Assembly (NCBI RefSeq): GCF_000151315.2
Contig: NW_011887296.1
Location: 1,122,217 to 1,186,216 of the forward strand
Direction of reading: 5' to 3'
Length of the DNA stretch: 64,000 nucleotides
From: Capsaspora owczarzaki ATCC 30864
Taxonomy: Eukaryota; Opisthokonta; Filasterea
In this document: piece by piece, positions 1 to 64,000 of the stretch
Numbering within the stretch: the first letter of the stretch is position 1
Layout: each line of letters opens with the position of its first letter
The notes under the pieces: model-generated
The model's input: only the letters and a program-made list of their open reading frames with translations
What the model was told of the DNA's origin: nothing
Database searches by the model: none
Program-made: the position numbers and the translations under genes

Positions 1-2150
1 ATCAGTCGCATCCGTCGCCTCTGCCGCATCCGCTGCAACGACCTCGAAGGCATCTTCTGCCGCTTCTGTTGCCTCGGTCGCATCAGTTGCATCTGGTGCA
101 TCCGCCCCCTCTGACGCATCTGTGGCTTCTGTTGCGTCCGCTGCGACTAGCTCGAAGGCATCTGTTGCTTCTGCTGCTTCCATCGCATCGGCCGCATCCG
201 TTGCTTCCACATCAGTCGCATCCGTCGCCTCTGCCGCGTCCGCTGCAACAACCTCGAAGGCATCTTCTGCCGCTTCTGTTGCCTCGGTCGCATCAGTTGC
301 ATCTGGTGCATCCGCCGCCTCTGACGCATCTGTAGCTTCTGTTGCGTCCGCTGCGACTACTTCGAAGGCATCTGTTGCCTCTGCTGCTTCCGACGCTTCT
401 GCAGCCTCCGTTGCATCCACGTCAGTCGCATCCGTCGCCTCTGCCGCGTCCGCTGCAACTACCTCGAAGGCATCTGCCGCTTCTGTTGCCTCGGTCGCAT
501 CAGCTGCTTCTGTCGCATCTGCCGCCTCTGACGCGTCTGTGGCTTCTGTGGCTTCTGTTGCGTCCGCTGCGACTAGCTCAAAGGCATCTGTTGCTTCTGC
601 TGCTTCCATCGCATCGGCCGCATCCGTTGCATCCACGTCAGTCGCATCCATCGTCTCTGCCGCATCCGCTGCAACTACCTCGAAGGCATCTTCCGCTTCT
701 GTTGCCTCGGTCGCATCAGTTGCATCTGTCGCATCTGCCGCCTCTGACGCGTCTGTAGCGTCCACGTCGATTGCATTAGTCACGAGCACGGCCTCTATTG
801 CTTCTGTCGCGTCAGCGGCAACTACTTCGAAGGCATCTGTCCCGTCTGCGGCATCTGCTGCTTCTGCTGCTTCTGTTGCTTCTGTGGCATCCGCCGCATC
901 GGTGGTATCTACGTCCGTTGCATTCGTCACCAGCGCGGCATCTGCTGCTTCAGCTGCATCTGGTGCATCTATTGCATCCACGACTGTCGCATCTGCCGCC
1001 TCTGACGCGTCTGCTGCGACAACCTCAAACGCTTCAGCCGCTTCTGTTGCTTCCGTTGCTTCGGTGGCCTCTGTCGCTTCGGATCCTTCTGTCGCATCCA
1101 CCTCTGTCGCATCCGCCGCATCCGCCGCATCCGCTGCATCCACTTCTGCTGCATTCGTTACCAGCGCGGCGTCCGTTGCTTCCATTGCATCAGGCGCATC
1201 TATTGTAACGGCATCTGCTTCATCTGTTGATTCCATTGCGTCTGCTGCATCCGTGGCATCCACATCTGTCGCATTCGTCGCATCCGCTACATCCGTCGCA
1301 TCCATCGCGTCAGTGGCATCGACCCCAAAGGCATCCGCTGCTTCCGTTGCTTCTGTCGCTTCTGCAGCATCTGCTGCGTCCACATCCGTCGCATTCGTCA
1401 CCAGCGCGGCATCTGCTGTTTCTGTCGCGTCAGCGGCATCGACCTCGAAGGCATCCGCTGCTTCTGTTGCTTCTGTCGCTTCTGCAGCATCGGTCGCGTC
1501 CACATCCGTCGCGTTCGTCACCCGCGCGGCATCTGCTGCTTCTGTTGCGTCAGCGGCATCCACTTCGAAGGCATCCGTTGCTTCCGTTGCTTCTGTCGCG
1601 TCTGCAGCATCTGCTGCGTCCACATCCGTCGCGTTCGTCACCAGCGCGGCCTCCGCTGCTTCTGTTGTGTCAGCGGCATCCACCTCGAAGGCATCCGCTG
1701 CTTCCGTTGCTTTCTGTCGCGTCTGCAGCATCTGTTGCGTCCACATCCGTCGCATTCGTCACCAGCGCGGCTTCGCTGCTTCTGTTGTGTCAGCGGCGTC
1801 CACCTCGAAGGCATCTGTTGCTTCTGCTGCTTCTGTCGCGTCTGCAGCATCTATTGCGTCGACTTCCGTCGCGTTCGTTACCAGTGCGGCATCTGCTGCC
1901 TCTGTCGCGTCAGCGGCATCTATGTCAAAGGCATCCGCTGCTTCTGTTGCTTTTGTCGCTTCTGTGGCATCCGACGCATCTGTGGCAACCACGTTAACGG
2001 CATCTGCTGCTTCTGTCGCGTCAGCTGCATCAACCTCAAAGGCATCGGTTGCTTATGCCGCTTCGGTCGCATCCACATCCGTTGCGTTCGTCACCAGCGT
2101 GGCATCTGTTGCTTCTGCTGCAACTGCATCCTCATCTGTTGCCCATGTGA
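1..2150 (+). repeat. Coding minisatellite: ~105-bp then 120-bp tandem units
   Basis: The marker TCGAAGGCATC recurs at 44, 152, 254, 362 and 464, giving alternating 108/102-bp spacing and a 210-bp higher-order unit. From about 1329 to 1929 the unit becomes exactly 120 bp (GCATCCGCTGCTTC-type starts at 1329, 1449, 1569, 1689, 1809, 1929), i.e. 40 residues. Spacings are multiples of 3 nearly throughout, so unit gain or loss would keep the frame. Confidence 0.85.
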
Positions 2151-2425
2151 CGAGAGCGGCTTCTGCCGCTAGCAATGACTCTGCAACAACGACCGTCTCG
2201 GCGTCTTTTGCGACGCTCGCCTCCAAAGTGTCTGGCGCCTCTACCACAGTAGCTTTAGCTGCCAAAGACGCGAGTAATGCGACCAGCCTTCCGATCGGCG
2301 CGGTGGTTGGTGGCGTGGTTGGCGGCGTTGTGCTGCTCGCTTTAATTGTTTTAGGCGGCTTTTTGGTTCGTCGCCACCGACGCTCCACGAATATTGGAGG
2401 TGCCGTTGGATCTTCGGATGCATAA
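1..2425 (+). CDS. Giant Ala/Ser/Val-repeat single-pass membrane protein (5' end outside window)
   Basis: An open frame runs from the first bases of the window to the TAA at 2423-2425, so the start lies upstream. About 730 visible residues are almost only Ala, Ser and Val with some Thr, Phe, Asp and Lys (ASVASAAS-type strings, with TSKAS and TSVAFVTSAAS blocks). The last ~50 residues differ: a Gly/Val/Leu hydrophobic helix (GAVVGGVVGGVVLLALIVLGG), then RRHRR and a short tail. This is the layout of a type I membrane protein with a cytosolic stop-transfer. The Ser/Thr density would suit a heavily O-glycosylated, mucin-like or adhesin-like ectodomain (inference). The only cysteines I see lie in one locally frameshifted stretch (about 1712-1773). 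No enzyme domain is visible; function unknown. Confidence 0.7.
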   Translation, partial: SVASVASAASAATTSKASSAASVASVASVASGASAPSDASVASVASAATSSKASVASAASIASAASVASTSVASVASAASAATTSKASSAASVASVASVASGASAASDASVASVASAATTSKASVASAASDASAASVASTSVASVASAASAATTSKASAASVASVASAASVASAASDASVASVASVASAATSSKASVASAASIASAASVASTSVASIVSAASAATTSKASSASVASVASVASVASAASDASVASTSIALVTSTASIASVASAATTSKASVPSAASAASAASVASVASAASVVSTSVAFVTSAASAASAASGASIASTTVASAASDASAATTSNASAASVASVASVASVASDPSVASTSVASAASAASAASTSAAFVTSAASVASIASGASIVTASASSVDSIASAASVASTSVAFVASATSVASIASVASTPKASAASVASVASAASAASTSVAFVTSAASAVSVASAASTSKASAASVASVASAASVASTSVAFVTRAASAASVASAASTSKASVASVASVASAASAASTSVAFVTSAASAASVVSAASTSKASAASVAFCRVCSICCVHIRRIRHQRGFAASVVSAASTSKASVASAASVASAASIASTSVAFVTSAASAASVASAASMSKASAASVAFVASVASDASVATTLTASAASVASAASTSKASVAYAASVASTSVAFVTSVASVASAATASSSVAHVTRAASAASNDSATTTVSASFATLASKVSGASTTVALAAKDASNATSLPIGAVVGGVVGGVVLLALIVLGGFLVRRHRRSTNIGGAVGSSDA

Positions 2426-2715
2426 TCTACATGAGCATTTCCCTGCCGCTCGCGCTGACGAATCCTACTTGAGTCTGGCTGGGAGTGGCCGCAGTTTTGT
2501 TCATCCCATTCATGTTTCCTGAGTTTGTTTTTCAAGTTTGCAGTTTGGCTGGCATGTGTTTCTTGTAAAGCTGCAATATTCATTATCTTTTCGAGTCTAT
2601 ACTCCTGGCTATTTCGATCTATTTCAGCACACAGTGGCTGGAAAAGCAGAAAAGCATGCGATGCCAACATTGTAGTCTTTTTTTTTTTTTTTTTTTTTTT
2701 CAAACATCTTCCAGA
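2426..2715. other. Intergenic gap ending in a 23-bp poly-T tract
   Basis: There is no supported gene. It holds the presumed 3' end of the Ala/Ser gene and the promoter/leader of the LRR-kinase gene. An uninterrupted T run occupies 2678-2700, 15 bp before the proposed ATG. Confidence 0.6.
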
Positions 2716-5700
2716 ATGCTGTTGTATCAGAATATGAATCAGAGACAGCGTCAGTTGTATGATGAAGTCAAAAACGCGAATGGAGTGCTCTTGTAAGAGA
2801 AAAGCCCGAGTTGATTGGAACACAGTGTTGACAGCGCGAGTGTGTGTGCTGACGAGAATGGAGAGGAACAGTCTGGATGGGAAGCAGATTGACGATGAAC
2901 AAACGAAGGCGATTGCTGAAGCACTCAAAGTGCACACGAAGCTGACTGACCTCTCGTAAGCCATTTCCACTTTGACTGATGCGTGAGCGTGGGTGATTCA
3001 GAAGAGTGCTCATTGATGGAGGGGGATGTGGACAGTCTGGATGGGAATCAGATTGGCGATGCTGGAGCGCAGGCGATTGCTGAGGCACTCAAAGTGAACA
3101 AGACGCTGGCCTCGCTCTCGTAAGGCATCTCACTCTTGTTGGTGCATGTGGGTGGGTGATTCAGAAGAGTGCTCACTGATGGAGGGGATGGTCAGTCTGG
3201 GTGTGAATCAGATTGGCGATGTTGGAGCGCAGGCCATTGCTGAGGTTCTCACAGCGAACAAGACGCTGAAGGAGCTCGGGTGAGTTAAATTGGCGCTACA
3301 GAATTGCGATCGTCCGTGTATTGGCGCTCAAACTTGAAACCCCATTTCGAAACCTCTAGCCTTGATCAGAACTTCATTTCCGAAAATGGCATCAATGTTT
3401 TGAAACAAATCGGCGACAAAACGTTCTTCCTTTCGTAATTTTGACATCGTGGCTCTGCAATCACAGTTGGATGGAGCGCTCCACTGACCTGCGTTGGACT
3501 TTAAACAGGGCGGACGATCAGAGCAAGCCATCATCTGCTCAACTGCAAGAGATGGCGTCTCGCGCCGCTCAAACCCGTCCCAGCGTGCTGCTGTATCAGA
3601 TTATAAATCAGAGACAGCGCGAGTTGTATGATGAAGTCATGAATGCGAGTGGAACGCTCCAGTAAGAGAAACGCCCGAGTTGATTGGAACACAGTTGTTG
3701 ACAGCGCGAGTGTGTGTGCTGACGAGAATGGAGGGAACAGTCTGTTTGAGTATGAAATTGGCGATGAAGAAGCGAAGGCCATTGCTGAAGCACTCAAAGT
3801 GAACACGAAGCTGAGTTGGCTCAAGTAAGTCATCTCACTCTTGCTGGTGCATGAAAGTGGGCGATTCAGAAGAGTGCTCACAGATGGAGGGGATAAACAG
3901 TCTGGCTGAGAATCAGATTGGCGATGTTGGAGCGCAGGCCATTGCTGAGGGTCTCACAGTGAACACAACACTGACCGAGCTCTTGTAAGGCATGCCACTC
4001 TTGTTGGTGCATGAGATTGGGCGATCCAGAAGAGCGCTTATTGATGGAGGGGATGAACAGTCTGAACCGGAATCAGATTGGCGATGTTGGAGCGCAAGCG
4101 ATTGCTGAGGCACTCAAAGTGAACACGAAGCTGACTCTGCTCAGGTAAGGCATCTCACTTTGACTGATGCATGATAGTGGGTGATTCAGAAGAGTGCTCA
4201 TTGATGGAGGGGACGGACAGCCTGGACTACAACCAGATTGGCGATGCTGGTGCGCAGGCGATTGCTGAGGCACTCAAAGTGAACAAGACGCTGACCGAGT
4301 TCTAGTAAGGCATCTCACTCTTGCTGGTGTATGTGATGGGTGATTCAGAAGAGTGCTCACTGATGGAGGGGACGGACAGCCTGGACGACAACCAGATTGG
4401 CGATGCTGGTGCGCAGGCGATTGCTGAGGCACTCAAAGTGAACAAGAAGCTGACAAAGCTCGAGTAAGCTCAATTGCGCTTCAGAATTCCAATCGTGCAT
4501 GTATTGGCGCTCAAACTTGAAACTACATTCCGAAACTTCTAGTCTTGATCAGAACTTCATTTCCGACAATGGCATCAAGGCTTTGAGACAAGTCGGCAAC
4601 AGGACATGCCAGCTTAAGTAATTTTGACATACTGGCTCTGCAATCACAGTTGGATGGAACGCTCCACTGACCTGCGTTGGACTGTCATACAGTATTTTGA
4701 ATCAAAGTACGCCTTCACCTGCTCAACTACAGGAGATGACTTCTCGCGCCGCTCAAGTCCGTCCAAGCGTTCCAACAACTGAAGTTCCGCAAATCACCCG
4801 TTCTGCAGCCGCAGGCGTGCCACACGCTGCTCCAAGTTCCAGCCACGCTCCATCTTCTTCGACGCCTCCTGTATTTGCCTCCAAACCCCGTGGCAGCGCG
4901 AACGCGGGTCCCGCGAAACCAACTGACTCCACCGAAGAGATCCGTCAACTGCAAGCTCGCATTGCTCAGCTGGAGCTCGCTCAGCAAGCACCAACAACAT
5001 CTGCCGCACCCATCCTCTCCACCATTCCGCGAGTGTCGTTGCAAGTTCTGTCGCAAGCCACAACGCAGTTTTCAGAGTCCAAGCGCATTGGTGGAGGTGG
5101 ATTTGGCAGCGTCTACTCTGGTGTGTGGAGCGGTCAGCGAGTTGCGGTCAAACGCTTGGCAGCAGATTCAACTCAAGGCGTCGCTCAGTTTGAGGCCGAG
5201 CTCGAAGCCCTCTCGCGTTTCCGTCACCCGAATATCGTCACCATCATGTGCTATGCCCAGGAAGGCAACGAGCGTTGCTTGTTCTACGAGCTGATGCCAA
5301 ACGGATCTGTTCGCGACCGTCTCGATCGCAAGGGTGGAGCGCTTGCACTGAGCTGGCAGCAACGCCAAAGCATTGCCACCGGTGTTGCAAATGCTATGCA
5401 CTTTGTGCAAACTGCCATTTCGCGTCAGCCGCTGTTCCACCTGGACCTCAAGACGGACAATGTGCTGCTGGACGCTCACTTCAACGCAAAGGTCGCCGAC
5501 TTTGGTCTGACGCGCTCAGCACCAGCTCAAGTGGATGCTCACAGCTCCATTCGTACGCAAACGGTTCAAGGAACACTTCAGTACATTTGCCCTCAGTATC
5601 GCGACGAAGGCAAGGTTTCCATCAAGACAGACGTGTACTCTTACGGCATGATTCTGCTTGAGCTTGTTACTGGGCAACAGCCCAGCATTGACCTGCTCGC

Positions 5701-6106
5701 CAATGTTCGACGCGAGCTGAAAAGAAGCCGCAAAATTGATGCGGTGCTTGACAAGGCGATTGACTGGAGCCCTCAAGACAAAGAATCGGCTCAAGCCATA
5801 GCGGAGCTTGCGGTTGATTGCCTCGAGCAAGCACGAGTTGACCGACCGTCGTTCGGCGAGATCCTGAGACGATTGTCGGGGGAAGAAGCTGAAGTCAACG
5901 AGGAAGAGGCTGTTGCAGGCAGCGAACGCGAGTGCTTGGTCTGTTGGAGCGCCCCAACGAATGCCAAATTGATGCCATGCTGTCACGCATGTGTCTGCGT
6001 GGGGTGTGCCCAAGAAATGATACAGCGTCAAGACAAGTGCATGATTTGCCGAGTCCTTCCGACCACCTTTGAAACTGGCAAATACAACCAGACTTTTGTT
6101 CCGTGA
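2716..6106 (+). CDS. LRR(3)-linker-LRR(5)-Pelle/IRAK-like kinase-RING protein, 13 exons
   Basis: Proposed exons: 2716-2792, 2872-2955, 3036-3119, 3196-3279, 3360-3434, 3509-3661, 3741-3824, 3901-3984, 4061-4144, 4221-4304, 4380-4463, 4543-4617, 4693-6106. They total 2466 nt (821 aa), all junctions phase 2, with GTAAG/GTGAGT donors and ACAG or TAG acceptors. Each 84-nt exon encodes one 28-residue ribonuclease-inhibitor-type LRR (L..NQIGDAGAQAIAEALKVN.TL). Each LRR array is closed by a 25-residue cap exon (LDQNFIS.NGI). Residues ~475-755 form a kinase resembling plant RLK/animal IRAK: GGGGFGSVYSG, VAVKRL, HLDLKTDNVLLD, ADFGLTR; the APE position reads CPQ. Residues ~766-810 are a C3HC4 RING of IAP/MUL1 type (CLVC...PCCHACVCVGC...CMIC). 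No signal peptide or membrane helix is seen, so it is probably cytosolic. An immune or ubiquitin-signalling role is inference. Confidence 0.75.
2872..4463 (+). repeat. Tandem 160-bp LRR exon+intron units
   Basis: LRR exon starts fall at 2872, 3036, 3196 and at 3741, 3901, 4061, 4221, 4380: steps of 164, 160, then 160, 160, 160, 159. Each unit is an 84-bp exon plus a ~76-bp intron. The introns are also alike: GTAAGGCATCTCACTCTTG at the 5' end, GATTCAGAAGAGTGCTCA and GATGGAGGGGA..ACAG at the 3' end. The unit of duplication is therefore genomic exon+intron DNA. Confidence 0.85.
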
Positions 6107-6817
6107 GCGTTTCTGTTGTTTGTTTGATTCTTGGATGATGTTGCTGTTGCTGTTACTGTTACTGTTGCTGTTGCTGTTGATCTTGCTGTTGCTGTTTGCT
6201 GTTGCTGTTTGCTGCTGCTGTTTGTTGTTGCTGCTGTTCAAGTCACGCATCCATAAAAGCTGTCGAAAACCACACCATGCGGGACACCTGTTATTGGTTT
6301 GTTGCGTTGTTTTGTCGTTGTCCTTTTTGTTTTTGCTTTTCGATACAGTAGCTCAACGGGCGACAGCATTGTCGGATATTGTTGCTCAGATGAGATTTGT
6401 TGCTTGAAGTTGAAATGGAAGCTGTTCTCGATTGTAGATCTGTGTTGGGCGAGCCAGCGTGATTTCAGGTGAATTGCAACATCGAACTCAAGTCACAATA
6501 ACGTGCGAATCATGACGGAGGAGAATCGGAAGCTACCAACTCGCATTACCTTTCAACACATTGATCAATCTGATATAAGAGTGATGAAATCACGTCTGTC
6601 TGCACTGGAGTCGCATCGAAGGGGACAAGGGGGGCAAGCCCGCAAACGGAGAAGCCGCAATGGGATTTCGCTGTGAAGGCTCAATCCATTTCGTTTCTTT
6701 TGTTTCTCACGTATGCCACCTTGCTCCAACCCTGATCAAGTTCACCGTTGAACTCATCTCGACATTTGACAATGCTATCGAGACCTCAAGCAGTCCCGAC
6801 TCGGACTTGCTTCACTC

Positions 6818-6857
<40 letters not shown>

Positions 6858-6867
6858 CATTGAAGCC
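6107..6867. other. Intergenic region with CTG-rich tract and 34-bp poly-T
   Basis: No gene is seen. 6131-6240 is a CTG/TTG-rich low-complexity stretch in the presumed 3' UTR of the kinase gene. 6822-6855 is an uninterrupted T run ending 12 bp before the eIF3h ATG. Confidence 0.6.
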
Positions 6868-8729
6868 ATGAGCCGCAGGGCCAACAAGAAGGAAGAGCAG
6901 TACCAGCAACAGCTCGCTGCCGCTGCTGCCGCTGCTGCCGCCGCCGCTGCCACCCCGAACAAAATCACCCACGTTCAGCTCGACGGCCTCGTGAGTAGGC
7001 GATGCCGAGCTCGCGTTCGATTGAGAATGAGCGGGCGTCCTTTCTGGCTTTGCCGTTCTTGTTTCTCACTGATTGGATCCTTTCCCCCCCCCCCCCATAC
7101 ACACACAGGTCGTGCTCAAGATCATCAAGCACTGCCGCGAGTCGCTCCCCGATCTCGTCAACGGCCAGCTGCTCGGCCTCGTCCAGGACTCTCGCCTTGA
7201 AGTCACCAACTCGTTCGCAACCCCCGCCTCGCGCTCCAACGACGGCGAGGCCGATCAAGAAGGTGCGGAAATTGCCAGACCCTGTTCTGTGCTGCTGTTG
7301 TTGGCCATGTTCCTCGTGTTTTCGGCAGCAGACGAGGAGCAAGGGGAAGGGACTGAGGAGCAAGCCGAGCTTGTCCAATGCAACACCACTCGACCAAAAA
7401 AAAAAAAAAAAAAAAAAAAAATCGACCGCTGCGATCTCAGCTTTTTCCCCCCTCCATTGCAGCTTGCTGTGAGCGGTTGTCCATGCAAACCCCGCCCCCA
7501 AACCACAAACCAAGTCCTACAAATGCCCAATTCACACACTGCTTGCCGCGGCTGAAGGATGGCGAAAAACAGCGTGCGTGCACTCACTTTCTGCTGACTT
7601 TTTGCATTGGGCTTTTCGTGTTTCCCTTTCGTTGCTCCTGCCCGCAGCCGATCAATACCAAACAGACATGCTGCGCTTGCTGCGAGCAATCAACGTCGAT
7701 TACTTGTTGGTCGGCTTCTACCAGTCCACCTACCTCGGATCCTTCCTCAACACAACCCTGATCGAGACCATGTTTGACTACCAGCGCGAGATTGAGGAGG
7801 CTGTTGTGCTCATTTACGGTGAGACAGACGAGAGTCCCCCCCCCCTCTTTGCACGTATCGATGATGCGTACCGGAGCCTTGTACTCATTGCCGAGCTCGC
7901 TTTTTGGCGGGTAATGTGCAGATCCTCTGCGCACCACGCAGGGCTCCATCTCCCTCAAGGCATACCGTCTCACTCAAGCCTTCATGGACTTGTTTAAGGA
8001 CCAAGGTTTCTCGGCAGACAGGTACCGTTCCGGCTTTTGCCAATTTGGCATCGAGAGGCCCAGCGTTGTTTGCTCATCTCTGATTGGCTTTGCTTTAACC
8101 CTTTTGACTCTGACAGCCCCAAGCTGAACGGCCTTACGCACGAGACCATTCTCGAAGAGGTCCCAATCCAGATCTACAACACCCACCTTGCTAACGCCCT
8201 GCTTCTCGAGTGGGAGAGCACCCACGCCGACGACATGTTTGAGCGTGCCGACATGCCCACCACCACCCTTCTCGAGAAGAACCTCGATCTCCTGATTGAC
8301 GCCATTGACGATCTTAACGCCGAACAGAACAAGTTCTCTGCCTACCAACGCACTCTTTCCCGCTATCAACAGTCGCTCAGCATGCAGCTACAGAAGCGAG
8401 TACGTGTTTTTTTGCGACGCATTTGTAGTGGAGCATTTGCGCTGCATCGCTCACCTCATTTTTCAATTTGTTTTGCTTCCTCTTCTCTTCATCCTCCTCC
8501 TCCTTCTCTCACCTGTCTACAGCGACAAGAGAACGAAGCACGCATTGCCGCCGGCGAGCAGCCCGTTTCCGAAGCCGACATATTATCCGCAAATCGCGCG
8601 CCCGTGCCGCCATCGCACCTCGACACTCTTCTTTACACCAACCAAATCGGCCAGTACTGCAAGCAAGTCAACCAGTTTGCAAGCGCGGCATTCTCCAAGC
8701 TTTACGTTGCCGAGCGGCTGCAAAAGTGA
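6868..8729 (+). CDS. EIF3H: Eukaryotic translation initiation factor 3 subunit H
   Basis: Six exons: 6868-6990, 7109-7262, 7648-7818, 7922-8021, 8117-8399, 8523-8729; 1038 nt, 345 aa (human 352). After an Ala-rich N-terminus (a run of 12 Ala) the MPN domain begins (THVQLDGLVVLKIIKHC). It continues with VGFYQSTYLGSF, IEEAVVLIY and GSISLKAYRLT, all characteristic of the eIF3h MPN domain, which lacks the JAMM metal ligands. The C-terminal helical part (LLEKNLDLLIDAIDDL ... QIGQYCKQVNQFA) matches the family. eIF3h belongs to the eIF3 complex on the 40S subunit. The ATG at 6868 was chosen because it follows the poly-T tract and precedes the conserved domain. Intron 2 (385 bp) carries a 26-bp A run at 7396-7421. 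The next gene starts 182 bp downstream on the same strand. Confidence 0.93.
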
Positions 8730-8911
8730 GCGACCCATCCGGTCTGCCCTTTTTTTTTTTGTTTGAGATGTTGTGCTTGTTGAAGAAATTGTTGTTGCCC
8801 CTCCTCCTCCCATTAAAACAAAATCACCAAAATGGAACTAGTTTCGCGATTGTTGTTTATTTATTTTCTGTTTCGCATTCTACTCCATTCCTCTATTCTA
8901 GTTGTTTGAAA

Positions 8912-9382
8912 ATGGCAGACGCTGCCATGTCTCAGAGCCGCAAGCCAGGAGGTTCGCTTTTTTTTTTTTTTTTTGCTTTTTTTTTTTTTGAATGACCCCC
9001 TTTTTTTTTTTTTGCATCCCTGTCTTTGACTCCCCGCTGGTCGCCCCACGGCGGCTGCTTCCACTTCATCCACACTGCATTTCTCCACCGTCGATAGTCG
9101 CTGTTGAGATGCACACCCCAAACGAACGAACGAACGAAACAACAGCCGAGAAAAAAAAACCGCAATGCAAGGGCGACGTGAAAAGCCCTGTTTGATTTTA
9201 TAATAACTCGAGCTGTGATGACTGCTCGCTTGGGACGAGACTCGAGAGCGCGGAATGCCCTCTGTTCACAATGCACAACTGCCTCAAGTGAAAGCGCAAT
9301 GGTCTGCCACAGCAGCAGCAGCATCAGCAGAAGCAGCACTCCCATCGCTCGACATTCAACAACAAAGATTTGTGATGGTTCG

Positions 9383-9429
<47 letters not shown>

Positions 9430-10681
9430 ATAAATGTGACGACACACACACTGTGTATCCGAGAGAAGGACACCCCCCTTGACGAAGGAGATGGCAGAGA
9501 AGTGATGGTAATCGTCATGGTCGTAGTAGTCGTCCTCGTACTAGTCGTCGGATGGTGATGATGCTTCGGTCGCTACTGCTGCTGTTCGTTCACCGTCCTC
9601 TCCTTCGCACCCTGTTGATGCAACCCCCACTCTGTACTCATTACACTCCCCCCCCTTTTGGCTCACAGGCTCGGCATTCAAGCAGCAGCGCTTGCCGGCA
9701 TGGCAGCCAGTGCTGACGCCCAAATCCGTCATTCCCGTTTTCCTCATCATTGGCATTGTCTTCATCCCGCTCGGCATCGGGTTTTTGGTCTCGTCGAATG
9801 GAGTCAAGGAGGTCGAGGTGGACTACACGGACTGCCAGGGCATCGGCCCGTGGGCGGGACAGACTTGCGCAGAAGTTGCTGCCGATTGGCACAACTCTGG
9901 CTGCCAGTGCCAAATCCAAGTGACCATCGACGAGGACTTTGACAGCACGACCTACATGTACTATGGCCTGACCAACTACTACCAAAATCACCGTCGCTAC
10001 GTCAAGTCGCGCGACGACGCCCAGCTACACGGCCTCAGCCCGCTGCTCACCGACTGCGACCCGCTTGACACTGGCTTGAACGCCAACAACCAGTCGACCA
10101 CGATGGCGCCGTGCGGTCTGATTGCCAACTCGCTGTTCAACGACACCATCACCCTGTTTGAGCTTGGAAGCACCACCGTCCCCTATGCAGTCACCGCCAC
10201 CGGCATTGCATGGAGCTCGGACGTTGACACAAAGTTCTCCAACCCTTCGTCGTTCGCCAACACGGTCAAGCCCCCGAACTGGCCCGCGAACGTGACCACC
10301 TACCTCTCTTCGAGCAACCCCGTACACCCCAATGGCGAGGCGTACGAGAACGAGGACTTTATCGTTTGGATGCGCACGGCCGCGCTGCCCAACTTCCGCA
10401 AGCTCTACCGCATCCTCGACGCGCCCCTCGCGGCAGGCACGTACGACATTACCATCGACTACCGGTACCCCGTCGCCGTCTTCTCGGGCAACAAGAAGAT
10501 TATCTTTTCGACCACCTCTTGGCTCGGTGGCAAAAACCCCTTCCTGGGCATTGCCTACATTGTTATTGGCAGCCTCAATCTGATCTTTGGCCTCGCCTTC
10601 CTCGCTCGCCACTGCATTGCCCCACGAGCACTCGGCGACTCTGCCTACCTCAAGTGGGCTGCCCCTACTGCGAACAACTAG
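8912..10681 (+). CDS. TMEM30A: CDC50/LEM3-family P4-ATPase (flippase) beta subunit
   Basis: Two exons, 8912-8951 and 9669-10681 (1053 nt, 350 aa). Exon 1 encodes only 13 residues plus one base; the join restores GGSAFKQQRLPAWQPVLTP, the family's N-terminal cytosolic signature. Membrane helix 1 is VIPVFLIIGIVFIPLGIGF and helix 2 is FLGIAYIVIGSLNLIFGLAF, flanking a large lumenal domain with paired Cys and the conserved YGLTNYYQNHRRYVKSRDD. CDC50 proteins chaperone P4-ATPases out of the ER and are needed for phospholipid flipping at Golgi and plasma membrane. The 717-bp intron has a weak donor (GTTCGC) and contains several T runs, the longest at 9385-9428. Confidence 0.93.
9385..9428 (+). repeat. 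44-bp poly-T tract in CDC50 intron 1
   Basis: An uninterrupted T run, the longest homopolymer I found in the window. Shorter T runs lie at about 8959-8974, 8980-8990 and 9001-9014 in the same intron. Confidence 0.9.
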
Positions 10682-11018
10682 TTGCGCAAGCATTTGGCGT
10701 TGAGCAGAACAACAAAGCAATTCAAAAATACCATGGTCTGTTTGTGTATTTTTTGAGTCTGTTGCTGTGTTGGCGTGAGTATGTGTGTGTGTCTGTGTGT
10801 CTGTGTGTCTATGTGTCTGTGTGTCTATGTGTCTGTTGTTGTTATTTCGATAAACCGTTTGCAAAACAATTTCAAGTTCTTTGCGTGTTGTTTTTTGGTG
10901 CTTGGGGGAAAAAAACCATTCAACATGCCTTCTGCTTTCATCGAGCAATACAACTTTTTTTAATCTACAAGCAAGCTACTGTAGAAAAACCCAAACAAAT
11001 CAAAATCAAAGTACATCT
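10682..11018. other. Convergent 3' gap with GT-rich microsatellite
   Basis: It lies between the CDC50 stop and the m-AAA protease stop on the opposite strand. 10775-10840 is an imperfect (GTGTGTCT)n tract. No gene is seen. Confidence 0.6.
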
Positions 11019-13925
11019 TTACTTGGAATTCTTCTTCGACTTGGGAGGCCATTGCCACGAGACCTGCCACACTTGGACCTTGGGCTTGTTTGCCTTCCTG
11101 GCATTGCGCGACTTGCGATCGTTATCGTCAAATTGGTCGTCATCGTCCTCGTCGTCCTCGTCTTCGTCCTCGTTGTTGTCAGAGGCCTTTTGCTTCTTGT
11201 CCGCCTCTTTGGCAGCCTTGGCGGCCTCCGCCGCTTCATCAGCAGCACGCTGGGCAGCTAGACCAGGGGGCAATTTCAAATCCTCCTCTTCGGCACCAGT
11301 GCCCGCAACAAAGTCCTCGTACGCGTGCTTTTCCACGAAGGGTCGCTTGCCAAGCAGCTCGGTCATGTCGTGGCGCGAAATCACCTCGCGCTCGAGCAAC
11401 AATTGAGCCACCTTTTCCGCCTCAGCACGCCGCTCGGTCAGCAGCGCGCGAGTCCGCTCAAGAGCGTCCTGGACGAGCTTGCGCACCTGTTCGTCAATCA
11501 GCTGGGCTGTTGCCTCGCTGTACGGCTTCTCGAGCATTGGATCGTCCTCTCCGGGCAAGTCGTATGACAAGGGGCCAACCAGCGGGTTCATACCAAACTT
11601 GGCGACTTGACCATAGGCCAGCTTGGTCACCTTGCTCAGATCGTCTTGGGCGCCGGTAGTAATGCGGCCAAAAAACACTTCTTCCGCCACACGGCCACCA
11701 AGGGTCATGCACATACGATCACGCAACTATCATAGTTTGGAGAAGGGGGGGGGGAAAAAGATCCAACGGTTGGCAACATGTTGATAAGGCAGATCATGAC
11801 AAACAACAGTTTTGCTATTTATGAATGTTTTACCTGTTCCATCGAGTACAAGTAGTTTTCTTGAGGGAGGTACTGAGCATAGCCAAGCGCAGCAGAGCCT
11901 CGAGGAATGATTGAAACCTGAGATCAAACAAGGGCGCAAGTGAGTGCATCGATGACAAAGAAAACCAAAAAAGAAAACAAGGAAACAAAAAAAAAAAATA
12001 AAAATAAAAACCTCTCTCCCCCCCCCTCCTCCAACAACAACACCACCCTCACATCTCACCTTCAATAGAGGATCGGCATGCTCCAAATACCAGCCGACGG
12101 TGGCGTGGCCGGCTTCGTGATAGGCAACAACCTTCTTCTCCTCTGGCGAAAGCACCTTGTTCTTCTTTTCGAGACCTGCAATGACACGCTCAATCGCCTG
12201 GTCAAAGTGCTTTTCCTCGACAAACTCGGCGGCATAGCGGGCAGCAATGAGGGCGGCTTCATTGCAAACGTTCGCGATATCGGCACCAGTGAAGCCAGGC
12301 GTCAACGCGGACAGCTTGCGAGAGAGCTCTTGCAGGACAATCGACGGGTGCAGCTTGATGGGCTTGAGGTGGACTCGGAAGATGGAGTTGCGACCCTTAA
12401 TGTCGGGTCGGTCAATGACAATGTTGCGGTCAAAGCGGCCAGGGCGGAGAAGAGCAGGGTCCAGGACGTCCACGCGGTTGGTGCCCGCGAGCACGATCAC
12501 GTTTGTGGTCGAGTCAAAGCCATCCATTTCAACGAGCAGTTGGTTGAGCGTGTTTTCGCGCTCGTCGTGCGAGCCAGACATGTTACCACGACCACGAGCG
12601 CGACCGATGGCGTCGATTTCGTCAATGAAAATGATGCAAGGGGCATTCTCGCGAGCCTGCTCAAAGAGATCGCGAACGCGCGACGAGCCCACACCGACAA
12701 ACATTTCCAGAAACTCAGAGCCCGAAATGCTCAGGAACGGAACGCCTGCCTCACCGGCAGTCGCCTTGGCCAGCAGGGTTTTGCCCGTGCCAGGTGGTCC
12801 GGACAGGACGGCGCCCTTGGGGATTTTGGCGCCCAGCTCGCGGTAGACGCTCGGATGCTTCAAAAAGTTGACAAATTCCATGATTTCGACCTTGGCTTCC
12901 TCGCAGCCAGCCACATCCTTGAACTTGATGCCAATGTTGGTTTCCTTATTGTAAAAGCGATGCTTGGCCTTGCCAAAGTTGAACATTCCTCCGGGACCTC
13001 CACGCAGGGAGGGGCCAGCAGAAGACAGGTTTTTCCGGATGAGCCAGATCATGACGCCAAAGAAAATGAGGGGCGAAGCGAGGCTGAGCAGTGCAGACGA
13101 GTAGTCGGCCTCGGTGAGATACGAGATGGGCACAAACTCGCGGGGTTCAATGTTCAGCTCCTTCTGGGCCTGCTCCATTTGGCGCTCAAAGGTGTCAACA
13201 CTTCCGATGGCAAACCAGTAGTGGGGTGCATGCGGGTCGCGCAGCTTGACGCGAACGTAGGATCGGTTGACGACAGTGAGGCGCTCCACCTGACCCTTGT
13301 CGAGCATGGTTGAGCGGAACTCGTGCCAGGTGGTTTCGCGCGATCGCTGTGAGGTGGTGCCCAAGAAGACGAGGCCCATGGTGCCGAGCACGAAGGCGGG
13401 CAGCGCAAACTTGCTTGGCTGGAACTCAAACTCAAAGTTGCTGTTGTCCTTGCCCTTCTTGTTGCCTTGCTCGCCCTTGTTCTCTGCATCGTTGGAGGAG
13501 GACTGCTTGTTGCGCTTGCTCTTGTCATCCGTCTCTTCCGCTCGGTCCTGTCCGCGCGGTGGTCGGTTGTTGCGAGGAGCGGCAGACGCAAACTGCTGCA
13601 CCCGCGAGCTGAGCACGGCGCCGAGCGTGTACTGCGGCAAGCGTGCGGTCCGCATCAGCGCGATGGTTGTGTGCAATCGCGATGCCAGCGACAGTCCTCC
13701 CAGCGCAGCTGCTTGAACAGGAGTGGGATGGCCGGTGGCGGCTCCAGCAGAGAGCACAGAGGAGTTGGCTGCGAGTGGGCTGGTGCTCAGTGCCCTGCGG
13801 CCCGCGAGCTGCCTCCACCCTGCCAGTTCCTGCCGTGCCTGCGCCCGCGCCTGCTGCCTGCTGATCTCGAGCAACGCGTGCGAGCGTCGTTGGAGCATCG
13901 CCGTCAAGCCAAGCGAGATGGTCAT
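11019..13925 (-). CDS. AFG3L2: Mitochondrial m-AAA protease (AFG3L2/Yta10-12 type, FtsH family)
   Basis: Minus-strand exons 13925-12060, 11917-11834, 11726-11019 (2658 nt, 885 aa). The N-terminus is Arg/Gln/Ala-rich and acid-poor, like a mitochondrial presequence. Two membrane helices ([16 protein letters not shown] ~175-190; [15 protein letters not shown] ~282-296) flank the intermembrane-space domain. The AAA domain has GPPGTGKT (~377), [13 protein letters not shown] and the second region of homology (LLRPGRFDR). The protease has zinc motif HEAGH (~602). The 28-residue middle exon supplies [18 protein letters not shown], placing LYSMEQ next to [12 protein letters not shown] as in all m-AAA proteases. 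The C-terminus is a lineage-specific acidic/basic tail. It performs inner-membrane quality control and processing. Confidence 0.95.
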
Positions 13926-15411
13926 CCTTTTTTTTTCCTTCTTTTTTCAATGTTCCGCTTTGCCTCTGCTGATGGGGGGGGGGTCGTTTGCAAGATCAGA
14001 TCGATGAACGTGGATGGGATTGCAAAGACCAATTCCACAAAGCGAGATCGACGACGAGAGGACTATTTGCGTCAGGAACAAGTGCAAAAAGCAGAGAGAG
14101 AGAAGCAAAGGTTAAGACAGATCTCGAAAAAAAAAAAAAAAGCGAAAAGACTGGATTTTTACATTGAGATTTACATTTGGGGATTGCATGATGGTGTGAT
14201 GTGCAATGTTGCTGCAACTCGAAATACAATTGGTATTTGTCTTGGAAATAAGTGCTTGGAGATGGCAGGAATAGACGCTTCGGACCGAGCGAAATAGCTG
14301 GAAAATTTGCTCAAGTGCGAGACTTTCAGATTGGCAGAGTCGATGGGTTGAGCAGCGTTCGAGCACGAGTCATACAAATGTCCAACAGTGAACGATGCAC
14401 GCTTGGTGAGATTTGCTACCGTGAATCGGGCAATGGTGGTCCTGGCGATGAGCGTGCTTGTTTTTTGGTTTCTGTTTGAGGTTTCAGCGGTGGATCCAAG
14501 CCTCAACTCTGCAAAATCGACCCTTCCATATTCAATTCTGTACTTTTGACGTTATTGTTCATCTTTTTATTGCTTGTGTTGCTGTTTGTTATGATCAGAG
14601 ATTGTTCCACTAAACCGAAACCAGAAATTCACTCTTTTGTCCCTTGTTGTCGGTAAGTGAAAAAAATCAACCAAAAAATCAAAAAAAAAAAAAAAAGGAA
14701 AAAAAAATCCGGTCCTTTTCCCCCCCTTTGTCCCCTTTTTGGTCCTTCTTGAATCTCCTGCTCTTCCTCACTGCTCGGTCGCATCTCTGCGAATCGCCAT
14801 ACACGAGTTTCAACTGACGCTCCAGTCTGTGCGTGTCAGGAAAGGGCAGTCGATCTTGCTGAGGCAAAAAAAAGCTAAACGAAAAAAAAAAAAAAAGCAA
14901 AAAAAAAAAAAGCGATCTCTCGCTTTGCTGGAGCATCATTGCGCTCTCTTCGAGCCTCACTCGCGTCGTGGGGGGGGGGTTTGGTCGACGCCCGCTCGCT
15001 GCACACACCAACGTGAGGGTGTTGTTTAGGACCATCGAGAATGCAGGAGAGCAGCGCAGGACGCGTGGCAAAGCAGCTGGCTCTTCGTTTTCACCCACAA
15101 TACAACCACGCTGCTCTCCTCCTCGTCTTCACCCTTCTCCACTCTTCCCAAGAAAGAGGGCCAGTCATTCGCTTGCCCGGTGGCAGCACCAGCAGCATCA
15201 CCATCGTTCGTTTTTGCCGCTCTCTTTGAAACGATCGACCCGTGTCTTTCCCAAAGACCATTTCAATGCTCTTCCACTCAAATCGCAAACCCCTTCTTCT
15301 CCCAATCTCCCCTTCGTCATGAGCCCCTTCGAGGTCAACTCACCCTTCTCCTCTCCGTTTGTTTTCTCTTGTACATTCAGGTTTTCGGGAAAAAAATCAC
15401 AATTCACAACA
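13926..15411. other. Divergent promoter region between m-AAA protease and Rieske genes
   Basis: About 1.5 kb without a convincing gene. It holds T- and A-rich runs (13927-13950, 14678-14708, 14880-14910) and G runs. A 97-codon ORF at 14004 is listed separately with low confidence. A 5'-UTR intron for the Rieske gene is possible (donor GTGAGG near 15013, acceptor CATTCAG at 15380). Confidence 0.5.
14004..14297 (+). CDS. Possible small basic coiled-coil ORF (97 codons)
   Basis: It opens with ATG and reads MNVDGIAKTNSTKRDRRRED, then a Lys/Glu/Gln/Arg-rich helix-like run, then passes through a poly-A tract as poly-Lys into unremarkable sequence, stopping at 14297. The first ~40 residues look protein-like, the rest does not. 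It may be an upstream exon, a leader ORF or chance. No family recognised. Confidence 0.15.
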   Translation: MNVDGIAKTNSTKRDRRREDYLRQEQVQKAEREKQRLRQISKKKKKAKRLDFYIEIYIWGLHDGVMCNVAATRNTIGICLGNKCLEMAGIDASDRAK

Positions 15412-16390
15412 ATGCTCGCCTTCCGCTCGACCGCTCCCTCCCTCGCACGTGTCTTGCAAGGCTCCGCCACTTCGGTGGGCAAGGTTGCTCGCACGCCCCT
15501 TATTACTAGCCGCATTCTCCCAGACCCATCAGGCCACCACGACGGCCACCACGACGGCCACGGCGCTGTTCCCGGCGTTGCCTACCGCGAGGAGCCCACC
15601 TTCCTGACTGCCCGATCGCTCCCCCGCGTCGCCTCGGCCAACCAGGTCTTCTCGACCTCAATGCTGCCCCGCGGCGTTCGTTATGCGCACACCGACATCC
15701 AGGTCCCCGACTTTAGCCACTACCGTCGCGAGATTGCCCCCACCGAAGCCAAGGGCGACCCGACCTCGCGCCTCTTCTCGTACTTTGTTGTCGGCGCCAC
15801 TGGTGTCTTCACCGCCTCCATCGTCAAGAACATTGTTGTCGACTTTGTCATGAGCATGAGCGCGTCCGCCGATGTTCTCGCTCTTGCCAAGGTCGAGGTC
15901 GATCTTTCCGCCATTCCCGAGGGCAAGAACGTTGTCGTGACATGGCGCGGCAAGCCCCTGTTTGTGCGCCACCGCACTGAGGCCGAGATTGCAGGTATGT
16001 TGGATTTTCCAGCCAGGGCTCTTTTATTTTTTTCTTTCTGCTGAGTTGGATGGGTTTTGTGCTTGAGAATTTGAGTTTTTGTCTGCTCACTTTTGTGCTC
16101 GGCTTCCGTTCGACTCAACAGAGGCCAACAGCGTCAGCTTGTCCGAGCTCCGTGACCCGCAGATGGACGCCGAGCGCGTTCAACAGCCCAAGTGGCTCGT
16201 TCTGCTTGGTGTTTGCACTCACCTTGGCTGCGTGCCAATTGCAAGCGCTGGCGACTTTGGTGGCTATTTCTGCCCTTGCCACGGCTCACACTACGACGTT
16301 TCTGGTCGCATTCGTCGTGGCCCTGCTCCCCTCAACTTGGAAGTACCGCCGTACAGCTTCTTGGAGGAAAATAAGATCATTGTCGGTTAA
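15412..16390 (+). CDS. UQCRFS1: Ubiquinol-cytochrome c reductase Rieske iron-sulfur subunit
   Basis: Two exons, 15412-15994 and 16122-16390 (852 nt, 283 aa). The C-terminal domain carries both cluster-binding boxes, CTHLGC and CPCHGSH, two Cys and two His for the 2Fe-2S cluster. A transmembrane helix lies before the flexible hinge ([27 protein letters not shown], abbreviated here to its ends). The ATG at 15412 begins a typical mitochondrial presequence. An unusual His/Gly/Asp stretch ([11 protein letters not shown], nt ~15532-15564) lies inside the presequence region. The protein is the electron-transferring subunit of complex III in the inner membrane. The ATG follows a T-rich leader and an A-rich stretch. 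Confidence 0.95.
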
Positions 16391-17401
16391 ATTGACCACC
16401 AACAATGGTTTTATTGTTTCCTTTCGTGATTCTTTCTTTTTGTCCTCCCTCTTGTCCCTCCCCCTTTCCCCCCCCCCCCAACTTAATTGACATTCTTCAT
16501 GCTCCGGATGTCATGCCATGATTGATTATTGGCCTGTTTCTGTATCTTGTTTTGTTCTTCTCTCTCTCTTTTTGTTTGATTACATTTTTCCAACTTGTAG
16601 CCTCGCTTTGTCATTGCTTGATTTGTCTGCGGGATGCTTTGGAGTGGTGTTTTTTTCCATTGTTACGTTGGGGGTGCAAGTCACAAGCTTTTGCAGTCAA
16701 ACGAAGCCAAAAAACCAAATGCCCAACGAAAGCTCACCCACCGTCAGTAGTGGTAGCACCAATATTGCGCCAGTGACCATTGTAAATCAACCACATGGAT
16801 TGAGGTTGGCAGCAACTGCTCACGACGGGTTTGGCGGGTCTGGATTCAGTTTTCTCCTGCAACACAACACAGGCGATTTGTGCGATTGTGCGTTCGCTCG
16901 AGCAGTCGAATACCTACAGAGAGAAGAGAGAGAGAGAGGACCCCCCTCCCCCATGAATACAGCTAAAGTGGCCTTGCTACCGCCAGCGGGAAGAGGACAG
17001 GGGAGGACGACGACGCATGGGACTGATCCACGCGAGCACAACTCGTCCAATTCAGCTGATCGCCGTCGATGCAAGCTCTCTTCACAAACCTGATCTCCAA
17101 CACGCATTTGACTTTATCCATCCAAATCGAGCTCAACTCAGTCATCTTCCATTCGTCTTCAGTTGTTCAATGTACAGTAATACAAAATCGTTGTGTTTTG
17201 CGTTGTTTGTTTGACAATCCCTCCATTTTTGTCTTTTTTGTGCCCACGCGCAATTAGGTTTTTGGGATTTTTTTTATTTTTTATTGAATGCATTTTTTTC
17301 TCATCATTGATTTCTGTTCTGTTTTTTGCTGTCAAAAAACACAGAAACAAACAACAACAAACAAACAACAACAAACAACAGGAATTCTCATCATCACCGC
17401 A
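16391..17401. other. Intergenic region between Rieske and SecA-like genes
   Basis: About 1 kb of T-rich 3' UTR/promoter-like sequence with a C run at 16470-16479 and an AG-rich patch (16918-16941). The last 60 bp before the SecA-like ATG are built from AACAA units. No gene is seen. Confidence 0.55.
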
Positions 17402-20400
17402 ATGTCGCAGGAAGAGCACTTTGGCGGCGGCGGCGGTGCGGGCGGGTCAGACGACGACGCCAACAACAGCGACGACGCGACGAGCAATCCCTCGTTCCAA
17501 GATCACGTCCATCGCGACCCAGCAGCCCATCCACAGCAGCAGGAGGAAGGCGATGCAGCGCACACAACGCGCGAGCCAGTGCCACTCGCTGCCGCTGCCG
17601 AGGTCCGCGCGACCGTCACGCCCATTGCAAGCGGTGGCGGTGGGTCGCGTCCGAGCAATTTGCTGCTCTCCTTTGCCCCGTCGTCCCCGCTGACCCACGC
17701 TGCCCTGCTGGTGTACCTGCTTCAGCTGCGTACGGAAGCCACTGCCGCGATCTCTGCTTGCGACGGCCTCCAACCGGGGGTCGCTGCTGCTGCTGCTGCT
17801 GCTGCTCCGGAGGCTTCGATCGGCTCTGTGCTGTCCTCAGCTGTCGCTTCCACTGCCGTCCACGCAGAGGAGGTGGACGCTGCTATTGGCATTTGCCGGG
17901 CGCTGTCTGGCTACTCGGCCATTGCCCACTCGCAGGCATTGCACCACTCCTTGCCAACGGCAGAATTTGATGCATTCTGCAGTTTCGCTCTGAGCGTGTG
18001 GACCATTTCGCCCAACTTGAAAGGCAAAACCCTGCAAGAGCCAGTGCGTTATCGTGTGTTGACCACGACATCCATCATGCTTCTCTGGGCGCTGTCGCAT
18101 GACGCGAGCCCATGCCCGTCCTCGAGCGCGACGGCCATCGCGAGTCTTGCCAGCGCCGTTGCCAAGGCTGTGTCCTCGGGCGAGCTGATGTGGGAGGAAG
18201 TACGAGAGTGGGAGCACGCATGGGGCCGCATTGGACTGCTGCTGCACAGGCAAGCGCTGAATCTGCACCAGAGCTTCCAGGAGTTGGCGGCGCTCGTTCA
18301 GATGGCTGCCAACGACGTGCACTACAGCACTGATCCGATCAAGTCGATTGAGCTTTTGCTTGCCCAGCGAAAGCGAATCCTACTGGCGATTAAAAAGATC
18401 AAAGGCCAGCCATCGCCCGCTGCAGCCACTGCTGCCGCTGCAGCCGGAGGGTTGGCGTTGGGCGAGTTTGCCAACGATGGCGGCGATTCTCTCCTCCACA
18501 CTGGTTCGTTGGAATGCGTGCTGTTGGATTACATTAGTCTCTACGTGCTCGGGTCTTCCGACGCCAGCCGAGTGTGGCACGCATGCTGGAGCGCGCGCGG
18601 TCGTCGACGCCTTCCAGTCCTCCTGCGCGGCATCGAGACAATCGCACGCTTGGGCGCTACGCATCCCACGCAACTCGCTGCCATGATCAAAGGAACGCCC
18701 TCTTCCGCAGATCTCATCACCTTGGAGCAGCTGGCCTCGAGCGCCGAGCAACGCAAAGAGCAACGACCATTCTTGCTCGAAATCTTCAAGTCCAAAACGG
18801 TGTTTCCCGACTGGCAGCTCGTGCACAAGTTGGCTGTTGCGCTTGCCATGCAACTGCACCACCCCATCGCCGTGTGGGAGGGATCTGTACTCGCGGCGTA
18901 CGCGCGCCAAATCGATGCTGCTGGCCCAAGCCCCGACTGGCCCGAAGCAAAGCAGGTGCTTCAAAACCTTCGTACGCGCAAAGAAGATGCCTTGCTTGCG
19001 CCAGCCGAGCTTGACGCCCTCATCCGCGCGGCAGCCGCAGTCCCGCCTCCGACCGATGCTGCCGTCGCACCGCTCGTCAACGTTGAACTAAAGTACCGTC
19101 ATCTGCATTCGAAAACGATTGACGTGTCCATCTTCAGTCAGGACGTTTGCTCGCAAACGGTCGAGCACGCCGCCGACTGGTTTGCCCTCGTCAACCCGAC
19201 CAGTGCGTCCACCCTTGAAGCTCTGGCGACGGTGTGCGACTACATCATTTCCCAACGAACCGTCGCAGCGACGAGCACTGACGGCGGCAGGGCGCTGGAT
19301 GCAGTCTTTGCCGTCATGTTGGCCAATTCCATGCGCACTCTGCTGCCAGACCAGCGTCTTGCACGCACTGCCGCCATCGTTCCCGTTTTGAAACGCCATG
19401 CCAAGACACTTTTGGAAGGCACTCTGCCGACCAAGAGCGTTTCCGTCTTCTTTGACACGCTTTCAACGGCTCGACAACAGTCCAACGCGGCCGAACTGGC
19501 GGGAATGCAGGCGATTTTCACCGAGTTTTTGCGCCAATGGAAGGCGCAACAGTCCTGCGCTGCGGAGTTGGTTCAGCTGGCTGTCCAGCATGCTGCGACC
19601 ACCGCTGCCCCGGATGGCATCCTCCTTCGCCTGGGCTGGCTGGTTGCTGGAGATTCGTCGTCGAACAACCGCTTCCTTGGCCGTGAGATTGTCGCACACC
19701 GCCAAGCCGGTGCGTACTTGCGCCATCTCCCCGCGCTCTATCCGTCAAGCGATCAGGCTGTTTTGGGCAAGCTTGCAAAGCTTTGCGGCCTTGACATTCC
19801 CATGACGACGGCCGTGTCAGAGTCCCCAGCCCTCGCGGACAACGAGCTCATCCGCTTTGCCCTGCAGGCCAAGCCTGCTCCCTGGTCTGCTGAGCTTTGG
19901 ATTGCGTTTGTCGGGGCGGCGAGCATGTTCTGGAGTGGCGACTCTACTGCGCGCATGTGCATGGCCTTGGTTGATCAACTCGTTGACAAGTTGCAAGGGC
20001 AGCAGCACGTGAGTGTCGTGTTGTCGGCTGTTGCTGCTGCTGCCAGGCAGTCTCGACGTGCGGCCACGCTGCTTGCCAACGGGCAGTCCGCGGCCGCTCC
20101 AGCCGAAGCTGCAACAACGGCCCACCAGCAACCACGGGCTGGCTACGACAGCTCCTTGCGCCACTGGCTGGCTGATTTCCTCCCCTTGGAGGACGTCACC
20201 CGCGGCGGCGTGTCTCTCACCACGGAGGCCATTACCAAAGGCGCAGAAGAGTCGATGGCGGCCCCAGAGTCCCTCTTGGAGTTTGCGCAGCGTGTCGCAA
20301 AGCTCCGAATCCATCTGTACGAGCTGCGCTTCCCCGAGAAATCGCTGGAGCAGGTTATCGAGGAATTCGAGCAGCAGATGGTCACCTTGCCAGCCGCCGA

Positions 20401-23400
20401 GTTCAAGGTGATTGTCGACCAGTTCCGTCTCATCAAGGCGCAGTACATGAGAGATGCAGTGCACGAGTGGGATGAGGCGCGCCTGCGAGCAGCCATCCGC
20501 GCGCATCGAGCTGCTATTGCGCACGCCGATGGGACGGGCCGGGGAGGCGCCGGACTGGCACCCGATCTGGCCACGCGCTTTGACCTCACTTCGTTGGTGC
20601 TGATTCGCGAAGCCATTCGCATCCACAAGGGCTACCGGCCGTACAATACGCAGATGCTGGTTGTGCTGAGCTTGCTCGCCACGCCGCGCAAGGGACGCCT
20701 TGGACAAGTCAAAACGGGCCAAGGCAAGAGCGTGGTGGTTTCCATGCTTGCTGCGACAATGGCCATGCGCGGGCATCCCGTCGACATTGTCACGTCGTCA
20801 GTCTCGCTCGCTCGCCGCGACGCAAAGGAGATGGCAGGATTCTTCCACCTGTTTGACCTCAAAGTGACGCACAATACCGACAAAAACCCCACCCACCAGC
20901 AAAACTATGCCGCCGAGATTGTGTACGGCGATGCCTTCCATTTTGAACACGCGCAGCTGATGGACTCGTACGACTTTGAAACAGTCCGCACCCCGCGCCC
21001 TTACGGCATTGCGATTGTGGACGAGGTCGACTCGATGCTCATCGATCGCGCGAGCTTTTCGACTCGCATCATTTATCAATCCGAGCTCTTTTACCGCGTG
21101 CAGTGGATCTACCCCATTCTCCTCCAGCTCAGCCAGGCCTCGCCGCCACCGTCTGCTGCGGACATGACGGCGACCGTGCTGCAGTCCAAGCCCTTCAAGC
21201 AGTGCAGTGATTTCATCAAGGAGTTTGTTCAGAGCCAGCTGCCGTATTGGGCTCGGTCGGCTGTGCGCGCCCGCCACTTGCAGCGAGCCAGAGACTACAT
21301 TGTTGTGCCAGAGGGGATCAAGATTGTGGATTTCGAGCACACTGGCGAGATTCACGAAAACATGTTCCACATGGCCAGTTTGCATCAGCTGCTCGAGCTC
21401 AGAGAGGGCCTGAGGCCGTCGTTGGATCGGCTCATGGGCTGTCACCTGTCGCACATCACGCTGTTCAACAAGTACACGCGCATTCTCGGGTTGAGCGGCA
21501 CTTTGGGTGACGAGACTGAGCGCAAAGAGCTGCTGGCCTTCTATGATCTCGACACGTTCGACGTCCCTGTCCACACCATGGGCAAACTCGATGTGCGGTC
21601 ACCAGTCATCACAGGCGGCCGTGTCGAGTGGTTTGACTCGATTCAAGCAGAGATGCTGCAACAGGCCAAGGTGGGACGGCCCGTTCTCATTCTCTTCCGG
21701 AGCATTGCCGATTGCAACGAGTTCCACAAGAGCTGCAACTCGTTGACGTCGGGACTTTTGGCTGCACAAGACTCTGAAGGCGCCCTTCCCATCCAGTTCC
21801 AACTCTTGAACGGTGTGCAAGCCGAGGAGGAGGAAGCTGTCGTGTCTCGCGCTGGCAAGGAGGGCGTCATCACGCTGGCCACCAACATGGCGGGTCGCGG
21901 CACCGACATTCGCACGTGGAAGCGTGCCGAGGCGAACGGAGGCACGCACGTCATTCTCACCTTCTTCCCTCTCAACGAGCGCGTCCAAGCTCAGGCGTTT
22001 GGCCGCACTGCCCGCCAAGGCAAGCAAGGTTCGGTTCGCTTTGTTCTCAACACGTCCGATCTCTCCAAGCATATTTCCCAACTGCCCCCGCCGCTTCAAG
22101 CTCCGGGTGCTGCTGCAGCGGACGTTGTCGCCGGCCTGGCCGCGCTACGACTGGCACGCGAGCAGATCAGTTCGCAAATGCGTCTGCGTGTGCACGGTCC
22201 GTTGGCGATCTGGCAAGATTCGATTGTCGATCGCTTTTGCCAACGCATGGCCGTTTGGAAGAAGAACACCAACTATGACTCGCACGCCATGGATGGTGCG
22301 CGCGCTCAGTGGGTGACGTTTTTCTCTCTGCTCAACCTCGCCGTGATTGCGGTTGAGGCCCACTCGGACGACCATACGCAAGATGCCGTCGCCAAGTCGG
22401 AGGGAGCCGTCAAAGAATTCATCCAGGAAAACGAGACCAAGTTTACCAACACGATCAATCAAATCCAAAAGTCGCTCGAGAAGGGCGACGCCATCAAAGA
22501 CCCAATCATCATGATTGACAAAGCGTTTGGCCTGATTGACGATTCCTCGTACGATGAGGCTGTGAGCGTGAGCTCGAACGCCATCAAGGTGGACAGCGAC
22601 TACTCGCGCGCCTATTCTGCGCTTGCTACTGCGTACGCTTCGATGCCCAACAAGCAGAGCAACGCCAAGAGCGCCTGGCAAAAGTGCGAGGCCGCGACCA
22701 AGCGCGCGCTGGAGATTGATCCCACCAACAGGGCAGAGTTGATCATGCGTGTGCTGGCGCTCAGGGCTCTGGGTCGTGGAGCAGAGGCGAATGAAGCGCA
22801 AAACGAGGCCATCAAAGCACTCACCACCAAGCAGTTGACCACGGATCTTGCCCCTCCTGCTGCAAGCTCGGCCACCAGTCCGACAAGTTCCAGTCTCAAC
22901 AGCCAAACATACACCGACATTTGCAATGTCTGCTACAAGCTGGAAAGTGTGGCGAATAGCGGCGACTTGCGAAAGGACCTGCTCGATCGTGCCATCAGTC
23001 TGTCTCCCACTCCAGAATGGGCCCTCCGCTTGCGCGCCCGTTGGCACATTAAGCGGCATGAAGTCACCATGGCGCTCCAGGACCTTGATCGCGCACTGCT
23101 GTGCAAACCGACGGCCGAGCAGCTCAAGTTTATCGGCATGACGCGCAACTGGGCGTACAGGAAGCAGGGAACGATCATGGCCGACGCTCAGCGCTACCCG
23201 GAGGCCATCGCCTGGTTTGCAGGCGCCTTCCAGTTCCATCCCGCCACCTCTGGGCATCTGGTTACGCTGTCATTCTACCATGCCAAGGCAGGGAACAAGG
23301 CTTTGGCGTACACGATCGCGTGCGACGCAGTGCGCCTGAATCCCAATGATGATGATGCGTATGTCAACAGAGGAGCGTACGGTGCCGCGGCGGGCGTGCC

Positions 23401-23491
23401 GGTGCACCAACGACGCGCAGACTTCCTGAAGGCGCTCCAACTCAATCCCAAGAATGAGCTTGCGCGCAGCAACCTGCGCTCCCTGAATTAA
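17402..23491 (+). CDS. SecA-like DEAD-type ATPase with C-terminal TPRs, 2029 aa, single exon
   Basis: One uninterrupted 6.1-kb frame; ATG 17402 follows an AACAA-rich leader (the frame is open a further 38 codons upstream). Residues 1-~1050 are a disordered Gly/Ala/His N-terminus then helical sequence without a recognised domain. Residues ~1080-1560 match the SecA motor: YNTQMLVVLSLL, Walker A KTGQGKS (~1106), SLARRDAKEMAGF, DEVDSMLID (Walker B, ~1205), LSGTLGD, ATNMAGRGTDI (~1495) and AFGRTARQG (~1535). From ~1700 the C-terminus is TPR-like (YDEAVSVSSNAIKVDSDYSRAYSALATAY and later pairs). The C-terminal zinc motif and SecB-binding tail of bacterial SecA are absent, and no plastid transit peptide is evident. 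It is likely a cytosolic ATP-driven machine of unknown substrate (inference). Confidence 0.8.
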   Translation: MSQEEHFGGGGGAGGSDDDANNSDDATSNPSFQDHVHRDPAAHPQQQEEGDAAHTTREPVPLAAAAEVRATVTPIASGGGGSRPSNLLLSFAPSSPLTHAALLVYLLQLRTEATAAISACDGLQPGVAAAAAAAAPEASIGSVLSSAVASTAVHAEEVDAAIGICRALSGYSAIAHSQALHHSLPTAEFDAFCSFALSVWTISPNLKGKTLQEPVRYRVLTTTSIMLLWALSHDASPCPSSSATAIASLASAVAKAVSSGELMWEEVREWEHAWGRIGLLLHRQALNLHQSFQELAALVQMAANDVHYSTDPIKSIELLLAQRKRILLAIKKIKGQPSPAAATAAAAAGGLALGEFANDGGDSLLHTGSLECVLLDYISLYVLGSSDASRVWHACWSARGRRRLPVLLRGIETIARLGATHPTQLAAMIKGTPSSADLITLEQLASSAEQRKEQRPFLLEIFKSKTVFPDWQLVHKLAVALAMQLHHPIAVWEGSVLAAYARQIDAAGPSPDWPEAKQVLQNLRTRKEDALLAPAELDALIRAAAAVPPPTDAAVAPLVNVELKYRHLHSKTIDVSIFSQDVCSQTVEHAADWFALVNPTSASTLEALATVCDYIISQRTVAATSTDGGRALDAVFAVMLANSMRTLLPDQRLARTAAIVPVLKRHAKTLLEGTLPTKSVSVFFDTLSTARQQSNAAELAGMQAIFTEFLRQWKAQQSCAAELVQLAVQHAATTAAPDGILLRLGWLVAGDSSSNNRFLGREIVAHRQAGAYLRHLPALYPSSDQAVLGKLAKLCGLDIPMTTAVSESPALADNELIRFALQAKPAPWSAELWIAFVGAASMFWSGDSTARMCMALVDQLVDKLQGQQHVSVVLSAVAAAARQSRRAATLLANGQSAAAPAEAATTAHQQPRAGYDSSLRHWLADFLPLEDVTRGGVSLTTEAITKGAEESMAAPESLLEFAQRVAKLRIHLYELRFPEKSLEQVIEEFEQQMVTLPAAEFKVIVDQFRLIKAQYMRDAVHEWDEARLRAAIRAHRAAIAHADGTGRGGAGLAPDLATRFDLTSLVLIREAIRIHKGYRPYNTQMLVVLSLLATPRKGRLGQVKTGQGKSVVVSMLAATMAMRGHPVDIVTSSVSLARRDAKEMAGFFHLFDLKVTHNTDKNPTHQQNYAAEIVYGDAFHFEHAQLMDSYDFETVRTPRPYGIAIVDEVDSMLIDRASFSTRIIYQSELFYRVQWIYPILLQLSQASPPPSAADMTATVLQSKPFKQCSDFIKEFVQSQLPYWARSAVRARHLQRARDYIVVPEGIKIVDFEHTGEIHENMFHMASLHQLLELREGLRPSLDRLMGCHLSHITLFNKYTRILGLSGTLGDETERKELLAFYDLDTFDVPVHTMGKLDVRSPVITGGRVEWFDSIQAEMLQQAKVGRPVLILFRSIADCNEFHKSCNSLTSGLLAAQDSEGALPIQFQLLNGVQAEEEEAVVSRAGKEGVITLATNMAGRGTDIRTWKRAEANGGTHVILTFFPLNERVQAQAFGRTARQGKQGSVRFVLNTSDLSKHISQLPPPLQAPGAAAADVVAGLAALRLAREQISSQMRLRVHGPLAIWQDSIVDRFCQRMAVWKKNTNYDSHAMDGARAQWVTFFSLLNLAVIAVEAHSDDHTQDAVAKSEGAVKEFIQENETKFTNTINQIQKSLEKGDAIKDPIIMIDKAFGLIDDSSYDEAVSVSSNAIKVDSDYSRAYSALATAYASMPNKQSNAKSAWQKCEAATKRALEIDPTNRAELIMRVLALRALGRGAEANEAQNEAIKALTTKQLTTDLAPPAASSATSPTSSSLNSQTYTDICNVCYKLESVANSGDLRKDLLDRAISLSPTPEWALRLRARWHIKRHEVTMALQDLDRALLCKPTAEQLKFIGMTRNWAYRKQGTIMADAQRYPEAIAWFAGAFQFHPATSGHLVTLSFYHAKAGNKALAYTIACDAVRLNPNDDDAYVNRGAYGAAAGVPVHQRRADFLKALQLNPKNELARSNLRSLN

Positions 23492-23669
23492 CAGACGTCT
23501 GCATTGTTGTGTTTGTTTTTGTTGTTGTTGTGTGATCATTGTTGTTGTTGTTTGTCATGTAGTAATGTTTTATTCAAAGCTAAAAAATCTGGTTTGTTTT
23601 GTGCATGTTTGAAATGTTTTATCAACGTCGTCTAGTTTTTCTACCCAGCAAGAAAACAAAATGCGTCGT

Positions 23670-26600
23670 TCACTGAGGTTGCTTCCCAGACATGAGTCGT
23701 TGAATCAGCTCATTCTGCTCAGCGAGCTGCTTGCGAAGCGCAGCAATCTCGTCATCTCGCTCTGACACAGCCCGCACGAATTCTTCCACGGGAATGAGGC
23801 GGTTGGCGGCCGTAGATAGCGGACCAGCTCCGGCGGCAGAGGCTACATCGGTAGCTGGCGGCACGGAAGCATGATGGTCGCTCGACGCGTCGTCGGCAAC
23901 GAGGAGACCAAACTCGAGAATCTGGGCGGCATCGGGTCGGTTTGCGGGGTTCTCCGCGGTCAGCCACAGCACAAACGCAGCTTCCTTGGGGTAGTCTGTC
24001 AACATGCGTTTGGGCAAAATGCCCTTGCGCAAGTCACGCAGCGCAATCGCTCGCTCCATGTCTGTTGCGAACGGACAGAAAAGCTCAAAGAAGATGATGC
24101 CCAAGCTGTAAATATCGGCTTGGTAGTCGTAGTTGTTTCCGTTCAGTTGCTCGGGAGCAGCGTACGTCACAGTGCCGACACCCGAAGTGAGGCCAGAGGT
24201 CTCGCTTTCGAGAAGGGAATGCGCAGTCGCGTCCAGGGAGGTGATGGAGGCGCGGTTTAGCCCGTTCTGTCCCCCAGCGCGGCGATTGCGCGCCGCTACC
24301 AAAGCAGACGCAGCGCTCAACGGAGCAGCGGATCCCGCAGCACCACTAGAAGGAGCGCCATCCACAGCCACAGCCACAGCCGCGGGAGGTGACAAGGGCG
24401 ACGGCACAGTTGCATTCGGCTGCGGCGTCACTGCTAATGACGACGAGGGGCTGGTGCCATCTGTGCTCTGCTCGTCCGTGGACGTTGCTGTATCCTCGAA
24501 AGCAATGTCGGCCGCAAGCCCAAAGTCGCCAATCTTGACCTGAGATGCCGAATCCAACAAAAACAGGTTGCTGGGCTTGAGATCGCGGTGCACAATGCCT
24601 TGCGAGTGGATGTACGCAACGCCCAGCAAGGTTTGGCGGAAAAAGTTCATGTTTTGCTTTGGATCAATCACAGAGTACGGATTGATGGGGCTGGTGTTGC
24701 TGACGGAGGTAGCAGACAACGGGAATGCTGGCGGCTGCTGGGTTGCCACGTTGGGAGACGAGACATTGGACTGGGCCATGTTGGCAAAACGAGCGTTACG
24801 AGCCTTAAGCCAGTCACGAAGCGTGTACTCGCACAGTTGCATTTGGATGAAGAGGGTCAGGCGCATTTGTAGCAGCGGATTTGCGGGTAACTCTTCGCTA
24901 TCGCGTCCCTTGGTGGGAGCGGCGACGGCGGCTGAGCCAAGCTTGTTTGAATGAGGACCAGCGTGCCGCATTGGTGGATGGCCGGGATTGTGCTTTGGGT
25001 GGGGATGGGGGAAGGAGTTTTTGGTCAACCGATCGAGATGCGAGTGAAGCTCGTCAAGGTCCTCTTGGTCGTCTTGATCTTGGGTGGGTGTTTCATCGGA
25101 GGTAATGTCGCCAGTGCTGGGCCCCATGTTCGCGTCAATATCACCATCGTAGGACTCGCTGCCGTCGAACGAGTCGTAGTCGTCTTCAGTGACCTCGGAA
25201 TCAATGCTCGAGCTGTGGACCTCGGTGACGGTGGTGCGCGAGTACATGATGGTTTCCGCCCGTGTCTTCAAGGCACTTTGCGCGAGCGGGGAGGACATTG
25301 TCCCGAACGAGGCTCTCCGCTCGGGCGTCTGGGCATTCGATGAGGCAAAGACAATGTCATCAGAAGCAGTCGAGTCGGCCGACGTTGGCTGACTTGACGA
25401 GTTGCCGACGAAAAACGAGACAATGTCAGATTGCAATGCGGGATCCGTAAGCAAGCCCTCCGAGCGCAGGGTTGCCGCAATGTGAGGGGGTTGTGAAGCG
25501 AGCAACGCACTCGTGCTTGGGCGCGGATGGCCCGAATTACCGTCACGGGCAGCAGCATTAGCAGCAGCAGCAGCAGCAGCAGCCAGTCCGGAAGTCAGGC
25601 GCGAGGGCGCAGTGCTGCGACCGACGTTGGTGGTTGTGGGCGCACGGTTGTCTGGTGTGTCCGCAAGCAGCTTCCGGACAGTCAACGGCGGCGGTTGGCC
25701 TTTTTGCGAGCGGGCGAGACGCTGACGCAGGGTGCTGGGAGCCTGCGAGTACTCAATCCAGGCAGAATTGTAGCCGACAACATTGGGGTGGTCGAGCCGA
25801 GCCAACGACTTGACTTCGCGAAACACTTTGCGAAACACATCGATCTGCGTGGATTTGAGGTGAATCTTTTTCACGGCATAGTATCGACCGTCGAATTTGT
25901 TCAAGACCTTGTGAACTTTGCCAAACCCGCCTCGTCCGAGCTGGTTGTACTCGACAAAGTCATCACGGTAGCGCGAGTTGGCAAACATGCTCGACTCGAC
26001 AGCCCCGGTATCGCTTAGATTTGAGCTGAAGACGCCAGTGGGGCCCTTTGCGGTTTCGTCCAAGGCAGGCGAGTAAAACAGGCCGGGCGAGCTTGCGTTC
26101 CGGACGACAAGAGCGCCTTGAGGGCCAGAAGGGTTTCCAACAGAGTGGTCGCCACCAGCGTTCGATGCGAGATCGCTCGCGTCCCCACCAGCCAGGTATT
26201 CGAGCGAACGTGTGCGACGCAACTCCTCTTCCGTGTCCACCGCCTGGATGGCTTGCGAGATGAGCGTTCGGAAGGCCTTCTTGTAGGTGGAACGGACGGC
26301 ACTCATTTCGTCCATGAAGGATAGATTATCCACAAGTCCAATACGCGCCAGCTGCTTGCAAATCACGAAAAACAGCTGACGGTTGCGCGCCGGGTCCTTT
26401 TGCAGCATTTCGCAAAAGTTTTCCAACAGCGAGGCCAACAGAAGGTTGCTCTGCTGGCGCAGCTCATATGATACCGGGTCCATGGAGGAAGGTGCTGTGG
26501 CGGAAGGGTTAGGGGGCACGACGACGGGTGGGCTGGAAGCCAGCGGTGGCGCGAATGCAGTAGCAGTGCCATTTTTGACGACACCCGTGCTACGGTGGTG

Positions 26601-27503
26601 AGCATTGAAGGGTGGAATTTCTTCATCATAGGAGGAGCTCAGCACTGGACGCGGCGGAGAAGTGCCAGACACGATCGTCTCAGGAGAAGAGAGCGAGTCG
26701 GAACCAAAGCTCGCGGCCATGGAAGCGGCAGCCACTCGGTGCATCTCGAGGCCCTCGGGAGTCAAGCCCGAGCGAGGGGTCGCACCGGACGCCGCCACCG
26801 ATCCTGGGATGGCCATGGGCGTCGATGCCTGCCTGCGGTTTCGTTTTCGCAGCGCATTGGTGGACGAGTCGGACTCTGAGTCTACGCTGGCTTCATCATC
26901 GTCGGATTCATCGTCGTCATCGTCGTCATCGTCGTCGTCTTCATCGTCTTGGTCGCCATCGCTCAGCCAGCTCGAGTTGGACTTTGATCCGGCGGTCTTG
27001 TGGTAGCCCAGGTCATCCGGCGGCAGAGCGGGTCGGCATAGGCCGGGGTCAGGACGCTCTTGATGATTGGTAGCGTGAGACGCTGCAGACGATGAGGGGG
27101 CCCGTCGTCGTGCGGTGTGCTGGCACGATGATGCTGGACGTGCGATGAGAGTGATGAGACTGCTGCGAGTGGTGGTGGTGGTGGTGGTGGTGGTGGTGAG
27201 ACTGATGATGCGGTTCGCGGTCGCTCGAGTACTCGAACAGAATGGACGAATCCGAATCTGCCATCATTCACACCACACGGAACAGCCAGGGTCCCCCCCA
27301 GAAATGTTTGGATGATTGGAACAATTCATGAAAAAGGCATTCCGTGAGTTTTGAGTGTTAAGTCGGAAGTGCGGGGGGGGGGGAAAGAAAGAAGGGAAAG
27401 GGAGCTCGCTTTGTGTGCAAATCTTGGCGGACATACCTTCCTCCTCTTCTGCGTCAGAGCGATTTGCGCTTGCAGGCAGCGAACGCGTCGTCGCCATGGC
27501 CAT
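23670..27503 (-). CDS. EIF2AK1: HRI-like eIF2-alpha kinase with large kinase inserts
   Basis: Proposed minus-strand exons 27503-27437 and 27082-23670 (3480 nt, 1159 aa). The donor is GTATGT, the acceptor CTGCAG, and the join keeps the frame into an acidic stretch ([19 protein letters not shown]). If this join is wrong, the first in-frame ATG is at 26816. Residues ~240-305 ([29 protein letters not shown]) match the HRI N-terminal region. The kinase begins at ~400 ([18 protein letters not shown]), then an insert of ~270 residues separates the lobes, as in the PEK/HRI/GCN2 group. Next come [12 protein letters not shown] (~853), DFGLA (~874), a ~130-residue activation-segment insert, [10 protein letters not shown] and a C-terminal coiled coil. 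It should phosphorylate eIF2-alpha under stress. Convergent with the SecA-like gene (178 bp between stops). Confidence 0.85.
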
Positions 27504-29481
27504 GGAATGATGCTTGTGACTTGAGTTCCTTTTGCTTTAGAGAGAGTTTTGCGAGTTGTCTGAAATGCGAAACAGGCGCAAAGACGGGATGGGATGATCC
27601 GAAAATCGAGACAACTAAGACACGCAAAACTAAGACACGACAAAGAGTGAAGAACAAAAGAAAAGGACTGAAACAAAAAAAAAAAAAGGAGAGAGTTTTT
27701 ATGACAGGATTGAATAAAAAGGACAAAAGATATTAACAAAACAAAAGAGACATCAAAGAACACGAGAAGAGTTGGAGGAGATGATGGTGGAAAAGGAACG
27801 AACGAGTCTGCGCTCTCTGTAGATCAGGAAAGGACATCAAAGAACGAGATGAGATCACAATCAGTTAGTCATGAGTTCATGATGTCAGTGCTTTGGAAAA
27901 AAAGAAAAAAAAGAATCATCGAGACGAGGCAATTTTGAGTCATGTGTTGAAAAGCCTGGGGAGAGAGAGATAGAGAGAGAGAGGCAAATAGAAAGAGCGA
28001 GCGATGACAGCGCGTTGAGCTGGCAGTATTTTTTTTGTTTGTGTTGTTCTAGCAACTTCTTCTGAGTCATGACAAGCAAAAGAGTTCAATGCAACAAGAT
28101 TGAACAAAAAAAAAAAAACTAAAGAAAGGAAAAGGTTGAACTTGGTAAGCAGCCAAAGTACACAAATGGGGGGAAAAGCCGAGCAAGCAAAGTGAACGAG
28201 AAAACAACAACGAAAGGAAGGAAAAAAAAAAAAAAAAATGAACGCCTCTGAAATTTGTGATGATTGAACAGCACAAGTCAAAGAAGAAGAAGAAGAAGAA
28301 GAAGAAGAATTGGTGAATTGAAGGATAAGACAAAGAAGACGAAGAAGACGAAGAAGACGAAGAAGACAAAGACGGAGGGAATGGGATGGGGATGGAACAA
28401 GTGACCTCGTTTTGTTAACCGAGATGAACGCCAAAAACAACAAAGAAAAAGAAAAAAATGGGGGAAAATTCGATGATCCGAAAAAGCGCGGCATCATGCA
28501 ATTGAACAAACGACGACGCACACCGAACGAGAACGAGACGTCAATCCACAAACCACAACAACAACAACAACAACAAGCACAAGGCAGGAAAAAAAAGGGC
28601 AGCATTGGGACAAATCGCAGACGGAGGGGAGGGAAGGAAGGAAATAAGGAAGGCAACCGAACCAACCGTTCGCGGTCCCTCAACCCCACCCCCCTCGGCT
28701 CCTCCATGTCCATGTAAAAGCACAACCCTACTCTACGTTACAGCCAAACCAAGCCAAGACCGACCGAAAGACAGCCGAACTTAACAGAATTGAAGAGAAG
28801 AGAGAGAAGCACGATTGTCAGAAACAACAACAACAACTAACAAAGCGCGAACTGTTCCATTGTGGACGGTTTTGTCGAGTCAGCAGCACGTAAGCTCGGA
28901 ACTTGCGACCCCGCGAGTGTCACTTCAGAACACTCAGACAACGATGTTCATAGGAGGGAGAGAGAGAGAGAGAGTTGTCCATGCAACGAAGAGAGAGAGA
29001 GAGAGAGCGCAGTCACTCGTTCGCTCGCTCGCAGTTTTCGCCGACTCGTTCTCTGTCTCTCGCTCTCTGTGCGCTGGCTGCCATTGCGCAGACTGCCATT
29101 CCAGCGTCAAGCAGCAATGCTCAATCTCGAGACGCAATCCATTCATCGGGTGAACTGCACCATCGACAGCCCTTGCTCTCCCTTTGTAATTCCAGACCCG
29201 ACCCTCCTCCTTCTTCTTCTTCCTCCGCGCTGTTGGGACGACTGATACTTTGTACATCTCTTCCATTGGGATACATGTACACCTCTCCAAGAAGCGCAGA
29301 AGGAAAAGCCCCCACAATCACAAAAATACACGAATTCGCCAACTCGCTCAATGCAAACGAAATCAACTCACAAAGAAAGAGGCAAAATGACTGGTCGCTC
29401 AATCCGTCCATTTCATTCAATATCAGATACTCGTGTATTGTAGGCACCACCGAAGCCTCGAAGAGTGAGACGACCGAGCGT

Positions 29482-29518
<37 letters not shown>

Positions 29519-29709
29519 CGGTTGAAACGCCTGTCTATCCTGCAACCCGCCACGACAATCACTCCAGTCTCGAAGCCCCCTCGCAGTGCAGTAATTCTCG
29601 ATCTGAGCTGCTTCTGCTTCAAGCTTTCTCAGCCAGTCCACCTTTCTATTCCTTCCACCCTTTCCCTTTCCTTTTCTCTTTCCCCCCTTCTTCCCCCTTT
29701 TCAGCAAAG
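27504..29709. other. 2.2-kb divergent intergenic region rich in purine microsatellites
   Basis: It lies between HRI (minus) and RRP12 (plus). It contains GA-rich repeats (27958-27985, 28958-28972, 28988-29006), (GAA)n at 28282-28310, AGACGA-type repeats at 28330-28375, (ACA)n near 28556-28576 and a 36-bp T run at 29483-29518. No supported gene on either strand; the long reading frames here are products of the repeats. Confidence 0.55.
29483..29518 (+). repeat. 36-bp poly-T tract upstream of RRP12
   Basis: An uninterrupted T run about 190 bp before the RRP12 ATG, followed by a long pyrimidine-rich leader (29640-29700) ending in CAGCAAAGATG. Confidence 0.9.
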
Positions 29710-32700
29710 ATGACCCAGCGCCGCGTCGTCTCGAGCAAGTACAACCACGGCGCAAAGCAGTCAGACGCACCGAGTCGACAGCACGACCGATGGGCAAAGG
29801 GGCAGTCGAGCACGAGCAACCCGGCAACGTCAACGCACCGCCAAGCGGCTCAGCAGGCGCGCATGGGCCTCGCCGCGCCGCCAATGCAGATCAGCATGTC
29901 GGCTGCCGTGCGCACGCCCGAGATTGCCGCGCTGCAATCGGCCGTCCACGCCGCGCGCACGGGCGTCCCGTCAAAGTCCCGCCAGCTCACTGCAGATCGC
30001 CTCGCCGCTTACAACGCTCAGGTCGAAAACCAGGAGCACGCCGCAGCAGCGCCCATGGCCATGATGACCGCCGTCGTCCCCGCAGCCGCAGCAGCACCCT
30101 CCGTGCGCTCTGGTCGCGGCGGCCCCGGCGCCAAGTCGGTCGCCGGCGGTTCGGTCGCTGGCGGGGCCACGCGGCGTCCGCCAAAGTACGGCGCCCCAGG
30201 CACGCTGCCCTTCCAGCAGTCCCTGGCCGCCGTCCAGCCTGGCTCGGCAGCAGCAGCAGCATCCGCCGGGGTTGCGTACGGGCAGCTGCCGGCAGACGCG
30301 TTTGGTGCTGGTGCCGCTGGCGCTGGAGCCGCCGCCGGTGGTCGCCATGTGGCTCGGTCCACTGCTGGATCGGTCTTTGGTGCTGCCGCCTCACGCCGCG
30401 CTGCTTCCGTGCGCAATGGCCGCGCTTCCAGCAACAAAAACATGGACGACGATGAGGTCGATATGGGCGGAGTGACAGTGCAGGGCGATGGCGCTGTGCC
30501 ACATGGTCTTGAAGCGTACACTGCTGGATACGACCCCAGCATCCCGATCAGCATGATGGAAATCTTCTCTGGCGTTCGCCGCAACATGTCCAGTGCCAAC
30601 GACCACGATCGACGTGTGTGCGCCGCCCTCGAGGCCGTGCACGAGATTGTCGTGGCCGACGACTCGCTCACTGAGGCCTCGCGCAACGCTGCCGCCTACT
30701 GCGCGAGCTTCCTCAACCTGATCGAGCGCGACACCAACACCGTCGCCACTCTGATGGCAGCTGCACAGGCTCGTGGTGCTGCCGAGCTGGACGACCAGGA
30801 GCAGCTCGAGTGCACCGAGGCGCACTCGTCTGTTGCCGCCGTCGCGCACTTGCTCTCGCTCACCTTCCCCCAGGTGGACGCGCGCTTGCTCCAAAAGAAG
30901 TTTGTTAGCCTTGCAGCGCTTCTCGCACAAGCGCTCGAGGTGCACTCGGTCAACACTGCCGCCACTCGTCACCTCAGCACCTGCGTGCAGCTCTTCCTGC
31001 AAGCCCAGGAGGCTCTTGCCTGGAGCACCAAGGAAGCAGATGTCCTCTTCAACCAGCTGTTGACGCTGAGCACAGATCCTCGCGCCAAGGTAAGCGACAC
31101 AGTCCAATTGTTCTTTTTGCCTTGTTTTGGTTAAATCGTGGTGGTTGAAATGGACAACGCAAGTGAGCTCATCACGCGCCCCCCCCCCTTGTGTGAATGC
31201 CTTTTCTTTCACACAGCCGCGTAAGGTTGCACAAGATGCCGTTGCGAGCGTGCTTGAGCAGGCTCCTCTCGAAGCCGAGTCTCATCCCGCTCTGCCGCGC
31301 ACCACCGCATTCTTGGAGAGCGTGCTCGGCTCGACGCGCAAGAACGACACAATTGCAGTGCTGCACCTGCTTGCTTTGGTCAAGCGTATCATGCGCCTCT
31401 TTACTCCCGAGCAGACTTCGAGCATCATTGTTGTTCTGCTTCGGCTTCTGCAGCTGCGTCAAGAGTTTGTGACCACTCTGGCCTGCGAAATCATCCAAGA
31501 CACCCTCATTGCCAGTGGCGAGGGTCGTCTTGAACAGCTTTCGGCGACCGTTACTGCCCAGCTTGTCCAGGTAGGTTTTTTTCCTGTTTTTTTTTTTCTT
31601 GTCGTTCGTTTGAAGTCTGCTTCACCGATGACTCACTCGCTCCGAATTTTCACTCGCACTCTCAAACACATTCATTTCCTCAGTCGCTGTACGAGTACCG
31701 TCCTGATGTCACGGACATTCAGCCGTTTATTGCTTGGATCAAGCTCGTCGCGCAGGGCATTATCGCCCTCGGTCGTTTGGATGCCGAGGTTTGCATGGCC
31801 CTGCTTCCCCAATATGTCTGCATGCTTGTCGGCAGCCTTCGCAGCGAGCGCCGTGACTTGATTATCGCTGTTGCCGCCAGTTTGGAGGTAGGGGGTGGGC
31901 TCAAGCACAACGGTCCAGTCTTGTCTGTGCTTTCAACGAATGATCTCAAAACTCACATTCCCTGACGATGTTTCTGAATACCACAGGAGGTGTTGAGCAA
32001 GTGCATCCCACTTGCAGACAACATGATTGAATCGGCAGTGGCAGATCCCGAGGATGGCGACAACCCTATTCACCAGATTGTTGCTGAGGTGGAGAAGACC
32101 TTGCAACACAACTTGAACGGCGCTTGGACGTATGTTTTCCCTGCCGTCGGCGAGCTGTTCATTGCGCTCGGACCACGCTCGAGCGGCATTCTGGGCCGTC
32201 TTCTGACCACCATCGTTGCCATGTATGCGCCGCAAGGTCGCATGCCGTACCGCGAAGCCCTCATTGCCTGCGCCGGTAAGGCCGTGCAGGCGATGGGTCC
32301 TCGCCGTTTCCTGAACATTGTTCCGCTTGGCATCAGCCTCGACGCCCCGATGGCCGAGTTCCCGCGCAGCTGGTTCCTCCCCATGTTCAAGACCAACATT
32401 CGCAACACGGAGCTTGCCTACTTTATCACCGCCTTCCTTCCGATGGCTGAGCGATTCCGCCAAATGGCTTCGACCGTCACCAACGAACACCAAGCCAAGA
32501 CGTACGACACGCTTTGCAGCCAAGTTTGGGACTTGCTCCCCGGCTTCTGCACTCTGCCCACCGATATTCCCGCCGCCTTCCCCCGCTTGGCCGAAGTCCT
32601 CGGCGCCGTGATTGCCAACGAGTTGGAGCTGCGCGTGCCCGTGTGCAACGCGCTGATGACGCTCATCAACACCAACAAGCAAGTTGTCGACCAGTACGAG

Positions 32701-32988
32701 CAATTGACCGCCACCGCTCAACTGGTGGCTGACGCTGCAGGAGAGGACGATGTCGAAAGCCCTGCCGTGCAACCCTCGTCGATGCCCTTGTCTCGCGAGC
32801 TTCCTCTTAGCCCTGACGCCGCCCGTGCTTCGCTCGATGTCATTTCTCGCTTTGCCAAGCCATTCTTCACCAAGCTGTACAATGTCTATGGCACTGCTCC
32901 TGCCATCCAGCATGCCCAGCTCCTTGACACTGTGTCGGCCTTTGTGACCATCAGCGACCAGGCGGTATGTTTAATGTTGTTCTTGTGG

Positions 32989-33045
<57 letters not shown>

Positions 33046-35947
33046 TGTGGAAGCTATTTCAGACCGTTGGGGGGGTTTTTTTTTGTTCAAACGCTTACTT
33101 TTTTTTTTTTTGCTCCTTGTGGTATCTAATCGGTTGTCTTCATCTTCACGCAGGTCCTGAATGCTTTCTTTAAGAGCGTCATGCGCACGTTGTTGAACGC
33201 GGATGTCAACAGTGGAAAGGCGAACGGCGCGTCGATGGATGAGTCAAACTCTGCCCTCGCGTCCTCCAACGAGCGTCATGCAATGATGGATTTGGCCTTG
33301 ACCATGGTTATTCGTCTGGATGCCTCGAGCCTCGACCTGCTCTACCGTGTGCTGAAGCCCCTGCTGCACGACACGGACAATGCGGTGCAAAAGAAGACGT
33401 ACAAGTGCATTCTCGCCATGTGCAGCGCCTCCACGCCTGTGCACGACGAGTTTGTGACCAATCACGTCCAAGATTTGATGGATCTCATGTCGGACGCCTT
33501 GGCTGCCTCATCTGTCTCTGCCAAGAAGGTGAGTCGATGTGGCTTCCAGTTCACTGCTGTTGTTATTGCTGCTGTTGTTGTTGTTGCTGAATGCTGCTCG
33601 TGTGGTTGCTCACATTTCTGCCGGGGAATGTCGTTTGCCATTTAGCATCGATTGAAATGCTTGGGCGCCATCATTGAGCGTCTCGAGCCCGCTAACGTCT
33701 CGTTGATTCCAGCAGTTGTGGGTGAAGTCATCCTTGCAACCAAGGAAGTGAGCGAGAAGGTTCGTCATGCTGCTTTTGCCCTTCTTGCCACAATCGGCGA
33801 GGCAATCAAGCGACTCGGCGAAGAAGGTGCAACGCTCACCGTTGCCGATGGCCATTCGGGTGAGTTGCTTGTTCAAGCATGACTGGTATTTTGCACCGGG
33901 ATGCAGGCTGGTTCGCTGACAAAAACTGCGTGTGTCTTGATAGCTGTTGCCTCCATTGGCGAGTACTTGCAAATGATCGTGGCTGGTCTTGGTGGTGAAA
34001 CTCCGCACATGCTTTCCGCCACGCTTCTCGCGCTGTCCCGCGTGGTTTATGAGTTCAAGCGTAAGAGATTGTCATCCTTTGTTGATGTGGTTTTGTTTTT
34101 CGTCGTGAGCATAGACTCGTATCTCACGTCGCAAACTTGTGTTCTGCCTTGCCAACAACAACTACAACAACATCAACAACAGTGGATGTCCCACACGATT
34201 CCCTTCACTCCCTGTTCGACACTGTCATTGACATGTTGCAATCTCGCGCTCGCGAGGTGGTGAAGGCCGCGCTCGGCTTTGTCAAGGTCTGCTTGGCCAT
34301 CTTTGCCCCCGAAGAGCTTGCCCAACACATCCAAGCTTTGGTACGTTTTTGTTTTGATCAGAGAGCATTGTCACTTTGTCGATCGTGTGTGTGTGTCGCC
34401 TTGGGTTTTTTTATTCACTTTTCCCTTTCTGCCCTCCCACCTCTCCTCTGGTTTGCTGCTTGTGTAGATCAACGGCCTGTTGCTGTGGTCGGAGGATTCT
34501 CGCAACCACTTCAAGACAAAGGTTCGCGTCATCTTTGAGCGTCTCTTGCGCAAGTTTGACTACAACTACATCCTGAACTTTGTTCCGTCGGAGCACCAAC
34601 GCCTTATTATTCACATTCGCAAGGCGAACGACCGAAGCAAGCGTGACAAGGACAAGAAGCGACAGGAATTCGTAAGATGTTGCCCCCAGCGCATGCCCTT
34701 TCGAGCCAATGAATGCTCCAGGAGAAAGCTAATCTGGTTCTTTTATTTTGTTTCGTTATTTTTGCAACGTTGAATGGATAGCTCGAGTCCAAGGCGCAGC
34801 AGCAACATGGTGTCAGCTATGAGGAGGCCATGTATGGCTCCGAAAGCGATACTGACGACGAGAATGACGACGACGATGGCCGCAAGAGCAAGGGTGGCAA
34901 GTCGCTCAAGGGCGAGCGCAGCATTTTCGACGATGCTCGTCACACCACCCCAGCCTTCATTCGCGAGTTGGCTGACGGAGATCCTCTCGATTTGATGAGC
35001 TCGTCTGCTTTCCAGAGCATTTCATGTAGGTTTCGACAAAACAAAGAACAGAAATCGATTGTGTTGGAAGCTTTGTGTGCGTGTGGTTGATCTGCGTGGT
35101 TTGATCTGCGTGGTTTGATCTGACGGTCTCGGTACAATCCTTTCTTTTGCAACAGCAACCAAACCAAAGCCCAAGAAGATTGACGACAATGCCTTCAAGA
35201 CCGCCAAGGACGGTCGCCTCATCATTGGCGACGACTCTGACGGCTCGGACGGCGACGACGATGACGATGGTCTGGAAGACGGCTCCATTGATGGCGAGAT
35301 GAACTCTGATGACGAAGACGAGGACGAGGACGACGACGATGCCATGGACATTGGCGACGGCAAGTCGCGAAAGTCGTATCGCACGTCTGCCACTGGCAAG
35401 ACGGGCAAGACTGGCAAGACTGGCAAGTCAGGAATGAGCATGGCCCGCAGTGGCAAGTCTGCGATGAGCGCCAAATCTGGCAAGTCCTCTGGCAGCGTTG
35501 CAGGTCGCGGAAAGCGACGTCGCGACGACGATGACGATGCTGGCGAGCGTCGCTCTCAAAAGCCATGGGGCCACCGTGGCAAGTCCGACAAGGGCGGCGA
35601 GCAAAAGCGCTCGCGTGACGAGAGTGGCAAAGCGTTCCGCTCGAAGGTACGATTTCCTTTCAACAAAAATTACTCTGCGAGAATGTGCAATAGCGTGCTT
35701 CGTTCGATGGGGGTGCGTGTTTTTTCTTCCAATACTCACTTGCTTTCTTGTGCTTGGTTAGCGTGCGGAGGGTGATATGAAGAAGCACGGCATGCCGGAT
35801 CCTTTCTCGTACGTCAAGTTGGATCATCGTGCGCTTAATCCCCGCCTCGCTCGCAAGTCGGGTGGCGAGTCCGGTCGCTTTGAGGGCCTGATCAAGTCTG
35901 CCAAGAAGGGTGCAGAGGCTGGTCGTGCCCGCGCAGGACGCCGCTAA
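29710..35947 (+). CDS. RRP12: Ribosomal RNA processing protein RRP12, 12 exons
   Basis: Exons: 29710-31089, 31217-31570, 31684-31887, 31987-32964, 33154-33528, 33646-33859, 33944-34060, 34183-34340, 34468-34671, 34782-35025, 35156-35646, 35762-35947 (4905 nt, 1634 aa; human 1297). Every junction has GT..AG ends and keeps the frame. The body is HEAT-repeat-like helices; conserved segments include FVKVCLAIFAPEEL, NYILNFVPSEHQRLI and an NFVPSEH..HIRK block typical of RRP12. The C-terminus has a long Asp/Glu tract, a Lys/Thr/Gly/Ser repeat (KTGKTGKTGKSG) and the diagnostic end DPFSYVKLDHRALNPR..FEGLIKSAKKG. RRP12 acts in nuclear export and late maturation of both subunits. Lengthening comes from an Ala-rich N-terminal extension. 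Confidence 0.92.
32976..33043 (+). repeat. (GTT)n microsatellite in RRP12 intron 4
   Basis: About 20 copies of TTG in the intron 32965-33153, followed by G8 and T9-T12 runs before the acceptor TTCACGCAG. Confidence 0.85.
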
Positions 35948-36099
35948 AGCAGCCTCTTCTTAAGGATCGATCTTTTATTTTTGTTTGTCTGTGCAATCTC
36001 CCCACATTTTGTTTACCATTACAACAAATTCGCTATGTATGATTTTTGGTTGAGAGTGTTGCCATTGCCAGTTCTCTTCCCCCATTTGTTCAGTGCTGC

Positions 36100-37458
36100 A
36101 TGCAGTTCGAGCTGGCGCTGGTGCTTGCTGTCACCGCCATGAGTTGGTTGGTCGTTCGTCTGGTGCGGTGGTCTGTCGGGCACGCCGCCTCCGTTCCTGC
36201 CCGTCGACCTGCTTCTGCAACCAGGCATCGCTCGGCGTTCGTTGATGCCCTCTCCAGCGGCGACGAGGGCGAGGGCGATGCGATCCCGACCGCCGCTGCA
36301 GCCGCCGCGCTCCGCGTTCGTGAGGTGGAGCACGCGCGCCATCATGATCTGTGTGCCCATGGCGATCGCACCCACCAGGGCGATTGTGTGGATGGCCACA
36401 AGCGTCCTATTCCACGAGACTACTCGCGCTTGCTCATGTCGCTGGGCGGCGTTGAGACGGAAGTGCTCCATTTTGCGGCCGCAGACTTGTCTTCAGCTAT
36501 TACGACAGCCACTGCTGCTGCGGCTACTACGACTGCCCAGAAACCATCCAGCAGAGCTGCATCGAGTCGCAAGCAGCATAGCAAAACGATCGCCGTCATG
36601 ATTCCGGGCAATCCAGGTGTCGCCGAATTCTACTTGCCGTACATGCGCCATTTGTGGACTGCTTCTGAGCACTCTGTGGATGTCGTGGCGATTTCGCATG
36701 CCGGCCACAGTATTGCCTCGGCGAACAATGGCCGTTTGTTCAGTTTGGAGGAGCAAATTGCACACAAGGTGGACTTTGTTCGCGCATTGCTGCGCAACGG
36801 CGGTGTCAACAACTTGGACAAGTCCAATTCCGAACCGGACAACGTGCAGTTGGTGCTCATGGGTCACTCTGTCGGCGCGCACATTTGCCTCAAGGTTTTG
36901 CAGCGGCTGAGTGCGCAAGAGCGGACGCGCGTCTCGCTCACCACCTTGCTCTTCCCGACCATCCAGTACATTGGCAAGACGCCGAATGCGGCCCGCATCG
37001 GTCCCCTCACCAAGATTCGTCCCGTGCTGGCGCATATTGTAGGCTTGGTGGACATTTTCGTGCACTCTGCCATCCGCCAGACGCTCGTGCGCATGTTTAT
37101 GGGCCATGGCGAAGAGGTGGAGATTTTGCATGCGGTTCGCAACCTGATTTGCCGGTCAACCATCTCAAACGTGCTGTACATGGCAGCGCACGAGTTTGAA
37201 GAGATTGGCGATTGGGACTCGCGTGTCATCCAAGCCAACCTGGACAAGCTCGTGTTCTATTATGGCCGCACGGACGGCTGGGTGCCGTTGTCGCATTTTG
37301 ATCGAACGCGCGAGACCTTTCCTGCCGCCCGTGCCATCCTTTGCGAGCGTCAACTCAAGCATGCCTTCGTCCTGGAAGGCGGGTCTGAGCAGATGGCCGA
37401 GCTAGTGTATGATTGGATTCGCAGTTCGAATGGAGCCTCTTCAAAGAAATGGCAATGA
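36100..37458 (+). CDS. LDAH: Lipid droplet-associated hydrolase (LDAH family)
   Basis: Single exon, 452 aa from the ATG at 36100; upstream in-frame codons lack an ATG. The N-terminus is a hydrophobic helix (FELALVLAVTAMSWLVV), longer than in animal LDAH. The alpha/beta-hydrolase core shows IPGNPGVAEFYLPYM (oxyanion loop), ISHAGHS, the nucleophile elbow LMGHSVGAH, LFPTIQYIGKTPNA, and LVFYYGRTDGWVP, then LKHAFVLEGG with the catalytic His. Family members sit on lipid droplets and are proposed sterol-ester or triglyceride hydrolases. It starts only 152 bp after RRP12 on the same strand. Confidence 0.88.
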   Translation: MQFELALVLAVTAMSWLVVRLVRWSVGHAASVPARRPASATRHRSAFVDALSSGDEGEGDAIPTAAAAAALRVREVEHARHHDLCAHGDRTHQGDCVDGHKRPIPRDYSRLLMSLGGVETEVLHFAAADLSSAITTATAAAATTTAQKPSSRAASSRKQHSKTIAVMIPGNPGVAEFYLPYMRHLWTASEHSVDVVAISHAGHSIASANNGRLFSLEEQIAHKVDFVRALLRNGGVNNLDKSNSEPDNVQLVLMGHSVGAHICLKVLQRLSAQERTRVSLTTLLFPTIQYIGKTPNAARIGPLTKIRPVLAHIVGLVDIFVHSAIRQTLVRMFMGHGEEVEILHAVRNLICRSTISNVLYMAAHEFEEIGDWDSRVIQANLDKLVFYYGRTDGWVPLSHFDRTRETFPAARAILCERQLKHAFVLEGGSEQMAELVYDWIRSSNGASSKKWQ

Positions 37459-37744
37459 ATAACGAACGGGGTTATTTGATTGTTTGTTTGATTGTTTGTT
37501 TGTGTGATTGATTGTTTTTCGATTGGTTTTTTAATTTCAAAAGGGAAAAATTAAATCACAAACGCAATATGTAAGGGGCGGGAGGGTTCGTAGCAAGGAT
37601 GGGGAGGTGGAGGGGTAGGCACTGTGTCTCACGAGTTTCTCGCAAATCCCGACAATGGAAAAGGAAGGAACGCACACACAAAAAAGGACTTAAACAGGAC
37701 ACACCAACGACCGAAATATCAAAAAAAGAAAGAAAAAAAACCGC

Positions 37745-39457
37745 TCACTTGAACATGCGCGCAACAATGATTCCAAGAAGCAGGCCCAACACCAAGGCGA
37801 CTAGCAGCGGCAGTTGTTGCGGTTGTGCAGACTTTTGCTTGAGCGAGCCTGACTGAGCTGAGGCTGCTCGTTTTGCCTCGGACTGATCGAACAAAAAAAA
37901 TGAAAAAATAACGGGAGGGGAGGCGATGAGAACTTTGGTACGTCGGTGAAAACATTGGACAATGAGCTGCAGCGTCATCCTTACAAGATCGGCATGAACG
38001 GCTGCCAAAGCGGACTTAAGGGTTGCGATTTCGCGTTGAGCACTGTCGTCGGAAGCAACAGTCGGAGCGGGGCGAGCAGGCTGCACAATCGTTGCAGCAG
38101 GTGCAGCAACGGCAGGGGCGACAACCGCAGGCGCAGAAACGGCTGAAGCGGGCTGTGCGGGAGATGTGGCAGCTGGAGCGACTCGTCGAGGCGCAACTGC
38201 TGTGGCGGCAGGAGCAGCTTGTTGGGAGGCCGCTGCTGAAACTGGCGCGTGTGCGACGCTGCTCGGGCTCGCGGTGGATACGTGCTCTGCTGCGGCGGGC
38301 GTAGAAGAGGTCTGACCGGCGGCTGATGGGGCGGTCAGCGAAACTTTGAGTCGGTTTTCGGCAATCAGCTCTTTCTTTTCCCACTGTTGGCGTGAATTGA
38401 CAATGGTTTTGCATGCAGCGTGAGTGGAAGAAGGCGAGGAAAGTGTGTGTGTGTGTGCGCGCGTGTGGCGAGCGTGTGTCGAGCTTTACCATAGTGTCGC
38501 CGCCAGAATTGCCAACAATGCTTTGCACTTGGAACTTGTCCTTGAACTTTTCTTCGATGGGCTCCTTCAGGGCTTGGAGTGACACTGTCTCGGCGCAGGA
38601 TGAAGGCGATGAGCCCATCAGACACCGACAACCACACAAACAAAAGGAAGACCACAATCATTTCCATACCAGCAACTTCCACAGTGGACTGAGGCGGGAC
38701 AACGCCAGCGTTGGGACGGACCGAGTAGCGCTTGGGGTTGGTGGTCTTGATTTTGAAGTGGATGGGCTCGTTCAGCGGGTTGGACAGCGCGAGCATGCTA
38801 GTGACAGTGTGATCTTTGGAGCCTGCGCAAATGTTCCAATCGAGGTCAGTTTTGAGGTCGCGCGCGTTGTTCGTCCAGATCACAGGCAAGCGTGTGGGGG
38901 GGGGGGGTTTTCGTTTGGTTATCGAAAGCATCAGCATTGAGAGTCGGGGTCTGCTGTTGGTCCTCTCTCGCGTTGCACAGTTCGTTCTCGTTCTATTCTG
39001 TTCTGTTCGTTGTCCTGACTGCCGAGATCGCAGGTTTTTTTTTTTTTTTTTTTTTTTTTGGTTTTGTTTGATGGTTTGCTTGTTTGGACAGACTTCCAAC
39101 TGTCAAACCAGTTTGCATCGCGTACTGATACTAAATCCTCTGCTACTTGAGCCTTCATCCGTGTTGACGTTGATCAAAGACGCATCCCAACAAAGAACAA
39201 AAAAAAAAAAAAAAAAAAAAAAGCGCGCACAAAAAGCGAGATAATCGTAAAATAAAATTAAAAGAAAAAAAAAAGCCGACGCTGACGATTTGATGACCCT
39301 CTTCATAGAGCTGCTGCTGCTGCTGCTGCTGCTGGTGACTCGGTGTCGGGATGAACCGATGTTAGAGTAAAAGGAAACGGGGATGAGAGTGGCAGAGAGA
39401 ACGAGCCGGACACTGGTGAACGCAAGCGAGGAGAGAAAGCGAAAAGTGGCACACCAG

Positions 39458-39496
<39 letters not shown>

Positions 39497-40078
39497 AGGC
39501 CATGGTGCCAAGCCAGCAGCAGACCAACGGAGGGTTTGATGATGGAAGACAACAGCACGCACGCTAGTCAACAAGGGTGTGGTTTGAGCGAAGCGGACTG
39601 CGAGGCCAGAGAGAAGGAGGTCAAGTGGCGAAAGACGCACCTCGCTTCTGCATCTCTCTCACTTTCCCCTCTCCCCTTCCTCTGTCACAGCTCCACACTT
39701 GCTCTGATGCGATAGCAAAGCAGCCAAGCACGCAATCGTCGCTGTTGGTTCAGTGGCTGCAGCAACAGAGAAAAACCAGAGGAATGGAAAAAGTGCTTGC
39801 GGTGGCACTGATGTGGCACTGAAACGATAGAGAACGGAGCAAAAAAAAAAAAAAAAAAAAATCTTGTTGTTTTTTCGACTTTTCCATTGAGTTTTCCATT
39901 GTGATTTTTTTCGTTTTTTTTTTTTTTTTTTTTTTTTTTTGTTCGTTGTTGTTTTGTTGGTTGGTTGTCGCTTTCTGTTACCATTGAAGACGAGTTCGGT
40001 TGCGGGATTGATGACGAGCTTGGATTCGAGCTTTGGCAGCGACGACGATGCGTCAGACTTGGAGTCAGCAGATGCCAT
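37745..40078 (-). CDS. VAP: VAP (VAMP-associated) ER contact-site protein, MSP domain + tail anchor
   Basis: Minus-strand exons 40078-39982, 38822-38670, 38584-38490, 38383-37985, 37882-37745 (882 nt, 293 aa). The join of exons 1 and 2 gives LVINPATELVFNG-SKDHTVTSMLALSNPL, the start of an MSP fold. FKIKTTNPKRYSVRPNAG is the FFAT-motif-binding surface of VAPs. Exon 3 completes the fold (KDKFQVQSI). A long Ala/Pro-rich linker and a short helix (REIATLKSALAAVHADL) lead to the C-terminal anchor LPLLVALVLGLLLGIIVARMF. VAPs recruit lipid-transfer proteins to ER contact sites. Intron 1 is 1159 bp and packed with homopolymers. Confidence 0.92.
39035..39940. repeat. Cluster of homopolymer tracts in VAP intron 1
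   Basis: T25 at 39035-39059, A24 at 39199-39222, A37 at 39458-39494, A21 at 39841-39861 and T27 at 39914-39940, all in the 1159-bp first intron, plus a (GCT)n patch at 39307-39331. Confidence 0.85.
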
Positions 40079-40570
40079 CGTGGATGAAGGGAAAGGTCAG
40101 CGATTAAAAACACAGAAGAACAAGAGAAAAAAAAAAAAAAAGCTGGTTCAAAGATTTTGACAGATTGAAAATTAGGAGTGAACGAACTTTTGGATGCTGA
40201 TCTTGGTCTCGATCTGAGCTTGGTCTGAGAAACTGAAGAGAAGAAACAGTGAGCCAGATCAGACTGCAACACCGAGCGCGCAGGTGGGTGGGTGGTGATC
40301 GATCATAATCCAGTGGAACACGAATTTCAAAAACTCACACAGCTGATCAGATGAGAGATCCCTCCCTTGCCCTCCCCCCAACTCCCTGCCCTCCCCCCGG
40401 TTTGCTTCCTAGGACTTCAAAAACAACGCTGGCCCGTGTTGCTGAGCTTGGATTGCCATTGACACTGCTCTATTGGAGCCAAATTGCAGCGGCAGTCTTT
40501 TCTTCCACTTCACCTCGTCTCTTTCCTTCTCTCTTTCCTTCTCTTTCCTTCTCTTTTCCTCTCGCAAGCC
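40079..40570. other. Divergent promoter between VAP and TRAPPC8
   Basis: About 490 bp with an A15 run (40126-40141) and a CT-rich leader (40530-40562) ending just before the TRAPPC8 ATG. No gene is seen. Confidence 0.55.
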
Positions 40571-43500
40571 ATGGCGCGCATGTCGCAGTCGCCGCACGAG
40601 TTCATCCGGTACGCGTTGGGCCCGCGCGTGCTCGTGTGCGCTTCGGACGACTGCCAGCAGGTCTTCCGACGCAATGGCTTGACGCTCGTCGATGCGCTGC
40701 GTCCCTTTGCCAACGTCCCTGCCGCCGGTGAGCCACACGCACACACACACTCTCTCTCTCTCACTCTCACACACACAACCCTCACGATTCCCAAATGGCA
40801 CTGGAAGAGCGAGATTCGAGTTTGCTGAGAGTGCACCAAGACGAGATCTCTCTCTCTCTCTCTCTCTCTATCTCCATTGAGCGCTGGTGTGTCACTTTTC
40901 ATCAACACCTTGGGGGAAAACGCACTACTGCTGATGCTCATTTGCATTGTGGGTTGTTTTGGGTGACGATGGGGCAAGCGTGAATGAGCGAGAGCAACCA
41001 AAGCCCAGCCAACGACACTCACTTTTGGCCCTTTTCCTGCCCCCGCCCCGCCGTCTTCATTGAAACCCCCCCCCACAGACCTTGCAAGAACGATGGCGCC
41101 GTCCCAGTCGCAGCAGGCGGCGCAGCAGTCGCACCAGCAGGGCTCGGCGGGAGGCGCAGCGGGAGCCAACAACGCGCGCAGACCATTGCAGGACATGCCG
41201 TTCCACTTTGTAGAGCCGGCAGACCTCGAGCCAGTCACGGCAGCCATCATGAACAGGGTGCTGACAGACGTCACGGTGCGTGCTCATTCAGTGTACCAGC
41301 ATCAGGCGGCTGCATCTGCAGCATCAGGACCTGCAGCGGCGACTGGAACGAGTGCTGGTGCTGGTGCTGGTGCTGGTGCTGGTGCGGGTGATGACAGCGC
41401 CCTCGCCATCCCGCTCCAGCGAACTGCATTGGATGCGATCGTGCCTCCCTCTGCAAGCATCACTTCGCGCGAGGATGTCGCTCGCGTGCTTGCTGAGAGC
41501 GAGAGCCGGCCGTTGACGCCGTGGTTTGAGGCGTATCGGGATGCGGTTGTGCGACTCTTGCGCCCGTCCGCCCATGAATACATCTACCACCCCGTCGCCT
41601 GTGTCGTGGCCGTGTCGACAATTGCACTAGATCCCGTCACTGCTGCTCGTGCTGCTTTCGACCCTTTGCACCCGCCGGCAGCCTTCCAGAGCAACATGCT
41701 GGACATTAACATTCCTCGCGTCTGCTTGCTCGTTCACGACGCCGAGCTTGCTCAGAACTGTGACCCGGAGGCCGTGCTCACCTCGCTGCGCGCCATGTAT
41801 GGCCCATCCAATGTGTACTTTATGCCCATGAACACGCGAACAATGATTTCGCCGCTTGACGTTGCCAGCGCACCCGCAAACAAGCGCCAGGATTTGTCGC
41901 CAGTCCAGGACGTCTGGTCAGGGCTCATGTTTGAAGCAGTCACGCCCAGCGGTGCCGCTGGTGCATCGGGACTGCTGTCGTCCATCCCGGCCTCTCTCAG
42001 CAACTCGATGCTTTCGCTCAACGCTGGTTCCGACTCGCCATCGCGAACCTCCATCGACCTCAACTCGACGCAGGCATCCTCGTCCTCAACGACCACCACT
42101 TCGTCGTCAGTGTCACCAACCCCATCGTCGGTTTCTTCGGTCTCGGGCTTGTCCACCACCACCTCGCCGCCGACATTCTCCGATCCGCTGACCAGCATGG
42201 CCAATGACGGCAATTTGTCGGGCCACCCCGTCGTCCGTCTCTCTGTTGGTGGTGCCGGCAGCCCCATCCATCCCTCCATGGGAGGTGCCGTGGGTGCAGC
42301 AGGCCACGCCGCAACAGGCTCGCCCGCGTCAACCATGGCCAACACACTCGCTTCGTCTGGCCCTTATTCCGTCCCTCCTGCGAGCTTCTTCCCTGGGGGC
42401 CAGCGTGGATACTACCTGTCCGTGGACGATGTCGTCAATCTGCGCAACTTTGCCGTCGAGGTCGCTCTCAAGTTCTCCATTCCGCACATGGAGCGCGTGG
42501 TGCAGACAATCAACGACACCATCAATGCCAGCAAGAGCGGCATTCGCAAGTCGGTGGTGACGGCCGCAAAGCGTTGGTTTGGCAGTGGCAATGATTCGAG
42601 CTCGCAAGCGCAAAACAAGCCTGGCACCAGTCCCGTGAACGCCCCTCGCGGAACGGCTGCGTCTCCCGCAGTCGGTCGAGCCCCCGGTGCTCCGGCTGCA
42701 GTCATTGGAGGTGCAAACATTACCGCGTTGCAACAGTCGTTGGTCGGTGTCCCGAACGAGATTTTGCTGCGCCGCGCTGCCGACCTCGCCTTCATGCTGC
42801 AAGACTATGATTTTGCCGCGACGTCCTTCCATACCATCAAGAAGGACTTTAGCAACGACAAGGCGTTCAAGTACTATGCCGGTGCGCAAGAAATGACGGG
42901 CCTGTCGTACTTTATGTCCGAGGCCCACAAAAAGGATTACGACCACTACTTTGAGTCGGCCACCACCATTTATCTCACGCGGTGCAAATGGCCCACGTTT
43001 GCTGCACGCACCACCATGCTCGCAACCGAAGTGTTCAAAGCGAAAGGGCTTTTCCGCGAGGCTGCATCCGCCTTTATTCGAATGACTGGAGAGGTGAGAG
43101 GTGGACTGCGTGCGTTTGTTGGTGGATTGTCGTCTTCCTTCAATTTGCCAAGTGTTCTAACTGTTTCCTTGCTGTCATGTTTCTTTGATTGTGCTATTGC
43201 AGGATTCCGACTTGCGAAGTGCTTTGCTTCTCGAGCAGGCTGGTCACTGCTTCTTGCGACTCAATCCTGTCATGTTCCGCAAATATTCCTTCCACTTGAT
43301 TCTTGCCGGCCATCGCTTTTCCAAGTGTCAACAGGTGAGAGGATGTGATGCGACAGGCGCTTTGCGTGGTTGTGTGTGTGTGGGGGGGGTATTGGTGGCT
43401 TTTTTTTTTCGTTTTGTTTTGTTTTGTTTCGTGAAGGTATTTCATCTAACTCTACTCCTGTTGCTCCCTTTCGATGAACTCACCAGCGACAACACGCGCT

Positions 43501-46500
43501 GCGTTGCTACACGAGTGCTTTCAAGATCTTTGGCAACCGCGCGTGGAGCGCTGCGGACGATCACACGCAAACCACTCTGGGCAGACAGTCCAACCAACTG
43601 GGCTTGCTGGAAGAGGCCTTGGTTTCGTTCTTTGACTTGATTAGCAGCGGAGACACCCCGATTCAGCAAAAGCTGAACTATTTGAAAGAGTTTCTGACCA
43701 TTTACAAGAACTACTCGAGCAAGCTCGACGATGGCAGTGACGTCCTCCCAACGCTGCCTGTGCCTCATCTCAACAGCTCTCGAATCAAGGTTGTGCTGGA
43801 TGAAACATCCACGCAGCTCAAATCAAAGCTCACCCGAGAAGAGTGGGTCGAGATGGAGAAGAACCTGATTGCATCAACCCAGCAAGTGGGCGCATCGTCT
43901 TCAGCTGCAAGCGTCATGCCCAACGCGATGGCAGCCATGGCGGCAGCTGCTGCTCGTTCCGACATTCGCCCGCGGACTGTGTGTGTTGTCGGAGGTCAGT
44001 ACCATGGCGTTTTTTTTTTTTGGGGGGGGGTTGTTGTTTTTGGAACGCTGAGCCGTCTCTGTGTTGCTCACTCGCTTCGTTTGTGTGGACATGGGTGTGT
44101 TGTTTTTGCGTTTCTTGAAAATTCTACAGAACCCGTCAAGATTGACATTGAGGTGTACAACCCACTCCAACTCCCATTACAACTCCACCGCGTCAGTTTG
44201 AGGTGCTTGTTCTCCACTACTGCGCCCACGCTGGAGACTGAGATTTCAGCCGATGCCCAGCGAACGCGCGAGCGAGTTGCAAACCAGCTGACCAACCGGC
44301 CATGTCTTGCTGATCAGCTGGCTCAGCAGGCGTCCAACGCTGCCAACGCCTTTGCGACTGAGGTGATTGAAAAGATTGAGCTCGCTGGCGGCGAGCGTCG
44401 CACGATTCGACTGCTTGTGACACCTCTTACAGAGGGCTTTATTCGCGTCCGTGGCCTGGTCTACACGCTGGGCGTGGGAGCAAACATCAAGGGGCGACGT
44501 GACTTTGTTCTGCGCGGCAAGCGGTTGAACTCGACGAAAAAGCACAAACTCGACCAGATTTATGCCGGCGACAATCGCCTGACGCTCGAAGTCACCGGTC
44601 CTATGCCCAAACTGCTGGTCAAGTTCACTGGCGTGCCAGAGTCCGTGTACAATGGCGAAGTTGTTCGCGCCACGCTCGAAGTGGCAAATACCGGCAACTT
44701 TGCGATGCGCAACTTGCGCGTCAAGCTTTCGCACCCGGCCTTCATCTCGTTTGGCACCGCGTCGAATGCGGCAGAAGACGCCTCATCCGTTGCATCGCAT
44801 GTCACGGCGCTCTCTCCGTATGACGTTATTCCCGCCGCTCCCGAAGAGCGGACGCGCCTCAACTGGTCGGTGCTGCACGGTGGAGCGTCATTGGCACCAC
44901 AACAGAACTTTGCCGACTCGGCTGGCAAGACGGTGGCTCCCATTTCGCTGGATGCATTCTCGGACGTCACGCTCCAAACCATCCCGCTCGGGAACGCCAC
45001 CAACAACAAGGGCGGCACGTTGCTGCCGGGATCCTCGTTGGTCGTCCCAGTCTTTGTCCGCGGCGACGAGCTTGGCGATCACCTGTTCAGCATGCTCTTC
45101 TACTATGAAGCGGACCGCAGTGTGTCGTCTTCCACCGCGACCAAGTCCGCAGGCATGGGGTATCGCCTGCAGCGATTTTGCTTGGGATTGTCTGTCATGC
45201 CGGCGCTGCGTGTTTCTGCCTCCTGCCGCCCGGCCACCTCGCAGGTGAATGAGCAGATTGTTGCGCTTGAAGTTGAAAACATGCACACCACGCACGAGTT
45301 TTCCGTCGAGCAAGTTTCAGCCGTTTCTGGCAACTGGAGTCTGGTGCCCCTCGCTCGCAGATCGGCTGCCGACAAGGACAGCGCTGCCGCCGTGGCGTTG
45401 ACGGGTTCATCAGCATTGAAGCTGGCACCGCGTGAGGTTGTGTCAATCTACTTCCGCGCAACCGAAATCGCGCCGGCAGAGGTTCGTGATCTGGCTCAAC
45501 GCTTCCCTGTTGAGGCACCCACGTCCTCTGCTGCCTCCAGCAGCTTGGCAGTGCCAAAACTCATGTTTGGCGTGACGCAATCCCCTTCTACTCCGAGCGG
45601 TCCCAGCGTCGCTCCGCAGCCCTTCCCACTTTGCTTTTCGACCTGTCCGTTCGGCTCGACGGGGCCTGCGGGCAATATTGATCCGCGTACGGCGCCGGCG
45701 CTGAACTTTATGCTTTGCTCGGCGCAGGTGCAAGCCAAAGAGGTGGAGGCCGCACTTGTTGCCAGCCTCCTGGGTGCCTCGCCGTCCATGGGCGTCCCGA
45801 CGTCGTCCGGGCTCGTGCCATTCATTACACCGTCGTCGTCTTCGCCCGCACCTGCCACTCCCGGCCCAGCCACACCTGCTCCAGTCCCACAGTTCGCCGC
45901 ACTGTCCATGATGGGCAGCGATCGCTTGGGAGTTGTCCTGTTCTGGCGCGGCGTTCAGCGCATTGCCCAAGGCCAGCTCCACGCCTTCCAAGTGGACATG
46001 GCCCTGCCTGCGCCTGTTCTCTCCCTTCCTACCTCCAATGCTGCTTTTGGTGCTGGATCGTCCTTGTCGTTCGCCAGCCTTGACATGAACACGCGCTCGC
46101 CCTCTGGCAGTGTCAGCCCCGCCTCCGCCATCGCGCCTGGGCAGCACCACGCCATTGGCCACTCGCGCTCCAACTCTGGCGCTTTCTCGTCGGGCAGCTT
46201 CCTGACTTCCGAATCCGCCGCCGCGCAGCAAACGCTGAGTACCGGCAATCTGCCCGTGTTGGCCAACAACGACGCCAGTAGCCTCAGCTTGCCCTTCGCG
46301 ACCGTGTCCGCCCTGTCGTCGCAGCCCATCCAATATGCACTGCAGTTTGCAGACGAGCGATCTCATTTGTTTTCGGCTTGGCGGTATGTTTTTGTTCCTT
46401 TTTTTTTCTTTTTTTTTTTTGTGTGTGTGTGTGTGTGTCTTGGTGATTTTACGTTGCAACTCACCCGACTTTGTCTTGTTTCTCCCATGAGCAGTCTGTG

Positions 46501-47125
46501 CCATGTGCAAGGAACACTGGTGCTGTTCAATCGCTCCCACACAACCGCTTTTGAAGTTGTGGTGGAGCTGCTGCCCCCAGTTGTGCTCCATGGCACTTTA
46601 AAGTGAGTGTCGCTCACAAGAAAGAAAAATGGAGTGCAGCGATTCATTGAGAAGCTTCCGCAACTTATTTTGTTTTTTGTTTTGTTTTTTCGTTTCGCTT
46701 CACACAGTGTCCCTTCTACTTCACGCTACCAATGGACTGGTGTCGTCCAGCGTCGCACTACGCTGCTGCCACGCCAGCGTGCAGAACAGCCTTTGGAAAT
46801 GTGTTGCTTGCAGCCCGGTCTGTACGATATGCACCGCTTGCGTGTCTCCTACAACGCGGTCGTTCCCAAGTCTGGTGCGGCAGCCAACGAGCCTGCCACT
46901 CCTGCGGCTGTGGTGTCGACCACGACACAGGGCGCTGGCACCGCGCTGCAAGTTCCAGTCACGCCTTCCCCTGGGCTCGTTGGCGTGGCCCCTGCGTCGA
47001 GCGCAGCCGCGGGCGAACCTGCCACCGTCGTCGTTCAGCAAGGCTATTCCTGCATCATCTCGGTGGAAGCCGCGGTCGAGCCGCCTGCTGGAGCGACAAG
47101 TGCTTCATTGACCAGCATCGCGTAG
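40571..47125 (+). CDS. TRAPPC8: TRAPP complex subunit 8 (TRAPPC8/Trs85), 7 exons
   Basis: Exons: 40571-40727, 41079-43093, 43203-43334, 43487-43994, 44130-46383, 46495-46602, 46708-47125 (5592 nt, 1863 aa; human 1435). Family blocks in order: PHEFIRYALGPRVLV, ESRPLTPWFEAYRDAVVRLL, VCLLVHD, RNFAVEVALKFSIPHMERVV, VTAAKRWFGSG, RRAADLAFMLQDYDFA..FHTIKKDF, DSDLRSALLLEQAGHCFLR, KYSFHLILAGHRFSKC, ALRCYTSAFKIF. C-terminal beta-sandwich regions follow (EPVKIDIEVYNPLQLPL, LLVTPLTEGFIRVRGLVYTLG). Trs85/TRAPPC8 is specific to TRAPPIII, the Rab1 exchange factor in autophagy and ER-Golgi traffic. The extra length is Ser/Ala/Thr-rich insertions (about 41290-41400, 42030-42330, 45780-46250). Confidence 0.92.
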
Positions 47126-47343
47126 TGATGCTCTTTTATTCGTTGTTGGGTCGTGTTTTCCTCATTGTACAATTTTTTTCTTTATAAACCACAACTGGCC
47201 TGTTCGCAACTAAGAACACCAAAAACCAACCGAGTTGAACGCCAAGCCAACCAATAATTGAACCAAAAATTTGGCTTTTTGTTACACGTAGAAGCGACCC
47301 GACAGAAACAAGACACAATTTTCTCAGTCAAACAACAGCCTTG

Positions 47344-48435
47344 TTAATTGGCCATTGCTTGTCGCAGTTGCTCGAGCTCGTCCTCGTCCTCGTCTCGCAC
47401 CCGGGATGCTTTTTGTTTTGACGGTGCTGTTCCGAAAAAACACAAATGAAAAATGATTAGCAAGGGAGAAAGCAAATCCTATTGCCTATCAAACAACAAC
47501 ATACCTGCTGCGGCGGGGGTTGGCAGCTCTGTTGTTGGTACATTCGGCAAGGAAGTCGTCGGCACGTTTTGCACGTCAAGCAGCTTGGCATCCAGCTCCT
47601 CTTGTTCGAGTTCCTCGAGTTGAGCGTTAAGTTCATCCTACAACAGAGTGTTTTTTTCGCACGCAAGCGTTTCTCACGTGAGATCGACTGATGATACAGT
47701 CACGTTGTTGGCATCGACAGGACAGAAATTTGTACCTCATCAATGTCGTTATTCCCCAATGGCTCGGAAATGACACCGGCAACCTCCGACGCCAGGTCCA
47801 TCTGCTCGCGGACATCGTCCATAATAGCATCCACGCGATCAATGTTCCTGAACAAGAAAAAAAAAAGGAAGACCGAGTGCGCAAGGGTGAGCGAGCGTGT
47901 GTCACAGAAACACAAACAATCATTTCAAAAAAGGCCCCTTTTTGATGGTCAACGCCAACACAAAGCGAGGGCAGAGGACTCGCATACATTTGTCCGTGGA
48001 TGGCACGCATGCTGGCAGCGCCTTGAGCCATTGCGTTGAAGGCTTGCAGGTTGACAGTCGAGCCCTCGATGGTGAGGACTTGTGTCTCGAGCGTCATTCG
48101 TGCGCCAGTGAGCTTTTCGATCTGCGCTTCGTACAGTTTCTTGCGCTTGAGAGCGAGCATTGCGCCTGTTGTCACAATCGAAACACACCAAAGGGCAACG
48201 AGAACGACGAGTGAGCCGAACTTCAATGACAGCCAGCAGCAGAACGACATTTCAGCAAACCCGAACTCTCTTCCTCAATGCCCCGCCGTCCCCACTCCCT
48301 CTCAAAATGATTATCATCTCACAACGAGCGTCTCAATCTCAAATCGCACATGTTGCATGCACTTTGAGCACTTTTCGACCTTTTTGTTGGATGAAAAGGC
48401 AGCTTTTGATGACGTTCGATTCGTTCTCGATTTTA

Positions 48436-48470
<35 letters not shown>

Positions 48471-48792
48471 AAGGACGGTCGTTCGTTCGTTCGTCGCTTC
48501 ATTCATTCTGCTTTGCTGCTGGTTCCTTTGGAATGTGAATGGACAAACCGTCGGACGAGTGAGGCGCATCAATGAAGCCAAGCAGGCGCCCTCAGCGACT
48601 GGACCTCGAAAACGTCACTCGGAACGAACGAAAACGAGTGGCAGACAGCCAAGAAGGCAAGGCGCTTTTCGCCCACTCTCCCGTCGTGTCTGTGTGAACG
48701 CCGCTGCAAAATAGAATGGTGCGTGACACACAACAGAACAGAACGAGCTTTGGTGCTTCTGAAGCAGGCGCACGGTCGTCGGTCGCAGCAAT

Positions 48793-48825
<33 letters not shown>

Positions 48826-49141
48826 GTGCCTTCTTTCGCTGTGCAATTGCACTTCCCAGCTCGGTCTGTCCAACCTCCGTCGCCATGCACACTCTCACTC
48901 ATTTCAAGCACAGGTTGTTTGGCCCAACGGCCAATAGGAGTTGAAAATCGAGTGCCAAATCGCTGCCGTACGCACCCTTCTTGTTCTTGGAGACGAGTCG
49001 CTTGGCAGTCTCGAGCTCGGCTTCCATCTTCTTCTCGAGGAACTTTTCTCGCTTCTCGAGTGTCTCGATGGTCTCGCGCAGGTGCTGGATGGCGTCGCGC
49101 GGCACTGGCGCTGCAGGCTTTGGCTTTCCAAACAGGCGCAT
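47344..49141 (-). CDS. CHMP4: ESCRT-III subunit CHMP4/Snf7
   Basis: Minus-strand exons 49141-48976, 48165-47988, 47847-47736, 47637-47505, 47426-47344 (672 nt, 223 aa, the usual family length). Start MRLFGKPKPA; helix 1 AIQHLRETIETLEKREKFLE; the join NKKG-AMLALKRKKLYEAQI is the classic Snf7 helix 2. NIDRVDAIMDDVREQMDLA matches the MDxDKVDxLMDDI region, and LGNNDIDEDELNAQLEELEQEEL matches the ALIX-binding part. The acidic C-terminus (RVRDEDEDELEQLRQAMAN) is the MIM region for VPS4. It polymerises on membranes for multivesicular body sorting, cytokinesis and repair. Intron 1 is 810 bp and holds T runs (plus strand) at about 48440-48469 and 48799-48825. It converges on TRAPPC8 with a 218-bp gap. 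Confidence 0.94.
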
Positions 49142-49733
49142 CTCCTTCAAAAACTGAAACTGACTGAACTGACTTTTCTTTGTTGTTTTTGGGCAAGGAG
49201 CGCCGTTTGTTCAAGGTCATGTCATGAAATTGGTTGTCAAATTCCTTCACCTCCCCTCCCCCTTCTTTCGGGGTGTTAACAAGAAGAAACGGAGTCAATC
49301 GAGTCCAGAACGATGTTCGCCTGAAAACGACTCCAGCCCCCCCCCCGGTCATCTCCTTCCTGTCACCTAAATCATTGGAAAGAACACAATTTACGTAGTC
49401 GAGTTGGGACTATAATAGTAGAACTGCAGGGCGATGGAAACACGTTGGAAGCCTCTGTCGGTCGCGAGGGCCCTTGTGTTCACAATCAGAAGCACCCTCT
49501 TTCAGTGAAGTCTCTTGTTTCCCTATTATTACTCTCATCATCAACCCCATTACTCGTATCTTCGTGGAACGATCTCTGATCCAAACCGCGCCTATCCATT
49601 TCAGTTGAATGAGTCTGAGTCTCTGATCCAAACCGCGCCTAATTCTTTTTTTTTTTTTTCTGAGTCTGAAGGCATCCAAATTGGGAGGCGCAGTCTTTTT
49701 TTTTTTTTTTTTTTCTGGTTTCAGAAACCAACC
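49142..49733. other. Divergent region between CHMP4 and the orphan coiled-coil gene
   Basis: No gene. It contains a C-run (49338-49346), a 22-bp direct repeat (separate entry), and T runs at about 49648-49660 and 49697-49714, the last ending 20 bp before an ATG. Confidence 0.5.
49573..49641 (+). repeat. 22-bp direct repeat, 47 bp apart
   Basis: TCTCTGATCCAAACCGCGCC plus TA occurs at 49573-49594 and again at 49620-49641, identical in both copies, upstream of the orphan gene; GAGTCTGAG motifs lie around it. Confidence 0.85.
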
Positions 49734-50688
49734 ATGGAAGCCTTCACGGAAGCAATCATCACGCAAATCACCGCGCTGCTTGACCAGCGCATCGGCACCT
49801 TGGAGAAGAGTATTGACGAGCGCATCGGCATCTTGGAGAAGAGTATTGACAAGCGCATCGGCGCCATCGACAATAAGCTTGAGCGCTTGTAAGAAATGCA
49901 CGAAACCGTTTCAAATTCAAATGCATGTACGAGTTCAAACGACCGTTGCCTGAGAGAAGAGCCGTTGTCTGAGAAAAGCGACTGCAACGAGACACAAAAA
50001 GCGAGGCAGGAGGTATCAGAGCAAGGCGACGAGCCGGCGAGAGGTGGTGGATTGAGAGGGGTGGCGGGGGTTGCTGTTTTTGGGAGCCGAGATTATTTAT
50101 TTGTTATTTTTTGTTTGTTTGTTTGTTTTGGGTTTTTTCTGAGGCGATTTTTTGGGGTGAGCCAAAACTAAAACAACAAAACCAAAAAACAAAAAACAAT
50201 GTGCTTGGATGCTCACCTGGTTTGATCACACTAGAATGTGTCTGCATGCAAACTCGCAGCTCGGACGAGCTGAACCGATTCGTCTCGTACCCAACAAGGA
50301 AGGCCAATTGCCTGACGGGACGATCACGGTCGACATTAAGCCGAAGCTCAGATCGACGATCAATTCCGCTGAAGCTAGCGACGAGAAGCCAGGCTACGTC
50401 AAGATGCCTGTCACCATTCCCCCAACCGTGGAATCGCTATTGGTTGCCGGCAATGAACGGCTTGCCGTCGAGCAGCCCGAGGGCGGTCGTGGGCGCATTG
50501 CCAACACTTGGAACAAGGACAAGTCGCAGGCATTGTTGAAGTTCTATGGCGAGGTGGACGAAGAAAGCGAGGACGAGAATGATCCTGAGAACGACTACAC
50601 AGTCACCTCGCGCTCGCGACGTATCAGGGTGGCTCGTGCGCTAGGAATCACCCAGACTCAACTCAACCTTTGCCAATTGAGCCTTTGA
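49734..50688 (+). CDS. Orphan protein with N-terminal 11-residue coiled-coil repeats (2 exons, 202 aa)
   Basis: Proposed exons 49734-49888 (donor GTAAGA) and 50235-50688 (acceptor CACTAG), 609 nt; the phases agree (TT+A). Exon 1 reads MEAFTEAIITQITALLDQ and then three 11-residue repeats (RIGTLEKSIDE, RIGILEKSIDK, RIGAIDNKLER), a hendecad coiled coil encoded by 33-bp direct repeats. Exon 2 is hydrophilic: IRLVPNKEGQLPDGTITVD, VTIPPTVESLLVAGNERL, an acidic patch (EVDEESEDENDPENDY), then SRSRRIRVARALGITQTQL. I recognise no family. It could equally be two separate short reading frames if the splice is wrong. Confidence 0.5.
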
Positions 50689-51090
50689 AACTGGGCATTC
50701 GTTGCAGGATGTGCTCTTCGTGATGCGCACCTCCTCTACGAGGCAGGGTAATCCTTTCATGCTCAAAAACCACGAAAAGGAGGAACAGACGGACGTTCAC
50801 ATTCAAAGGTGAGGATTGCAAACTGGTGTGCAAGTGTCTCATTGAGGAGATGCGCATCAAGGGGGAACAGACGGTAGTTCACATTCGAAGGTGAGGACTG
50901 CAAACTTGTGCCATCGAGGCTTTTCCACTCTCCAATAAACGTCATTCAAAATTCACACGTGAGTGCTATTTGGTCTATTCAACACACAGCCGAAGAGTGG
51001 GGTCTGGTTTTGGACAACCAAGTCTCAGTCCGTTTTCGCGCCTTCTTCTCTCTTCTCCCACCCCCATTTCATTTCATTTCCAACGCAGCA
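50689..51090. other. Gap between the two orphan genes
   Basis: It contains the hairpin/direct-repeat structure and a C/T-rich leader before the ATG at 51091. A terminal exon of the upstream gene is possible after GTTGCAG at 50706, but nothing recognisable follows. Confidence 0.4.
50721..50910 (+). repeat. Interleaved inverted and direct repeats (hairpin-forming)
   Basis: The arm at 50721-50745 (TGATGCGCACCTCCTCTACG...) is complementary to 50834-50858 (...GAGGAGATGCGCATCA). By eye 22 of 25 positions pair, including one G-T, around an ~88-nt loop. A 46-bp direct repeat (GAACAGACGG...TTCACATTC.AAGGTGAGG) occurs at 50783-50828 inside the loop and at 50865-50910 after it, with 5 differences. Confidence 0.75.
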
Positions 51091-51837
51091 ATGTCCACCG
51101 ATCGAACTGAAGACGTTCGTCTCGAAAGTCTACAAGGGTTGCTGGAACTCGCCAAACAGCCCAACCCTTCCACCAACCCCAGCTCCGCCTCACCCAACGC
51201 ACCCGCTGGGGCCGCAACCTATTCGCAGGCACCTTCTTTGCCCGAGATGTGCAATAAACCCTTTGGGGTCGATGATCCCACAGATGGCGACAACCACTGG
51301 GAGTCGGACCCGTTGTGTTTTGCCACTTCAACGGTTGCAGGCTTGAACGCTGTCGATCCAGCACGGTCCCGCGTTGATCGGGCAAAGCAGATCGATGTCT
51401 GCCTCGCGGAGTTGGTGGAACTCCCTGAAAAGCTGCTAACGGCAACGACAAGGGAATCAATCCAATTCATGCTGTGGGAAGCAGTGCGCGCCGCACTGTT
51501 GCTCCAGAACGGCGGTTTGAGCCGGATTTCGTCGTCGTCTCGACAGCCGCTGGCCGATGCTTTGTTTGAGTTTCTGACCGTTGGCGTCATGTCCTACCCT
51601 CCTGCTCCGACCCTTCGCGCATTGTGTGCCGAGTTGTTACGCGCAATGTCATTCCAAGTTCCTGCGTTGCAGCGGCTGGATGCGCAAGAGGATCTCACAT
51701 ACGCTTACCTTCAAGCGACAGAACAAAGAGAAATAGGCAGTTTGAAACAGCTCCTCGAGTCTCTTCATTTTGACATTCCATCGCGTCAAGTCAAGGTTCA
51801 CCCTGCCTTCGATGGTGGAAAGGATCCTCTTGCTTGA
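51091..51837 (+). CDS. Unrecognised 248-aa protein
   Basis: A single-exon frame from ATG 51091 (context CAGCAATGTC) to the TGA at 51835. Residues 1-~60 are Asn/Pro/Ser-rich. A central segment (EMCNKPFGVDDPTDGDNHWE) contains a Trp and acidic residues. The C-terminal ~150 residues are predicted helical (RAKQIDVCLAELVELPEKLL, PLADALFEFLTVGVM, TLRALCAELLRAMSFQVPAL) and could be ARM/HEAT-like. No signal peptide or membrane segment. Codon use resembles neighbouring genes, so I think it is real, but I cannot assign a family. It converges on BOP1. Confidence 0.55.
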   Translation: MSTDRTEDVRLESLQGLLELAKQPNPSTNPSSASPNAPAGAATYSQAPSLPEMCNKPFGVDDPTDGDNHWESDPLCFATSTVAGLNAVDPARSRVDRAKQIDVCLAELVELPEKLLTATTRESIQFMLWEAVRAALLLQNGGLSRISSSSRQPLADALFEFLTVGVMSYPPAPTLRALCAELLRAMSFQVPALQRLDAQEDLTYAYLQATEQREIGSLKQLLESLHFDIPSRQVKVHPAFDGGKDPLA

Positions 51838-52340
51838 ATGTTGATGTTGCGTGTTTGTGGACTTGTGCGTGTCTGTCCCCGGCTATACTCTTTGGCCTGC
51901 ATGTCCGTTGTACCTTTGTTGTTCCGGAACCAGTGGTATGTGGTGAAATAGAAACCGTGGTATGCCAGGTACTGGTGCAATATAAAACGAATTGCAGCAT
52001 CAGCGTCTACAACTGGCCACTTTCAGGTTTCATTCGAAGATTAAGAAGCCTTCCGTTGATCACGTCAATCACCGGGTGCGCATTAGAGAGGCCAGGGAGT
52101 GCTGGAGAGTGTTTGTTTGATCGACACGCAACGGCCACTCACTAGTTGTGGTTCTGTTGTTTCTCTGAGAGTTCCCCTTCTTTTCCCCCCCCCCCTCCCA
52201 TCTCATGCCACTAGTGGAATTGCACTAAATGTTGGAATCAACCAAACAGTACCAACCAGGCACAGAAATCCAACGTTGATGATTGAAGTTTTGTTTTGAT
52301 CAAATGAAACTACAAAATCCTCGCCACGTTCAAAACATGC
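51838..52340. other. Convergent gap downstream of the orphan and BOP1 genes
   Basis: About 500 bp, no gene seen on either strand; a C run lies at 52187-52196. Confidence 0.5.
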
Positions 52341-55300
52341 TCAGACATACATGCGCACAGTGCCGTCGGCGCCAGCGGAGAAAAGCCATGGCTGGATGGG
52401 GTGGAACTGGACATCAAGAACCGCTGCACAAACAAAAGAAAGTCCGGAAAAAAAAAAGTCAGAAAAAAAAAACGAAACATCATCACAACGAAAAAAAAAT
52501 CATAAATAACTGCGACAACATACATAGATCGTCGACAGTCGTGTGGCCAGTAAGCTTTTTGACAGGAACAATCAGAGGGTTCTTCAGCAAGTCGTTGTAC
52601 ACCATGCCGTGGAAAATATGGGTAGAACCATCGTCGCTGCAAGACGCAAGCAGTGGGAAACGCTTGTGGAATGCGACAGAGCGAAGCGCCATGCGGTGAT
52701 ACCTAGTACGAGAAGAGGGGGGGCGGGAAAGAGGCATTGCGCTGAGCGAAAACGACAAAACACTAAAAAACAAGGAGCCCTCAGACACGAGATCCATGTC
52801 AAACCAGCAGAGCTTGCGATCGTAACTGCCAATGACTAGATTGTCACCGCCAGGATGAACGTCCATGCTGGAAATCCACTTGACACCCGAAATGAGCTTC
52901 TTGGCAAGCTCCTGCTTGAGAAGATTGTAAACGCGGACATAGTGTTGCGTCTGTTTTTTTTTTTTTTTTTATCAAAGATGGAGTTTTCAAAGGAAAATGA
53001 GAAAACGACGCCAAAACGAGAACACATCAAAACAAAAGCAAACAAACAAACGCCATAGCAGCTTACCGCAACAAACAAGAAAGGCCGTGTTGGGTGGAAG
53101 AGCACGCGCTGAACAAGACCCTTGGACTTTTGGAAGGGATTTTGGGACTTGCGCTTGGACAGCTGGTGGATAAGGACGGCGGCAGTGGGCGCGTCCGGAG
53201 TGAGCGAGGCAAAGTAGTCGCCCTTGTGGTGCCAGGTGACTTGGCGCACGGGGAAATTGAGGCGAACAATAACACGCACACCAGCCAAGGTTTCGGAAGC
53301 AGTGGCAGGCTCCCACGAGGCAGCATTGCTTGCATTGGCTGCGCTGTTGCTGTTGGTGCTCGGACTCTTGCTTTCCCGTCGGCTACGGCCGGAGCCTTCG
53401 TCATCGTCGTCATCGTCGTCACTTTCGGCTTGCTTTGCAGCGGCGGCAGACTCGTTGGCGGCGGCATGCGCCGTCTCCTTGAGCAGCTCGTCGAGCTGGT
53501 CGACAGCCTCCTTGGAACCGAGATTGGCGTTGAGGAGCAGCACTCGTTTGCCTGCCGCGACAGCAAGGAGTGGGATGGCGGGATTCGGGTTCCAGGCAAC
53601 GCCCAAAACAATATCGCCAGCCTTGTACGTGAAGAGACACCGTGCGGTGGAAACTTCCCAAACGCACACAAGACCATCGTCCGCACCCGTTGCAAGCCAA
53701 TGGCCAGAAGGATGGATAGACATGTTGCGGATCTTGCCAGTGTGGTGGCCCGGGCCGAAGACCAGGGCCAGCGTGGTTGGGTACGGCTGCAGATCGTCCA
53801 GGCGCGGCAATTGCGGAATGAGCGATTCGGGGTTGACATTCATCCTGTTCTTCTTGACGCGCGCACTCAAGTACAAATCCAAGCAGCGATCGAATCGCTC
53901 CTGGATAAAGCGGGAATAAGCGGGGACTTGACGCAGAGACTTGAACTTTTGAGGCACAAAGTTGAGAGGGCGATCCTCCTTGTCCATCTTGTTCCACTCT
54001 TCAATCTCAGTCCTAGAGGGAAGGAGTCAAAAGAAAAGACACACGCACACATACACATGCACACATAGACACACAGCAATGTTAGAGACCTGCAGGGACG
54101 GTCAAGAATCACGAAAGGCAACAACTGACAACTGACACCCCGCCCTACCCCACCCCCTCAAACCAGGGAAAATCACTCACTTTGTTGGCAAGTATTCTGG
54201 AGGAGGGTTGTAGGACTCTTCGTGGCCGGGCAGACGCATCTTGGGAGCGGCAATGTGTTGAGAGTTTTGGACCGAGTTGGGTGCGTCGGTTTTCGCCTCA
54301 TCGTCGTTCCAGAGCAAGTAAAAGTCGCGGTGTTCGGGCTCTTGCCGCGAAGTTCCGAGCTTGTCCTTGGATTCCACCTTGATGCGGCCTTCACGAATGG
54401 CACGCACAAACTTCATGACACGCTTGTGTTCCCAGGTGGATCGCACAAACGCACGCTTGGATGGAGGGCGGTTGTTGATGGGATGAATCTGCTTGACGCT
54501 CGTAAACCATTCAATCGTGTCCTCGTATGGGTTGTAGTCCAGGTTGGCATAACCACCCGTCTGGAGGCGTTGGATCATTTCGACCTCGTCCTCTGTCAGG
54601 ACAACCTCCTTGCCCGTGTTCTTGTCCTTCACCGTGCGCCAGTGATCCGGGTTGTCCATCGTGTCAAGGAACTGATCCAGCTCGTCCTTGGTGGCAGGTC
54701 GCGTAATGCGCTGGCCATCCAAGTCGTAGCCAATGTGTGGCATGCCGTCGTACCAATGCAGCGGGATTTTGCCGAGCGTGTTTCGGGAGTGCTGCGAGGT
54801 GAGTCGGGGTTGGTTGTGGAGAAGAAGGGTGATGAAAACAAAAACCAACATCAGCACAAACCACTCGCAAAAACCAAGCAAACCACATTGTGCAGAATCT
54901 CAACGGACGTACCAACTCGTCGTCATCGTCCGAGTCCGTGTCGCTGTCACTCCCAGGATGAGCTTGGATGTTTGCGTTCAGTTTGCGAGCGGCTGAACGA
55001 GGAAGCAAATACAAAAAATACAAACCCCCATTCAGCCATCACCCGCGTCAACATCCATTCGCAGACTTCCTCTCCACACTCATTGCATCGAATGTTGAGT
55101 GGATCGGATCGAGTCGAGTCAGGTGTGGGGGGAGAGGGAGAGTGACGGGGAAACGACCTGGCAATCTCAAGCGCACTTTCCACGTGGAAAACGCCTTCCT
55201 CGCTCCACTGCTTCTCAAAGCTCACGTTCGCCCAAAGGCCCGCCCTGCGTTGAGCCATTGCCTGCAATCATGACGAGTCTCGCGTCCCAAATCTCATCAA

Positions 55301-55408
55301 CTTGTGTGCGAGTGGGTCGCGTCGGGGGGAAAGTGAGTACCTTGCAGACGCTCCATGGAGCGGACGCCTCGTGTGTCTCCAGCAGCTTCAGGATCGCTTC
55401 CGTCCCCT

Positions 55409-55440
<32 letters not shown>

Positions 55441-55794
55441 CTCGTCCTCGTCTTCGTCATCGTCACCATCGTCTTCTTCGCCCTCTTGGTCGTCTTCGTC
55501 GGGGTCGGCGTCGTCAATGAGCTCGTCGTCGCTGTCCGTCTCGCCAGCCTCAGAGTCTTCCAGGGACACGGACGAGCCGTCGCTGCCGTCATCGTCGCCC
55601 TCGTCGTCGTCGTCGTCGTCGTTGACGTCGCTGTCATCGCTGTCGTCAAACTGCGCTTCGGCGAGTGCGTCCTCGGCCTCCGTGTCGGCAGTCTTGCCAA
55701 AGATGTCCTGGAACCGCGTGGAAGTCGATTTGCCCTTCACGGCGGCGACCTCCGCGTCCGAGCTCTCGAGCGTTGCTGCAGTGCGCTTTGGCAT
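52341..55794 (-). CDS. BOP1: Ribosome biogenesis WD-repeat protein BOP1/Erb1
   Basis: Minus-strand exons 55794-55341, 54992-54913, 54791-54181, 54012-53067, 52950-52787, 52702-52524, 52423-52341 (2517 nt, about 838 aa; human 746). After an acidic N-terminus (a long Asp/Glu run) comes the Erb1 N-terminal domain: [56 protein letters not shown] repeats follow ([13 protein letters not shown]-like [84 protein letters not shown] at the end). The 52950-52787 donor (GTCTGA) is weak and the join drops residues expected after WFDMDL, so that junction is uncertain. BOP1 works with PES1 and WDR12 in 5.8S/25-28S rRNA maturation in the nucleolus. Confidence 0.92.
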
Positions 55795-56088
55795 GATGAA
55801 CGAAGCGACAAAGTCAAAGAAAGCGAGCGGAGACTTGGGAGAAAAAAAAAAGGAAAAGGAAAAAAGCAGAGTGGTTCTGAGCTGAACGATTGCTTCGAAA
55901 AACAAAAAAAAAAAAAAAAAGGCGACAGAAACAAACCCTCGTTCAAATTTTGTGTTTGTTTGGAAATATCAATCCGTTTTCTCTTTGTTGGCAAACACTC
56001 CAGCGGATCTGCTCTCGATCTGATGCAGTGTTGTGTATGAGTGGCCCATAGTCAAGCGACAATTACCGTTTTGCCCAACGTCAGCAAT

Positions 56089-56159
56089 GCGCTCGTAGTA
56101 CAGAGGCAGTATGTTTCCCTTCCAAGGAAATGACCCGGTTTCGATTACCGGCGTGCGCA
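56089..56159 (+). tRNA. tRNA-Gly (anticodon UCC)
   Basis: A 71-nt cloverleaf folded by hand. Acceptor GCGCTCG/CGTGCGC has one T-T mismatch. D arm: GTAC/GTAT around AGAGGCA. Anticodon arm: TTTCC-CTTCCAA-GGAAA with anticodon TCC. Variable loop TGAC. T arm: CCGGT-TTCGATT-ACCGG, a perfect stem. Discriminator A. CCTTCCAAGG..TGACCCGG..TTCGATT..CCGG resembles eukaryotic tRNA-Gly(UCC). No CCA is encoded and no intron is present. Confidence 0.88.
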
Positions 56160-56165
56160 CGGCTC

Positions 56166-56175
56166 TTTCTTTTTT
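56166..56175 (+). terminator. Pol III terminator of tRNA-Gly
   Basis: TTTCTTTTTT begins 7 nt after the discriminator base, a typical RNA polymerase III oligo-T stop. Confidence 0.75.
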
Positions 56176-56343
56176 GGCTCTATTGCACACTTTTTTTTTT
56201 TTCCGATGCTTTCTCTGTAGCCTTCCCTGCCATTTCCCCGATTCATGCTTTTGTCTCACTATTTGATCATGTCTAAGAATATCATCTCAACTCCACCAGC
56301 CTCAGGTCTACTGTTCTTTTTTGTTTTTTGCTTTGTGCTGCCA

Positions 56344-58539
<2,196 letters not shown>

Positions 58540-58607
58540 TGAGAGAAGTGGTCGTTGGTCCCAATAAACAATTCATCGTTGAATGAATGAACAGAAAGCA
58601 CGAAATG

Positions 58608-61600
58608 TTATTCTGTGCCAAGTTTCAAATGAATGCTGCAAACAAACAAACAAACAAACCACAAAAAAAAAACGCAATCTACCAACCAGAATTCCCTTAG
58701 GCCTCGCCGTTGTGACGACCCTTGTTGCGAGAGATGGCAGTGTAGTGGGCCGCGGAACGAACGCTTGATCTTGGAGCGGACGCCCTGGCCGTGCAAAATC
58801 ATCATGGCATTCTTCCTCTTGGCCTTCTCCTTGTTGGTGGTTGAAGCGTGGTTGTTGTGCTTGCCCTTGCGCGAACCGTACTTGAGGCGATCTTCGCGGC
58901 CAGCCATAATCGAGGCCATACGCTCTGCCTTGTCCTGGCGATAGCGCTTGAACTGCGGCTCGAGCGCGCTGGGATCGACCGTTTCCGAAGGCATCGAGCC
59001 AGCTCCCACGGCAGTCGAAGACAGCAAACCAGAGTCCTCAATGAGACGCTCCTCAATGGCCTCGGCGCTGTTGTCCACTTCTTCGTGGCCGCGCTTGCGT
59101 GATCGCCGTTGGTTGATTGTATTGTTTGCGAGCATCTCCAAGCGCTTCTTGCGAATGGCAGCGTAATCCTCAGGCGTGAGAATGCGGTTTGCACTCAGCA
59201 GAGCAGCCTTTTGCTTGCGCTCCGCGACCTTTTGACGAGCTGTGCAAGATGCGGCACACGAAAAAAAATTGCAAAGAAAAAGCAAAAGGTTGGTGAAACT
59301 CCAACACAACCAAAATAAAAGAGCACGACAATAACAACGACATCATCAAAGAACTTGTTACTTCTTACCTAATTCCATCTCCTCGGGGGTCAATTTACGC
59401 TTGGGTTCGGCGGCTTGGTCGCCTTCTTCGTCGGACGAATGATGGACATCAATCCACTCACCCTCGTCGCTGTCCTCGACGTCCGAATCCTCTTCCCAGC
59501 CATCCCATTCGTCGGCCTCGCCTTCGACTTCTTCGGTGTGGGTTTTGCCCTGCATAATGTCGTCCATGTCGAGATCGGCTGCCAACAACTCGGCGCCGGG
59601 CACATAGCTGGCAATGCGAGCTTGGCCGTACTGCATGGTCGACTTGGAGCGCTCGGACTTTTCCTTGGCCTTCTGCTGCTGCAGCAGACGGCGTTCCTTG
59701 CGCTTCAAGCGTGCAAGAGACATGGTTGACAGGCTAGCTTCATCGTTGTCGTCCTCATCTTCGCTGTCGCTTTGCCCTGCTGCGGCCTTCTTGTTGGATT
59801 TGGTTGCATCGGCTTCGTTGTCGCTGTCATCGACTTGCATTGCAGATCCATCTTCGTCGTCCGAGACATCCTCGTCGGCGCTCTCGACGTCGTCGGCACT
59901 TTGCTCGTCATCCGAGTCCACCTCGTCGCCCAACAGTGGGCGCCCGCGATCGCGGCGGTGGAGCAGCGCAGGGTTGGCCACACGGTAGAATTGAATGAGC
60001 GAGCGAGCAGCAGCCACAACGCCCTTGTCCTTGAACGTCTTGTACATTGCAAGATCGCGCATCAGGGTCTCGTTCATGGCGAGCGGACACCGAACGCAAA
60101 TCTCGCGAACAGAGTTCAGACCCACAGCCATGACCTCGGGTGAGCTCTTGTCGTTGACAAATTGGTTGACGAGCGTCATGATCACGGGCTCCATCACATC
60201 CGGCGGCACGAGTTCGTGCGATGCCTGGGCGACGTATGCGAGGACCAAAGTGACGTCTGAGTATGAAGGGAGAAAAGAAGAAGAAAAACAAAGAGGCAGA
60301 ATAGCACAAAGGTCAGACTCGAGAAAAAACAATGCCCCAAAACGCAACCAAGCAAAACCAAAATTCATCACCCTACCTTTTTGGTGGGGTTGCATGTAAC
60401 GTTGCATGAAGGGATAAAAGTTGAGCAAGAAAAGCTGGTGGACACCAACCAAGCGGCTAATCAAGTTCATCATGAACAGTTTGACTTCGTAGCGTTCAGT
60501 GCTTTTGCGCAAGTTGGCAAACAACTTTTCCGAGAAACCTGACCAAAAAAAGGGGGGGGGAAAGCCGTGAGAAATGAAACAGACCACCAAACTCTGTGTG
60601 CCCCTCTCTCCTTGTAAAGTGTTTGGACGTAAACAACATACCTTGGGGATCGTTAAGAAGGTGCAGAGCAGAGAAGGCGAAAGCGGCCGTGCGATCGGTC
60701 GAGTTCAATTTCTATCAATGTCATCATTCAAAGAGGGATGGATATCAGGACCAGAGGGGGGGGGGCGGACTCTTCAAGAAGAATCGAGAAGATTCCCAAG
60801 AAACCTTTCTCTTACCCTCTTGGCCTTTTCAAGCGCTCGGTTGAGCTTCCGGGCACGATGCTTGGTCTTTTTGGCAATCTTGTTGTTGATGGTGACGTCC
60901 TTGACAGTCATGTCGTCCTAGAAAGCGCGTGAATGTGAGTCCAGAGTTTCCGACAAACAGAAATAAACTCGCTCAGCTCTGAGCGATAGAGGGAACACGT
61001 ACTGGGTCACGATCCTCGTCCTCTTCTGTCTTTTGATCAACGCCGAGGAAGAATTTGATGGCAGTCACCATAATCTTCGTCACAGGCGAGAAGCACGCGG
61101 TCGAGATGACGTTGACGGTTTTCGCATCGTTCCTGCGAAAAAATAAAATCACATAAAAATAACGAAAAGCAAACCATCAGCGACAACAGTTGCTGAGACG
61201 AAGCAGTCGAGACTGAGGCCAAGGAGACCATCCATACCAAATATTCTTGTGGTAGAGCTCAATCATGACTTCGAGCGACTTTTTGGAGGCTGTTGGGTGC
61301 GGGTCTGCCAGCATCGAGTACATAAAGTTCTGTAGCGTCTTGTTGACCTTGTTGTTCTTGTGCTGTCGGTTGATGTTCTTGACATCCGTGACAATGTGCG
61401 TGTACAGCAGCTTTCGCAGCGGCTTGTCGCTGCAACGGAAGAGCTGGAAGAAGAGCTCGAGCAAGCTTTGTGAGTTTTGACCCGCCAAAACGTGTTGAGC
61501 AAAAAATAAAGTGAGTTGGCAAGTGACACTGCAAGCGCAAGCGCAAGCCGGCGGAATGATGTTTGGACGTACTTGACACAGGGAATGAGGTCCTTGTTAC

Positions 61601-62315
61601 GCAGCAAGATGAGCGATCGGCACAGCGACATGCGAATGTCATGATCCAGCAGCGGACCATGCTGAGCGAGCAAGTCCATGATTTCGGCGGGGAAGGCCTG
61701 CGTCTCTTCCTTGAAGCAATGCGAGACCTGTCGGCAAACAACCAAAGTGACAAAGAATCAACAACAACAAAAAACAAATGTCATCAGCTCATCGCCAGGC
61801 CAGCTGAGATTCATGTGTGTGCTTTTTTGGTGCACTGAGATAAGAGGTGAGCGGGGCGATGGCTTGGTGCTTGACGGTGGGGGGTGGCTTGGAGCGACCA
61901 CGCGATGAACTCTTCTCCACGTGTGGCAATGGAGGGAAAGGCCCTTGCCGCAGCTCCCCGTCACTCTCAATCGCTCCCCCCCCCCCTCTTCCGGATGGTA
62001 CGGAACAGAGACACACACCTGGGCAATGAACATGACGACTTCGGCAAAGTGCTTGGCGCTGTCGCTGCTGCGGCCGTTCGAGTTGGACTGGATGACGGCA
62101 GCGGTTGGCACGACGGCTCCATTCGCATCGGTCGCTGCCTCCACAGCGGCGCCGGCAGCAGTCGTCGGCTTGAGCTGGAAGATCTTGAGCTCGGAGGCGT
62201 AGTGGCGCAGCTGCTGCAGGAACTCGTCGCGGTACAGCGAGGCGTCTCGCTTGATCAGGTTTTGGAGCTGCGCCAGCGCAGTTGGCAGCATGTTGCCCTG
62301 CCTGCGACCGCTCAT
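58608..62315 (-). CDS. SDAD1: SDA1 ribosome-assembly/export factor, 9 exons
   Basis: Minus-strand exons 62315-62019, 61727-61573, 61465-61238, 61132-61003, 60917-60816, 60711-60642, 60538-60377, 60256-59369, 59239-58608 (2664 nt, 887 aa). Diagnostic blocks: [139 protein letters not shown]1 is needed for 60S assembly and export. After RSKIKRSFR the frame enters sequence unlike the family and runs to a stop at 58608, whereas the +1 frame stops at 58696-58698. The real C-terminus is therefore uncertain (see findings). Confidence 0.92.
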
Positions 62316-62638
62316 TCTAGGAAAGAGTAAGAAAAGAGAATGGCAGGAATCAGGAGTTAAAAAGGTAGTGCAAAGTTGGGAGGCGTTGTAGACAGTCAAA
62401 AAGTAAAACAAGGTAGGATTAGCCGCTCAGACGAGTGGACCGAGTGGAGACGGTCTCCGTCCTAGAAATGGACGGATCACAACACACTACGGTCATAGTA
62501 CCACGATGGTAGTTTGCGTGAACCGTCTTTACTTTTACCATTTTACTATTGGATCGCTGAGTTTCTTTGAAGCCATTGTTGATTTCTCAGAAATTCAGTT
62601 TTTTTTTTTTTTTGATTTTCCAATAGAAATCCAAAGCA
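62316..62638. other. Divergent promoter between SDA1 and the CBS gene
   Basis: It contains a GGAGACGGTCTCC near-palindrome (62446-62458) and a T14 run at 62600-62613, 25 bp before the ATG. No gene is seen. Confidence 0.55.
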
Positions 62639-64000
62639 ATGAGCGAGCACGAAGAAATCAAGTCGGTTGCTGATCTGCTCAAGCGCCCCGCTGGCACACT
62701 GCTGCACGCCAAGCAGCACCTCGTGGAGATTACTGCCACAACGACCGTCGTCGACACTCTCAAAGTGCTCGCGCGCCACAACATTCTCGGTGCGTTCGTC
62801 ACAAAAGCGACAGCGAGAGAGAGACAGAGATTACTCATTCACACTCCCCGTAACCCAAGCAAAGCGAGTGACTCGCCCAACATCGGAGAGTCCGCCGCTT
62901 CTGCAGCCCATTGCGTGCAAGAAGACGACCGAGTTTCGTCTTCCATTGACTGCTTGGAAGAACGACATTGGATAAAAGACGCACACAAAACCCAACAAAG
63001 CGCGAGAAATTTGAAGCAGATTTTTTTATTTTTTTTATTTTTTTTTTTTTTTTTTTTTTTTGATTTGGGATTTGGAGATTTGGAGATTTTTGGAGAGATC
63101 GTCTTGCGTTCTCAGACTTTCAACCCCTTTTATATCGTAGCAGTACGATGTGATGTTTTTCCCCTTTTTTTCTGGAGCACAGCTTCGAGCTCTTCGTCCG
63201 TGATTGGAACAGGGTCCATTTTCAATCGCACTTTTACTTCGCACTTTGCCCGCAATACCAGTCCGCTCAGACGCAGGTGAAAATCACACTCCAGAGCGTT
63301 GGATGGCGGGAGAAGTGTGGAGAAATCAGAGTTCATTTCTGAGATGCTTTTTTGTTTGTCTTCAAACCCCCGCCCTTGTTTCTGAAATGCTGCTGGACGA
63401 TTTTGTCACTCACACTAACTCGTCCTCTGCAACAACAGCCGTCCCCGTCTACGACGAGGAAAAGAAGGAATACGTTGGCATTGTTCACACGTTCGACCTG
63501 CTCGTGTACATTTCCTTCGGCTTCTTCCAGGTGGAGGAGAAGGTGACGCCCGAGTCGCTGCAGGTGCACATTGACAAGCTTCGCAACCTGCCTGCGCAAG
63601 AGCTCATTGGCATTGCCCATCTGAGCAAGGCTGGATGGTGGCACAACGGCTTGAACGTGTACGAGCCGACTCGCAGCATTGCGGAGATTCTCAGCCCGCT
63701 CGAGGGTGGACTGGAGCGCGTCCTTGTGCGCGCCACTCCGACTCACCGCCCTGAAGGCCCCTCGGACGAGATGCACGAGGGCCACTACTCGGCTCTCCGC
63801 ATTCTTTCGCAGTCCGACGTGCTGCGCTTCATTCTGACGCACCCCCGCGCCACCCAGGAGCTGACAAACAAGACGCTTGGGCAGCTGGGCCTGACCTCGA
63901 ACTTTAACGAGTTCCAAAAGATTGTCTCGGTGCGCGAGTCAGAGTCCGCACTCGAGGGCTTCCGCCACATGTACACGCAGGGGGCGGACGCTGTCGCAGT
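62639..64000 (+). CDS. CBS-domain protein (3' end outside window)
   Basis: Exon 1 62639-62789, exon 2 from 63439 to beyond the window. The join restores a CBS motif: TTVVDTLKVLARHNIL-AVPVYDEEKKEYVGIV-HTFDLLVYISFG. A second CBS-like segment follows (HEGHYSALRILSQSDVLRFI), preceded by GWWHNGLNVYEPTRSIAEIL. The tandem CBS arrangement resembles AMPK-gamma/SNF4-like or plant CBSX-type adenosine-nucleotide sensors, but the window ends before a family can be fixed. The first intron is 649 bp with a T25 run around 63037-63061. The gene is divergently paired with SDA1. Confidence 0.8.

What the first reader, a model, noticed from the sequence alone, without database searches (positions are those of the whole stretch)
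17402..23491. SecA-type ATPase fused to TPRs in an apparently non-photosynthetic eukaryote
SecA is the bacterial/plastid preprotein motor. Here its Walker A, Walker B, ATNMAGRGTDI and GRTARQG motifs sit mid-protein, flanked by about 1050 unexplained N-terminal residues and a TPR tail, without zinc tail or transit peptide. The 6.1-kb ORF has no intron although most neighbours do. This suggests an old bacterial acquisition turned into a cytosolic machine with an unknown job.
Basis: partly seen in the sequence, partly recalled or inferred. Interest (0 to 1): 0.82.

Follow-up and report, generated by a model that had tools for sequence, protein, structure and literature searches.

The report
Bacterial-type SecA motor in an amoeba
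A unicellular relative of animals carries a giant protein built around the bacterial protein-pumping motor SecA; it belongs to a little-studied family shared between animals, protists and bacteria that live inside cells, and its job is still untested.

Summary
The ORF is real: 2,029 aa, Capsaspora owczarzaki CAOG_003791, one SecA locus found in the genome, among ordinary eukaryotic genes. Residues ~985-1695 form a SecA motor with its ATPase motifs. AlphaFold (pLDDT 90.9) overlays 623 residues on SecY-engaged SecA at 3.2 A: both nucleotide-binding domains, preprotein clamp and a scaffold with a finger-like hairpin, but no wing, zinc tail or predicted membrane segment. A TPR tail follows.

It is neither unique nor, by the evidence here, plastid SecA. 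It falls in a large family of giant SecA-like proteins, split from sampled canonical SecA by a long, fully supported branch. Members lie mostly in intracellular bacteria (Legionellales, Rickettsiales, Parachlamydia-type, Cardinium) and scattered eukaryotes; eukaryotic and Wolbachia members are already in print (PMC3639933, PMC5062602). The nearest kin include a bacterial gene with a textbook ribosome-binding site and the same TPR fusion, so the TPR tail is unlikely to be a eukaryotic addition. One common eukaryotic origin is rejected (p-AU 2.5e-9).

Best reading: a polypeptide-gripping ATPase acquired from bacteria, working in the cytosol without SecY; TPR and helical arms bind clients. Family and origin are well supported, function is inferred. 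New variant of a known kind; the N-terminal ~960 residues stay unexplained.

The parts
17402..23491 (+). Complete ORF, 2,029 aa plus stop (CAOG_003791; public model is 1,991 aa)
17402..17647 (+). Acidic, Gly/Ser/Asp-rich N-terminus (aa 1-82), no transit- or signal-peptide-like features
   Evidence: inference from composition
17648..20278 (+). Region aa 83-959, predicted helical; recognisably shared with the SecA-TPR relatives only from about aa 780; function unknown
   Evidence: model all-helical but pLDDT 46.5, not reliable
18504..18617 (+). 114-nt stretch annotated as an intron in the public model; reads as coding in frame; status uncertain
20279..20635 (+). Pre-core segment with FPEKS..VIEEF motif (aa 960-1078), a similar segment in P0002, P0003, P0005, P0011, P0023, P0122, P0123
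20714..20731 (+). Walker A TGQGKS (aa 1105-1110)
21020..21031 (+). DEVD, motif II (aa 1207-1210)
21059..21403 (+). Preprotein cross-linking (clamp) domain, about aa 1220-1334, compact
   Evidence: Pfam PF01043 only weak
21566..22078 (+). Second nucleotide-binding domain, about aa 1389-1559
21878..21910 (+). ATNMAGRGTDI, motif V (aa 1493-1503)
22001..22021 (+). GRTARQG, motif VI, in the family-type form (aa 1534-1540)
22115..22483 (+). Scaffold-like region aa 1572-1694: 50-residue helix, 5-residue link, two-helix hairpin; no room for a wing domain between them
   Evidence: no sequence-profile match to the canonical scaffold
22499..23488 (+). TPR tail, aa 1700-2029

Best explanation
CAOG_003791 is a SecA-family motor of the giant SecA-like family of intracellular bacteria and eukaryotes, SecA-TPR subfamily, acquired from a bacterium with helical region, motor and TPR tail already joined. 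It most likely works as a soluble, SecY-independent polypeptide motor: the two nucleotide-binding domains hydrolyse ATP, the clamp closes on an unfolded segment, and the scaffold hairpin moves it stepwise, pulling clients apart or off partners, while TPR and N-terminal helical arms select clients. Shown here: family, motifs, predicted clamp and scaffold, missing wing and zinc tail, no predicted membrane segment, a bacterial relative with the same fusion. Inferred: ATP hydrolysis, polypeptide binding, cytosolic location, independence of Sec61, client selection by TPR.
Against: No biochemical, expression or localisation data were available. The hairpin tip is polar; the tip Tyr of canonical SecA (recalled) is not there. 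Scaffold homology is structural only; sequence profiles did not match it (probability 19 for 17 columns at the motif VI flank). The overlay is with a predicted model, and a fold does not show function. Sources of P0002, P0121, P0122 and P0123 are unknown, so the immediate donor is not identified. TPR next to the motor also occurs on other branches of the family (P0153 from Rotaria, P0152), so the tail may have been gained more than once. The N-terminal half is unresolved.
Confidence: 0.5

Rival explanations
1. Domesticated conflict protein: the motor came from a symbiont's host-directed effector or toxin-like protein and now serves Capsaspora in defence against intracellular microbes, for example by unfolding or sensing foreign proteins.
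For: 24 of the 37 family loci among L002-L040 (20 of 33 assemblies) come from Legionellales, Rickettsiales, Parachlamydia-type Chlamydiota or Cardinium/Amoebophilaceae (my count from record titles; for Cyrtobacter; L031 and L032 counted as Rickettsiales from recall, one search found no such name). Precomputed Pfam accessions (names partly recalled) show relatives with NACHT+HEAT (P0005, confirmed), UCH (P0148), WHH- and AHH-type nuclease domains (P0041, P0037) and ankyrin repeats. SecA-like domains are listed among Amoebophilus effectors (PMC3482391 passage) and in the phage WO eukaryotic association module (PMC5062602 passages).
Against: The Capsaspora protein itself shows no toxin, nuclease, NACHT or ankyrin match at E 0.1 or better. 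No evidence of immune use.
Confidence: 0.22
2. A Sec61- or other membrane-coupled translocase: the motor docks on the ER translocon and pushes proteins through, as SecA does with SecY.
For: Clamp and finger-like hairpin are predicted to be retained and the good overlays include SecA-SecY complexes. One SecY-family match, presumably Sec61 alpha, is found in the genome.
Against: No predicted membrane helix, wing or C-terminal zinc tail. The hairpin tip is polar. Large fusions flank the motor on both sides.
Confidence: 0.1
3. A nucleic-acid helicase or a regulatory ATPase that does not move polypeptide.
Confidence: 0.1
4. Gene flow ran the other way: the family arose in eukaryotes and bacteria took it up, as Duplouy et al. 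2013 inferred for Wolbachia and Amoebophilus.
For: PMC3639933 found a separate eukaryotic clade and very long genes (passages).
Against: With more bacterial sequences, one eukaryotic clade is rejected (12 eukaryotic rows of 74, lnL difference 464.9, p-AU 2.5e-9), at least 6 changes between eukaryotic and bacterial state are needed on 43 labelled rows, and the rows branching nearest canonical SecA are bacterial or environmental. Single transfers may still have gone either way.
Confidence: 0.12
5. Plastid SecA relic, contaminant or decaying gene.
For: None found.
Against: Long fully supported branch from canonical SecA, no SecA_SW match; inside a large contig with eukaryotic neighbours and near host-like codon usage; a 2,029-codon frame with intact motifs.
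Confidence: 0.02

Closest known systems
SecA-TPR proteins of environmental and bacterial sequences (P0002, P0121, P0122, P0123; P0003 = Proteobacteria MAG SZAS-82, JAFEDO010000227)
   Same: Core identity to P0002: P0121 52, Capsaspora 43, P0122 41, P0123 40, P0003 39%; local identity to Capsaspora 48% (P0002) and 41% (P0003). TPR tail in 5 of the 6; P0122 ends just after the core
   Different: The Capsaspora version sits in a eukaryotic chromosome, has an acidic low-complexity N-terminus and weaker TPR scores
Long eukaryotic and Wolbachia secA-domain proteins (wBol1_1091/1092, wHa_3920/3930; mosquito, ant, Daphnia homologues; PMC3639933, PMC5062602)
   Same: Very long proteins with a SecA domain shared between eukaryotes and intracellular bacteria; [quoted passage not shown]
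   Different: The passages read mention neither a TPR fusion to SecA nor Capsaspora; the Wolbachia proteins were not placed in my tree
Canonical SecA (Sec pathway)
   Same: Motor domains, clamp and predicted scaffold hairpin
   Different: No SecA_SW match, wing or zinc tail; more than twice as long; separate clade
M. tuberculosis SecA2 (4uaq)
   Same: Lacks the wing (recalled for this SecA2); 532 residues at 2.8 A, tied with 2ibm for the lowest rmsd among matches over 500 residues
   Different: About 780 aa without TPR or helical arms; works with a bacterial export pathway (recalled)

Membership tests
Giant SecA-like family of intracellular bacteria and eukaryotes | SecA motor with family-type motifs (TGxGKS, VDEVDSMLID-like, GRxxRQG not followed by DPG) | tested here: met
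   Capsaspora. Over 101 fetched family proteins the pattern GRxxRQG was found in 62, followed by DPG in 0; 39 do not match the pattern; 112 of 135 canonical rows have GRxxRQGDPG
Giant SecA-like family of intracellular bacteria and eukaryotes | Groups with the family and apart from canonical SecA in a tree | tested here: met
   100 support, branch 1.44, 98 rows; same split with 74 and 78 rows
Giant SecA-like family of intracellular bacteria and eukaryotes | No SecA_SW domain (PF07516) | tested here: met
   in the precomputed lists 55 of 120 rows and 50 of 120 rows lack it and were taken as the family; the other 65 and 70 have it
SecA-TPR subfamily | Pre-core FPEK segment, SecA core and TPR tail in one protein, in a supported clade | tested here: met
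   stays a 6-row clade at 100 when P0142, P0152, P0153 and P0158 are added
Canonical SecA translocase | Motor domains plus preprotein cross-linking domain | tested here: met
   PF01043 below cut-off in Capsaspora, just above it in P0002 (24.4 against 23.5 bits)
Canonical SecA translocase | Scaffold and wing domain (PF07516) and, commonly, a SEC-C zinc tail | tested here: not met
   no Pfam match, only 5 residues between scaffold helix and hairpin, no zinc motif
Canonical SecA translocase | Equivalog score in NCBIfam | tested here: not met
   186 bits against 814, 179 against 800
Canonical SecA translocase | Works with a SecY channel | not testable with these tools
   only one SecY-family match in the genome is known
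Plastid SecA | Transit peptide and position within cyanobacterial/plastid SecA | tested here: inconclusive
   N-terminus acidic and far from 13 canonical rows, but no row known to be plastid or cyanobacterial was in the tree
Symbiont effector or polymorphic toxin | Toxin or effector domain on the protein | tested here: not met
   no such Pfam match at E 0.1 or better

The most novel reading that the evidence does not exclude
A complete SecA polypeptide-threading motor has been freed from the membrane: intracellular bacteria evolved a wingless, SecY-independent SecA carried inside giant client-binding proteins, and a unicellular relative of animals captured one whole, making a cytosolic unfoldase outside the AAA+ world that may act against foreign proteins.
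Probability: 0.25. Interest if true: 0.85.

Novelty: new variant of a known kind. Interest (0 to 1): 0.6.

Why it matters
SecA is the textbook motor that drives proteins through SecY. A family that appears to keep its grip-and-push parts but drops the wing and tail asks whether SecA can work as a free protein unfoldase. The family crosses between intracellular bacteria and eukaryotes several times, in fish and amphibians too, yet my paper searches turned up no tested function. Capsaspora, a cultured relative of animals (recalled) with one locus, is a clean place to test it.

Tried and rejected
Plastid SecA and contamination: disfavoured, with the gap that no plastid sequence was in the tree. 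N-terminal region: a protein search with P0123 aa 60-830 returned only P0123 (it did not even return P0122, so its reach is short), and the AlphaFold model of aa 83-1007 had pLDDT 46.5, so no fold search was run on it. Sequence-level proof of the scaffold: hhalign of 22 family against 19 canonical tails gave only the motif VI flank. Intron test by homology: undecided; one of three relatives scored clearly higher without the stretch. No family other than SecA, helicases and similar translocases was seen in the 50 VIA rows for the core; that is no proof of absence. TPR tail of aa 1890-2029: matches TPR proteins in general, O-GlcNAc transferase first; no client could be read from it. Viral contigs: one relative, L082. 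Phage records: 22 matches, the 15 listed at 25-28% identity; the three with a feature name are called SecA, so they are probably canonical. Plasmids: 131 records, many probably canonical; the best is a Megaera symbiont plasmid with a 'SecA-like domain protein'.

Literature: searches. No paper was found for CAOG_03791; Capsaspora and SecA occur together only in PMC3482391, where Capsaspora is mentioned for unrelated toxin domains. Only passages of papers were seen: PMC8195603, PMC3482391, PMC7046167, PMC3639933, PMC4256840, PMC8163844, PMC5062602, PMC1800911; PMC11696984 was searched for SecA with no occurrence (76). PMC7046167, PMC8163844 and PMC1800911 concern canonical SecA only. No bioRxiv and mostly no subscription text was available.

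Counts: trees used a selection. 98 rows out of 236 fetched proteins and 81 relative loci (L002-L082). In one search I dropped 24 of those: eight long or odd family rows (L069, L058, L020, L026, L033, P0156, P0146, P0163), all eight short SecA-like rows, and eight canonical rows. One search added four rows to these 74. Unlabelled environmental rows were left out of the change count (43 of 74 used). The trees are 'quick' ones (SH-aLRT only), and many inner branches are weak (34 of 95 open).
Full report
What is there. Window 17402-23491 (+) encodes 2,029 aa without a stop. It matches hypothetical protein CAOG_003791 of Capsaspora owczarzaki ATCC 30864 at 100% over the searched region (P0001). The public model is 38 aa shorter because a 114-nt in-frame GT-AG stretch at 18504-18617 is treated as an intron. 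Codon choice there looks coding; homology cannot decide. Duplouy et al. noted that most annotated introns in eukaryotic secA genes appear spurious (PMC3639933, passage). One SecA_DEAD match was found in the genome. Neighbours include a Rieske-type protein, an HRI-type eIF2-alpha kinase, an FtsH-type protease, RRP12, TRAPPC8, a lipid-droplet hydrolase and SDA1. Codon usage resembles theirs (0.85, 0.91 and 0.82 for N-terminal, core and C-terminal parts; neighbours among themselves 0.86-0.94).

Family. Two searches of the large protein set list 120 rows each, of 1,605 and 1,253 hits. In the first, 55 rows lack PF07516 and 65 have it; in the second 50 lack it and 70 have it. Most rows lacking it carry a distinct motif style: over 101 such proteins GRxxRQG is found in 62 and never followed by DPG, while 112 of 135 canonical rows read GRxxRQGDPG. 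By precomputed Pfam accession (names partly recalled) they occur with TPR, ankyrin, NACHT+HEAT, UCH, LRR/lectin and nuclease-type domains. Named eukaryotes include Rotaria, Didymodactylos, Hyalella, Daphnia, Culex, a moth, a liver fluke, fish and amphibians. The scan of bacterial and archaeal genomes gave 80 loci. Of the 37 family loci among L002-L040 (L037 and L039 set aside as a short and a canonical form), 24 are from Legionellales (11), Rickettsiales (7, two of them by recall), Parachlamydia-type Chlamydiota (4) or Cardinium/Amoebophilaceae (2); 13 are others or unassigned. By assembly this is 20 of 33. A ciliate symbiont plasmid carries two adjacent SecA-like genes, one of 15.7 kb.

Tree. 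In 98 rows, 77 family rows form a group at 100 on a branch of 1.44 changes per site. Capsaspora sits in a six-row clade at 100 with P0002, P0121, P0122, P0123 and the bacterial P0003. P0003 lies on an 8.5-kb contig of a Proteobacteria MAG, has TAGGAGG 8 nt before its ATG, a HEAT-repeat neighbour and GC of 27-37% along the contig. In that MAG no match to PF00562 (rpoB) and no canonical SecA was found, so it is incomplete. A reduced tree of 74 rows agrees and rejects a single eukaryotic clade (12 rows, lnL difference 464.9, p-AU 2.5e-9). At least six eukaryote/bacterium changes are needed on 43 labelled rows. This disagrees with the 2013 reading of a separate eukaryotic clade that gave genes to bacteria; my sample holds many bacterial sequences from recent MAGs. 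Direction of each transfer is not settled; for the SecA-TPR clade the outer branch is bacterial. TPR beside the motor is not confined to this clade: P0153 (Rotaria) and P0152 carry it and fall elsewhere, with P0138 and near L005.

Mechanism. The motor keeps the ATPase motifs and, by model, the clamp and hairpin that in canonical SecA hold and move polypeptide (established knowledge). It lacks the wing, zinc tail and any predicted membrane segment and is fused to helical and TPR arms. The simplest working model is a soluble polypeptide motor that remodels clients chosen by its arms. Rivals are a defence role inherited from symbiont effectors, a Sec61-coupled translocase, and a helicase-like or regulatory ATPase. 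None is tested.

Known and new. Known: long SecA-domain proteins in eukaryotes and Wolbachia (PMC3639933), the phage WO module (PMC5062602), SecA-like domains among Amoebophilus effectors (PMC3482391), lfa2470 [SecA DEAD-like] in a table of proteins of presumed eukaryotic origin in Legionella (PMC4256840), and SecA-like ATPase domains in giant actinobacterial toxins (PMC8195603); whether the last belong to this family was not tested. Not found in print by my searches: the SecA-TPR subfamily, the Capsaspora member, a bacterial SecA-TPR fusion, and the predicted retention of clamp and hairpin without the wing.

Noticed in passing
L090 347-16024 and 16046-20455 (CP113870.1): Two adjacent giant SecA-like genes, one 15.7 kb, on a plasmid of the ciliate symbiont Megaera polyxenophila; Wolbachia also has consecutively numbered pairs (wBol1_1091/1092, wHa_3920/3930), suggesting the genes may work in pairs.
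   Followed up: partly
P0005 (2,424 aa, 2-Mb contig): SecA-like motor fused to a NACHT domain and HEAT repeats, an immune-receptor-like layout.
   Followed up: no
P0148: Precomputed Pfam lists PF00443 (UCH deubiquitinase, name recalled) on the same protein as the SecA-like motor.
   Followed up: no
P0153 (Rotaria), P0152: TPR beside the SecA-like motor on a different branch of the family, one eukaryotic (P0153) and one environmental near a Cytophagales locus.
   Followed up: partly
P0032, P0038, P0048, P0055: A vertebrate clade (fish and amphibians) of 1.2-2.6 thousand aa SecA-like proteins at 100 support; three newt rows report a contig of the same length.
   Followed up: partly
L037, L041, L043, L044, L049, L056, L063, L072: Short SecA-like proteins (open frames 634-671 aa) in Planctomycetota, Erythrobacteraceae and a Gammaproteobacterium, between canonical SecA and the giant family in the tree.
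   Followed up: no
L026, L033, P0150, P0160, P0163, P0164: A divergent branch in Oscillospiraceae-type bacteria (L026, L033 and P0163 in the tree at 100); the four P-rows carry LRR and, in three, ricin-type lectin domains (Pfam names recalled).
   Followed up: no
L002 6876-8450 (-) and G001 C252, C224: The SZAS-82 genome has several HEAT-repeat proteins, one beside its SecA-TPR gene.
   Followed up: partly
window 23670-26816 (-): HRI-type eIF2-alpha kinase in one long frame, kinase domain matched in pieces with low-complexity inserts.
   Followed up: no
window 56089-56160 (+): tRNA-Gly (TCC), the only tRNA found in the window.
   Followed up: no
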